From: Serpula lacrymans var. lacrymans S7.9
Lineage: Eukaryota; Basidiomycota; Agaricomycetes; Boletales; Serpulaceae
Assembly (NCBI RefSeq): GCF_000218685.1
Contig: NW_006763294.1
Span: forward strand, 2,242,126-2,306,125
Length of the DNA: 64,000 nucleotides
Reading direction: 5' to 3'
Positions 1 through 64,000 of this stretch are shown here, one piece after another. Position 1 is the first letter of the stretch, and each line of letters starts with the position of its first letter. Made by a program: the position numbers and the translations under genes. The notes beneath the pieces were generated by a model that saw only the letters and a list, made by a program, of their open reading frames with translations, was not told the DNA's origin and ran no database searches.

Positions 1-534
1 GTGTTTCCCTGTCGAAATTTGGGGTTAACATTACTCCTTCCTATCTCAGGGTTTGCAGTGCATGCTGAATACTGGTAAGCTAGTGACTCTTCCGGTCCTT
101 GTCGAGGCTATCTGAACAAGAGCCTAGGCACCATTGGGTACTGTTTCCAAATCTATGTTACTTGACACCAGATATCCTCCATTACCTCAAACAACTAATG
201 TTGCAGGCCCGGTGTGGTGAGTAGTGTGGCTCACATGGGTTTCGTCTATACCCCTATTAACTTATACGTTGCCGATGAAGATCACCTGACATCACAGCAG
301 TCTACAGCACCATATGATGCCGACCAACTGGAAAAGTTATACTCCGTAGTTGGAGAAATTAAAATCAATTGCAAGGTTACCTCCTAAGATACCTACTTTT
401 TTCTGACATTTCTATACCAGCCCATTCTGTCAACCCTCTAGAATGCCAGCATTCAGTATGGATTGTTGGTAAGTTGTCCGTCCACATGTGACACTGTGCC
501 TATTTAAAATGTTTCTATAGGTAGAATAATGCAT

Positions 535-539
535 GAATT
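535..539. repeat. Target-site duplication, left copy (GAATT)
   Basis: GAATT immediately precedes the 5' LTR and recurs at 6608-6612 immediately after the 3' LTR. Five bases is the usual duplication length for copia integrases. Removing the element and one copy restores a continuous exon. Confidence 0.9.
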
Positions 540-859
540 TGTTAGTTTTGGTGATTCTGCACCTTTGTGCTACCTATATATTTTCATTCCTTTCTCTATC
601 TATTCTTCTATCATTCACTATTGATTGTGTTCTCTATTATTTCGCCTTTGTGGCTGCTTTGTTTACCTTTGTTTACAAAACTTCGGACAGTATTGCAGAG
701 TCCAATGCTTCCTATTCTCTAGTTACTCACATTGGACTCTAGGTACTGTATACCTGTCATACTCTCTAATAATAAAGTTACTCACATTGGACTCTAGTTC
801 CAGTCCCTGATTGCTCTCAGCAAGTGGCTAGACACTTCCTTCAAGCTTTGTTCTTAATA
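540..859 (+). repeat. 5' LTR of the copia element (320 bp)
   Basis: It starts TGTTAGTTTTGG and ends TTCTTAATA, so it lacks the usual terminal CA. The end is fixed by the target duplication. It holds a direct repeat, AGTTACTCACATTGGACTC, near 718 and 777, and an AATAAA at about 768 that could serve as the polyadenylation signal. The small frames inside it are not genes. Confidence 0.93.
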
Positions 860-878
860 GGTTATGAGCCCTGTGCTC
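860..878 (+). other. Primer binding site, initiator tRNA-Met half-molecule type
   Basis: Directly after the 5' LTR lies GGTTATGAGCCCTG. Its complement is CAGGGCTCATAACC, the anticodon stem-loop (CAT anticodon) of eukaryotic initiator tRNA-Met. It therefore pairs with the interior of the tRNA and not with its 3' CCA end, as known for Drosophila copia and yeast Ty5. Confidence 0.75.
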
Positions 879-2004
879 TAGCCATCTTCCTGACCTCATA
901 TCTCACCATCCAAGCGTCCTACTGCTTATCCATTGTAACCATTGTCTTCTGGGACTCTTATTATCTCATCAATCACCTCAGATTACTCTGATCTCATCTT
1001 GATCTCCAACAACAACTCCTTGTTGCAAGTTACCCCCATTTCGGACGCTTTTTTGGTCTTATCTGCACCATATCTCGCCCAATCCTTATCTGATCGTCCT
1101 GTAACTTCTACCATCGTCTTTTACGGCCTAAATAACCCTAGGAGACCTGTCAGAGCGGTTGAATTTGAGCTGGATCTTTCTGTGAGCCTTCATCATCATT
1201 TGATCACCTTTTGGCCCCCTATTCCATATCTCCACATCCTGTGCTCGGATCTTGGCCCTATTTGAGCCATCTACTACCCTATACTATTGCACTCTACACC
1301 GTCAATTTGGGGGCAATCCATCCACTCCATCATCCTCTGTGAAGTTCGCATTTTTGGCACTTTCACCCCTATTGGACTCCTATTGCATATCTCCACATCC
1401 TGTGCTTCACTTCTTGTGATATTTGGGCCATCTATTACTCTATAAAAATGTTCCCTATACCTCTGATTTGGTGGCAATCCATCCATCTTATCTGTCTCTG
1501 CATCAATTTCGACTTTTTGCCCTATTTTTCGCTTTTTGGCATATCTGGTGTGTGCATAAAGCTCCAATCTTCTCTACTCTGTCTATTATCAGATAGAACA
1601 AGCCTATAGACTGTGAAGCTCGCCTGCATTGCCTCAGTTTGCTGTTGCCTAGAGCCTCTCTCAGTCTGCGGTGTTTGGGGAGCTTAAGTCACTTTGTTGA
1701 CTCATATACAAGCCCTATTAACCAACACTGTCTCGAGGCGATTTCTCTGTTAATATCAGTGTGGAATTGAAAGGGGAACACAGGCGTAACCCTGTAGCAG
1801 CACTAGGAAGCCTTAGCACCCTCCTGGATCGCTTTTGGACGCTTTTTGGACGCTTTTTGGACCTATCCTTGCGCTTTCTGACCCTCTCCATATCCTCTCT
1901 CTACCGCCTCACCATCTTATCTGCTCGCCTCCTACTGTTGCCCATTGTCTTTGCCACTATTCCATCGCCTATAGCCGTCTCCTACATCATTTATCATTGC
2001 TCTA
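879..2004 (+). other. Untranslated leader of the copia element
   Basis: About 1.1 kb lies between the primer site and the gag-pol start. It includes an imperfect direct duplication (about 1225-1325 and 1380-1485, sharing CATATCTCCACATCCTGTGC and a GGCAATCCATCCA block) and a short tandem GGACGCTTTTT near 1838-1862. The 107-codon frame at 942-1265 has no recognisable domain and I do not call it a gene. Confidence 0.6.
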
Positions 2005-5000
2005 TTGTCTTATACAACACCCATCATGTCTGACTCTGATCCCAAATTCCATCCCTTGTCTGGCACTAACTACCCCCAGTGGAGTGGTGAAATGCAAGCT
2101 TGGTTGATGACCAAGGGACTGTGGAGGCTCGTCTCTGGCGCTGAAAAGTGTCCTGGGACTGACGCTGAAGCAATGGAGAAATGGGAGTTGAGAGCTGAAA
2201 AGGCTGCTGGTGCATTATATCTCAATGTCACCAAAGAGCAGCGCATCCATCTTGATGGCATCATTGATGATTCTGTCAAGATCTGGGAGAAACTGGCAAT
2301 TGTGCACGTCTCTAAGAAGCCTGGGACGAGATTTAATGCCTATGACGACTTCTTCTCTATCAGAAAGAAGGAGGACGAGTCCCTGCAGTCTCTCATGACC
2401 AGAATTGACGAAGGCATGCATCAGATTCAAAATCTTCGTCCTACTGGCTTCTCATTGTCTGAATTGGACGATGAATTGACATGCATGGCCATGATTAGGG
2501 CGCTTTTCGATCAATATGCCCACTTCACTTCATCTCTACTACTTCTGGGCACCTTGGACAAGACCCAGCTCAAGGATGCTTTCCTTGCTGAAGAGGTCAA
2601 TCGCCGTCGTCGTGCTGAAGTCGATTCTGCCTTGCATTCTTCGTCTACCACTGCCAATAGCACCTGCACCCATCCTAACTGCCATCATTGCAACCAATCC
2701 ACCACCTCTACTCGCGTTCAGTGTGATTTCTGTGGTTTACTTGGTCATACCCAAGACAAATGCCACAGATACATTGCTAGTCGCCAACAGGCAGTGGAGG
2801 GTGCTAAGAATCGCTACAAGCGTGGCAATAAGGCTCAGGCAGGCTCCAGCAACTCTCAGAATACCTCTCAGCAGCCCAAATCTTCGCCTAACAATGCCAA
2901 TTCATCTACTGTGGTCACTGAATCAGCTGGGAATGCAAGTCTTCGTTCTATTCATCCCTCTGATCCTCATTGCCCTCTCCAACTTGATGCTGACATTGAT
3001 TGGAATGCAGACACAGGCGCCACTTCTCATATGACACCTCATCGTCATTGGATGCACCACTATACCCCATATCGTGTGCCAATCAAGCTGGCTGATCACA
3101 CTGTTGTCTATTCAGCTGGTGTTGGTACTGTGGTGTTTAATCCTGTGATGAATGGCAAAGTGGCTAGGGCTGTGGAATTCTCTAGAGTGCTCCATGTACC
3201 AGATCTTCAAAATAATCTCCTCTCAGTCTTGTATTTAACTCGTCAAAGTGGTTTCAATGTCACTATTTCGTCTCATTCCATGTCCTTTATGTGTGACAAC
3301 ACTCTCTTGTTCACTGCAACTATCAATGACAACAATGCAGCATTCCTTGATGGATCTACTGCTGCTTGTGTTGAATTGGGACATTTTACTGCGACTATAC
3401 CACTTGATTTGATGCTCTGGCATTGCAGATTGGCTCACCACCATCATGCTGATGTCAAGAGACTGATACAGAGAGATCTGGTCACTGGGCTTACACTGGA
3501 ATCCAAGGCTGCTCCTGATCCTGTCTGTGAACCGTGCTTGTCTGGCAAGATGCATGCCAATCCATTCCCCTCATCTGATACTCGCTCTGCTCATCCTTTG
3601 GACCTCATCCATTCTGATGTACACCAAGTCTCTTCCCCCACATTCTCTGGTTATCGCTACTGGGTCACCTTCATTGACGATCACAGTCGATTCCGTGTTG
3701 TTGTGCCTCTCAAGGCCAAGTCAGATGTCTTTGATGCTTTCAAGAGATTCAAGGCTTATGCTGAGACTCAATTGGAGCGTAAAATCAAGGCTCTGCGCGA
3801 TGACAAAGGGGGAGAGTACATGTCCAAGGAATTTGAGCAATTCACAGATGATCATGGGATTGTCAGACAGCATACCACCAGGAATCGTCCTCAGCAGAAT
3901 GGTGTGGCAGAGCGAGCAAACAGACTTCTGACTGAGCGTATCACTGCCATGTTATCAGAGTCTGCATTGCCTAACAGCTTCTGGGGTGAATGTCTGTCCG
4001 CTTTGGTGCATGTCTGGAACAGGTGTCCCACTGATGCAGTGGCCCATGCCACTCCATTTGAGTTGTGGTATGGACGCAAGCCTGACATGTCTCACCTTCG
4101 CGTTTGGGGCTGCACTGCCTATGTGCATGTGCAAAAGGACAAAAGAGGCGTCTTTGGCTCTCATATGGAGAAATGTGTGTTCATTGGTTACCCTGAGGGA
4201 TACAAGGGATGGAAATTCTACAATCCTACCACCAAGCACACTGTTATCTCTGAGAGAGCTGATTTTGATGAGCGCTACTTCCCTGGCTTGAAGAGGTCTT
4301 CTGACGATGTCCCGCCTCCACCTCCCACTCCACCTTCGCTATCCATGCCATTGGGCCTGATTGAGGATGTCCCTGCACCAGGTCCAGGGGGAGATATGGG
4401 CCCACCAGCTGCGCTTCAGCAGTCTCAACCATTGCCTGACAATGGGCCTCATTTGGACCTTGATGCAAAACCACCTGTGAATCAACCTCCTGAGCTTCCA
4501 AATCACCCTCCTCATCGCTCACCTTCTCCTGACTTGCCTATTGCACTGAGACGCCCTGTAAGGGCTAGGAGACCACCTAGACCATGGTGGCTTCAACACA
4601 GACAACCTACTCCTGCCATTGAGAGTGATGACAGTGATTCTGAGGCAGTTGATGATGAAGTGGCACACTTTGGAGACTCTGCTGAGCCTAGGTCGTTTGC
4701 AGATGCAATGAAGCGTCCTGATGCAGATAAATGGAGAGAGGCAGCCATGGAAGAGCTTCAAGCTCATGAGCGCAATGGTACTTGGTCACTAGTGGAACTA
4801 CCTCCTGGAGTCAAGGCTATTGGTGGCAAGTGGGTCTTCAAGATCAAGCGCAACTCAGATGGCACTGTTGAGCGCTACAAGGCCAGATATGTGGCCAAAG
4901 GTTATAACCAGCGCCCTGGCTTTGATTTCCTCGAAATATTTGCACCTACTGTCCGCATATCATCCATCAGAGTTGTCCTTGCCATTGCAGCCATCCACAA

Positions 5001-6258
5001 CCTCCATTTGCGCTCCATTGACATTTCCCATGCATTCCTGAATGGAGTCATGGATGTCAAGGTCTACATGCATCAGCCAGAGGGATTCCATCAGGGTCCT
5101 CGCAATCTTGTTTGCCAGTTGGACAAGGCCATCTATGGGACAAAGCAGGGAGGCAGAATGTGGAACCAGAAGATGCACACTGTGCTTGAAAAACTCGGAT
5201 TCAAGCGTACTTATTCAGACTCTGCCATCTATGTCTTTAACAGAGCTGATGTGCGCATTATCCTGCCTGTCTTTGTTGATGACATGACACTGGCATCCAC
5301 TTCTACTTCTGCACTTGACCAAGCTGTCAAGGACCTCTCCCTGCACTTTAAGCTTCGTGATCTTGGCCCTACTTCTTACCTACTTGGCATTTCCATCACT
5401 AGAGACCTAAGTAATCGCACCATCTCCCTCTCCCAACATCAGTACACTCTGGACATTCTGGAGCACTTTGGCATGAAGGACTGCAAGCCTATGTCCACTC
5501 CCATGGATCCTGGTTTGCGCCTCACCAAGGACATGTCTCCCAAAACATCCAGTGATGCTGCTTTGATGAAGGACATTCCCTACCTTGCTGCTGTTGGTGC
5601 TCTGATGTATCTGGCCACTACCACTCGTCCTGATATTGCCTACACTGTTGGAGTCCTTGCCAGATATAACTCTAATCCTGGTCTTACTCACTGGAGCGCT
5701 GTCAAGCACTTGTTCCGCTACTTGCAAGGCACCCTTAATCATTCCCTTGTCCTTGGTCCTGATCCCAATTCCACTGAACTCTTCACCACTTTCTCTGATG
5801 CTGATCATGGTGGTGACAAGGACTCTGGTCGTTCTACTGGTGCCTATATTGTCAAGATGGGATCTGGTGCTGTCTCCTGGAGCTCCAAGCTTCAGAACAT
5901 TGTTGCTCTGTCCACCACTGAAGCAGAATACATTGCTGCTGTTGAGGCTGGCAAAGAGATTTGCTGGATGCGAAATTTGTTGAAGGAAATGGGCTATCCT
6001 ATCACCTCTCCTTCCACCCTTCATATTGACAACCAATCTGCCATCTCTGTATCCAAGAACCCTGAGCACCATGGTCGGATGAAACACCTTGATCTGCGAT
6101 GGCATTGGTTGAGAGATGTTGTTGACTCTGGGCAGATTGCTCCTACCTTTGTTCCCACTGCTGAAATGCCTGCAGACTTGTTGACCAAGGCTCTTGCCAA
6201 GCCTAAAGTGGAAGTGTTCAGGAAGATGATGGGACTTATTAGATCAGGGGGGAGCTGA
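2005..6258 (+). CDS. Copia gag-pol polyprotein (1,417 aa)
   Basis: A single open frame encodes the whole replication machinery. Gag comes first and ends in a CCHC zinc knuckle, CDFCGLLGHTQDKC, at about residues 239-253. An aspartic protease follows (DTGAT, about 336-340), then the GAG-pre-integrase segment (LMLWHCRLAH, about 470). The integrase core has Asp in LIHSDV (~538), Asp in RDDKGGEY (~599) and Glu in QNGVAERANR (~635). A proline-rich linker spans about 765-880. The reverse transcriptase has KARYVAKGYNQ and catalytic FVDD at ~1089, and RNase H has SDADHGGD and STTEAEY at ~1262-1315. The order IN before RT defines copia. The RT motif is FVDD in place of the usual YVDD. No internal stop or frameshift is seen. 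Start chosen as the first ATG of the frame. Confidence 0.95.
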   Translation: MSYTTPIMSDSDPKFHPLSGTNYPQWSGEMQAWLMTKGLWRLVSGAEKCPGTDAEAMEKWELRAEKAAGALYLNVTKEQRIHLDGIIDDSVKIWEKLAIVHVSKKPGTRFNAYDDFFSIRKKEDESLQSLMTRIDEGMHQIQNLRPTGFSLSELDDELTCMAMIRALFDQYAHFTSSLLLLGTLDKTQLKDAFLAEEVNRRRRAEVDSALHSSSTTANSTCTHPNCHHCNQSTTSTRVQCDFCGLLGHTQDKCHRYIASRQQAVEGAKNRYKRGNKAQAGSSNSQNTSQQPKSSPNNANSSTVVTESAGNASLRSIHPSDPHCPLQLDADIDWNADTGATSHMTPHRHWMHHYTPYRVPIKLADHTVVYSAGVGTVVFNPVMNGKVARAVEFSRVLHVPDLQNNLLSVLYLTRQSGFNVTISSHSMSFMCDNTLLFTATINDNNAAFLDGSTAACVELGHFTATIPLDLMLWHCRLAHHHHADVKRLIQRDLVTGLTLESKAAPDPVCEPCLSGKMHANPFPSSDTRSAHPLDLIHSDVHQVSSPTFSGYRYWVTFIDDHSRFRVVVPLKAKSDVFDAFKRFKAYAETQLERKIKALRDDKGGEYMSKEFEQFTDDHGIVRQHTTRNRPQQNGVAERANRLLTERITAMLSESALPNSFWGECLSALVHVWNRCPTDAVAHATPFELWYGRKPDMSHLRVWGCTAYVHVQKDKRGVFGSHMEKCVFIGYPEGYKGWKFYNPTTKHTVISERADFDERYFPGLKRSSDDVPPPPPTPPSLSMPLGLIEDVPAPGPGGDMGPPAALQQSQPLPDNGPHLDLDAKPPVNQPPELPNHPPHRSPSPDLPIALRRPVRARRPPRPWWLQHRQPTPAIESDDSDSEAVDDEVAHFGDSAEPRSFADAMKRPDADKWREAAMEELQAHERNGTWSLVELPPGVKAIGGKWVFKIKRNSDGTVERYKARYVAKGYNQRPGFDFLEIFAPTVRISSIRVVLAIAAIHNLHLRSIDISHAFLNGVMDVKVYMHQPEGFHQGPRNLVCQLDKAIYGTKQGGRMWNQKMHTVLEKLGFKRTYSDSAIYVFNRADVRIILPVFVDDMTLASTSTSALDQAVKDLSLHFKLRDLGPTSYLLGISITRDLSNRTISLSQHQYTLDILEHFGMKDCKPMSTPMDPGLRLTKDMSPKTSSDAALMKDIPYLAAVGALMYLATTTRPDIAYTVGVLARYNSNPGLTHWSAVKHLFRYLQGTLNHSLVLGPDPNSTELFTTFSDADHGGDKDSGRSTGAYIVKMGSGAVSWSSKLQNIVALSTTEAEYIAAVEAGKEICWMRNLLKEMGYPITSPSTLHIDNQSAISVSKNPEHHGRMKHLDLRWHWLRDVVDSGQIAPTFVPTAEMPADLLTKALAKPKVEVFRKMMGLIRSGGS

Positions 6259-6277
6259 TGCTTGGGAGGTGCAGCAT

Positions 6278-6287
6278 CAGGGGGGAG
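6278..6287 (+). other. Polypurine tract of the copia element
   Basis: CAGGGGGGAG abuts the 3' LTR and would prime plus-strand synthesis. A similar TCAGGGGGGAGC lies 30 bp upstream, at the end of the coding frame, and could act as a second tract. Confidence 0.8.
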
Positions 6288-6607
6288 TGTTAGTTTTGGT
6301 GATTCTGCACCTTTGTGCTACCTATATATTTTCATTCCTTTCTCTATCTATTCTTCTATCATTCACTATTGATTGTGTTCTCTATTATTTCGCCTTTGTG
6401 GCTGCTTTGTTTACCTTTGTTTACAAAACTTCGGACAGTATTGCAGAGTCCAATGCTTCCTATTCTCTAGTTACTCACATTGGACTCTAGGTACTGTATA
6501 CCTGTCATACTCTCTAATAATAAAGTTACTCACATTGGACTCTAGTTCCAGTCCCTGATTGCTCTCAGCAAGTGGCTAGACACTTCCTTCAAGCTTTGTT
6601 CTTAATA
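6288..6607 (+). repeat. 3' LTR of the copia element (320 bp)
   Basis: It matches the 5' LTR base for base as far as I can read, including the internal 19-21-bp direct repeat. It directly follows the polypurine tract CAGGGGGGAG and is followed by the GAATT target duplication. Confidence 0.94.
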
Positions 6608-6612
6608 GAATT
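6608..6612. repeat. Target-site duplication, right copy (GAATT)
   Basis: This is the partner of 535-539. The next two bases (CG) complete the interrupted exon, which is followed by a GTATGT donor. Confidence 0.9.
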
Positions 6613-7832
6613 CGGTATGTAATGCTTTCCTTTTGCTCGTGTTGAGTCTTAATAACATAAATCAAGCACGAGTTCAGTTTACCAACTTTCATGGCATTCA
6701 GGGTTCTCGGCTTATTTCTTACCATTCAATTCATAAACAAAAGTTTACCCGGTCAACTTTGTTGTCCATTTTATCCCCTATATTTTTTTACACGCCAGAT
6801 GTCCACAGAAAAGCGCTGCACAAGCTCTTTGTAGACGCCGCCATCACAAGTCCCCTTGCATGGAACAAATTCATCGATAAAATCAGTAATGAGCTGCAAG
6901 AGCAGAACCTGTTGGTAAGCATCGGATTTAAGAACTTTATTTTACTATGTAACTAAGGTCTACTTATAGGCAACTATGTTGCTCAATGCCAATGTAGGGT
7001 TCCTAGCCATCCAAACAGTCGACAATGGCAGCAACATTGGCGTCAACGATAACGTCACCCGGTCACCCATACAGGTTGCTAGTTATGTGTTGCTTGTTGC
7101 TAGTGTTGGGAGTATTATCCTTGGCTTGATACTCCTCCGTCACAATCGTACAGAAGTACGAGAGACTGTCGAGGAGGCGGTGAGTCTCTGCATGATTAGT
7201 TTTTGCTGATTTTGATCTGCATCCTGATCTCGAAAACTGTCATGCACAGGTAATTTTCTTAAACAAAATGGGCCACGAAAAGTATGGTCAGGAGGCACTT
7301 CCACTGATCTGCAGTCTTCCCTATGTGTTACTTATGTGGGGGTGAGTTACGATAGGCATACATCTCATTGCAGTCTGGCCCTGATCATTGTTACAGAATG
7401 CTTCTTTTCCTTGTCGCGCTCCTGATGGAGTGTTACTACCCTCGAGCTGAAGCCCCAAGCCTAATTGTAGGAGTAGCTTCACTGACGGTATTTGTACTCA
7501 CATCAGGGTGCATTTACATTTTGAATACTGAACAAAATGGACGACCAAAGTGGTCGTTGAAGATTTTTTTTGATGAACAACTGGAACTCACATCCATGGC
7601 TGATATACCTGTGATAGATGGTTCAGATAATGGATCCCCACCACCGAGCTTGCTTTCATGTTTCTCCAAGAGGTGCATGGCGGTATTCAATGGTCAGGCC
7701 AGGCGAGAACAAGGAGCAGTGATCGAGCTGCTACCTGCAAATACTGTTCAAGGACAGCCTTCCATTCTAGGAGAAGCTTCCCTGCAGCCAGACCGTGAAA
7801 CTTATTTTTTAGGGAATAGGTCGGAAGTATAG

Positions 7833-8254
7833 TTTGAGGATGGGCGGGAGTGCTCAAAGTTGAATCTGTGTTTGTCGAACAGCGATATCTCCTACTAAAC
7901 TTACGAATGGTAGTTTTTGCTGCCAGACTAACTAGTTATAATACATCGATCTGGAGGGTACAGGAAATACTTGGCTAGTCACAGAGTCTCTCTTTTCATC
8001 CATTAGTTCAGCGGCAAAAACTAGAGTACTGCAGCATGGAGAGCATAGAAGCACCGAGACCCGATCGTATATTCTTGCAATTGATACAGAAAACTTAACA
8101 TCGGGATTAAACCAAGCATACAACAGTCGGTATTATGATAGCATCGTAGACTCGAGCTCGTGATACCACCTGCATTGTGCAGATCTCATTGTCAGTAAGA
8201 CAAGGTAAACGTACGGCTGTTCACTGAATTACAGCGCTCATCCGTTAGTCCAGA
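7833..8254. other. Intergenic, nothing recognised
   Basis: About 0.4 kb between the split membrane-protein gene and the small gene at 8255. No convincing frame, repeat or RNA gene was seen. Confidence 0.5.
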
Positions 8255-8634
8255 ATGGAGTACCTGCCAATCTCTTCTACTATGCCGGCCCAGCGTCCGC
8301 CGTTCCAAGACCTCATCTCCTCGTCATTATCAAAAGAGACGCTGAAGCACATGAGTTATATCACTTCACAGGTCGGCTTTCGACGTATTGGAGGTAGCCC
8401 AATCTTTGCATACTCGCTGCACGATACGGATCATCCCTCGCGCCATTTATCTATTGCGGACGATGCAGCAAGGACGGATGTCATAGGTGAGTGCGCTTGA
8501 TCAACAGACTTTTTTCCTGATATATGTACTGTCTCGCTCTAGGCCTGCATGAAGACGCTCATGACGCGCAGAACATCGTTCTTCTAGCTTACTTTGGCTC
8601 AACGGCTGAAGCTGCAGATAATGATGCTCCATAG
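8255..8634 (+). CDS. Small two-exon protein of unknown function (107 aa)
   Basis: Exons 8255-8486 and 8543-8634 are joined in phase across a 56-bp GTGAGT...TAG intron, completing a glycine codon. The product starts MEYLPISSTM and ends AEAADNDAP. It is mildly acidic at the C-terminus, with no signal peptide, membrane span or recognised domain. Support is the clean intron and preserved phase. I do not recognise the family, and it could be a lineage-specific gene. Confidence 0.5.
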
Positions 8635-9847
8635 CTGTACGATATTTGTATGTTGTTGTAAAGCGGTATCAGTGTGTGTATGCTATAAGTAGGCACCTGA
8701 GGCTGCCTGAATGTACTTTCAATCTTTTTTCCTATTTTGAGTCTTGTTGCAACTGCGATTTGGATTGTGGACAACAACCTATCGTAAGCGGTAGAACTGC
8801 GAGGAGAGATCCCCCCTGGCAGCATTGATATTCTGACACCATTAGTCGAGCAGTATAACGAAAACTCGTCTTGCCAAGATTTATTTCCCTTGGTCGCTTT
8901 CATTTGGCACATGTACATGTTCTTCCTAATACCGTGTACGGTTAGTATATTATACCAGTATTGTAAAATGCTCACACCGTGTAGCGCATGAACGTGCATG
9001 AACGTTGAATATATTTTTCCTCAAGCTGAAGGTTATAAGTCCTGAGATAAATTTTACAAGGTGGGCATAATTGAATATGGGGTAACTAGATCCTTCAGCC
9101 AGTACTCATTCGCTGGTCCGATAACGCCTAGACTTGCTGAAATCGATTTCTTCCCGGGCATCCATACAACAGCAGCAACGAGTAAGGAGCCAATACCTTC
9201 GAGAAACGATATGCGCGTCAAGTGCTAGGACAATCGCGACACCGCGATGCAAAGTCAAGGAGGAACGGGAGGCTGACGGTCATTGATTGTTAACTTGTGG
9301 GTTCAGTGTGGATGACCGCTCGAATCCTGTCTTGGCTACAGTGATGATTCCGAGATGAGACGTGCCAATACGACGATAAGCACCAATGATAAGTGTTTGA
9401 TATGACTGCGAGCTGGCCGGGAAGATGCCCACGAAGGTTAACGTTAGCCCAAAGCACGATGACCACGATGCAAGTTCTCTATCACCGCATCCAAAATTAA
9501 TTCAAAAGAACTTCTAGACAGATGTCCCGTGCACGCCAAATTGCAAGCCAGGCGAAACGATATGAGATGCTAGCTTTCCATTGCCTGGCCTTGATGTTGC
9601 AAACGCAAGAAGAGTGTCGCTGTCGATAACAAGGAGCAGCTCGAATGTGGTCGTGGCTAGAGAACATGGCCATAGAATGTGATGGTCATTATGGCATGCG
9701 CAAACACCCACAAACACTCATTTGGTTCTCCACACGGTCTTCACGAAAGTCGCGTCGACGTGTAAATCTGTCACATCAGTACCCTGTATTATACCCGCGT
9801 GCCGTCCCCAGATTCTCTGCCACCAGCACCATTGTACGCTCTAACTT
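8635..9847. other. Intergenic, nothing recognised
   Basis: About 1.2 kb. A minor direct repeat GCATGAACGT lies near 8985-9004. No coding or RNA feature could be supported. Confidence 0.5.
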
Positions 9848-10637
9848 ATGTTCAAATTCATACGGCGCATATCTACCTCTGTCCTCCCTCGCCCAGACCG
9901 GCCGTGGAGAGATGATGGTGAGTACTTTCGAGTTTTATGTTGTGGAGCTTTTTTTCCTGTTCTCGAGTTGTGATTTTCTCGCGTAACTTTTCAACATATT
10001 TGCAGTGGGCTGACTTTACCTCATTATCTCGATAGCCACGTCCAACGCACCGACGATAGGAAGGAAACGACGATACAGCGCGACAGAACGCGAAGATGAT
10101 GAGGAGTCAGTGTCGAGATCGAAGAAGGCGAGGGGAGACTCGATGGCTGTTGACGAAAATTCACTGAACGGTGAAGCATCTACCCCAGGATCGCGAGAGG
10201 AGGATGCTGAGGAGAAGGACAATGTGAAGGATAAGGATGGCGAAGACCTCAACGCTGTAACACGCGGTGTGAAGAAAGTTGAGCTCGAAGATAAGAGTCA
10301 GGGCGACAACTCAAAACTCAAGCCTGAAGGTGTACCTCTACCTGAGTCGCCTGGAGCAACACCCCCTCCTGACTCGCAACCTTTGGATGAGACATCGGAA
10401 GAGGCTGAGGAAGTGAAAGTGAAAGACTCAGAGAACGCTGATGCCCATTCTGTGGCTTCGGGGTCGGGAGAGGAGGATGCTGCAGAGAGTACGCGCGATG
10501 ATGCCACGTTACCGCAAGATATCCCATCTGAGATCGTTGAGGACACTACCAATGCAGGAGAGGCAGCTGCAGCTGTCGATTCCCCATCCAAGCCTGATGC
10601 TCCAGATACTCAGGATACCCCAGAGACAGAAGAATGA
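9848..10637 (+). CDS. Acidic, disordered protein of unknown function (223 aa)
   Basis: Exon 1 is 9848-9917 (starting MFKFIRRISTSVLPRPDRP). Exon 2 is 10036-10637. Splicing at GATAG 10035 keeps phase and gives the junction PWRDDATSNAP, whereas the apparent acceptor near 10006 would lead to a stop. Residues ~30-50 are basic (GRKRRYSATERE, then SRSKKARGD), and the rest is rich in Glu, Asp, Ser, Pro and Thr and is probably unstructured. The short basic clusters suggest a nuclear protein. No known domain is visible and the function cannot be assigned. Alternative reading: a shorter protein starting at the in-frame ATG 10143. Confidence 0.6.
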
Positions 10638-12110
10638 TGCATGGTGTGGAAAGGCCAAGGTGGTGGGACGACATATCTATATCTACAGTATTATCACGAT
10701 ATCATGGATGAAGAGAAGGAACGATTATGGTTAAGTATACGATACCCGGATGGCTGTAATTCTGGCTTGTTTGTTTTGTTGTTGGTGGGGATAGCCGTGA
10801 TACGCTGAATGCATTAAATTTGTGTATTAAAGCTTGGTGGGCTGAGGGCACGTATGTATATTTTAAACAGATCTGGCCCAGTTTCTTTTCCGCTGTTCAC
10901 GATTACAATTCAGACGCCTTAGCGCTATCAAGACCATGTCAGTAAGTATACGTTTCGCTGGTTTGCACCCCACACCGACAACCCCATGTAGCCTATACGT
11001 AAAATTGCATGTCCTTAACAGTTCGTTCTGATGTTTGATTGCCGCAATGCTCGCCAATCGACGTGGGGCGGCTAGTTAACAATCTGCATTCTACCACCAC
11101 ACGCGAACCACTACTGGACCAACATAATGCCGTCGAGATCGACTATATGCGCTCGTCTGTCCACTTGAACGCCTGGGAACCATGTTATCATGAATACATG
11201 AACCACGAGGTGGCCGCCATCATGGTCTTGACGATCATCAAATGCCTTGCTGCGCCTCCATATCAGGGCACGATCATCGCGAGGCCGCCAGGAAGACAGA
11301 CAGCATGTATCATTGTATGCGTGTCGAGAGGCGTGGATGATTATCATGATGTTGTCGTACTGCAATTACAGATCCGCTATCAACGAAGGCAGCGGACGGC
11401 GTCAGAATCTATGCGACATCGTTGGCACGAGCTCGAAATCACATCTGCCAATGTTCCTTCGTATCGTCTGGCATAGACCGCAGCGACGTTGGGAAATTCG
11501 ATAGAGAAGCATATCTGCAGAGTGGCCCATAGTCCGATTGCAGACTGCACGGCAGCTTGGTCAAAGCTCCTGCATTCTCCGATTTGCTGGCACCACCGGA
11601 GATATGTTTCGCGCTCGTTCTATCTCATCTGATCAGGCTAATATGCCTACTTCTTCGGCGCATACAACCAGTGTCATTACATTGAAATGCGTAGCCGAAT
11701 TATCCTGACGCCTGTCAGCCGCTCTCGTGGCTTCCACGTCTAGCCAGCCCTCAACTATACCACGCACAATGCAGCCAGCCAGCCAGCCCCTATCGAATTG
11801 GAAGCCTACGGACCCTGCACCTCCTCCCTTACCCCACGTCTTATGCTCTCACCCTCGCCCTGCACACGCTTGTGAACCTCTCCTAGTGCACGTATATATA
11901 TTAGGTGAGATACTTGGAACTTTCACTGGCTTTATACTCATAACTATTTGCCTGGGGCCCAATCCTATCTAGCGCTTCCTTTGTCACACGCGTACAGCTA
12001 CCTCGAGGCTTTCGAGGTCGCATTGAGGAAGGGAGAGTGTATTCGACGTTTTGAAGTCTACAGACGATCCACATCTATCTTGAAGCAGGAAAAACGAAAT
12101 ATTAACACAT
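10638..12110. other. Intergenic, probable promoter of the gene at 12111
   Basis: About 1.5 kb without a convincing gene. A 145-codon frame at 11039-11476 lacks domain signals. An AGCC repeat lies at about 11769-11785. A TATATATATT run at about 11890 lies some 220 bp upstream of the next start codon. Confidence 0.45.
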
Positions 12111-14470
12111 ATGTTCAGTTTTCTTGGCTCGCAGAAAGATGTTACGGGAGGAAGCACAGAGGGAACCGTAGGAGCGGAGGAGAAGGGCAAGGAACTGGAG
12201 CCCGAGCTTTACACCTACCCGCAATTATCAGCGCATAGTCTACCAGGCTTCTTCTCCGATTCCCCTCCTCAACTTCAAACACAGCTCCCGCAACAAGAAT
12301 ATTCTAAATCCCAGCCCCATCTCCAACCTCCCCCACCAATTCAAACGCATACACACCCGTACACCCCACAACGCTCTTCCACTCTTCCGCATGCCCAGCC
12401 TGCAAGTCTGCGTGTGCCACCCACTTATCCATACTGGTATCACCACCATGCCTCTTCATCTGCTTCTTCACAGAGTAGCTTGGACTCGCCCACAACTCCG
12501 TCAAATATCGCATGGCTTAGCAATGGCAGTAGTAGTAGTCTTGCTGGAGGTTCAAATTCACAAGTATCAAGGCAGACGAATAGTAATACACACATCAGAG
12601 CACCGTCTATGGGGAGATCCTTATCGTCGCCTGCTTCCTCACCCCCTACGGCTCCTCCGCCTATTTCAGCGCCGACACTCAAAGCATCATATTTTCCTCC
12701 CCCACCCCCATCGTCGCCCTCTACTACGGCTCCCCCTGTATCACTACCCGTCCCGCCTGCTTCGAGCCCTTTGACCACACCTTCCATTAGTTCCGGACGT
12801 GCAAAGCTCTATGCACATGCCCCTGGTGTATCAGGATACACATATGCGTCTGGCTCCAAGAGCTCTTATTCCCTTCGTCTCCCTGGCCAGGAGGATGTCT
12901 TCCCAACCCACGCTCCGCTTTCCCCGATCGTCGAGCAAGATTATTTATCCCCTGAGAAGCGTCCTGTGTCTCTGCCAACTTCAACCGAAGGTAGCTCGAA
13001 TTCACCATCAACGCCTACCATGGTCACTCCGGTGAGCCAGATGATGATGACGCCCATCAGCCCCATCTTGGTGTTGTCCCCGGCTACGGCATCTGCTTCT
13101 ACACCGATGCTCACACCAGTGAGCCCAAACCGAAGAAGTGCACTCCCGAGCCCACTGAGTATGCGTGGATTGCGGGACGAAGACTCACCTCGTGCGTCTC
13201 ACCATATTTTTATTTTATCGTTTTGCATCTTGATGTATTTCTTCAAGGGCCATCTCCTGTCTTTTCTTCATTCCTGTCGCGCCCTCTCAATCGTTCACAT
13301 AGTTTATCCTCGACTCGAACACAGACTTCTACTTCTGGTCGCACACCTACGTCCATATCACCCCCTGTCATTCCGCCACTTGATCTCCGTCCTTCATTCC
13401 CCGGACCTATACCTCTGAGGACCCCAACACGTGGATCATCCTTGGGCTCGTCGTCTAAAGATCCTATGTCGCCAGCATGTAAGGAACCATCGACTCCATT
13501 GCACAGGGAACCAGCACAACCATCAAAAGACCTGCTATCGCCATCGTCAGCTATGAACAACGGTGGTGATGACGATGGGTCCTCTTTCCGTGCCGACAGT
13601 TTCGTCACTGCTCCTTCTATTCAGATCAATGGTGATGGGAAGACCAACAACAGAGTCTCGGTACTACCTGACAGCGCGAAACCTCTGGAACTCGACTTTG
13701 AACGCGACTATCCACAATCGATACAACCCCTTCTCAATGACGACTTTTTCTACTTTCCGCTTCCACCTGAGGCTGCACACATTAACTTACCTCCACGTTT
13801 CCGTTCGCCCTCACACACGAGCTCCTACCCACCATCTTACTCTCACCCATTCGGAAGCACGCATGACTTCCAGCCAAACAAGTCACTTGCTTCAGCTCCA
13901 GCCGCCAGCTTGCGTTCAACGTCAACTACAAGCCTTCCCGTCCGTCCACCCTCAGCTTCTTCCTCCTTCATCGACCGTCGCTTTGCATCCAACAATGCAA
14001 GCGGTGCCTTGTTTCCCCTTGTGCGCAAACATCGAGAAAGCGGAAGACCTAGTATGACATGTATCATGTTCTGGCTTGGCTTTGTGGCACCTTGGTGTTG
14101 GCTCATTGGTGGATGGCTTCTTGGCGCCATGCAGTCGGACAGACCAAGAAAGCCGGCTACGGTTCCGTGGGGTGCATCGAGAAGCAAGCACTTGTTGCCA
14201 TTATGGACCCAGGGAAAAAGTACCGTCACATTGAATTCTTATAGCGGTCTTATTCACAACGGCTACCCATTCGTTGCTCCCTCCGTTGCAAGCCTCGCGC
14301 CCCCATTAAACAGTACCGCTGGGCTCTCATCCACTCCAACTATCTTGAGGCCGAACGTGCACAAGCCTCTGGACCCATGGGTTAGACGTTGTAGGGTGGC
14401 AGCTGTGGCAGGTGGTGTCGTGATCGCTGTGGTGTTTGTTATCGCTTTAGCTGCTGTTGGACACAATTAA
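12111..14470 (+). CDS. Ser/Pro-rich membrane protein of unknown function (767 aa)
   Basis: Exons 12111-13191 and 13248-14470 join in phase (arginine codon) over a 56-bp intron. Residues 1 to about 620 are low-complexity, dominated by Ser, Pro and Thr with poly-Pro runs and many SP/TP sites. A hydrophobic stretch follows (CIMFWLGFVAPWCWLIGGWL, ~632-652). The C-terminus ends in a clear membrane span, VAAVAGGVVIAVVFVIALAA (~745-764), preceded by DPWVRRCR. There is no N-terminal signal peptide, so it may be tail-anchored with the long disordered region in the cytosol. The C-terminal block looks conserved, but I cannot name the family. Confidence 0.75.
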
Positions 14471-14791
14471 TTGTGATGGGCAGCTATGACACTGGACTTG
14501 GATTATCTGTAAACAAATGAACCAGCAGGACAATCGGGATCGTGTACATTACTTTTTTCGTTTTTCATTCATGACGATTACGCATGATTGATTTTCTTAG
14601 TTTTTCCGGGCCATGGTTTGGAGAACTTCTATTGTATTGTTTTTATAATGATATTCGTCGCATATAGTATAGCAAAATGCAGAGCAGCAACATACAGATA
14701 CAACAAGTGTTTAGTTAGAGAGTACAATAAATACTAGTGAGTCCTACCACCGCAATCAAGTCCTACAAGACCTATAAACATGCAAAGCAGA
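14471..14791. other. Convergent 3' region
   Basis: About 320 bp separate the stop of the Ser/Pro-rich gene (plus) from the stop of IRE1 (minus). Shared 3' UTR space; no other feature seen. Confidence 0.5.
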
Positions 14792-17700
14792 TCAGTCAGC
14801 CAACTCGAAATATGATCTAAACATCGATTCGTGATGCAGTGACGTCTCAGAGATGACGCTGTGAACGTGTAGGAAGAGGCGAGGAAAACGACGAGTAAAG
14901 TACGATAGGAATCCCTCTGGCATAGGGCCCAGACTCCGCTTGACATTATCTGGCAAATCCTGATAGTGATGTTTCTGTTAACAGACCATAACTGTCAACG
15001 GCTGAAAAGAAGATGGAAGCAAGTATATGCCAACCTTATTTCGTAGAGCCCGTAATAGATCTTGTACTGATTTGCCATCGTACTTTCTAAATTTTCCAAG
15101 GTTCTCGATAAACCCTTTATCGAGGCGCGAGTGCCAGTCGTTGCCAACGACGTCGAACGCGCCGGTTTCGAGAATGATAAGATTTTGATCTCGTGGATCA
15201 CGACACATGATCTCAAACCGGTCAGAAGCATCCTGCAAGAAAGTCAAACGTCGTGCAGGATCCCAGAAGAACGGATGGAGGAGACATGTCGTCGTGTCTG
15301 GCCTACAAAAAAAATTGTTCAGCTCTCTGATCTGATGACTGGTGAAGTAAAGCAAGTACCTTTTGTAGGCTTCAGGGTCTAGCATAGACGAAATCAGATC
15401 TACAGCTTCTGACCCTTCCTCCCCAAAACGTTCCAGTCCGTCAAGACATTTTGAATTTTTAAAGATATTGCTTTCTCGCTCGAAGCGATCGCCAAAGGGA
15501 TGTCCACCGTTAGTGAGTGTATAAAAGAACAGGCATCCCAGCGCAAAGATGTCCACAGACTTTGTCAATCGTGTCGGTTTTCCGGTAGCAGTACCATTGG
15601 ATGACGTCCCAACGCTACCGCGAGACGACTGCGAATGATCGTCACCCATAGTATCATCCAGTTTCACCTCGCCACGTAAAATTTCAGGGGCCCGCCACCC
15701 GACTGTACCGGCCGCCATCGCGCCATGAGCCGTTGGCAAGAAACTCGTCTGGTCTACATCCAGTTTTTTACACAGCCCAAAGTCCGAAATAAGCATGCGG
15801 TGTCCACCATCCTTGCCTGCACCTTTTTTAGGGCCGGATACCAAGATGTTTTGTGGCTTGATGTCGCGATGGACGATTTTCAAAGAATGAAGGTGGCGCA
15901 ATCCAGACGCAATTTGTCGAAGTGCACGCTTTGGGTCGAAAGCGATGGCGATGTCGCGGAACTGGTCTGGGCTTTCAATGATGTCCGCCAGAGAAGCTGG
16001 ACACAGCTCAAGTGCGATATAGAGAAAGTTGGCATGAGTTTCTTGGTAATAATATCGAATGACGTTTGCATGATCGTCTGATTCCTGGAGAATGCTGACT
16101 TCTCGTGATGCAAGCGTGACAAAATCTCGGAGTAGTCGCTTCACAGCTACTGAACGACCTTGAAGTGATCCTTTGAAAACCACGGTACCATGAGATCCAA
16201 AACCTGGGAAAGAACGATTAGTTACATTTTAAATAATGAAAAATCGGCCCACCAAGAATTGTGTCTGATACGACTAATGAAGGCACGGTGGAAGGAACGT
16301 CCGGGGATTGCGTTATCACCAACGTCGCAGGCGGCAATCCCCCGGCATCCCTCTGTTCCAACATTATCCCGTCCTCCTTTCCACGTCCTTCTTCTGGTAT
16401 CTCATCCTTTTCCGTTTCATCAATGTTCCCTCCGTTTGCTGCAGAGGTGCCTTTGCCTTTCTTTCCCCTCTTTCTCCTGGGAGGCTTCCGCTTCTTGGGA
16501 GTAGCATCCACTTCCCCATCTCCTTCCCGTTCGCTCTCTTCTGCATCTCCATTCTCTTTTTGGGATTCTGCAACGCCATCGATCAGTTGAGGTACTTCCG
16601 AAGTCTCGGCAAACTTCACGGCAGGTTTGAGGGAGTCTGCTGCGATTGATGGTGGCTCCGTATCAATGACAGCTATAACTTGTTGGGGTGTTTTGTTCTC
16701 ATGCGATCCATCTTCGCGCACATCCTGGGTATTAAGGGGTTCCTTTGGTATATCAGAAGGAGCTGAACTGGCCTCAATGATAGACGCTTGGGGAGGAGAG
16801 ATAGCAGGGCGTGTTCCGACAGGTGTCTGAGGGTGCTTGATTTGTTCTTTGGGCTCCAAAGCAACGTATATGCGGATAGCTTTGGTCTTGATCACCCAAA
16901 CCGTGCCTACGACTAAAGCAAGCAAGAAGGATACCGCAGCAGACAACTGCCAAATGCTGTTCAGCCCGAGTGAGTTACTAACTCCTGTTGTTGAGTTTAA
17001 AGCGGAACGCCAAGGCCATGGTGTAACGATTGAACTGTTGTCCCTACTATCGACCAAACGAGGCAGTGTCCCGTCGGTGTCGACACTATTATCACTATCT
17101 GTGCCTTGCCCTGGTGGAAGAAGAACGGAAGGAACACCTGGGAGTTGTCGGCTACTGTGACCGGATGAATCGAGAGGACGCTTGCCAGTCAAGCATTTCC
17201 GATTATAAGGATCGCTCGCACATAGCTCACGATGTTTCCTCGACTGCGTAATAGCGTCGATTTTATCTGGTAAATCCCTGATTGTATCGGAGTCTGATGG
17301 TGGATCGATGAGTTTGAGGCCAGGACTATAATGTGTGTCACTAAATGCGATTAGGGGAAAGCGCTCAGCGCTCATGACAAATAATGAACCAGTCTCTTCC
17401 ACTAGGCCCACATAAGCTGCATCGGGGTCAAGTATCTGATTAAGCGTCAAAGCTGAAGCGGGATCAACGCCACGTAAAACATCTTCGATGGCAGGGCGAG
17501 GTTGGAGCAGCACAAACGGTTGGGGTCGATGAGGGCTAGTAAGAATGTCGAAAACGGCTACACTATATGCGTCGTCAGCGAACAGTCATGGGAAAGAGAG
17601 TTCAAGGAGGAATGAAAAGCACCGGAGAACATGTAAATGAGGAAAGTGGACATAAAAAAAGCACACAGAAGAATATACGGGGAACAGCTCAGACAACCGA

Positions 17701-18764
17701 GACTTACATAGGATTATCAAAAGACAGCCCCCAGAGAGCTTGCGGGTCTCGTCTGATATATGATTCTGGGTTGTCCGAATTGCGAGCCTTGAAAGAGAAT
17801 ATTCGTCCATTTGGAAGTGAATCTATGTATGTATCGTCGGCAGTCCGACGATACAACGATTGTAGTGCGTTGTCCTGGTTGTTGGGGCCGTACGTTGAGA
17901 ATGAGAGATTTTGGACTGGAGCCCTGCGCCCTGAAGGGTTTAAAGGGCGCGTATATATGGAAATGTGATAGTCTTTGCGCATATAATGTCTATTTACCTT
18001 GAGCCATATAATGTGAAAAAACACTCACCGGTGCGTCCAATGAACACTTCGGTTGAGCCTGACTTTGGTTTGGGAGGAAGGACATCCTCCAGTTCGTCTA
18101 GATCTACTTCCAAATCGTCGTGCGAAGTAAGATCCTCGAAGGGGTCCCAGGGACACTCTGAACTGATAGCTCTCACTCTACCCGTCTCCAACTCTACCGA
18201 GAGCAAAGAAGTTTCTTTCTTTCCAACAAAAACGCGTTTATCCTCTTCTCTTGCGAAGCTAAACGGCGACATGTCAACGAGCTGGGACATGGAGAAGGAC
18301 AGACGCTGAAGAGGGCTGGTGGGGGTTGCCATAACATATATGTCTCCAGTCTGAGGTTCGATGACATAGAGTTCTTGGTGGTCGAAATCATCGTCTGTGA
18401 GGTCTGGGTCGACGGTGGCATGTGTTGTGCGAACTAGGGGTGCGAGAGTGGAAGGTGCGCCCAGTGGGGAAGACGACATTGACCAGAGTGTTTGGCCAGA
18501 AGATCGGTTCAGCGCATGCAGTTTCCCGTCGACAGAGGCGACTAGAACGATGTCGAGGAGCTGTACGTCTTCAACATCGCTATCTTCTCCAGCAACATGG
18601 TTCTTTGGGGTACGGAAAAGGCGGTGACCAGCCTTGGCTCTGGCGTCGATGTGGGCGGAAAGGGCATTGTCGCGCACGGCTGGGCTTCTAAGGGTGATGG
18701 TTTCAGCAAGACATAGGGCAGCCAAAAAGACTAGGAAAGTCGACAGCAACCACATTGGCCCCAT
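14792..18764 (-). CDS. IRE1: IRE1: ER stress sensor kinase/endoribonuclease (1,201 aa)
   Basis: IRE1 senses unfolded protein in the ER lumen, oligomerises, autophosphorylates and splices the mRNA of a HAC1/XBP1-type factor with its RNase domain. Modelled exons (minus): 18764-18029, 17972-17708, 17562-16253, 16203-15360, 15302-15035 and 14974-14792, all in phase. The N-terminus is a signal peptide (WLLSTFLVFLAALCLA). A PQQ-like luminal domain follows (SVDGKLHALNRSSGQTLW, FIGRTDY). One membrane span lies at ~528-552, then a charged linker with a Lys/Arg cluster. The kinase starts at ~771 with GFGSHGTVV, VAVKR, HRDIKPQN (~882), DFGL (~911) and APEIL. The KEN RNase domain (~1075-1201) has GPMPEGFLSYFTRRFP. 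All kinase catalytic residues are present. Confidence 0.95.
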
Positions 18765-18961
18765 GGATATTCATCCATTCATAAGCTCTACTATACTGCA
18801 GCTATGCTTTTCGACCGTAAAGCGCGCACCTCCTCGCTGCGGCGATGCTCGGCTGTTCCCGGCCGAGTCTCGGCCCGCTCCTGGTTCGTCGCCGTGCCTC
18901 CCTTCGATCTCATCAGGCTTTTCCTTGCTGAACCTCAAATCCTCATTACTTAGGCAGCTTG
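18765..18961. promoter_or_regulatory. Divergent promoter between IRE1 and JIP5
   Basis: Only about 197 bp separate the two start codons, which point away from each other, so the 5' UTRs and promoters of both genes must fit here or overlap. I saw no clear TATA box. Confidence 0.6.
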
Positions 18962-20540
18962 ATGCCGGACATTCCTGTGGGTGCTCAGATATTCGACCTT
19001 GCATTTCATCCATCCCACTCCACCGTTTACGCTGGTCTTCTCACCGGCCAAGTCAGCGCATTTCGATACGACGAACAGGGCCAACATGATCTAAGTTTCT
19101 CAGTCAGACCTTCAAAGCGGTCTATAAGAGGTCTGACACTCAATCAAGATGGCTCCCACCTGTGGGCTGCAGGAAAAACAAAGGCTATGTTGTACGTCCC
19201 ATTTACTCACACCGTTCCATTCAATTCCAATATTGAACATCACAGTACCATCGATACATCAACAGGTACCCTTCTTGAAACGCGCAAAGACGCTCACGAG
19301 TGAGTCACATACGCGTATGCCCTGTTCATGTTATTGATAGGTATAGTGACCGAGAAGAGCGCCTATCAATCGAATGAAGCATTTAATGCCCCATTTGCTA
19401 GCATCCGGAGACGACGATGGAGTAGTCAAGGTCAACAATTCACAAAAGTAACCATACCGTCGGCTTATCTTATGTTTGTCCAGTTATGGGATCCCCGCAA
19501 ACCCGATGCACTACGGGCTTATAATCACCATTTCGACTTCATTTCTGATTTCCTATGGCTGGGAGACAAGAAGCATCTCGTCGTCACTAGGTGAGCACTC
19601 ATAGCAACACTAAAATTCTCATGTGTCAAAATAATTTGATCTCCCAGTGGAGACGGTACACTCTCCGTGATCGATATCCGTGGAAAGAAAATAGAACCGT
19701 TTGCTCAGTCCGAGGATCAAGAAGACGAACTACTCTCCATCGTTGCTATCAAAGGGTTAGTAACATCGCCCCCGAGATTACCGTTAGATTGACTGATGCT
19801 GCTTGATAGCGGTTCAAAAATTGTGGTTGGTACTCAATTGGGTATCCTCTCCGTCTTTAACCGAAGTCACGGCTGGGCAGACTGCGTTGATAGGGTACCA
19901 GGGTATGTCGTTGATTTACGGCCTTTTACTTTAAATTGCTGAAGTAGGGACGTAAAGGCATCCGCAGTCAATCGACGCACTATGTTCCTTACCATCATCA
20001 TACCCTTCATCTCATTCTACCATTCTAACGGGATCTTCCGACGGGCTTCTAAGGGCTGTACAATTGTTTCCTACGAAGCTTCTTGGTGTAGTCGCCGATC
20101 ACGGAGCCTGGCCTATCGAGCGTATTGCGGTTGACCAAGGTGGAGAAGGTAGATGGGTCGGTAGCGTCGGCCATGAAGATATCTTGAAGATGACAGATCT
20201 AAAAGACGTTTTTGAGGACGAAGACGGGGACGAAGAGAAGGCTACAGATGATGAAAACGAAAGCGTAGCACAAGACGAGGACGATGGCAAGGATGGCGGT
20301 GGCGGCGCAGAGAATGAAGATGAAGGTGAGGTAGAAACAATACATTCGTCCGATGCTGTCCCGGAAGATGCACAAAAGTCCGACAAGGATAGCTCTGGGG
20401 ATGAGGGTGAGGGTGAGGACTCTGATGTCCCAAAAGAGAAAAAGAGGAAACGGAAGCCCGAAAAGAATCCTCTAGCTGGGAAGAAGAAAAAAGGTCGCAA
20501 CCAGATCGACGCTGATCCTTCGTTCTTTTCTGGGTTATAG
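18962..20540 (+). CDS. JIP5: JIP5/WDR55-like WD-repeat protein (415 aa)
   Basis: Fungal JIP5 and animal WDR55 are nucleolar WD-repeat proteins needed for 60S ribosome biogenesis. Seven phase-consistent exons: 18962-19191, 19246-19299, 19358-19430, 19484-19590, 19648-19755, 19810-19902 and 19958-20540. The N-terminal ~270 residues form the propeller (IFDLAFHPSHSTVYAGLLTG, LASGDDDGVVKLWDPR, TSGDGTLSVIDIR, VGTQLGILSVFNR). The tail is strongly acidic (about 280-375) and ends in a Lys/Arg-rich nuclear-signal-like stretch (KEKKRKRKPEK, KKKKGR). This architecture and length match JIP5. Start taken at the ATG of MPDIPVG. Confidence 0.9.
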
Positions 20541-21188
20541 ACTTTTGTCAAGTGACGATAGTATCTGGCGTTGCCGCTCAATCGCCTTACTGTTCCCAGG
20601 GGTGACTCGAATTCAGCGACTCGGTAAACGAGTACTTTACAAAACTAATGGGCGCGCGCCAAGTCTAGGCCCCGAAGGATGATATTTACCTCTTGATGAA
20701 CCCACGTCAATCTATCTTGACCGACTGCTCAGGTTACACGGCCTCCTGGATTGATGAGAATTACATAGGATGTTGACTATGAATACCGATTTATCAAGAT
20801 ATCAAATTGGATATGCATGTTAACCAAAGATCCGTGAACATCGTTGCGGGGTGTTGCAAATGGGTCTGCGACTAAGCTATTTAGCGGGCATCCTGACAAC
20901 GAAACGATGTGCTAATTAAGACTTGACATGTCTCGACAGTGCAGCTGGCGATACAGAACACATGTCGAGTTCTTGTAAATATATACTTGTGCAATCCAGT
21001 AAGCTTTGCGAGTCAGCGGCACCGACGAAGCGCCTAAACACGTGGCGGCCTATGCTGATGGCAACTTCAAGGAACCGACCGCCGGATCATGAGCAAAGGA
21101 TTCTCAGTCACTGACCTGGCTCAGTCTTGAACTTGCACTTGCATGTTACCATAGTCTATTTCATCTTACTACATCTCAGATTATCATA
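20541..21188. other. Intergenic, nothing recognised
   Basis: About 650 bp between JIP5 and the aldehyde dehydrogenase gene (both plus). It should contain the dehydrogenase promoter. No other feature seen. Confidence 0.5.
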
Positions 21189-23333
21189 ATGCTGTCGTCG
21201 TCCAAGAAAGCTGTCACATCACTTCGCAGTGTACGTTTGACGCGACACCTGTCCAGCAGAGCATCCACCATCTTGTCCTCGTTGGAGATCCCGACATCCA
21301 CGGAAATACCTGGTGTCTTTGACGGCCAATGGAAGGGAACAGGCGATGTTATGGAGAGCGTATGCCCTACCACTGGTGAGGTACTAGCTCGTGTCCAATC
21401 TGTAAGTTCAAACCTGAGCTCCGGCCTTGCATGATCCGCTGTAACGAGTCTATTCTTTTCAGGCGACTCCTCAGGAACTACATGGCACGCTGGAGAGAAC
21501 CAAAGAAGCACATCATGTCTTGAGGTCCATTCCTGCCCCTCGTAGAGGTGAAATTTTGAGACAGATCAGGGAAGCTCTGGCTGCTAAGGTATGTACCGCT
21601 CACCGGCGCGAAAGGTGCTCGATGTAAAGCGGTTAACTCTAGCGAGATGTCCTTGGCGCACTTGTGTCTTTGGAAATGGGCAAAATCAAAACCGAGGGAA
21701 TCGGTGAAGTCCAGGAGTTTGTGGACATTGTATGTCTTTTTGGCACTGTCTTCAGGGTCACAGCCTCACAAAATTCCAGTGCGACTATGCTGTAGGTCTG
21801 TCGAGAATGATGAATGGAAGAGTAGTCGCTTCCGAAAGGCCAGGGCACTCTATCCTCGAAGGTAAATTGAGCTTTTGCTCCTGTGTTCCTCTCTCCTGAC
21901 CGGCCCCCAGTGCCGAATCCCCTGGGAGTGGTTGGCGTATTAACCGCTTTTAACTTCCCTGTAGCAGTATATGGATGGTATGTGTGCTCAAGATGCTGCT
22001 ATAACCTTATCTATATAATCAATTCCAGGAATTTCTCTTTGTCGTTTGCCGCAGGTAACGCTAACCTTTGGAAGCCTTCTCCCAGCACGCCGCTGTGTGC
22101 GATTGCTGTGACCAAAATCATCGCTAGTGTTTTAGAGAAGAACGGTATTCCGGGCGCCGTGTCTAGTCTCGTTACGGGTGGCAAGGACGTTGGAGAAGCT
22201 GTCGTAGAAAGTCGTGATGTAAATTTAGGTAAATCCAAATCTGTCAAAAAGATGTACCTGGGTCTCACAAGCTTGTCGACAGTTTCTTTTACAGGTAGTG
22301 AGGCTGTAGGCCGCGTTGTCGGTAAGGCTGTCCAGTCTAGATTCGGCAAAAGCATCCTTGAACTGGGCGGGAATAATGGTGACCCTCCATCTCCAACAGT
22401 GGTTAGAGATTCCAGCTTTTAACACTTTTATATTAGCATCAATCATCATGCCGGATGCCGATTTATCTTTGGCTGTTCCAGCTGTCTTTTTCGGTGCAGT
22501 GGGGACTGCGGGTCAACGATGCACCTCAACTAGACGATTGTATCTTCACCGCGCTATTGCCCAGCAGTTCCTTTCTGAACTTCAGAGACTCTATGGTACC
22601 GTACGGGCCGGCGACCCTCTTGTAGATTCCACACTCCTAGGCCCCCTCCATACAAGCACCGCATTGGGGATTTACAGCAACGCCGTTCAACATTTACGAG
22701 ATACGGGTGCCGAAATCCTCGCAGGTGGCAACAGATACGAGGAAGAACACCTCAAGAATGGCAACTTTGTGCAGCCCACAATTGCGATACCCAAAACTAA
22801 TGATCCAACAGACCCCATTTGGAGCACAGAGACGTTCGCTCCCATCCTAAATGCGGCCATATTTGATACCTTGGAACAGGCTATCGAATACAACAACGCT
22901 GTTCCGCAAGGTTTGTCTAGCAGCATTTGGACTAGAGACCTGCGAAATGTCGGGAAATGGATAGGTCCGGCTGGGTCTGATACTGGTATCGTAAATGTGT
23001 GTACAGTTGTTACTTGACTTTGCAGGTGACTATTTATGAGTATTGACAGGTCAATGTGGGTACGAGCGGTGCTGAAATTGGGGCCGCTTTCGGAGGCAAC
23101 AAGGTATGGTAATCCATGCCAGCAACGTTTATTCATCAACTGATATAACTTTGAACTCAGAGCACTGGATGGTCAGTGACCAATTTTACAGGATACTTTC
23201 CATTACTGACTTTTGTACCAGGGGCCGTGAATCTGGGGGTGACGCTTGGAAACAGTACGTCCGCTGGAGCGCTTGCACGATCAACTTTTCCGATGCAGCA
23301 CCGTTGGCTCAAGGTGTCAATTTCTCTACATGA
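21189..23333 (+). CDS. ALDH7-type aldehyde dehydrogenase, antiquitin-like (535 aa)
   Basis: It probably oxidises alpha-aminoadipic semialdehyde (in equilibrium with piperideine-6-carboxylate) with NAD+, a step of lysine breakdown. Eleven in-phase exons: 21189-21401, 21463-21588, 21643-21729, 21780-21861, 21911-21977, 22029-22228, 22283-22378, 22437-22996, 23050-23103, 23161-23171 and 23222-23333. Family marks are [26 protein letters not shown], the catalytic Glu in LELGGNN (~285) and the nucleophile Cys in [12 protein letters not shown] (~319). The C-terminal [30 protein letters not shown] and PLAQGVNF are specific to ALDH7 and not to methylmalonate-semialdehyde dehydrogenase. The N-terminus ([20 protein letters not shown]) is basic and Ser-rich like a mitochondrial presequence. 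Exon 10 is only 11 nt. Confidence 0.92.
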
Positions 23334-23921
23334 TCAGTCGTAACTTGATCCAGCCGGTTATCTTGTATACTGCCGTGTCTCAATTGTTGGCACCACTGCA
23401 GCATAGCTTGCTAGTGAACTCATCATCGAGATCCACTAAATTTGTACTAATCAGTCTAACAACCCATGTACACACAATCATTATATATGCACGATTGCAA
23501 GAATATAACGATAGAATTGCCGTGAGCTGACCAACGACGGCGTTGACCCGCCACCACTCGAACATACAGTACGCATCAGTGCATCATGATATATAGACGT
23601 GGGAACGCCATCTCATGCCAACAATCTGACCTCGGCCCTTGGGATTGCATGTTCCCAACAAAGCCTCGAAATTTCTCGTCAGCCATCATGACATGAGGAT
23701 GTTGACATGTCAGGCAACAGGAGTGATTGGATTCTGAGAGGCAGTGCCCTTGCAGAAACTCATCACTAGGGAACGTACAGCGCAAATGCTCCTTACAACG
23801 CCAATAATAAGAGCATCAGAAGATTATCTATAAGAGTTTTAACTCCACCCTTTCGACCCCTACTAATTTCGTCGCTCTTCGATTGCCTCTGGCATAATTC
23901 CTATTCATTACTCTTCATTTC
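23334..23921. other. Intergenic, nothing recognised
   Basis: About 590 bp. It holds the 3' region of the dehydrogenase and the presumed promoter of the next gene. Confidence 0.5.
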
Positions 23922-25764
23922 ATGCTAACTGACGACCTCCCATGGCCAGAGCTCGGCAACGTCTCGCGCGGCGCCACGCGAGGCAACCAAGGGCAAAAAG
24001 GTGCACTAGGTCCAGCTGACCAAGAAGGTCGCTGCGTATTACAATTGCGGGTCCAACCTGGAGTGCTGGCTGTACGGCTGAACCGGCGGTCCAGTGAATG
24101 GTATCGCACCCTTGACAATGAAGTAAATCGTGCCCTAAAGTTGACAAAGACGTACTGGAGGAAAGCCCGCAGACGGCAAGACTATAGTGAGCTACTCGAT
24201 CTACCTTTTCGATTGCCACTGAGTGGAAGACTCAATGTCCTTTTTTGCTGTCGGATTTACAGATGCTCGTGCTGACCAGGATCACATGGAGTTGCACGAA
24301 TGGTTGCAGCAGCTCAAAGACAAGACGATGTCGCATCTAGAGGTGTTGATGCAGAAGGGCGATATACAGGGCCCTCCATACATCATGCCTGACGATATCG
24401 AACTGGTATTTCTAAGGAAATTTATCGAAAGACATAATGCTGGCATTCCTCATAATCCCCGCCTACGGCACCTGGGCCCTAACTCTCAACCCCAAGTCAC
24501 CGACGACCAGATGGAGGTCTCTACACCTGAGCTGTCAGACGCCGGCTACTCTGCCTCCAACCTGGGTGAGCAGGCTATTCGTATACAAGGAGGTAAACAC
24601 TATATGTTTCCGATCATCTGGGAACTGGCTGAGTCTCTTGTGTGTTAGAAAGCAGTTCAAGCAAACCGAACTCGAACTTTGCCCATTCACCCAGTATTTC
24701 CAATCGCGTAAACATCGTTCGGACTTCGCCTGTTCCATCTACGGTGACCTATGAAAAGCTGGTACAGGAAGCTCATTCATCAAGTGCGGCATCTTGACAA
24801 ATTGGTATCGCACTATCGTTGTTAATATATCCTTTCTAGGACAATTACTGCAGGAAGCGCGCGCGAACTTGTCCAGGTCCCAAACTCAGACTCAGGAGGC
24901 GTTTCAGAGGTACACAGCCTGTCTTGAGGTGGAGACTCGTGCTAGGCGAGAAGTCCATGTAGCTGAGCAACATCACGATGAACTAAGTAGGCATTTTTTG
25001 GTTTTATCTTTTGTGCTAGAAGCTCATCATTGGGCCTTTTTCAGTGTTTGCCCTGTTGGCACGGAATCGATCTTCAATTGGTACGTGCACTGCTCTCCGT
25101 TGGTCGTATCGGTCTTTATAATATACTCAGATGGATACTCAAGACAATCGTCCTTATCTCAGGACGAAGTTAGAAATTCAGAAGTAAGCAAGGAAGTAAT
25201 ACACGCCTCGCATAACCTTACTCACTTCCGAGATCAGTATGTATTGCAAGAATCCTCGGAGCGGAGACATTCTACAGGAATGGTGACGCCAGCAACGAAT
25301 AGCCCCAAAGTTATGGAATGGCGGCAACCGGAGGGGACTGGTTCGTACTCGGGTGGGCCAGAGACGATGTCGCAGTTCGATGTAGGTCGTTTTACTCAGA
25401 ATGATTTGTATGATTGATGTGACTTACCGAATAGATGCGATCATCGAGCGATCAACCCTTCAAGCCCGAGCGCAAGCACTCGCGGACTTGGGACCAGGCT
25501 GGTCAACTTGATGCTCGCAGTGAGTTTCCTTATTGTATTCCTAGATCCTTAATTTTGATAGACTTGATAGACGGGCAGCTAAACTGCGGAGTGCGTTCTT
25601 TACAAAATTCTCCCAATATGGTGTTCTTTCAAGCCAGCTTACTGTTCATGCAGGATATGGCTAACCTACCTCCACGCAAACGTGCTCATCACATGGTAGA
25701 AAGATATGATCCATCAAGTCACAGCGGGTCTCTTATGTCTCAACCTATGCCATTGCCTCCATGA
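23922..25764 (+). CDS. Nine-exon coiled-coil protein of unknown function (462 aa)
   Basis: Exons 23922-24186, 24263-24592, 24649-24783, 24840-24986, 25045-25080, 25131-25381, 25435-25519, 25562-25590 and 25654-25764 all join without a phase break, which strongly supports a real gene. The middle (RQLLQEARANLSRSQTQ onward, ending VAEQHHDELM) is a predicted coiled coil rich in Gln, Glu and Arg. It is flanked by Ser/Pro-rich disordered parts. The end (PPRKRAHHMVERYDP) has a basic cluster. No signal peptide, membrane span or known domain was seen. The donor at 24784 is weak (GTGCGG), and the N-terminal frame before about residue 50 is the least certain part. Confidence 0.6.
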
Positions 25765-27336
25765 TGGTCGAAGTAAAAGAGTGTGTTATCTATGTGGCTA
25801 TTGTTAGTCATTTAAGGTCTTATTTTTATTAGCATTATGTCCTTTTTACACTGTCGTTTGTAATAATCGTAGACACGGACAGTGCTGATGTAGTGTTGGA
25901 CAAGTATTATTATTCTCCTGACTCGCATTGTGTCTCAATTGTATTTTATGACACGCTTTTATCGTACAAGATATGCAATAAAGCTCCATAGGGATGACAA
26001 AGATTTGAAGAACCACTGACTACATTTTGCAAGAATCAATCATGATTGGTTGCACAAGGAGGCCATACCGTGATGAGGGTTTGTTCGTCGGATGAGTGCC
26101 GTCAACAGACTTCAGATATCTAACATCGAAGGTCAACTGAATCAGACATCTTTTCGAAACCTAATCCAGTGCATGATCATGGGGTTGATTTCGAGTTAAA
26201 GTGACATCGCGCTTCGCACGGACTGGTTCCGCTCAGGCTGCTTCAGGGGCGTTGGTTTTGGTCAATATGATGCCATGCTTTGGATACCCCGTCGGAAATG
26301 AACTTGTAGGTTTGACGAAGTACGCTATAATGTTTTATGCTGTCACAACATTGGCTGTTGAACTGGCATATTAGAAATAGACAAAGCGGTGTGTGCGCTG
26401 CCTTGGATGTGCCTCTTTGGAACATTTTATGATGTTAAATCATTGGCGACCCGCGTTCCTAAAATACTGGCATCAGTGTCTGTGATGGATAGATCAGGGC
26501 CAGATAACAGATGGAAAAACTTGACATACCAGCATGTAATTTATCCCCATTGTCCTAATAATACGTGTCCACGGAGTTTCAAGGGACATGAGCGTGGTCG
26601 CGAGAGTTTTGACTTACAGTCATGGTCTTAGCAACCACGGTCTACTTACACTGCCTTGGGACGCTTTGTTTAACCTTCTCCTTATGTAATCAGATGCGTG
26701 GATCAGTGACAAGATGGTAGGTTCGCACCTGCGCGAGGAACATGAACAGCACTCTCGCCTATCTTTTGGAACACATGGACCCACTGGTGCCATCTGGTGC
26801 CATCGTTTCTGCGCACAGTTAGTGTATTTTCGACTTTGTTGTCGAGAAAATCGAGCATATGGTTCAGCTTGATTGCAGAGTAAATCAATTATCGATTTCT
26901 AATGAGCCGCGAGTCACTGATGATGCCACAGTCAAGCAATGCCGCTTTGACAAGATGACAGTTTGGTGCTTCTGGTCTTTCTTGTCGATGTGTTTTATGG
27001 GCCGAATTTACTGTTCTCTGCTCGTTGCCTATTGTCTGTGGCCGGCATGCTTTGTTTCAGTGACAAGCTACTCGAAGAATGGACGGATTTTTCCACATCG
27101 GATAGCACACGTGCACCACCCACTTTGTCCTTTCATGCAACCTGAAAGACCTTTGTGTAATGCCCCTGTCAGACAACCAAAGCGTCTTCTGCTCATCTAT
27201 TTCAGAGCTTGCTTTCACTTTGTGGTCTTGCACCTCCCCGAAGAACCTCCCCGAAGAAATCCTACCGCTCACTGGCAAGAAGAGATAGCGGCCAAAGTAA
27301 CATAGTATTCGTCCGTCTACAACATCCTCGTTGAAG
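25765..27336. other. Long intergenic region, nothing convincing
   Basis: About 1.6 kb. Short frames at 26389-26631 and 26859-27305 have no domain or splice support. A tandem TGGTGCCATC pair lies near 26784-26803. Confidence 0.4.
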
Positions 27337-28772
27337 ATGCTCGTTAAACGCAAATATTCCAGAGCCAGTGAGTTTTCCTTCAGAGAGAGAAATCCTAACA
27401 GCCCGCTGAATCATTTTTCTAGCTGGGTACTGTCAGAACTTCATTCTGGACCAGTGTGCCCTTGGTGAAAAATGTAGATACATACATGCCGTCCCGCTTG
27501 TCTTCCCATCTTACAGCACAAGCAGCCCATTTGATCGTGCCCCCGCAGTATTCAGATGGCCGATACCACTACCCTTACCATTTACATCATCAACCATGCC
27601 CATGGCACAGCAGTTCCCATTTCTGATTCAAGAACAGAATAACGAAACCCCGCAGCGTCGTACATCGCCGCCTCAACCTGTGTCGGCGCCCTCAGGGCCG
27701 ACAAACAACAAGGCACCTACAACAACGCCGCTAGATCTAGTATCTGACTCTGCGCTCTTTCGCCCCTTGACATGGAAAATGAAACCATGTAGGTACTACA
27801 TCAAAAACAAAGGATGGTGTCCTCGGGGTGAATTTTGTAATTTGTGAGTATTTTCAATACTTATATTGAATTATTGCGTAATGAATATGCTTCTTTACCA
27901 GTATTCACGATCTCGCGCTCGTACATTCATCATCAGAGGCTCATTCTCATTCTCTGGCTGATAAAGAAACTGAAATAGCCAGGCCCCATGAGAACGATAA
28001 TAAGTTGAACGCAAGGACCATCAGCGGTGGCGTTCGTGTAGGTTCTCAGCCAACGCACTGTTGGGCCTTCGTCCAAGGCCACTGCCGCCATACGGCTTGC
28101 CCATATTTGCACCCAGAAGATATCGAGCCATGTACGTTCATTTCACGATTGTTCTAACTCGCAATCTACCCCTTGTCCTGAGTGCTGATGCCTAGTCGGT
28201 TCACCTCAGATATGGCTTATACCCCTTGTCCAGAATGGCCGACTTGTACGAGAGTGTCTTGTCCTTTCAGACATCCTATTCCGACCCGCCCGCCCGGCCA
28301 TGTATTTCCGGTATGTGCACCGTCTTTATACGGTTTCCCACCGTCGGTGCCGGGCTCCGGCCATAACACCGCCCTGCCTTATGGCGCGTACGAAGTCAAC
28401 GGGACGACCTATTTCCCGATCGACACTTCCACTGACATAAACCCGCCGGTTGTGTATAACCAAGCCGCATTATCCGATGACATGTACCCGTTATCGGATC
28501 ATTACAACAACCACTACGGGGCGATGCATCCGCAGTGGGGATGGAGCGAGATATCGCTGCAAGATCTATCTCAGGTTGAAGCCGATAGTAATACAATGAC
28601 GCGGCCTCGGGCGGATGTGATGAATGCTGGGCCGGATGGGCTATTGTCGTTGCGAGACGACGAGTATGCGTATAGTAACACTCATACAAATCAGCCATTA
28701 GATACACTCAGCATTCTGTCACCGGTGGGGAAGGTCGAAGACCTCTTGGAGAATGTATTCTCAAAATTGTAA
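27337..28772 (+). CDS. Protein with four CCCH zinc fingers (414 aa)
   Basis: Four in-phase exons: 27337-27367, 27423-27843, 27902-28131 and 28210-28772. Fingers, in order: CQNFILDQCALGEKCRYIH (~14-33); CRYYIKNKGWCPRGEFCN ending in an isoleucine-His completed by exon 3 (~133-152); CWAFVQGHCRHTACPYLH (~203-222); CPEWPTCTRVSCPFRH (~233-250). CCCH fingers usually bind RNA, so an mRNA-processing or decay role is likely but not shown. The rest is Ser/Pro/Thr-rich and disordered. The last intron needs the acceptor at 28209, since the TAG at 28193 breaks phase. I do not recognise an orthologue. Confidence 0.8.
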
Positions 28773-29253
28773 AAAAAACCAAATCCGACTCGTGTTGTGC
28801 TCTTTTTGCATTTGTTCATTGATGTACCTTCCTTGGGCCTAATAGCTCATTCACATCGTTAACAGAGTGATTACAGGTTAATTATGCGATTTAATTCACT
28901 GGTATGAGCTCTGCCAAATTAAATCAGTCAGTCTCCGGACCATTTCAGCGTTGCCGACCCCCCTGGTCACCGACGCCACATCGGGCACAACACTTTGTAT
29001 AGACGCTTACTGTCCGAGGAGTGGAATAAATAATAAATCAAGTGATATTATTTATTGAATATTGAAAAGATTAGTATTTTTTACTGAATATTGAATAGAT
29101 TGAGAGACAAAATATGATCGATAGGCTCGTCCCCAACCTGCTCGGCTAGCTCGCGCTTATCATATTTGCCAATATGAATTTGCAAGCTTGCGAGCAGGCT
29201 GGGACCACTCGTCACCATTTTGTGAGGAGGATGAATTCCTCACCAAAGATGAG
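28773..29253. other. Intergenic, AT-rich
   Basis: About 480 bp. Two near-repeats with the core ACTGAATATTGAA / ATTGAATATTGAA lie at about 29055-29100. No gene seen. Confidence 0.45.
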
Positions 29254-29546
29254 GTGGGGACTTTGTCATAGGGACTCAGAAGTCAGAAAAAAATGTCAAA
29301 AACTTAGTATACAAAAAAGCATTTTTGTAACCAGTAGATCACTTTTTGTTAATAGATATTTTTTGGAACACTTTGAGGTGAGGTTGTTGTCACTGTCACT
29401 ATCATTTTCTGGCAAAGTTCACTTGCAAAAAAAGCCGCAAAAATTTCCTATATTCAATGTGTTCTACGAGTTACAAAATTGCCTTTTTGTATAGTAACTT
29501 GGAAAATTTTTTTATGGCTTTCGAGTCCCTACAATTAAGTCCCCAC
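29254..29546. mobile_element. MITE with long terminal inverted repeats (293 bp)
   Basis: The left end GTGGGGACTTTGTCATAGGG is mirrored by the right end, read in reverse complement as GTGGGGACTTAATTGTAGGG. The similarity runs inward for about 80 bp on both sides (TATACAAAAAAGC against TATACAAAAAGGC, then TTTTGTAAC). It is AT-rich with no coding capacity, as expected of a non-autonomous DNA transposon. I could not fix the target duplication. It abuts and probably interrupts repeat family A. Confidence 0.8.
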
Positions 29547-30935
29547 TTTCTATCCGTTTCCATCGCTGATCCGTTGACCACCACGTGCCGCTGCTGATAT
29601 CAGCAAAGCCCTGGCAGCCGGTCCAAAATGGGCAAAAGGTCCATCTTTATGATGTCGATCTTCCATCATATACCATCAAAACATTGGTCGCTTGTCTCAC
29701 CTGGTTGGAGCGTAGGTGGGTAGTTTTTGAGCTGGAGAAGGTTCATCCCCTTGCGTCGCCCATGTACATTGCTGTCCCATTCACTTGGGTACACTTATCT
29801 TTCGTCCATTGTCTTCGCTACAGCTACAGCTACCACACGCTGCCTGGGACTCACTTGTTCCAAATTGGGACTACTCCTCTCCCTCCCTCATTTGACCAGG
29901 TGGTCCAACACAACCAATCCATTGGTAAAGCCATGGAACTGTCGGATTTGGACTAGGTGGTGGACTGGTGGCTCCAGTTTCTTTTTTTTTCAGCTGAACA
30001 TTCATTTACAGTGCGATTATTTTTGATTTTTGAATCATTTTTATGGACCCATATTTTTTTAGAATGCCTGACTGACAATAAAGGAACTGTGTTGATACTG
30101 ATATTTTTTTGCCTTGCCCTTTTTTTACTGCATCTTCCCATGACATCATGATTTTCTTGCTCTCTTTCTGCTATTGGACTTTACTTTATGGCTGTACAAA
30201 CCTGTGACAATACTTACACAGCATTCATTGTTCTATCCCTTTCTTTTCCTTATTTTGACGATCTTATCCTGTACTACCTACGCAGGATTTGTCAGCATAC
30301 ATTCCTTCCTTCATGTTTTTTCTCATTCTTTTTGCACAGCTATACTGTGTATAGCCTCCCTTTCTTTTACTATATAAACCCCCTGTATTCTACCTTGTAA
30401 AAAAAACAAGAACTCCAATGTAGACTTCTTCTCTAATCTGAAGTTCACTACTCTGCTACTTGTGATCCAGTGTGGTCACAAAAATTCCCACTGCCAACAC
30501 TGTTAACTGCTGTCATCGTCACTTGTCCCTTTGAAAAGTCATTGTCATCCCTTTTGATTAGAGTCCTTTTGAGCACTACAGTTTGTGCATCAGGAGCCTG
30601 CTATCACTGGGAACCTCGTCACCTCAATATCTTGTCGTTCTCCAACCTACCTTGTGCTATGATTAGCAAGGTAGTGCTTGTCCATACTCATCACTAAGCC
30701 CCTATCTTCTATAATTCAACTATCCCTCCTCCTCAAAAGCCACACCCATACATCCCTGGGTTTTACTTTGAAGGATCGTCATATGTACCACCCCACAAAC
30801 AACCAGAGCACCCACTGTTCTAGGAGGCAAAGCCCATAAACAAGTTCCGTGGAATCTGGGAGGATTGTATGTTAGTTCGTTTTGTGTGTGGTTCTCTAAC
30901 AACAATTCTCATCTTTGACACCGTTCACTGGGTAT
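29547..30935 (+). repeat. Repeat family A, copy 1
   Basis: It is closely similar to 40810-42172 and, inverted and internally deleted, to 47891-48744. It contains a frame conserved in all copies (VVFELEKVHPL to SFDQVV, stop at about 29956), an AATAAAGG at ~30080 and a TATATAAACCCC box at ~30371. It ends ATTCTCATCTTTGACA. The TATA box and size suggest a long LTR or non-autonomous LTR element, but the class is not established. Confidence 0.75.
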
Positions 30936-31578
30936 GCTCGAAGACAATTTCAGCTAGTAACCAAAATTAAACCCAGTGATTGTCAGGCAACAAATACGAA
31001 GCTATATAACAAAGCACAATGCCTGGTCAAGTCCTTGCTGGAAGGCGGTGAATCAGGGTATGAGAATGAAGAGTATCGGTATGAGCGCAAATCCAAACTA
31101 ATATTGAACTAGAGAACAGTACATCGAGTATGTACCTCTTTATATAGTGAACGGCGATGGTCAGACCGAGAAAGGGAAGAACTGAGAAAGTGGTCCGATC
31201 TATCGTATTTACTAATCGTATGAGAAAACGTATTGGTAAGGGATGTGCGATTGGCTGTATCAGTAAGCCCATGAGAAGGCGCTGACTCACAACCTTCTTC
31301 GCTTTATCAATATTCCTCCGAAGTATTCCCAGACATAGCACTGGATCGTGGCTATGTCATCTGGATATCTTCTCAAGGGTTGACAACAAGTCTACCTCAT
31401 TGTAGGTACGATAGGACGTGAGTGTGAATAGAGAATAAGAAGAAAAAGGATAAAAGTAATAAGACACCTGCTGTAATCTCTAGTCCAAGGGCAAGAGGAG
31501 TGACGGGGATCGAGTCTGCTAACCACAACATGACGGGAATGCGATAAGAAAAATTGATTCTCCACATTAGCTCCCCTT

Positions 31579-34500
31579 TTATAAGACTCGTGTCCTCATG
31601 AGTCCGGATGCGGCACTCTGGAACTTGTTGGTAATCCAGTCAAAAAGCATCGGAGGTTTAGAAGTGGCGGTGTAGTTTTCGTAAGGACGGAAGTGAAGAG
31701 AAGCGGTAATAATCCGAGGAACGGCTGGATTCGTTTTGTGAAAAGCGGCGAGTAAATTAGCGACATGTGTAAGATTGGTATGGGGTTCCCAAGTGCGTTC
31801 GGAGACTGGATAACCATGCCAGTGAATTAGGTAGTCGAGTTCACTACCTTTCAGTTTGGTTGGTCTGGAGGCGATTATACTCTCTACTTCGTATTCGTCT
31901 ACTCCTTCCACGATTCCGGGTGGTGGTCGTGAGGAAGTCGGTTGATTGAGGAATTCGGGAGCGTGGTATGGTGAGAGGATGGCTTCGTTGAATATGGGAT
32001 GAATGGACTTCCAGCTCTTAGGGATATTGAGTTGATAGGCAGAGGGTCCGACCTTTTGGGTGACTTTGAAAGGCCCGAAGCGTTTATCGTCTAATTTCTT
32101 CATTGGTCTATCCGTTGTGATGTTATGTCCTTCTAACCAGACTTTATCGCCAGTTTGATATTCCCGGGAGGGGGATTTCTTACGGTCGTAATACTTTCTC
32201 AGATTCTCGTTTGCTAAAAGAAGGGAGGATTTTGTGATGTCGTGGAGTTTTTTCATTTGTTCGCCAAATTCTGCTGCAGAAGCGGATTGAGGGGACGGTG
32301 TGGTGGTGATATTTGTTCTTGGGTGTAATCCATAGTTCAAAAAGAAGGGCGTTTGATTCGTTGCGGTGTGGAGATGGTTGTTGTATGTAAATTCAGCAAT
32401 GGAAAGCCAGCCTGCCCAATCATTTTGTTGATGATTTACAAAAACGCGGAGGTAGTGCTCTAGATCCTGGTTGATCCGTTCGGACTGTCCGTCTGTTTGA
32501 GGGTGGTAGCCTGTAGAGAGGCCTGGTGTTATCCCCATTAAATCATAAAAGTCTTTCGTAAATCAAGACATGAATTGAGGACCTCAATCCGAGATGATCT
32601 TTTCAGGGATTCCGTGGAGTCGTATTACATTGTCTCGGAGTTGACGTGCGTAACCAGCAGAGTCGAGGGTGACAAAGGTAGGGACAAAATGGGCCATTTT
32701 GCTAAATCTGTCAACAAAGACCTGAACGGCGGTGTAGCCCTTGGACTCCGGTAATGCGCCTATGAGATCGGTGGTGATAATCTGCCAAGGCTAATCTGGT
32801 ATCAGGTTTGGGTGTAGAGGGGCGTTAGGCTTTGTCCAATGTGCTTTGGTGCGCTGACAACTCTCGCACCCTCGTACATATCGTCTGATATCTGTACGAA
32901 GACTCGGCCACCAGAGCTCTTGGTTTACTCGTTCAAACATTGTTCTTTCTCCTGGGTGTCCTGCCAGGACTTCGTCGTGATGATCTTTCAATATTCGTGC
33001 CCGTAATTTGTGGTTTTGGGGAACGTATACGCGGTCAGCTAATGGGATCGGGTAGAAACTCGTCGCGGATTCTCTCTTGATCCAGACGATCCTATCCTTC
33101 ATCTTCCAGGTATCCGGCTTCTCTTTCAAGTTCTTCTTTACTATGTCGTCTGTTTCTGGAAGCTTCGACGTATATCTGGTAGGTATCCCTTTGTTGGTGG
33201 TCAAGTACTTCAAAATGTACGTCCGGGAGAAGTGTCTGATTCTCGTTATCGTTTGTGCCTTTAGGATAATTGATTCGTCTGCTTAACAGGTCAGCCTTTG
33301 TATTTTGATTTCCTTTGACGTGTTCCATTTTGAAATTATAATCTGCAAGCTGGGATGACTATCGAGCTTGGCGTCGATTATATTTCTGAGGTTAACGGAA
33401 GTAAAGGAGGTTTTGGTGATCTGTGAAGATGGTGAAGGGGTGTTTCGATCCTACAAGGTGATGTTGCCATTCATCTAGCGCCATCATGACTGCAAGCATC
33501 TCTTTATCGTAAATTTCATAGTTTCGTTCTGCAGGGGTAAGAGCTTTTGAGAGGAATGCTATGGGTCTGAATTTATCATTTTGTCTCTGGGATAGGACAG
33601 CTCCTACAGCGAAGTCAGAGGCGTCGGTTTCTAGTTTGAACGGGTCGTCATTATTTGGTATAGCGAGGGTGGGAGCAGTAGTAAGTGTTTTCTTCAACGT
33701 TTCAAAGGATGTCTCTTGTTTGTCTTTCCAGGTCCAGTCAACTTTTCCGGTGAGCACAGTGAGTGGTTTCGCAATTTGTCTGTAGTCTTTGACAAATCGT
33801 CGATAGAAGTTGGAGAACCCTAAGAATGATTGGAGTTCTCTTTTATTCTTTGGTGCGGGCCAGTCAGCGACCACTGCGACTTTTAACAGATCCATACGGA
33901 TAGTGTCTTTGGAGATGATCATGCCTAAGTACTCGACTTCCTGTTTCTCGAATTCACATTTCTCTGGTTTAAGATACAACTGGTTTTGTTGCAGGATACG
34001 GAGGACTTTGGTGACTATTTGGCGATGTTCCTCAAGTGTTTCCGTGAAGATCATGATATCGTCTAAATATACAATAACTTTTTCTTCCGTGATCAGTTCT
34101 CTTAGGAGGTGGTCCATCATGGTCTGGAAGGTCGCTGGTGAGTTGGTAAGTCCGAAAAACATGACAAGGGGTTCAAACAGGCCGCAATTGGTCCTGAAAG
34201 CGGCCTTGTGTTCGTCTCCTTCTTGGATTCGGACGTTGTTGTATCCCCATCGTACGTCTAGTTCCGTGAAGTAGTTGGCACCTTTGAGTTTATCGATGAG
34301 TTCGGATATGAGGGGGAGGGTGTAGCAATTCTTTATGGTAAGCTCATTCAGCTTGCGATAGTCTTGGACAGGGCGTAGTGAACCATCTTTCTTTTTGATA
34401 AAGAAGAATGGTGATGCATAGGGTGATTTGGATACTCAAATCCGTCCACTTGTTAGGTTTTCGTTAAGGAATTCGTCTAGATGGTGTTGTTCGTCTCGGC

Positions 34501-35431
34501 TAAGAGGGTACATTTTGCAGTCAAGACCATTAGCCTCGGGTACTAACTCAATTGCATGGTCCCAAGGACGTTTTGGGGGAAGTTTGTCAAATGATTCTTT
34601 GGTGAAGACGGGTTCGAATTCATGGTAGATTGGGGGAACGACATCTCGGAAGGTGAGCTTTGACTTTGCCTTTTCGGAGGATTCAGCGATTTGTTGCCTT
34701 TTAGTGGCAAAAGCATTCAATTCTAGCTGTGTTATCTCCATGATTCGTGTTTCAAGATCAACGGCTAGGATTTTATCCCCTTCTTTAGGATGATACTCCG
34801 GATCATCGGCAGGGAAGGTAATCTTGTTGGTCCGCCAATCAATTGTTGGATTAGTAAGTATCAACCAGTCGTATCCAAGCAGTATGCGCGGTGAAAGTAG
34901 GGATGCTACGATGACATCTATCAAATGTTCTTTCCCTTTCACATTGATGTGAAGAGTGACATAGTGCGTTACTTTCTGGGATCGACCATCGGCTCCTGCG
35001 GCGTCAAGAGGGACGGGCAGGGGCGTAGTATTGAGGGTGTACTTGTCAATCAGGCTTCGATCAATAACTGAGTTGGTGCAACCAGAGTCGATAAGGGTTG
35101 GGACGGTGAATGTCTGTCTGTCGTCTGTGGTAGTGACTTGAGAAATGACATGGAGGCTTCGTTTTGGCATGGGGTTGTGCGGCGAGGTGTAAGCATGGAT
35201 GCGTTCTACAATATTCTCTTTGTTGTGGTTCTTGAGTATCTGTATCGCTTGCAGGGTGATATGCTCGTAGTGATCTTTATGGGCCCAGTTCCGTAACAGA
35301 GCTCTTGCTCTTTCTGGTTTCTGGTCTTTGATTCGTCTGGCCAACCATTCCGGTGAATGTGGCTTTGCGTAGGTTTTGGTTACAGCACGTAGATGTTGAT
35401 CAACTCGTTTCATTGCAGTCGTTGGTATCAT
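31579..35431 (-). pseudogene. Gypsy pol: protease, RT, RNase H, integrase, chromodomain
   Basis: The protease has LIDSGCTNSVID. The RT includes SPYASPFFFIKKKDGSLRP, VIVYLDDIMIF (catalytic YLDD intact) and FLGFSNFYRRFV, and RNase H includes FTIFTDHQNLLYF. The integrase has its HHCC zinc region (GHPGERTMFERVNQELWWPS, CESCQRTKAHW) and YHPQTDGQSERINQDLEHYL. The C-terminal chromodomain is YEVESIIASRP, LDYLIHWHGY, ERTWEPHTNL. The frame is closed by stops near 34434 (before VSKSPYASP), 33394 and 33360 (after the RNase H block), 32793 (after LIPD), 32586 (within SD-GPQF) and 32565. Several fall where the family has Arg (CGA) or Trp (TGG), consistent with C-to-T or G-to-A decay. Confidence 0.9.
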
Positions 35432-35472
35432 ACGAGGGTTAAGTACAACATTACAGGTCAGAGAGTCCGTGC

Positions 35473-36790
35473 TTACTCCTGACCTTTCTGAAAATCCTTC
35501 GGAGGCACTTCAATTTCTTTTAATGACGATGTAGTGGGAGTGTCTCTGGTTTCCTCCGTTTCCATATATCGTATTGCCATCTTTCCATGTGGGCAATTTC
35601 TAGCAATGTGGCCTTGTTCGTCACAATTGTAACAAGTAACGTTCGGGTTGGGCCGACATTGTCTCTGCGTGTTGGAACTCCCAATCTCCATAGGTACACC
35701 TGATCCTCCAAACGTTCCTGCTGTGTTTGGATGGACTGCATTCTGGGGCAGTGGTCTTTGTGATGGAGTATAATACAGTTGTTGTTGGATATACCGTGGT
35801 CTTTGCGTCTCTGTTCACGGTACTGTCTGTCGATGCTGTGGTGGGGGGTAGTTTTGGTTCTGTTGATAATGTGGTTGATATCGTTGGTACTGAGATGGCA
35901 GCCTCTGTTGAGGGGGGTTTATCTCTCCTCCTTTCCAGATTAAGTTCTTCGTTTCGCTGTTCCCATTTCCTCGCTGCTGCCTTCCATTCTAAGTACGTGG
36001 TGGGTAGGTTTTCCTGCTGCGAGATACAATCATGAAGGAACTGAGAGAGGTTGCGGCAAAGGATACTGTGAATGGACGGATAACTTTCATCTGCGTCTGG
36101 TGGTAACCCTGCTTCCATAAGTTTGGATTCGAGTCCTCCAAAATATGCGTCTACCGTCATTTCTCGCTGTTCGTAATCATGAAGGGCAATCTCTGCTTTT
36201 AACTTGAGATGGGGATCCAGGAATCCGTTATCTAATTCCTTGATGAATTCCGAGATAGTTCCCCAATTCCGTGGTGCAAATAGGTCTCCTAGCACTGCAG
36301 TTTTGTTGTTGAAATTCGCCTTCCATGTGTGACAGGCATCATTGGCTTTATCGGACGAGATTCGGGATAATGCGAAGCGGATTTTGGAGGAGTTGGTTTG
36401 GAAACTTCTGGGATAGGCGAAAAAGTAGTTTGCTAAGGTGTTCTTCCAGTCAATGTATGTTTCCTTTTTACGGATGAATTCGAACGGAGGAGTGGCAAGG
36501 ACAGCCTTGCTACCTTGATTTGTTTTGTCGGTAATTGCTGCTGCTAAATCAGGCTCAAGATCTAAAGATTCCTGATTGAACCAATTGTCGGGTTGGTTTT
36601 CGGGTTCTGGAGTCGGGGGTGGAGGAAAATTTTCTGGTCCTGCTGATTGATACAGATCGTCGGGTTCTAGAGCTTCCGCAGCAGCTCCTAGAGATTGTGG
36701 GGGAGGTGTGTCAGGAGTGACCAGAGGACGGGGTTCTCGATAGGGCTCCAGGTTTTTAACAGGTTAGATAACGGGTCTTGGATAACGGGT
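35473..36790 (-). pseudogene. Gypsy gag with zinc knuckle
   Basis: The N-terminal part is Pro/Glu-rich (PPPPTPEPENQPDNWF). The capsid-like region is FEFIRKKETYIDWKNTLANY, then FALSRISSDKANDACHTW and YEQREMTVDAYF. A CCHC knuckle, CYNCDEQGHIARNC, lies at about 35590-35635. Two overlapping frames between 35621 and 35741 imply a frameshift before the knuckle. Confidence 0.8.
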
Positions 36791-36813
36791 CTTAGATAAC
36801 GAGTCTTTTTTAT

Positions 36814-37885
36814 TTAATTAAAGTCCGGGTCAAACTCAAAGTTACTAGGGAAGTCTCCTCCTTCTGCTTCCCGGGGCCTCCAGTACTCTATGCTTTGAGT
36901 AGACTCTTCGCTTTCCGACTCAGTTTTGCTGCTAGATTCTCCTCCAACTATGTCTGTTAACAAACTTTCTGTTTCTCGTTCTATCCTTTCTGCGCAAGGT
37001 GCAAAAAGCTGTTCAACCAACGGGATGAGCGGTGCTTCTCCTCTTCGACCTTGGTAGGTGTATGAATACTGTGAATAGATGCGAGTTCGTGGGCTATGAT
37101 TAATAACGGCCCAGAAGTCGCTTTGGAGAACTGTAACAATGAAACATTCGGGGTGATCAGATTGTTGGTTGACGACAAATTGGGTGAGGATTTCTAAGAT
37201 CCAGTAATATTCGTCGACGTATTCTGAAACGTGTCGAATATCGTCGATTTTGGTTGTGTAGTCTTCTCCGTCATGGGATTTCCTCTGAGCGGTTGCGATG
37301 AGCTGATCAAATTGTGCTAACGCAGCAACAACTCATCGAATATGATCTTTGGTAGAGGGTGTGACAATTACAATAGAAGTGCTGTGTTGAAGACCAAACT
37401 GTGGTCTGAATGTGTCAAAATCTTGGATTTTGGGGAGGTAGAGAGTTCGGCAAAGTTGTGTCAGATATTGGACAATAGAAAGGTGGTCCAGATGATTGCC
37501 GATACAGAAGTATTGGATAGGTTGGTAATTGACAGGAGAGGCGGAGTAGGTGTCGTAGTAGTCAGATGTAAAAAATGAGGATGGGATATTGTAGGTAGGT
37601 TCCTCGTGAGGCCTCTTTCTTAACACAATGCCACAAAGCAAGGTGTGTTCAAAGTCGTAAGGGAGGAGGCGGCTGGGTATGTCAGGAAAAGAAAGAGGGC
37701 GGATTCGATAAAGGTCGAGGAGGTCTGGAATATGGCTCTGCAAAATAAGTTGCAGGTTCCGCTCTTGTACGTTGGCTACTCCCTTTAAAAGCTTAACCCT
37801 CTGAGTATTCTCGTAACTTGGGCGTACTAGGCTCTTGAAGTAGCAGGTTTTTAAAGAGGCCAGCGGTACCGCATCAGCCGGCTGC
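36814..37885 (-). pseudogene. Additional ORF upstream of gag in the gypsy element
   Basis: A frame of about 355 codons precedes gag and is 5' truncated at the junction near 37885. It begins (as preserved) VPLASLKTCYF and ends EGGDFPSNFEFDPDFN. Recognisable blocks are PYDFEHTLLCGIVL, IQDFDTFRPQFGLQHST, YTYQGRRGEAPLIPLVEQLF and an acidic tail. One stop (near 37337, after DHIR) interrupts it. It has no zinc knuckle or enzyme motif. I recall similar proteins next to gypsy elements in other Agaricomycetes, but no function is known to me. Confidence 0.65.
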
Positions 37886-38789
37886 GCCTAAAGACAATGT
37901 TTTGAATTGTTTTTTCCCCTTGTCTGTGGAAACATGTGATTTACCAGATAGTAGTACAAAAAATAAATCTATGGAAAACCCACAAACAAAGAAGGAAATC
38001 AGAAACAAACAGAAAGATGCCATCAAAAAAGAAAGGAAAGTACAGCCGCAGCAGAGGCAGCGGATACTAAACCTACACCCAATACAGCATGCTCTATAGA
38101 GAAAAGCACAGTAGAGACTGTAGAATGGAGGTCAGAAACCCCTCCAAGGAAAAACCTAGATAAAAAAGAAGTTTGGACCCCAGAGTGGGTTGTGGACAGG
38201 CTAAAAGACCAACAGGAAGACAGATCCATTGGAATCTTGAGCACCCGCACACATAACAAAAGAGGTAAAGAGGTAACCAGAGAGACAATGAAAGAAGTCA
38301 ATCAGTTACCAAAGGAAGAAGCAATACTAGAAATCATTGGTGTCCTCCCCAAAAATATATGTCAGTGGCACCCAAGAAAATCAAATAAACGTGATGTGTA
38401 AGCTTACAACCTTGGACACCTTGAAGTCAAAGATGGTCAAAGCACTATTGGACAGTGGATGTACCAGGAGTTGCATCAACTTACAATTTGTGAAAGACAA
38501 AGACTATGAGACAAAAAAGATACCAAGACCCATACTAGTATACAATGCTGATAGTATTCTTAACAAAAATGAAGCCATCAGAGAGTTTGTAGAACTACTA
38601 ATAGAGATAGATTACCATGTCAAGAGAATTTATTTTGCGGTTACCAACCTTGGAACCAGAAAGATGTTTCTTGGACACAAATGGTTAAACAAACATAATC
38701 CCATTATAGACTGGCAGAAGTTGTAATAAACCTAAGTGAAACTACAATAGATGTTAGTTTAAGGTGATCTCTAATAAATGTAATGTAAC

Positions 38790-38834
38790 ATACCTCAGCC
38801 GCTGCCCGAGAGGCTATAGGAATGACTGAGGTAT
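38790..38834. repeat. Imperfect hairpin with 9-bp arms
   Basis: ATACCTCAG (38790-38798) is the exact reverse complement of CTGAGGTAT (38826-38834), enclosing 27 bp. It stands at the left edge of the structured insert inside the gypsy remnant. Confidence 0.7.
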
Positions 38835-38891
38835 TTCTATACTAAACCCCCTACTACTTATAGTTGGAGGTGCTACTCGCTACAGTATAAT

Positions 38892-38996
38892 GACTCCTAG
38901 GAGTACAATTGTGCTCCTAGGAGAACAATGGTTACTCCATGGAGTGGTGGCTATGCTTCATGGAGAACAATGGCTGCTTCGGCAGAGACCGGGTTT
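38892..38996 (+). repeat. Five 21-bp tandem units with palindromic cores
   Basis: Units start at 38892, 38913, 38934, 38955 and 38976, in exact 21-bp register. Units 1 and 2 carry CTCCTAGGAG, unit 3 carries ACTCCATGGAGT, unit 4 carries TTCATGGAG, and units 2 and 4 share GGAGAACAATGG. Unit 5 is the most diverged and contains CTGCTTCGGCAG, a 4-bp stem with a TTCG loop. It is followed by ACCGG-gtttat-CCGGT at 38988-39003. The frame through it is open (LLGEQWLLHG, MLHGEQWLLRQ). Confidence 0.8.
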
Positions 38997-39796
38997 ATCC
39001 GGTTTTGTCAAGTTGAAGCTATCTTTTGAAAGATGTCCAAAAGAATGCAAACCAAAGATCAGAATCTTTAACCCAGAGGAAGATCCAGATACATTCTTTG
39101 AGGAGTTGAACAAAGAAGAGAAAGACAGATTAATGCAGTCAACATTTTAAACTTCAAAAACACCACCCTAGACAATTATTACTATCATATAAGGGCCCAA
39201 GGCACAATGGCACAGCAACTAGCCGAAGCTGCAGGTAAAGATAGAAAAGAAGGCAGATTTCAAAAGATAGTGCTGAAACATCTTCATCAATACAAAGACA
39301 TATTTGATAAAAAAGAATTTGATGCACTACCAGAAAGAAGACAATGGGATTATGTGATAGAGTTAGTACCAAGAGATCATTCTCTTGATTGCAGAGTCTG
39401 TCTGCTGGCGAGAGGACAGCAAAAAGTGCATTTCTTAAAGAGAATCTTGAATCAGGAAGGATAAGGCCATCCAAATCCCTGTTTGTATCACCGCCATTCT
39501 TCTTTATAAAGAAAAAAAATGGAAAGCTGAGACCAGTGCAGGATTATAGGAAGCTAAATGATATCACAATCAAAAATAGATATCCACTTCCATTGATCAA
39601 TGAACTTGTAGACAAACTGAGTGGAGACAAATACTTCACAAAGTTAGATATTAGGTGGGGATATAACAATATCTGAATGAGAGAAGGGGACAAACACAAA
39701 GTGGTGTTTAAGACAAATTGGGGGTTATTTGAACTATTAGTGATGTTCTTTGGACTCACTAACTCCCCTGCAATATTCCAAACTATGATAAACGCT

Positions 39797-40376
39797 GTCA
39801 TGCACCAAAATTATTGGTAGCATAGACAGGTGTCAATAATGAAGTGGATATTCAAAAGACTCACCTTTGCGCCACACAGACGCAGTGCCACATGTAATAG
39901 TAATTAATATTGCCATTTTTGAACTTGTGGCTTATCAGCACCACCTCTATTAGGCAATTAAGTTGTGCTCACCTTTGCTTTCCATTTGGTACTTTCCACA
40001 TTTTGGCATTTTGGCAAATTTTTGCGTCACCACTGGCTACACATTATGCCCTCACTTTTATTGTTTCCCCCTATCCTTTTTCCTTTACTTAGCCCCACCA
40101 TGGGCCCTTAACTCTCATTTTTATTCTCACCAGGCAATTGTTTCTGGCTACTTATTCTAGTCCACTGCTCTATCACCTCCACCCTCCTCCTACTTGTCTC
40201 CTTGCTCCCCCACTATACCTGATTTCACCATTCTCTATCTGCTTTCGTTGCCAATCCGTCGACCACCACATGCCACTTTTAATATCAGCAAAGCCCCAGT
40301 GGCCAGTCCAAATTTGGCAACAAGTCCATCTTCATAATGTTGATCCGCCATCTTCCACTGTTAAATCATTGGTCGC
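39797..40376 (+). repeat. 580-bp unit, first copy of a direct tandem duplication (family A)
   Basis: It starts TGTCATGCACCAAA and shares its order of sequence blocks with the next unit from 40377 (GGTGTCAATAA, CGCCACACAG, AGTAATTAATATTGCC, TATCAGCAAAGCCCCAG). The copies differ by scattered substitutions, so the duplication is not very recent. Confidence 0.75.
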
Positions 40377-42175
40377 TGTCATGCACCAAAGTTGATTGGT
40401 AGCATGGACAGGTGTCAATAACAAAGCGAATATTCAAAAAGACTCGCCTTTGCGCCACACAGGCACAGTGCCACGTGCAATAGTAATTAATATTGCCTTT
40501 TTCAATCTTGTGGCTGATCAGCACCACCTCTATTAGGCAATCCAGTCACGCTCACCTTTGCTTTCCATTCAGTACTTTCCGTGTTTCGGCATTTTGGCAA
40601 CTTTTTGCGTTGCCACTGGCTACACATTGCATTGTGCCCTTGCCTTCATTGTTTCCCTTACTCCCCTTCCTTTGCCTAGCCCCACCATGGGCCCCTTCCT
40701 CTCCTTTTATTCTCACCTGACGGTCGTTTCTGGATCCCCATTCTAATCCACCTCTTCGTCACCTCCAGCCTCCTCCTCCTCATCTTCTTTGCTCCCCTAC
40801 CATTTCTGATGTCACCACTTCCTATCTGCTTCTATCGCCGATCTGTCAACCACCACATGCCACTGCTGATATCAGCAAAGCCCCAGCGGCATAGGGCAAC
40901 AGGTCCATCTTCATGATGTCGATCTGCCATCATATACTATCAAAACATCAGTTGCTCGTCTCGCCTGGTTGGAGTATGGGTGGGTAGTTTTTGAGCTGGA
41001 GAAGGTTCATCCCCTTGCGTTGCCCATGTTCATTGCTGTCCCATTCACTTGGGTACACTTATCTTTCATCCATTGTCTTCGCTACAGCTACAGCTACCAC
41101 ACACTGCCTGGGACTCACTTGTTCCAAATTGGAACTACTCCCCTCCCTCCCTCGTTTGACCAGGTAGTCCAGTACAACCAGTCCATTGGTAAGGCCATGG
41201 AACCGTCAGATTTGGACTAGGTGGTGGACCGGTGGCTCCAGTTTCTTTTTTTTCAGCAGAACATTCATTTACAGTGCGATTATTTTTGATTTTTGAATCA
41301 TTTTTATGGACCCATATTTTTTTAGAATGCCTGACTGACAATAAAGGAACTGTGTTGATACTGATAGTGTTTTGCCTTGCCCTTTTTTTTACTGCATCTT
41401 CCCATGACATCATGATTCTCCTGCTCTCTTTTTGCTATTGGACTTTACTTTATGGCTGTACAAACCTGTGACATTACTCACAGCATTCATTGTTCTATCC
41501 CTTTCTTTTCCTTATTTTGACGATCTTATCCTGTACTACCTACGCAGGATTTGTCAGCGTACATTCCTTCCTTCATGTTCTTTCTCATTCTTTTTGCATA
41601 GCTATACTGTGTATAGCCTCCCTTTCTTTTACTATATAAACCCCTGTCTTTTACCTTGTAAAAAAACAAGAACTCCAGTCCAGACTTCTTCTCTAAATCT
41701 CAAGTTCACTACTCTGCTACTTGTGATCCAGTGTGGTCACAATACTTCCCACTGCTACCACTGCTGTCTGCTGTCATTGTCACTCGTCATTTTTGAAAGT
41801 CACTGTCATCCCTTTTGATTAGAGTCCTTTTGAGCACTACAGTTTGTGCATCAGGAGCCTGCTATCATTGGGAACTTTGTCACCTCGTCACATTGTCATT
41901 CTCAAACCTACCTTATGCTACTATTAGCAAGACAGTGCTTGTCCATACTCATCACAAAGCCCCTATCTTTTATCATCCAACTATCCCTCCTCCTCAAAAC
42001 CCACACCCATACATCTCTGGGTTTTACTTTGAAGGATCGTCATATATATCACCCCACAAACAACCAGACCACTCCACTGTTCTAGGAGGCAAAGCCCATA
42101 CACAAGTTCCGTGGAATCTGGGAGGATTGTGTGTTAGTTTGTTTTGTGTATGGTTTTCTAACAGCATTTCTCATC
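40377..42175 (+). repeat. Repeat family A, copy 2 (full-length form)
   Basis: It begins TGTCATGCACC with the second tandem unit, continues through the conserved VVFELEKVHPL frame (40969-41220), an AATAAAGG at ~41341 and TATATAAACCCC at ~41633, and ends near CTAACAGCATTTCTCATC. It joins gypsy integrase coding sequence directly at about 42176. Start TG, end CA, a TATA box and a polyadenylation signal would fit a long LTR of about 1.8 kb, but no paired copy proves this. Confidence 0.7.
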
Positions 42176-42180
42176 ATTCA

Positions 42181-42522
42181 ACACCGGGACAGCGCATGGA
42201 CCGGCCTGGACCAATTATAGTCACCCAGGAAGGTGAAGAAGAAGTTGAAGTTGAACAAGTGGTGGATGCACACTTGAAGCGTGGAAAATTAGAGTTCCTA
42301 GTCCTATGGAAGGGCTATGGAGATGAGGACAAAATGTGGGAACCAGAAGCCCATCTGGACAATTCTTGCAATGCTGTTCGCAAATTTTATTCTAAGAATC
42401 CCTCAGCTCCTAGGAAGCTTAGAGGCATGGATTCAACACTTTTTAACTCCCTTTTTCAACTGATGCCCAAAAATTTAACTACCACCTCCGGTACTTGGTC
42501 TCGCCTGGAAGTTGAACCTTAA
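42181..42522 (+). pseudogene. Gypsy integrase C-terminus with chromodomain
   Basis: The fragment has a chromodomain (VEQVVDAHLKRGKLEFLVLW, then KGYGDEDKMWEPEAHL) and a tail ending SRLEVEP. It lacks everything upstream. A purine tract (AAAGGGGGGTAG) and an LTR follow at once, so this is the 3' end of a gypsy element. It may be the 3' part of the remnant at 37886-39796, but the joint is filled by family A. Confidence 0.8.
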
Positions 42523-42532
42523 AGGGGGGTAG

Positions 42533-42870
42533 TATTACAATACACAATTTTCAGACCTTTAATTTTCATTCTCCTCTTCAACTTTCTTTTATAGTTTTCA
42601 GACACTGTGCCATGCGGCACTTTCCATTTTTGTTCAAACTCCACCTTCTCGCACTACACTGCCTTTTTCTTATTTTAGCTACAAATCTCTCACGCAGTGG
42701 AGCTGGTCACACGGGCTGCGACCTCTGACATCATCAGCCACTGCTTTCATCAACTGTACAGTACATAAGTACAAACACTCTGTAGCAGTATCTTAAGGGG
42801 TAACCACTCCCTTCATTACTCTTTGCTTGCCTGAGTTGTGCGCCAGAGTAACTAACTCTTGGTTGTTACA
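42533..42870 (+). repeat. LTR family B, copy 1 (3' LTR, 338 bp)
   Basis: It starts TATTACAATA (TGTTACAATA in the solo copy) and ends GGTTGTTACA. Shared blocks with the other copies include AGTGGAGCTGGTCA, CTGTACAGTACATAAGTACA and AGAGTAACTAACTC. It is about 80 bp shorter than the solo copy. Confidence 0.8.
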
Positions 42871-43659
42871 CTGCTCATCCTAGAGTATATTCATTTTGAT
42901 CTATTTTCAGTCAGCCTACATACTGTGGGTGTGAACAGATAGAAGTGGTCATTCTGGGTTTGAGTTAGATATAAAATTTTGTGTTTGTTCTATATTGGCC
43001 TGTATTCAGCTGAGCATCAAGATCAGTGCCAAATATTTCAACTGAGCCAACCTCACCGCAAAAAAAGTCGGATTTTCAACCATGGATATTTCCCGCCAAT
43101 CTCCAGATGTTCTGGTGATATCCACAAAATATTGACCGGATATCCAAAGGTTGATATCTTCTGAGAATATGCTCATTTTTGGTGCATATTGACAAGATAC
43201 CCATTGAGGACTTAGGCATTTTTCCATTTCAACTTGTAGACCTGTAAATCTTGAAATAATACATACTTATCTAGATGACTAAGTCCTGTACAGTAGAAGA
43301 TAAGTCAAAATCCAATGCAATACCGCCATAAGATAGACTCTTCTTTTAATCATGAAGACAGTATATCAACTCAGTCAATTGCACCTGGCTTCAACTTTAT
43401 CTATAATGTTGGCCTCTGGAATCTTAGTGGGTGCATTATCCATGACCCAGATCTCTTATAGAGACTCCGCATTGGTTGGGTCATCTGCGGTAAGTGCCCA
43501 GTTGTAATGATGATACAGTTTCTGAGTTAAGGGATCCTTAGGCCATGTTTGGTGATCTTTGGATATGCCGAATGGGAAGGCAGGTAGATTTTTTGGCTGG
43601 ACATTGCTTATCCCCATGTAATGGGAAAAAGCCTTGAGGATTGCATCCTTGTTAGGTTA

Positions 43660-44073
43660 TTAGTGGGTGAGTCTTTTTTCTATCACTCTGACAGGCTTTG
43701 ACAAAACAGCATCAAGACTCTTCTGTGCTTGGTCAGTGGACATTGCACTGTTGTTAGGAATCTGGGACACTCCCTCCGGCAGATCACTGGAGCCCTCTAA
43801 CACTGTCCTGTCATCACTATCCTTGCCAGCATTTTTGTTGTCAACATACTGAACACCTAATATATCAGTAAGTACATTGATTTGTTTCTTAAGGTCTTGA
43901 TTCTCATGCTTCAGATGTTTGTTGTTGGTCTGTAGGAGTTGAACCTTGGCACTCAGAACCTGGAATCGTTTCGCTACAAGTCCTTTAAATCCTTTGTGGT
44001 CGGCCTTTAGCTCTTCAACAAGCTCAACTAAAGCATTCAGCCATTGGATATTTTGGTTTGGTGTGGAGGACAT
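43660..44073 (-). CDS. Coiled-coil protein inside the TIR element (137 aa)
   Basis: The frame extends to 44187, but the first start downstream of a TATATATAAAG box (about 44113-44123) is the ATG of MSSTPNQNIQ at 44073, so I prefer that. Residues ~10-75 form a heptad-like coiled coil (LNALVELVEELKADHKGF, FQVLSAKVQLLQTNNKHLKH). The C-terminus is acidic and Ser-rich. No transposase or DNA-binding motif was seen. A passenger or accessory protein is possible. Confidence 0.5.
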   Translation of the reverse strand: MSSTPNQNIQWLNALVELVEELKADHKGFKGLVAKRFQVLSAKVQLLQTNNKHLKHENQDLKKQINVLTDILGVQYVDNKNAGKDSDDRTVLEGSSDLPEGVSQIPNNSAMSTDQAQKSLDAVLSKPVRVIEKRLTH

Positions 44074-44414
44074 GGGGTTTTTGCAGGCTGGGGGTTTTTT
44101 TCTTGTCAGACTTGTATATATAAAGGAGAACAGATTATATTTTATTGCCTGCCATTGACGAGGACAACAATCCCAAGCTAGGGACAATTATAAGAACATT
44201 TCTGCCAACGAAAAAGCAGTATATATAAATAAGTATGGTAATTTGATAATTACATAATATGTACAATATTATTCAATAAATATAATGGAATTCCGAGATA
44301 TTTATGCATGAATAGACTGTCAAAATGTGCTTGATATCTCATAGATATGTGGTGTAATATATGCCCATTTTGATCACATTTCAATCCTTCAACATCTGAT
44401 TAACATCCGATCAA

Positions 44415-44460
44415 CATGTGGCGAAAATCTAGACATTTTCACCACATGTTGATCATGGAA
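44415..44460. repeat. Near-perfect hairpin, 20-bp arms
   Basis: The arms start GATCAACATGTGG and end CCACATGTTGATC. The inner parts GAAAAT and ATTTTC pair around a CTAGAC loop, with one mismatch. It lies subterminal in the 43054-44481 element. Confidence 0.8.
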
Positions 44461-44481
44461 AATTCGACCTTTTCTGCGGTG

Positions 44482-44874
44482 CGTTGTGCTCACCTGAAGT
44501 GCCATGCTACCATCTGAGGCTAACTAAAGTAAGCCTTGACCGTTACCGGAATGAGGTCCAGCCCATGGCTCTGCCACTGGTGCAATGTTTTTGTGATATA
44601 ATAAATAATAATAATAATACCACTGTTAAGTGATCAAAATGTTAAGTAAACTTATGCTGTCTGTAATGTATGTTAAGTCTTTGAATCCTATGATGCATGT
44701 TTGACTTGCAGTTCTGTCGTTGAATGTCCTTATAAGCCTGCCCTAAACTTGTGCACAGTATACTGAATTCAAGCAGATAGTTCATTGAACCTTTACATAC
44801 ATCAACATATATTGTAACGTAAAAAGTCTGTGGTATTACATTGATAAATTGATGAGAAATAAAAAAAGAGACTA
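44482..44874. other. Repeat remnant, unclassified
   Basis: About 390 bp between the TIR element and the Helitron helicase remnant. It contains an (AAT)n-like microsatellite at about 44600-44622. It may be the 3' flank of the Helitron, but no clear CTRR hairpin end could be fixed. Confidence 0.4.
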
Positions 44875-45978
44875 CTAAAATGGTAAAGGACGAAAATATA
44901 ATCTGAGAACAAAAACACTCTCAGTAAAAAGGGTGAGAATTGGGGAAAAATCTACTTGCCAGTGATAGATAAAGCCAGTCAGAATTTTGGGATACACCAC
45001 ATTGATGGTACATCTGTCATTTGAACCATGTGGAAATAGCACTTTCATTTTCTCTCCTGAAGTGCAGCGAGACAATGCAACATAACATTGCCCATGTGAA
45101 AACACTGGAACATGTAAATCCAGCCCAACCTGTGTCACTGATTGACCTTGAGACTTGTTGATGGTCATGGCAAAGGCAGCACGAACAGGGAATTGACGAC
45201 GTGATAGCTTGATGGGCAATTCTTCTGATGAAGGTTCCAATGTGAGGCGTAGAACAAAAGCTATCTTTCCTGCATGTTTTCCTCCCAAGACACGGCACTT
45301 CAATGCTCTTCTCTTCATCTCTATCAAAATCATGCGTGTTCCATTACAGAGTCCATTTAGGGGATCAATATCACGGAGGAGCATAAGCGGCAGGCCATAT
45401 ACTTGCAAGGAGTTCAAGAATTCCACAGGATAATATTCATGTCCCTCTCCAACCACTTACAGAGCTGCTAACTCTTCTCCAGGGAATTTTGTGAGCATTT
45501 CTGAATTAAGGTCACTAATATCATCATTTTGACTAATGAGTCTATGGTGTTTTCTGGCATAAGCATGTTGGCGGGAAGCTCAATAGTTCCATCTCCTGCA
45601 ATTCTACAACCACCACCAACATCCAGGAGCCAGCTAGCAAAGGCTTCACTTTCTGGAGTACGGTCCAGGCGCATGTTCTGTGTGAGATAGCAGACATGGA
45701 TATTTGTCCACAGTTGTGACTTTCTAAGAGAGGCAGAAATAATGTGTTGCCTTGACCCTCTTGGAACAACAGGTATTGTTTGGTCGAAGTCCCCTCCAAA
45801 GACCATTATAATGCCTCCAAATGGAAGCTGATTATCCAAAATGCCCCGCAATGTACAATCCAATGCTTCAATCCCATGACAGTGTTGCATTGGTGCTTCA
45901 TCCCAGACTATAACTCCAGTATGTCTAAAAACCTCATGGAGGTCAGAGTTTTTTGGAATCCTGCGTGTGGATGTTTCA
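44875..45978 (-). pseudogene. Helitron-type PIF1 helicase, 3' fragment
   Basis: Two successive frames match the C-terminal half of PIF1-like helicases of Helitrons. The upstream one has VIVWDEAPMQH, FGGIIMVFGGDFDQTIPVV and LWTNIHVCYLTQNMRL. The downstream one has GLPLMLLRDIDPLNGLCNGT, AFAMTINKSQGQSVTQVG and QCYVALSRCTS. A stop/frameshift and a short deletion separate them near 45460. The N-terminal helicase and Rep domains are absent, and an LTR of family B abuts the 5' side. Confidence 0.88.
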
Positions 45979-45990
45979 TGTACAGGAATA

Positions 45991-46480
45991 GGTTAGTTAC
46001 TCCGGTGCACACAGGAACACACTATAGAGAAGAGAGAAGGAGGGATCACCCCTCAGGTTTCAGTGAGTTAGTTAGTATACAACAGGAGGACTCGCTGAGG
46101 AGTCTCCTGGATCTATTGGGGTATATATACTGAATACATGTTTGTTTGTACATATGTACTGTACAGTTGCTAGAAGCAGTGACTGCTGATGTCATGGGGT
46201 CTAGCCCGTGTGACCAGCTCCACTGTGTGAGATACTTGTATCTAAAATAAGAATGAAGGCAGTGCCGCGCGAGAAAGGTGGAGTTAGAACTAAAAGGGGA
46301 AGTGCCACATGGCACAGTGTGAAAACTACCAAGGTTAAAGCGGAGAATGAAAATCAAAGGAAAGGTCCGAAAATGAAAAGTAAGGTAAATGGTCACATGA
46401 CTGGTCATGTGACTTGGAAAAAGTAAAAGTAAAGTACGAAAAGTAAAGTGTGAGTAGGTACTGGTATGTCAATTGTAACA
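45991..46480 (-). repeat. LTR family B, copy 2 (inverted, about 490 bp)
   Basis: On the minus strand it starts TGTTACAATTGACATACC at 46480 and shares the family blocks (GTGGAGCTGGTCACACG, the TATATATACCCC region and GTAACTAACC). It is longer than the other two copies because of extra sequence near its 5' end (46380-46470). The 3' boundary with the helicase is blurred and no target duplication was found. Confidence 0.75.
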
Positions 46481-46811
46481 ACCACTGTCCCCTTTGTTAC
46501 TGTTGTTCCCAGTCAGTTCATATTTGAGGTATAATTTGGACACTATCTGAAAACACCATATAGCACTTAGTACTTACTTTAGTTATTTTACCCAGTGAAT
46601 TGAAAGACCTTAAAAATCCCTCCCGAAGTTTTTTCAGCTCGAAATATCAAGCCATTCTTCTGTCCCTTCTTTCAAGCCATTTTTCAACCTGTAACAGCTA
46701 TGTAACGCTCAAACAATAGAGCGGAAGCTCCCGAAAGTCAGATTCAGACCCAGGTGTATGTGCGCCACAGGCTGTCGAATAACGTGTTTGACACACTTCA
46801 AGAGTCCTACA
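46481..46811. other. Presumed 5' flank of the pogo-like transposase gene
   Basis: About 330 bp without coding signals between the inverted LTR and the transposase start. No terminal inverted repeat could be paired with the distal side. Confidence 0.4.
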
Positions 46812-47890
46812 ATGGCCCGTCAGCAAAAAATAGCAGCAAAATGTCCCTACTGAGTGTTGAAGGACCTGGAATACGAGAATAGGATACAGGCAGCGATAGA
46901 GGGCTATAAACGGGGGCTCTACAAGTTATATGCAGAGGCTGCAAGGTTAAAAAATGTGAGTGCTTAGATTTCTGATTGATTGATCAGATGAATGTGATCT
47001 GGAGTTTAGGTTGCCCGTCAAACACTTCATGATCAAGCGAAAGGAGTGCACAAGACATACCAACAAGGTCAAGAAAAGAAACAGCTCCTATCTGCAGCAG
47101 AAGAATCGGTTTTGCTCGATTGGACACAACACTATGACACCATGGCCAACCCCATGTATCCCAAGAAGCTTTGGTCGTGTGTGCATGATATGTTGGGAAA
47201 AATCCCTGGAAAACATTGGCACTACAGGTTGATTAGCCATAATCCATCACTTGTTCTCCGAAAGCCGCAGAAACTGGACCCGAAGAGAGCGAAGAACTTC
47301 AACCAGACAGTAGTGGCTGACTACTTTGCACAGCGAAAACAGTTGAATGATATGTATGGTGGGATTCCTCCGGAACATGACTGGAACATGGACGAGAAGG
47401 GGATTCAAATGGGAGGAGGCAGGAAAGGAGACGGGACAAAGTACTTTTATAATAGGAAGCAGAAGGGATCATACCGCATCTCAGACAACAATTTGGAGCT
47501 TGTTACGGTGATAGAGTGCATTAGCGCTGCTGGAGTGTTGATGAGGCCTGGTTCCGTGTTGAAGGAGGGGCCACTGCCTGATTTAAGTGCCGTCGAGGTC
47601 ATAGGAAGGTCTGTTTTCTCCAATCCTCTGCCCATATCATTTTACTAACCTCCTCTTCCAGTATATCCCATACAAAAACTGGCTGGACAAACCGTGGAAT
47701 ATGTGAGGAGTGGTTCAACAAGACATTTATCCCTGAGTCCCAAGTTTGCCGCATTGATGACAGGTCGGTTGTTCTTACTTTGTATGGCCATGACTCGCAT
47801 GAGCAACCTGTCCTTCAAGCTCTAGCTTATAAACACAGCATCATTATCTATCGCCTCCCATCAAAAACCACTCATAAATTACAGCCACTG
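46812..47890 (+). pseudogene. Pogo-like (Tc1/mariner superfamily) DDE transposase, truncated
   Basis: Exons 46812-46955, 47010-47608 and 47662-47890. The N-terminal HTH-like part (ENRIQAAIEGYKRGLYKLYA, then VARQTLHDQAKG) precedes the DDE core: HDWNMDEKGIQMGGG (first Asp), TGWTNRGICEEWFNKTFIP and YGHDSHEQP, where the family has DGHGSH. The second catalytic Asp is therefore replaced by Tyr. SKTTHKLQPL follows. There is a stop early in exon 1 (after AAKCPY), and the protein breaks off at LQPL where an inverted family-A repeat begins. Inactive. Confidence 0.88.
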
Positions 47891-48744
47891 TCAATGATGA
47901 GAACTGCTGTTAGAAAACCACACACAAAACAAACTAACACACAATCCTCCCAGATTCCACGGAACTTGTGTATGGGCTTTGCCTCCTAGAACAGTCTGGA
48001 TTTGAGTTCTTGTTTTTTTACAAGGTAAAAGACAGGGGTTTATATAGTAAAAAAAATGTAGGCTATACACAGTATAGCTGTGCAAAAAGAATGAGAAAGA
48101 ACATGAAGGAAGGAATGTACGCTGACAAATCCTGCGTAGGTAGTACAGGATAAGATCGTCAAAGAAAGGAAAAGAAAGGGATAGAACAATGAATGCTGTG
48201 AGTAATGTCACAGGTTTGTACAGCCATAAAGTAAAGTCCAATAGCAAAAAGAGAGCAGGAGAATCATGATGTCATGGGAAGATGCAGTAAAAAAAAGGGC
48301 AAGGCAAAACACTATCAGTATCAACACAGTTCCTTTATTGTCAGTCAGGCATTCTAAAAAAATATGGGTCCATAAAAATGATTCAAAAATCAAAAATAAT
48401 CGCACTGTAAATGAATGTTCTGCTGAAAAAAAAGAAACTGGAGCCACCGGTCCACCACCTAGTCCAAATCTGACGGTTCCATGGCCTTACCAATGGACTG
48501 GTTGTACTGGACTACCTGGTCAAACGAGGGAGGGAGGGGAGTAGTTCCAATTTGGAACAAGTGAGTCCCAGGCAGTGTGTGGTAGCTGTAGCTGTAGCGA
48601 AGACAATGGATGAAAGATAAGTGTACCCAAGTGAATGGGACAGCAATGAACATGGGCAACGCAAGGGGATGAACCTTCTCCAGCTCAAAAACTACCCACC
48701 CACACTTCAACCAGGCAAAATGAGTGACCGATGTTTTGATAGTA
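47891..48744 (-). repeat. Repeat family A, copy 3 (inverted, internally deleted)
   Basis: It is very close to copy 2 (conserved frame at 48459-48710 on the minus strand, TATATAAACCCC near 48040). About 390 bp corresponding to 41688-42081 is missing, with ACT at both ends of the deletion in copy 2. On the plus strand it starts TGTCAATGATGAG. It separates the transposase fragment from the SAP-type frame, and the intervening transposase C-terminus is lost. Confidence 0.85.
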
Positions 48745-48750
48745 TATGCC

Positions 48751-49811
48751 GACTGCCCAGTTTCTCACTCATCCTGAATTAAAGGCCGTGTTCGAACAGC
48801 AGGAGATCGAGCGGAAGGAGAAAGCCCACATAGACACAGAAAATGAGGCAAGTAAGCAGCAAGAAAACACCGCTCATAACACATGAATAACAATAGAGAC
48901 TGTGATGAAAGTCTTTGACAGATTGTAACGACCAAGAGTTAGTTACTCTGGCACACACAAGAACACACTATAAAGAAGATGTTGAGGGAGTGGCTACCCC
49001 TTAAGCTGCAGAGAGTTTGTTGGTATACAACAGGAGGACTCGCTAAGGAGTCTCCTGGATTTCTTGGGGTATATATACTAATACAGAGTGTTTGTACTTA
49101 TGTACTGTACAGTTGATAAAGTCAGTGGCTGATGATGTCATGGGGCCTAGCCCGCATGACCAGCTCCACTGTGTGAGAGAGTTGTATCTGAAATAAGAAG
49201 AAGGCAATGCGGCGCGAGAAAGAGGAGTTTGAACAAAAGGGGAAGTGCCGTGTGGCACCATGTGTGAAAGCTAAAGTGTACAAGGTTAAAGCGGAGAATG
49301 AAAAAGAAGGAAAGGTCCGAAAATTGTGTTATTGTAACACAGATCTCTTGCATCTTACAAGCGCAAGGAGGACCTCATTGTTATAGCCGGTGCTCTTGGT
49401 TTACCAATTGATGGGACAGTCAAAGCCCTCATTGAAAGGATCAAGTCTCACCTTCAAGGACATAAGGAGTTAGCGGATAACCCCCGGTTTGCTGGCCTTT
49501 TTGGCCATCGTGTTCAGGCCCCTGAGGGTTCTAGTCACTCCGGACAATCATCCCAATCACCCTTATATTCTAGTGTCAACTCATCTACTGCGTTTTCCCC
49601 CCAGTCTGTCCAGACTCCATATTTTTTGGCCACACAATCGCAATTTCCTGACCCCACATTTTACAACAGTTTCTCTGGCCCAGGCTGTAGTACTCCTGGG
49701 CCCTCATATAACTTCAATATCTCTGAGCGTGTTTTACCTCCCCCAACTGATGAAAATGGTGTGACAATTACATATTATAATGAGTTGGGTCAACCGTACT
49801 ATGTTTTGTAG
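48751..49811 (+). pseudogene. Transposon-associated SAP-domain protein, interrupted by a solo LTR
   Basis: The frame before the LTR (FLTHPELKAVFEQQEIERKE, a charged helix) and after it (SLASYKRKEDLIVIAGALGL, then VKALIERIKSHLQGH) becomes continuous (VFDRSLASYKRKEDL) when the LTR and one CAGAT copy are ignored. The second part resembles a SAP DNA-binding motif. The tail is Ser/Gln/Tyr-rich, ending LGQPYYVL. One in-frame stop (near 48882) precedes the insertion. SAP-type proteins often accompany DDE transposases in Agaricomycete repeats. Whether it was part of the pogo-like element is unknown. Confidence 0.6.
48924..49339 (-). repeat. Solo LTR of family B (416 bp)
   Basis: On the plus strand it runs from TGTAACGACC to TTATTGTAACA. 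It is flanked by CAGAT on both sides (48919-48923 and 49340-49344), the expected 5-bp duplication of a gypsy integrase. No internal region is present, so it arose by LTR-LTR recombination. Confidence 0.92.
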
Positions 49812-49975
49812 TTAAATATACTTTGAATCTGGTGAAACTGTTGTTTTGATTTTGAGTCAAGCATGAAAGCAATGCCTACTATTCTACTATTATTTCTTAG
49901 CAGTGGGACTTCGTCATTTTTTGAGGCTTTCCTCTGCCAGATCGGTGCTTCAATCCGGCATATGTGGCCTTAGTG

Positions 49976-50079
49976 TTAGTCTCGAGCCAGCCATTTTGGG
50001 AAGGCGCGGAATAAACCGTGCTGGAGCCACTTCCCAAACGTCTGGAGACATTTGATGGGCGACAAGTGCATCGTGTCAC
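49976..50079 (+). repeat. Left terminal inverted repeat, itself a hairpin
   Basis: It pairs with 55710-55811. Within the repeat, AGTCTCGAGCCAG and TTTTGGGAAG face CTTCCCAAA and CGTCTGGAGACA, so a single terminus can fold into an imperfect stem. Differences from the right terminus are mostly G/A and C/T. Confidence 0.8.
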
Positions 50080-50163
50080 ACCGGGACTTATTGCCTCTAT
50101 CATTTGATTATCTTATCTTATCTGTCGGTCCTTGTACATACTTATACAGTTTCTCCGAGTTGC

Positions 50164-52847
50164 ATTTTGTGATCAATGCTGGATAACATGAGTGAAGACC
50201 AAACATCCGATGACTCCCTCAGCTTCTCAGATGTCAATGAGGATACTGACTACAATCCTTTCATTGCTGATGGTTTGTTTGAGCCAGATTATGATCCACT
50301 GGCAGATAGCAACAGCTCGGAGTTCCCTTCATACACATCATCCCCCATTCAACTTGCCAACACTCACCGTTTAAAGGAGAACCTAACAGGAAGTCCCGCA
50401 GCCAAAGTTCGAGCTATCCTGGACTACATGAATTCAGTAGGCCTTGACTTACCATTATTTTTGGATTTACTTAGTTGGGATGATCACGAGTCTATCATTG
50501 ACACAAAAATCTGGTATGCAAGGACTTCGTTGATGGTCAGTGCTGAGCTTCCAGGGATTTTAAAGTGGTGGCACAAACCCCCACACACAAAAGGGACTCG
50601 CAATTCCCTTGCTCATGGAGCACAACTGGTGCTCGAAGAATTTTCCTTGTCATGTGTTGCAGACATACTCGAGGCTGAGCTGGAATCCATCAAGGACATG
50701 TGCTATTGTCCCCCAGAGGATGTTTCGGAAGAAGGCCTGACAAGCCTTTACATTGAAGACATATTGTTGAAACTGTGTAGTCCTGGTTTTGGAGGCACCC
50801 CAAAATTCTGAGCCTTGCTTCAGCGACTCAACAAAACAGCTGCACAAGAGAAACAAAACACTTTGAAGAATCCTGACTTGGTGCGTAGTACAATCATCCA
50901 AAGCTATTACTAACACTGAATTCCCAATCACCAGGTCAATATTTCTATTACATTTCAGATCATGTTCTCGCGCTCTCATCATCACAGCCACTGGCCAAAA
51001 ATGTTGACAACATTCCTTAAGTCTCAAGGCATCTCTGCAAAAAGCCTCGACCTCCTACGGACATTTTGCCTGACCATGAGCCATAAATGGTCTGTCCGGG
51101 CCATCAGTTCTATTTCTAAGAACAAGATGGATGAACTCTGTAAAATAATCCACATCCATCCCTTTGTGATATCTCACAACAACCTTAATATTCCCTTTCG
51201 TGTCTTTTCACAGCGAGTTGACAACAAAAGCCATTTTGATTCGGGAACTGCAGCTACCGTATTTTTACAACCAGGCGCTCCTCCAATTAAACCACTCTGC
51301 AACCGTACACTACAGGAGTATTGAGCAGCTGGACGGAAGGTTCCACTCACAGTGCAAGGCATCCTACTCCTTGAACAGGCTGCAGCCTCTTCTCGTTATT
51401 CCCGTGATCTCTACCATGTTCTTCAGTGGCTCATTACTTCACCGGAATTTTCTTTTGAAACATATCAACACTGTAATGATTCAGTGTTCAACCCATCTGC
51501 TCCTGTCCAAAGACTACCATCAGGCCAACAATATATCACAAAGCAGTACATGCTGGGAACAGTACATATTGAAGAAGCCAGCTACGAAGGCAATGAGATG
51601 CTTTTGGGCAAGTGGCTTTCCCAGCTTCGGCTGGACTCTCTTGACAAACAAAAGAAGACTGGTCTTGAACGAGTAATCCCATGGGTTGGTGACCAGCTAA
51701 CAGTGGAGCGGCTACGAGGACTTTTTAGGTTCTGTGCTCAGGATCACAATTCCTTTGACCGTTTGGACTGGCTCGTACCCATCTTTGGGTGGTTTCATTT
51801 ACAGATGGCATTTGCTAACTCACGGCACAAGCAGTACTTAGGGACTACAGCTGGCCGGGGCCTTATGCATACTTTCACTTTGCTCGAAAGAAAAGGACTG
51901 GGTTTTGTGCAAACCCGAGGGCCTTTCCATCAGAATCTGCACGATGCAATCACTCAAGTTGCTGAAACACACTTTTGCGCATGTTGGACAGTTGTGGGTG
52001 AAGTAGAGACCCTGGCACATCTCCGTTGCAAATCCCCAGGCCAACTTGTCCATCTTGCAGAAGAAATTTTGAAGACACTCGCATCTAGTACTGCCTTAGA
52101 GGCCATTCACCTGCAAAGCAAAAACACACAGGACGAAGTCTTGCGTCAGAGCATCCTGTGGAATTGTGATGTGTTGAGGTATATAGATTTAGAGAGGGCC
52201 ATGGAATGCGGTGATGTGGGAATAATGGAGGAGACTCTGCCCCATCTTTTGTATCGTTTTGCGGGAGGTAATAACAAAAGGTATACTATTGAAGTGCTAG
52301 AGCTACTACAATGTCTGCAGCACAAATGGCCACCAGAACTAAAGTACAGTTCTCTCGCATTTTGTTGGAATTTACTAACTTGTACTTGACAGAGACTTTG
52401 TTCTTCACAGTTGCTGGTTGATGAACACGACCGGCCACCCCCTCGGATTTCTGCCTATAGACAAAGGGCAGGAACATAATATCAAGGACACAAAGGTTAC
52501 ATTTGGAACTGGTGGCCCAAATGCATCTTGGGCTCTTATGAAGAAAACTTCCCCAGCCATTCCCGCACTCAGAGCTGTGCACAAGCATACAGAACTTCAA
52601 ATTCGGACGCTTTGACGAGGCCTACACCACTCTGACCCACTCAAGGAGAATGATATCGAGATCCTGCATAATGCATACATTGCCTCAAATATTCACACAC
52701 AGCAGGATGGACGAGAGGTGAAGACTAAAGCAGATGGGACTATGGATGTTGTGACAAAAGGATCTTTCAACATACTCACAAAAGGGACATTGGCAAGATG
52801 GTGGAATAATAGAAGTTATGTTCGGGCAACACAGGAGATATGGTAGG
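50164..52847 (+). pseudogene. DUF6589 domain protein gene of the element, with stops
   Basis: DUF6589 is an uncharacterised domain, common in Agaricomycetes as repeated genes. Start region 50164-50190 (MLDNMSEDQTSDD). Recognisable blocks are LPLFLDLLSWDD, FRVFSQRVDNKSHFDSGTAA, PLTVQGILLLEQAA, KQYMLGTVHIEEASYEGNEM, PWVGDQLTVERLRGLFRF, LVPIFGWFHLQMAFANSRHK, QYLGTTAGRG, CWLMNTTGHPLGFLPIDKGQ and EHNIKDTKVTFGTGGP, with an end block LARWWNNRSYVRATQEIW. Introns are plausible at about 50880-50960 and 52345-52391. In-frame stops at 50809 (after GTPKF), 51322 (before AAGRK) and 52613 fit TGG or CGA codons turned into TGA. The acidic N-terminus is probably disordered. The role is unknown; a transposase or cofactor is inferred from context only. 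Confidence 0.8.
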
Positions 52848-53363
52848 GTAGTGACAAATGTACTATAACGAATGCCAGAACGTATTACCTGACCCACGGA
52901 GGATGAAGGAAGTCCATGAGTGTATTGTCTGTCAGTAGCATGGGAGGGTGAACAACTCGAGGCTTGAGGTAAGCGGTACTGAGAGATATACCAGAATGTA
53001 TTACCTGACCCACGGAGGATAAAGTGAGTCCTTAGTATATCATCTCAAGGGGAGCAGCACTCTCGAACAAGAGGATAAAAGATAAATATATATAATCACT
53101 TGTTCTATATACAGTACTATAGTCCAAGGTATTGCACCTCCTGCTAGCCCTTGTAGGTCTCCGTATTGGGCTGAAAAGAACTGGCAAAAAATGAGGGAGT
53201 GAAAGGCGAAAACAACGGCACAGCAGTGGAGGATGAAGGCGTTAAGGTCCAGGTGGCATACAAAGTTTGAGTTGCGTCTAGCGGGACTAAGGGTGTGTTG
53301 ACATTTACTTGGAACCTTACAAGAAAGAGTATCAGTGGTATCAGCCGGTAAGTGAAGAAATAA
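52848..53363. other. Spacer between the DUF6589 and RecQ genes, with a duplicated motif
   Basis: Two copies of a motif containing GTATTACCTGACCCACGGAG (about 52883 and 52999) lie about 116 bp apart. No gene was seen. It should hold the 3' ends of both convergent genes. Confidence 0.55.
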
Positions 53364-55550
53364 CTTACTCTGAGGTACCAGGCAGTGGTACATTTTCTTT
53401 ACCACTTGCGCTGGAATTGCGGACTCGGTGTGAGCTTCGTTTCTGCACTTTCAGCTCCCTTCCTATAGCCTTCTTCTCCTCTTTCACGGCCTCCCTTGCA
53501 AGCTTCTTTGCTTGGCGTTTCTCGACTTTGGCCCCTTCACAAGACTCTCGCACTTTGTCGTCCAACTGCCTCACCAAGTCCAGAACCTCACCACCATATA
53601 CATCAACTAATGGCTATGAGGCCCCGAGAGATCCGCAAAGATTATTGATCGTTTTCCACAAACAATTAGAGGCTATTGATTTTGGAGTGAGATCGGGGAG
53701 AAGGGCGAGGCCAGTAAATGAGCAGTGGGGATAGTCACGCTGGCGGATCGTCACACGCCAATGGTCCAGAGCATCCTTGATGGTTTGGAGATGTTGGCCT
53801 GTGCGTTGAGTGAGTGGGGAATTCTGATCAGCAGTTTTCATCACACGCTTGCCCATTGCATTCTGTTCATGGGTAGGTGTGTCTTCCTGCTCCTTGTCGC
53901 TAGTTTTGGAGGATGTGTGAGCAGGACTGAGTGGAGGTAAAATAATATTGGAGGGCATAAGGCCCGTCGCAGTTCTGTCGCAGTTGTCACAGCAGACGCC
54001 GGTAGGTGCTAGGTTCAAACATCAGAATCTCACGCTGCCACAGAAAATGTGCAACCTACGTGTACGGCTGGGTGGATTATTGTAAAATGCATCTGCAATA
54101 TCACGCCGACAACCTGTGGTTTCAATCCAGGCTCGAAGAGGCTCTTCTATTTTCTTGCAGTACGTTGGATCTTTCTGTATTCCAATCTCGTGGTCTGAGT
54201 CTTCAAGCTCATCTTCTGACTCTAAGTTCTCTTCTCCAGTTCTGCCTTTCTTTTTTTTACTAACGCGTTGAAGCACTGACACTTCAACCATCATTATAGC
54301 ACGTCCTTGAAGACTGAAGTTGCGGACAGCTCGGCCTGCTCTTTGGAGCCATACTGACAGTGATGATGGGACTCCAAATTGGATCACCACCTCGACATCT
54401 GGTATGTCGAGTCCCTGTTTAATTATTAGACAAAGCAAGCTTATTAAATTGCTCCGAATGCTAACCATGCCACCTATTTTGGTCACAAACATAACCCTTA
54501 TTTTTCCTTCACAAAAGTCACGCAAGACAGTTTTCCTGGTGCGTGGCGAGCGCCTGGCATTCAAATAACTGATTTGACTCTTTAGTTGGTCAGATACAAT
54601 TCCATGGAGTCTCCGAAAGCCAGCCTGGGACTGACTAACAGTGTTAACAAAGATGAGTGCCCGTGGTATTTCATTGGCAGCCTGTGCATCTTTGACAATG
54701 AAATCAAGGGCCGAATAGTCTGTGGAGCCAGCGATGATGCAAAGCTCCTGCGTTACATTAGGTCGGTTGTTTCCCAAGTTCAAATGAAAGGATTTTGATG
54801 TGCTAATGTGCAGTGTTTTTTGAACCTCGGCCAAGACAGCAGGGGACATTGTAGCTGACGTTGCATATATAGGTGTGCCTAGAGGCACAAATGAACGGAG
54901 CCTATCTAATTTAGCATACACTGGCCAAAAGTCACCTCCCCACTGTGAGATACAGTGGGCTTCATCAACTATGTATCCAAGTACACGTTTCTGAAAAGCA
55001 GGTGAGCACAACAATGCATTGAATTGGGGGTTTTCAATTGTCAATTCTGGTGATGCTAACAATATTTGATATTTAAGGTCCTCGAGCTCCTACACATGCC
55101 GACGAGTTTAAAGCAACATAGAGACTCAAGAAATAGACTTACATTGTGTAAGTCTTGATTATATGTGTCTCCATTTACTGCAACTGACTGTATGCCCCAT
55201 GCACGAAACTGATCGGCCTGTTCCTCTTCTATAGTTTTCAACGGCGATATAACGACTGTCATGCCATCCTTCTGTATGAAGGATGGCATGGCATAAGCCA
55301 AAGTCTTTCCAGATCCTGTGCCAGCAATAATGGTGCAGTCGAGTCCCAAAGTAAAGGCCTCAGCAGCGTCCACTTGCCATGAATAGGGGGTGCGGCCATT
55401 GCATTGTTGGCGGACAAAATTTCGAAGTGATTCTTGTAAGTCTGCTTCTTGGCCTGCTGCTTCAGCTTTCTGACAAGCCTCTACAAGGTTGGTATAGGAT
55501 TTCTTTTTGATGGCTTCATGGGATAGATATTCTGTAGGGACAGTGACCAT
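53364..55550 (-). pseudogene. RecQ-family DNA helicase of the element
   Basis: Exons (minus) 55550-55143, 55089-54466, 54414-54060 and 54008-53614, all in phase, give about 593 aa to the first stop. Superfamily 2 motifs: AGTGSGKT (I), VVISPLKTIEEEQADQ (Ia), VDEAHCISQWGGDFWPVY (II), TPIYATSATMS (III), GGMGLDIPDVEVVIQFGVP (IV-V) and WLQRAGRAVR (VI). A Cys cluster (CRRDIADAFYNN, GVCCDNCDR) resembles the RecQ zinc-binding region. No HRDC domain was seen. After a TAG near 53614 the same frame continues with a Lys/Glu-rich helix (AKKLAREAVKEEKKA) down to 53364, so the true protein was probably longer. Cellular RecQ helicases are chromosomal repair enzymes. The location inside inverted repeats points to a transposon version. 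Confidence 0.85.
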
Positions 55551-55709
55551 TTAATGAAGCATGGAGAGTGACGAATAATTGAATGATCATTGAATATGGG
55601 ACTCGTCAATATTTTCTGATTTCTGTACTACTAAGCATAATTACATCATGATAATCGTAGTCTAAAAGCGGCAATCGTTGCCTAAAAGAGTCGAGTGTCT
55701 GTGACACTG

Positions 55710-55811
55710 TGACTCGATGCACTCGTCCTAAGACGAAAGTCTCCAGACGTTTTGGGAACCTCTCAGCGCGGCTTATCCCGCGCCTTCCCAAAACGGCTGG
55801 CTCGAGACTAA
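55710..55811 (-). repeat. Right terminal inverted repeat, itself a hairpin
   Basis: In reverse complement it starts TTAGTCTCGAGCCAGCC. Its hairpin is better preserved than on the left: GCGCGG and CCGCGC enclose GATAAG, and GTTTTGGGAA faces TTCCCAAAAC. Confidence 0.82.
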
Positions 55812-56154
55812 TGTCCTGCATAGATGGACGGCCATTTCTTCCGCGATGTAGTCCTGGATTACATATCAACGACCCCCGGATGCATCCATGTCGCCGAGGC
55901 ATGTGCTTGGAGCATTGGAAAGTGCTGTAGAAGTACAATGTTAATGATGTAGCATAGTAGCAGCAAGAACGGTGCAACGGTTTGGTTTGGTCAAGTTTGT
56001 TCGAGTTCAACGTGCGAATGTCTTCAATGCGGTTCGTATCTCATTATCACTGACACTAGCTCCAGTGCGTATACTACTTCGGGCACCTTAGAAGAAGTAA
56101 ATTCAACCAGTTCACCTAGAAGTACCAGATAGTTCAGTGAATATCGAACCGTGG
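55812..56154. other. Intergenic, nothing recognised
   Basis: About 340 bp between the transposon terminus and the next gene. It presumably includes that gene's promoter. Confidence 0.45.
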
Positions 56155-57044
56155 ATGAACAAGCTCAAGAAGCAACAGTCGGTGGCTAGCTCAGCTCAAC
56201 CGCTCAGTGGCTCGAGTAGACACCCCAGTTCTCCTACTACGACCGCAATATACAATGGAAACCAAAATGCTTATACATATAGAAGTGGATCGACGGCCAC
56301 AACTCAGCCATCTATTCCAAGCTCTAGTGCTATTGTCATGGATCTCGTGCCTAGCAAAAATATCGCAGAGGTCTGGAATGCTGCAAGTTCCCCGGCGTCG
56401 ATGAAGCCACGAACTTACGTCGAGCAATACTGGGCTGCAAGAGCTCTGACAGCGGAAACTATGCTAACCGCACGGGCTTCACACCAACGTGAGCTAGCAA
56501 GTCTCAAATTCTCGGAAGAATCAAAGCGCTCGGTGAGTTCATGTGCTCTACTCACATGCTGTTTCTCTCACCGACAACCAACCTGGGCTTCGTGCAGCGA
56601 GAAATAGCACTTTTGGTGCGGGCTCACGAGACCAGACAAGACAAACTTGAGAAATGTGTAGTAAGTCCAAGTTTAGGTCATATCCATTTGATCTATATCA
56701 CGAAGGTACATGTTTAGGTTGCTCTCATAGCGTGCATCATGATACTAGCTGGTCTGGTCACATATATGATGATGAAATCAGCTAGTCACGTTTCCGCGTC
56801 TGCCTCTTGGTGGCCTTCCCCTTCCCACTTCACGATACCAATTTTGTCCCCTTTTACTAACGTGGTAGGTGCCTATCCTTTTGGGATGGGGTATTTTTGT
56901 TTTACTCACCCCTACAACGTTTACGATGACTCTCAGGTGGAGCAAGAAACCAGTGTTGTGGGTTCGAAAACGGTGGCAACTATTGTCGTTGTCCTTGGTG
57001 GTTTGGCGTATGCGATATTTCGACACTGGTTCGGACAAAGATAA
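56155..57044 (+). CDS. Small membrane protein of unknown function (231 or 255 aa)
   Basis: Exons 56155-56532, 56598-56660, 56718-56864 and 56937-57044, in phase. The N-terminal ~110 residues are Ser/Thr-rich. A helical part follows (YVEQYWAARALTAETMLTAR, SHQRELASLKFSEESKRS). Two membrane spans come next, VALIACIMILAGLVTYMMM and VATIVVVLGGLAYAIFRHW, the last near the C-terminus (FGQR). Segment 56865-56936 has GT...AG borders but is also 72 nt long and open, so it may be retained. Start taken at ATG 56155. I do not recognise the family. Confidence 0.65.
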
Positions 57045-57718
57045 GGCGTGCGCTGGTTCGTGGTAAAGCCACACGATAAGTGTACTACATCGTGCCACGG
57101 TACGATAACTTCTACTCCTGTACGTTGGCACGTCGATTTGGAGCCTACGATCTATATTTGACATAGGGACTGATGACATTTTGGACATAGGGATCGGAAC
57201 ACGGAAGCAAAGCTACCGTGGTGAATATGGTCCGCCGGATTGCCGCTTTTTCGTCGATGAGCTCGGCGTGATGACGGTATATGGGGCAAGCAGGCTCATG
57301 TGGTTTGTCTTGGGTGCTCGCGAGAAGCTTGGAGGTGCTGCGGAGGAAGGAGGGGGGTATAGTGCTGGGGTGTTTGCAGGTATGCATGCGCAGTGGTGGT
57401 GAAGTGATTAATGTACATATCGTGCTAGTATAGTGAGTGGTATATGGATATGAAGTCTGTTTTGCAAGGGCATGAGACTTTTTCGCGGAGTCTGGGCTTT
57501 GTGAACCAAACCGGTTTGCGGTCTGTGAGACCGCGCCCACGAGGTGTGTCCTGGGAAAGCCCGGTGGCAATACACAGCACGGGAGTCGCAGCCCACGACT
57601 CTTTCAAACCTCGCCCCTTCGTCATCTCCGCCAACGACGACCAACCTCGAGGTCTCTTCTTGCTTGTCTTTAGACTTCCACCATTACCTGTTGGCTCAGG
57701 CCAAAGAGAAGAGGCCCC
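57045..57718. other. Intergenic region upstream of FKS1
   Basis: About 670 bp. Presumed FKS1 promoter with a pyrimidine-rich stretch around 57640-57690 just before the start. No other gene supported. Confidence 0.5.
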
Positions 57719-60700
57719 ATGTATCCCCATTCCTCGTCCCCAACAGGTGATCCCAATGATCCTTTCAGCTCTGCTGCCGCTGTTCCTCGCAGATACGCAT
57801 ATGACAACGATTCAGACAATGTAGACTCGTATGGACGCAGAGACACCTATGCCTCAGACAGTAGTAATAATGGACTAAACGACGACCGCTATTTCGACAA
57901 CAGCCCTTACGATCCTTACAGTATGTGGAGCCCACTCTCACTCCCTTTCTCATGCTCATACATCTTCTTCGCAAGCCCATCCAGACACAGATTCAGATGT
58001 CGACGTCTACGGACAGCGTTATCATCCTTCTGCAGAGTCTCTGGGTGCCTCCCGTGTAGGCATGTCGGACTCGGTTGCTACAACGTATGCCGAATATAGT
58101 GGCCCCCCTGGTGCTCGTGAATCGTACCCAGCTTGGACCGTAGAGCGTCAAATTCCTCTTTCAAAAGAGGAAATCGAAGACATCTTTTTGGACCTTACAC
58201 AAAAATTCGGTTTCCAACGAGACTCCATGCGTAATATGGTAAGGAAGCTTCTCATTTAATCACTGCATAGATACTATCGCTCTAACTCATCTTTTTCAAG
58301 TTCGACTTCCTGATGCAATTGCTTGACAGTCGAGCATCACGTATGTCACCAAATCAGGCATTGCTTACGCTTCATGCAGACTATATCGGTGGCGAACACG
58401 CCAACTACCGTAAATGGTATTTTGCCGCTCAACTGGACCTTGATGATGCTGTAGGCCATGCCCAAAATCCCGGCATCCAGCGATTGAAATCAGTTAAGCG
58501 CAAAGGCGGTCCTCGCACCGCAAACGAAAAGTCGCTTCAGACTGCGATGGAAAGATGGCGTCAAGCAATGAACAACATGAGTCAGTACGACAGGCTGAGG
58601 CAGATTGCGCTTTATCTCCTACTATGGGGTGAGGCAGCCCAAGTTCGCTTCGTCCCTGAGTGCCTATGCTTTATCTTCAAATGCGCCGATGATTACTATC
58701 GCTCGCCCGAATGCCAAAGTAGGGTTGATTCTGTCCCAGAAGGTCTTTATCTTCGTTCTGTGGTGAAACCTCTTTACCGCTTTATTCGAGATCAAGGATA
58801 TGAAGTCATCGATGGTCGGTTCGTGCGGAGAGAAAGAGATCATGCAGAAATCATTGGTTATGATGATGTCAACCAGTTGTTCTGGTATCCCGAGGGTATT
58901 GCTCGCATTGTACTCACTGATAAAGTGAGTAGTTCCTTCGTATTTGGAAAAGCATGCTTGACACTAATAAATTGGTGTTCAGTCGAGACTTGTGGATCTT
59001 CCTCCCTCTCAGCGATTCATGAAGTTTGACCGGGTTGAATGGAATAAAGCTTTCTTCAAAACATATTACGAGAAACGGTCTTTCGGCCATCTTCTGGTCA
59101 ACTTCAATCGAATCTGGGTTATCCACGTATCTCTCTACTGGTTTTACACTGCGTATAACTCGCCTTCGGTTTATGAAATTATCAGGCCAGACAATACAGT
59201 GGTAAATTCGACGGCACTCTCATGGTCTACAACAGCGCTCGGTGGGGCTGTGGCATCTATTATCATGATCCTCGCCACGCTCGTGGAATTTTCGTACATC
59301 CCAACAACCTGGAATAACACGTCCCATCTTTCTCGTCGCCTTCTATTTTTATTCATCACGCTCGCATTGACATGTGGTCCCACATTTTACATTGCCATCG
59401 CCGAGAGTGCATCGCCTGGCGGCTCTTTGGCACTTATTCTTGGCATTGTCCAGTTTTTCATAGCGGTCGTCGCTACATTGTTATTTGCTATAATGCCTTC
59501 CGGTCGGATGTTCGGAGACCGAGTGGCTGGAAAGTCTAGGAAATACCTGGCCAGCCAAACGTTTACTGCGAGTTACCCTGGTTTACATCGGCAGGCTCGA
59601 CTGGCGTCAATTGGTCTTTGGTTCCTCGTGTTCGGCTGCAAGGCGACCGAGTCTTACTTCTTCTTGACTCTGTCTTTCCGTCAACCTATCCAGGTCATGG
59701 TCGGAATGAAGATACAAGGCTGCAATGACAAGTACTTTGGCAATGATCTCTGCACCAATCAAGCCGCTTTCACGCTGACCATCATGTACATCATGGATCT
59801 TGTTCTGTTCTTCCTGGATACTTTCCTATGGTACATCATCTGGAACACGGTATTCAGTATTATACGGTCATTCATGCTCGGTTTGTCTATATGGACGCCA
59901 TGGAAGGACATCTACACTCGTCTCCCTAAGCGGATATTTTCCAAAATGCTGGCAACTCGGGACATGGAAGTCAATTATAAGCCCAAGGTAAGCAAGTCAG
60001 GCGGTAACATGGTACGCAAACTGAACCACTTTGTATCAGGTCTTGGTGTCACAAATTTGGAATGCGATCATCATCTCGATGTATCGAGAGCATCTGCTAT
60101 CTATCGAACACGTGCAAAAGCTGTTGTATCATCAGATTGATGCTGGTCAGGAAGGCAAGCGGAGTCTTAGGGCGCCGCCGTTCTTCATTTCGCAAAGTGA
60201 CAAGGGCTTCAAGGGCGAATTCTTCCCTCCTAACAGCGAAGCAGAGCGTCGTATATCTTTCTTCGCTCAGTCACTCACGACTGCCATACCCGAGCCACTT
60301 CCGGTTGATGCTATGCCCACGTTCACGGTCTTGACACCGCATTACAGTGAGAAGGTACTGGAATTTAGTCATGTCTTGTGATGTGTTGGCTGATGTTGTT
60401 CGCTCTAGATTTTGTTGTCGTTGAGGGAAATTATTCGTGAAGAGGATCAGAACACTCGTGTAACCCTTTTGGAGTACTTGAAACAGCTTCACCCGGTCGA
60501 GTGGGACAACTTCGTCAAGGACACCAAGATTCTCGCAGAGGAATCCGCTATGTTCAATGGTACCAGTCCATTCGGGACAGACGAGAAAGGCCAGTCGAAG
60601 ATGGACGATCTTCCATTCTATTGCATTGGTTTCAAGAGTGCTGCACCTGAATTCACCCTTCGAACAAGGATTTGGGCTTCCCTTCGCGCTCAGACTCTTT

Positions 60701-63700
60701 ATCGCACGGTATCTGGTATGATGAATTACTCCAAGGCGATCAAACTACTCTACCGAGTAGAGAACCCCGAAGTCGTGCAACAGTTTGGCGGAAACACGGA
60801 CAAATTGGAGCGTGAGCTCGAGCGCATGGCACGACGCAAGTTCAAGTTTGTTGTATCCATGCAACGTTACTCGAAGTTCAACAAGGAGGAGCACGAAAAT
60901 GCTGAGTTCCTTCTGCGTGCTTACCCGGATCTCCAGATCGCGTACCTTGAAGAGGAAGCTCCACGGAAGGAGGGCGGTGACCCCAGATTGTTCTCCGCTC
61001 TCATTGATGGTCATTCCGAGTTCATCCCAGAAACCGGTCGTCGTCGCCCTAAGTTCCGCATCGAGCTACCCGGAAACCCTATCCTTGGTGACGGAAAGTC
61101 AGACAACCAGAATCACGCTATCATTTTCTACCGTGGCGAATACCTACAGCTCATCGATGCCAACCAGGACAATTACCTCGAGGAGTGTCTGAAAATTCGT
61201 AACATTCTTGGCGAGTTCGAAGAGTATTCGGTGTCGACGCAGAGTCCTTACGCACAATACGGGCACAAAGAGTTCAAGAAAGCTCCCGTCGCTATCGTCG
61301 GTGCTCGCGAGTACATCTTCTCAGAAAATATTGGTATCCTTGGTGATCTTGCTGCTGGAAAAGAACAGACATTTGGAACCTTGTCTGCCCGTGCCTGGGC
61401 TTGGATTGGTGGGAAACTCCATTACGGCCATCCCGATTTCCTCAATGGCGTATACATGAACACACGAGGAGGCATCTCAAAAGCTCAAAAAGGTCTTCAT
61501 CTGAACGAGGATATTTACGCTGGTATGAATGCTTTCGGTCGCGGTGCTCGTATCAAGCATACCGAGTACTATCAGTGTGGAAAGGGTCGTGATCTTGGCT
61601 TTGGTACGATTTTGAACTTCCAGACGAAGATCGGGACTGGTATGGGTGAACAAATGCTTTCGAGAGAGTACTACTATCTGGGTACTCAATTACCAATTGA
61701 TCGATTCCTGACATTCTACTACGGTCACCCTGGTTTCCACATTAACAACATGCTCATCATCCTTGCCGTTCAGTGCTTCGTAGTTACAAGTAAGTTTTTC
61801 CTTTGTTACTGAGTAGCTTTGCATTAATTGGTCTTCAGTGGTCTTCCTCGGAACGCTCAACTCTTCGCTCACTATATGCCAGTATACCTCAACTGGTGGC
61901 TTTTTGCCTGATCAAGGAGGATGTTACAACCTTGTGCCTGTGTTCGACTGGATACATCGTTGTATCATTAGTATTTTCTTGGTGTTTATGATAGCTTTCT
62001 TGCCTCTGTTTATCCAAGGTATGGAGCAAGATTGATTTCATTCATCTCTACGATTCTGATTATTAATAACTTTGGCAGAATTGGTGGAGCGTGGCACGGC
62101 TAGAGCTATCATTCGCTTAGGCAAACAGTTCATGTCACTTTCCCCAGTCTTCGAGGTGTTTTCAACTCAGATCTACACGCACTCTATCATCAGTAACTTG
62201 ACCTTCGGTGGTGCTCGTTACATTGCGACGGGACGTGGTTTCGCAACGACGCGTATATCTTTCAGCATCCTGTTCTCTCGCTTCGCCGGACCGAGTATTT
62301 ATCTTGGTATGAGGACCTTGATTAGCCTGTTATATGTTACAATGGCTCTGTGGACTCCATACTTGATTTACTTCTGGATATCCATTCTTGCGCTCTGTGT
62401 TGCTCCTTTCTTATTCAACCCTCATCAATTTTCGTTTGCTGATTTCATCATTGACTATCGGTAAGTAATCAAGTCATATTTCTTTGGGTTGCTACTTATG
62501 CAAACATATAATAGGGAATTCTTGCGCTGGATGTCTCGTGGTAATTCGCGATCTCATAACAACTCGTGGATTGGCTACTGCCGTATCTCTCGTACTATGA
62601 TCACTGGATACAAGAAGAAGAGGTTAGGCCTTCCATCCGAAAAACTATCTGGCGATGTTCCTCGTGCAGGATGGCGCGCTGTCATTGTTTCTGAGGTTAT
62701 CTTCCCAATTGTGATGGCAATCTTGTTCATCATTGCCTACATGTTCGTGAAATCGTTCCCGGACTCCACAGGAAGATTGCCACCCAGCCCGCTGATTCGT
62801 ATCGCTGTTGTTTCACTTGGACCCATCGTGTGGAACGCAGCTGTTCTTCTGATTTTGTTCGTGATATCAATATTCGTCGGGCCTATCGTGGATCCGAAAT
62901 GGCCTATGTTTGGTTCTGTCATGGCATTTATTGCTCATCTCCTCGGAGTCATCGGCATGCTTGGCTTTTTCGAATTCCTGGTTAGTTATTCCAATGCCTA
63001 CTTTATCTTATCGTGTTACTCATCTTCGAATAGTGGTTCCTTGAGACATGGAATGCATCACACGCCGTACTTGGTCTGATAGCCGTGATTGCAATACAAC
63101 GTGCCGTTCACAAGGTACTTATTGCGGTGTTCTTATCGCGTGAGTTCAAGCACGACGAGACGAATCGTGCCTGGTGGACAGGCCGATGGTACGGTCGTGG
63201 CCTTGGCTCCCATGTCATGTCGCAACCTGCCCGAGAATTCATTGTCAAGATCATCGAGCTATCGCTGTGGTGCTCAGACCTTCTGCTGGGTCATTTCTTA
63301 CTTTTCATGCTTACACCCCCGATCTTGCTCCCCTACGTCGACCGCCTACATGCCACTCTCTTATGTAAGTTTTCTCAAAAGATCTGTATTTGCTGCCATT
63401 CAACAGTTTTTAGTCTGGCTGCGTCCCTCCAAACAAATCCGTGCTCCCCTTTACACTCTCAAACAGAAGAAGCTACGTCGTTGGATAGTAAGCTATTTTC
63501 TACCTACATGATGATGCATGCGTTGACAGTATATTACAGATTATCAAATATGGATTCTTCTATGTTCTTGTCATCATCGTTTTCACTGCGCTGATAGCCC
63601 TTCGTGAGTATCGCCCTTGTACTACTGCATGAGGATGTATGTCCTAACTCATGAATTATTTAGCTGCTGGCTTCCGTAACAGGATTTACGTTGAATGCTC

Positions 63701-63719
63701 GCTTTGCAATAATCTCTAA
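57719..63719 (+). CDS. FKS1: FKS1: 1,3-beta-glucan synthase catalytic subunit (1,780 aa)
   Basis: This plasma-membrane GT48 enzyme polymerises UDP-glucose into the beta-1,3-glucan of the cell wall and is regulated by Rho1. Thirteen in-phase exons: 57719-57920, 57976-58238, 58301-58924, 58983-59987, 60040-60354, 60409-61789, 61839-62018, 62079-62460, 62515-62980, 63034-63364, 63414-63487, 63540-63603 and 63664-63719. An Asp/Ser/Tyr-rich cytosolic N-terminus is followed by the FKS1 domain ([17 protein letters not shown]), a first membrane cluster, the cytosolic GT48 domain ([59 protein letters not shown]) and a second membrane cluster. The hot-spot-1 equivalent is FLTLSFRQP (590-598), and the hot-spot-2 equivalent is DWIHRCII (1300-1307). 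The length is typical for basidiomycetes, and the end at ECSLCNNL is complete. Confidence 0.96.
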
Positions 63720-64000
63720 TGGTATCAATCTCTCCAATTCATATCCACGACATTTTATAGACTATCCACTATTACTTGTACTCTTTTTCGTCTGGTAAAT
63801 TCTTGCCACTTTCTGCTCTGGACACTTTCATGGACAGCTTCCCACAAGTCTGGAGATGTTGACATCATAAATCTCTTCGTACTGCATGGACATCTACTGT
63901 AGTTTACGGATACGAATGAATTTTACGAAGTTCTTTCATGCCAGTGGTTGTGTGCTGAGTTTTGCAGGTTAGTCCTCCGTTAAGTTACTTTCGCTCGGGC
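63720..64000. other. 3' flank of FKS1, nothing recognised
   Basis: About 280 bp to the end of the window; presumed 3' UTR. Confidence 0.4.

What the first reader, a model, noticed from the sequence alone, without database searches (positions are those of the whole stretch)
49976..55811. DUF6589 and RecQ helicase genes enclosed in one pair of long inverted repeats: candidate uncharacterised transposon class
Seen: a DUF6589 gene (plus) and a RecQ-type helicase gene (minus) lie convergently between about 104-bp inverted termini sharing TTAGTCTCGAGCCAGCC at the very ends. Known: DUF6589 is abundant and repeated in Agaricomycetes and has no assigned function that I know of; RecQ is not a usual cargo of cut-and-paste transposons. 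Inference: DUF6589 may be the transposase (or replication initiator) and RecQ its dedicated helicase, forming a two-gene mobile system.
Basis: partly seen in the sequence, partly recalled or inferred. Interest (0 to 1): 0.85.

Follow-up and report, generated by a model that had tools for sequence, protein, structure and literature searches.

The report
Helicase-carrying jumping gene in fungi
A wood-decay fungus carries a family of jumping genes whose "unknown function" protein is very probably the enzyme that moves them and commonly travels with its own DNA-unwinding enzyme; the element type looks already described, but the link to this protein family is useful.

Summary
A 5,834-bp element (window 49977-55810) has about 104-bp inverted ends enclosing a DUF6589 gene (+) and a convergent RecQ helicase gene (-). 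Relatives show mobility: 10 of 12 elements with both ends readable are flanked by a 9-bp duplication (6 perfect; swapped-flank control at most 6/9 in 132), and one insertion has empty sites elsewhere in the genome. DUF6589 is predicted, at high confidence, to be an RNase H-like DDE transposase with an all-helical insertion (nearest folds Hermes, P element, RAG1). 31 of 61 RecQ clusters lie within 5 kb of DUF6589 (29 convergent; shuffle mean 1.9); in 26 species 35 of 110 DUF6589 proteins share a contig, judged by equal length, with a RecQ, and the paired proteins co-evolve (r 0.84). The window copy is dead and probably chimeric: stops in both genes, no duplication, flanks that do not fit. It is probably not a new class: helicase plus 9-10-bp duplications are the published marks of AcademH, and fungal Academ copies carry recQ_fam helicase. 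Homology to Academ transposase could not be tested; DUF6589 is in no paper of the library.

The parts
49977..50080 (+). left terminal inverted repeat (starts TAGTCTCGAGCC)
55708..55810 (-). right terminal inverted repeat
50176..52846 (+). DUF6589 transposase gene, exons about 50176-50880, 50935-52343, 52393-52846 (start and splice sites by eye); three in-frame stops, decayed
53365..55550 (-). RecQ-type helicase gene with introns (by eye); Walker A, DEAH and motif VI readable; at least one in-frame stop near its 3' end
49339..49976 (+). left flank: part of another repeat with 5 other full-length matches; in the two copies read past the insertion point (C14, C18) it runs on and does not match the window's right flank
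55811..56230 (.). right flank, one match only (itself) in the genome; no 9-bp duplication with the left flank (3/9)

Best explanation
A decayed, probably recombinant copy of a cut-and-paste-type DNA transposon with long inverted ends, most likely of the AcademH lineage. DUF6589 is its DDE transposase: it binds the ends, cuts them and joins them to a target with a 9-bp stagger, giving 9-bp duplications (duplications seen, fold predicted, chemistry inferred). The RecQ helicase is a co-inherited partner that most likely unwinds DNA at the ends or at the strand-transfer junction so that gaps can be copied and closed (inferred). The machinery also moves short gene-less derivatives in trans (inferred from short elements with the same ends and duplications).
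Confidence: 0.82

Rival explanations
1. DUF6589 elements are a separate DDE superfamily that acquired RecQ independently of AcademH; similar duplications are convergent.
For: RecQ is carried by more than one kind of DNA transposon (KolobokH too; PMC9587614 passage); Academ homology untested; Pfam lists PF20231 as unknown function and the library has no paper with the word DUF6589.
Against: Duplication length, helicase and fungal range all agree with the published AcademH description.
Confidence: 0.14
2. KolobokH, the other fungal DNA transposon reported with RecQ.
For: Fungal, DDE transposase plus RecQ.
Against: Kolobok duplicates TTAA; here 9 bp and not TTAA. Kolobok shares a C/DxxH motif between second D and last E; here the best column has it in 13 of 98. 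RecQ lies in a separate convergent gene, not downstream of the transposase domain.
Confidence: 0.02
3. RecQ is chance cargo or a host gene trapped between two unrelated repeats.
For: The window copy alone has no target duplication and its flanks do not fit together.
Against: Linkage and fixed orientation in this genome, contig sharing in 26 species, co-evolution.
Confidence: 0.01

Closest known systems
AcademH DNA transposons (Kojima 2020; not held, known here only through citing papers)
   Same: Helicase-encoding DNA transposon, fungi among hosts, 9- or 10-bp duplications (PMC10045372 passage); fungal Academ copies carry recQ_fam helicase (PMC6416283 passage).
   Different: No difference shown; DUF6589, the convergent layout and co-evolution are not mentioned in the passages seen. 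Academ transposase homology untested.
KolobokH
   Same: Fungal DNA transposon with RecQ helicase (PMC9587614 passage).
   Different: TTAA duplication and C/DxxH motif not met here; the helicase is a separate convergent gene here.
hAT (Hermes), P element, RAG1/Transib
   Same: Predicted transposase fold: RNase H core with helical insertion before the last E.
   Different: 7-11% identity in the aligned rows; they encode no helicase and make 8-bp (hAT, P) or 5-bp (Transib) duplications (both recalled), against 9 bp here.

Membership tests
AcademH | DDD/E transposase | tested here: met
   Predicted RNase H-like fold with conserved D310/D481/E725; prediction, not experiment
AcademH | helicase encoded by the element | tested here: met
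   RecQ gene between the ends; matches BLM and other RecQ chains, best 3.6e-13
AcademH | 9- or 10-bp target duplication | tested here: met
   10 of 12 elements with 7-9 of 9 bases duplicated; the window copy itself does not (3/9)
AcademH | transposase homologous to Academ transposases | not testable with these tools
   No Academ sequence or profile in the libraries used; paper not held
AcademX | nuclease (XPG, recalled) and 3-4-bp duplication | tested here: not met
   5 XPG_I matches in the genome, none near a DUF6589 cluster by their coordinates; 9-bp duplication
KolobokH | TTAA target duplication | tested here: not met
KolobokH | C/DxxH between second D and last E | tested here: not met
   best column 13 of 98
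Helitron | HUH nuclease, no inverted ends, no duplication (last two recalled) | tested here: not met
   Long inverted ends and 9-bp duplication; transposase predicted RNase H-like
hAT | 8-bp duplication (recalled) | tested here: not met
   At 8 bp the 11 of 12 elements scored have 0-3 matches

The most novel reading that the evidence does not exclude
DUF6589-RecQ elements form their own transposase superfamily in which the helicase is an integral part of the transposition machine, perhaps turning a DDE cut into a replicative or gap-copying pathway, with the two proteins co-adapted.
Probability: 0.15. Interest if true: 0.75.

Novelty: new member of a known kind. Interest (0 to 1): 0.45.

Why it matters
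It gives a likely function to a Pfam 'unknown' family with 108 matches in this one genome whose members are named hypothetical proteins in the listings seen, so annotations there count mobile genes as host genes. It also makes a clean question testable: why a DDE transposase keeps a dedicated RecQ helicase, with 33 co-evolving pairs to choose from.

Tried and rejected
Rejected: chance palindromes (ends recur); KolobokH and AcademX; trapped cargo. Led nowhere: A1 against viral contigs, 272 pattern matches, none a relative; A1 against PDB sequences, one chance hit at E 0.4; NCBIfam, none. Paper searches: DUF6589 (0 papers), AcademH+helicase+transposon (6), Academ superfamily and related terms (50, 20 listed), Academ+XPG+transposase (0), RecQ helicase+transposase+terminal inverted repeat+basidiomycete (3), Academ with TSD/TIR (76, 20 listed), AcademX (1), Academ+RecQ+transposon (161, 15 listed), RecQ/Serpula/transposable element (300, 15 listed). 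Passages in PMC8290104, PMC12730594, PMC12210899, PMC9970103, PMC4522978 and PMC4289320 did not bear on membership.

Left out of the duplication count: 9 of the 16 end matches, where I had no second end; 10 of the 18 loci with one end found and 1 with none (up to 6 mismatches in 20). Left out: 10 of 120 DUF6589 and 5 of 120 helicase hits without a species name. Left out: 2 of 35 pairs. Self-comparison found no inverted ends in three unlinked DUF6589 loci (L074-L076) and only inverted repeats beside the gene, not examined, in L077. The shuffle used guessed lengths for five contigs (C4, C9, C12, C13, C24).

Full report
What is there. The window lies in G000, contig C5. The genome is very probably that dry-rot fungus (inference). 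At 49976-55811 there are inverted ends of 48 nt at 92% and a further 48 nt at 77% complementarity. Between them a DUF6589 gene on + (PF20231, E 1.7e-93) and a DEAD/Helicase_C gene on - converge. The helicase matches solved Bloom, Q1, Q5, WRN and RecQ helicases by sequence (best 3.6e-13), and Walker A (GTGSGKT), DEAH and QRAGRAVR can be read directly. The DUF6589 gene has three in-frame stops and the helicase at least one: this copy is dead.

Is it mobile. A search with the left end gave 16 matches, the window's own two included. I read both ends of 12 elements, five with TAGTCT-type ends and seven with a second type starting CAGACTCC; loci with only one readable end were left out (counts under Tried and rejected). 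Nine bases next to the two ends agree at 9/9 in six (C8, C10 short, C10 long, C1 at 4.43 Mb, C7, C17), 8/9 in three (C11, C1 at 4.19 Mb, C1 at 0.53 Mb), 7/9 in one (C2); the window copy (3/9) and one C3 element (1/9) do not. Of 132 pairings of a left flank with another element's right flank none exceeds 6/9. Among the lengths tried (3-13 bp for five elements; 7-11 bp for seven) no other length comes near. For the C1 4.43-Mb element (L066) the joined flanks with one copy of the nine bases match an uninterrupted stretch across the joint at C1:1245557 (89%) and C3:1579983 (81%), and at three further places at 70-77%: empty sites. In the two aligned ones an extra stretch sits 33 or more bases to the left of the joint, not at it.

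Why the window copy has no duplication. Its left flank is a repeat with five other full-length matches. In the two copies read past the insertion point, at C14 and C18, the sequence runs straight on and is not what follows the window element; the right flank matches only itself. So the left and right ends probably came from different insertions, joined by recombination or another rearrangement (inference). A copy 97.7% identical over its 4,268 aligned bases lies about 48 kb downstream in the other orientation (L042).

The pair is common. PF20231 gives 108 matches here, 74 clusters after merging. Two helicase queries give 61 clusters; 31 lie within 5 kb of a DUF6589 cluster, 29 convergent and 2 divergent, against a shuffle mean of 1.9 and maximum of 8 in 2000 (five contig lengths guessed). 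30 of the 61 helicase clusters and 43 of the 74 DUF6589 clusters have no partner match that near. Four unlinked DUF6589 places were fetched and the reading frames of two listed: these have GDG where the paired type has GDQLT (aligned by eye) and no frame that I recognise as helicase, so they may be another subfamily or decayed.

In other species, 207 relatives of the DUF6589 protein passed and the best 120 were listed; 1150 of the helicase passed and the best 120 were listed. Of 110 named DUF6589 and 115 named helicase proteins entered, 35 DUF6589 proteins share species and exact contig length with a helicase, in 26 species; no equal length joined two different species. Sharing a contig is inferred from the equal length and on the longer contigs does not by itself show adjacency. 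Two pairs bear consecutive gene numbers, one on a 6,315-base contig, one on an 85,921-base contig. After dropping the two Crassisporium rows, which share one helicase, 33 pairs show distance correlation r 0.837; 0 of 5000 free and 0 of 5000 within-genus permutations reach it, and 5 of 5000 within-species permutations do, about the 4.3 expected from drawing the true pairing itself. The genes evolve as pairs.

How it probably works. Seen: ends, 9-bp duplications, frequent co-evolving helicase. Predicted: DDE fold. Inferred: the transposase cuts at TAG/CAG and joins with a 9-bp stagger. The helicase's step is unknown; I favour unwinding at the strand-transfer junction or at the excised ends. Four short elements of 0.8-1.2 kb with the same ends as the C10 long element, duplicated at 9, 9, 8 and 7 of 9 bases (L057-L060), imply action in trans. 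One C10 element keeps most of the helicase gene but lost nearly all of DUF6589 and still has a perfect duplication; whether the loss came before or after insertion is not known.

Known or new. PMC10045372 (passages) says AcademH makes 9- or 10-bp duplications and AcademX 3- or 4-bp, and ties this to helicase and nuclease. PMC6416283 (passages) says fungal Academ copies carry PF00270 / recQ_fam domains and are often annotated as host genes. PMC10799480 (passages) cites AcademH as low-copy in Basidiomycota, Ascomycota and Mucoromycota. PMC9587614 (passages) describes KolobokH with RecQ and Kolobok with TTAA duplications. The AcademH paper itself is not held. So the element kind is known; the word DUF6589 is in no paper of the library, so the assignment of that family seems not to be in print there; papers outside the library were not searched.

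Noticed in passing
window 52961-55810 and the matching parts of L041, L042, L043, L028: Copies differ mostly by transitions; in the most diverged (C11) 66 of 111 private differences are C>T/G>A, 34 of those 66 at CpG, though CpG is 15% of C sites: looks like methylation-linked decay.
   Followed up: partly
L074:2716-3192 and L076:2786-3388: A second DUF6589 type with GDG in place of GDQLT and no recognised helicase frame nearby.
   Followed up: partly
G000 C2:1861233-1862241, C7:2150586-2151362, C17:527124-528280, C1:528977-529955: Short elements with CAGACTCC ends and 7-9 of 9 bases duplicated, miniature relatives of the C10:432954-440372 element.
   Followed up: yes
window 29555-30923, 40828-42188, 47889-48748, 49339-49976: Pieces of a multi-copy repeat, also at C14, with a weak SAP-domain frame at 49338-49811.
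   Followed up: no
L066 flanks (about C1:4426873-4426992 and C1:4432944-4433073): The C1 element sits inside a multi-copy repeat that is uninterrupted elsewhere; one frame of the joined flanks is open but for one stop and looks like a transposase gene (by eye).
   Followed up: partly
P0001 residue D267: An aspartate present in 98 of 98 sequences lies outside the predicted RNase H core; role unknown.
   Followed up: no
L065 (G000 C3:1070286-1075852): A 5.6-kb element with CAGACTCC ends and a helicase match but no PF20231 match listed inside it and no duplication.
   Followed up: no
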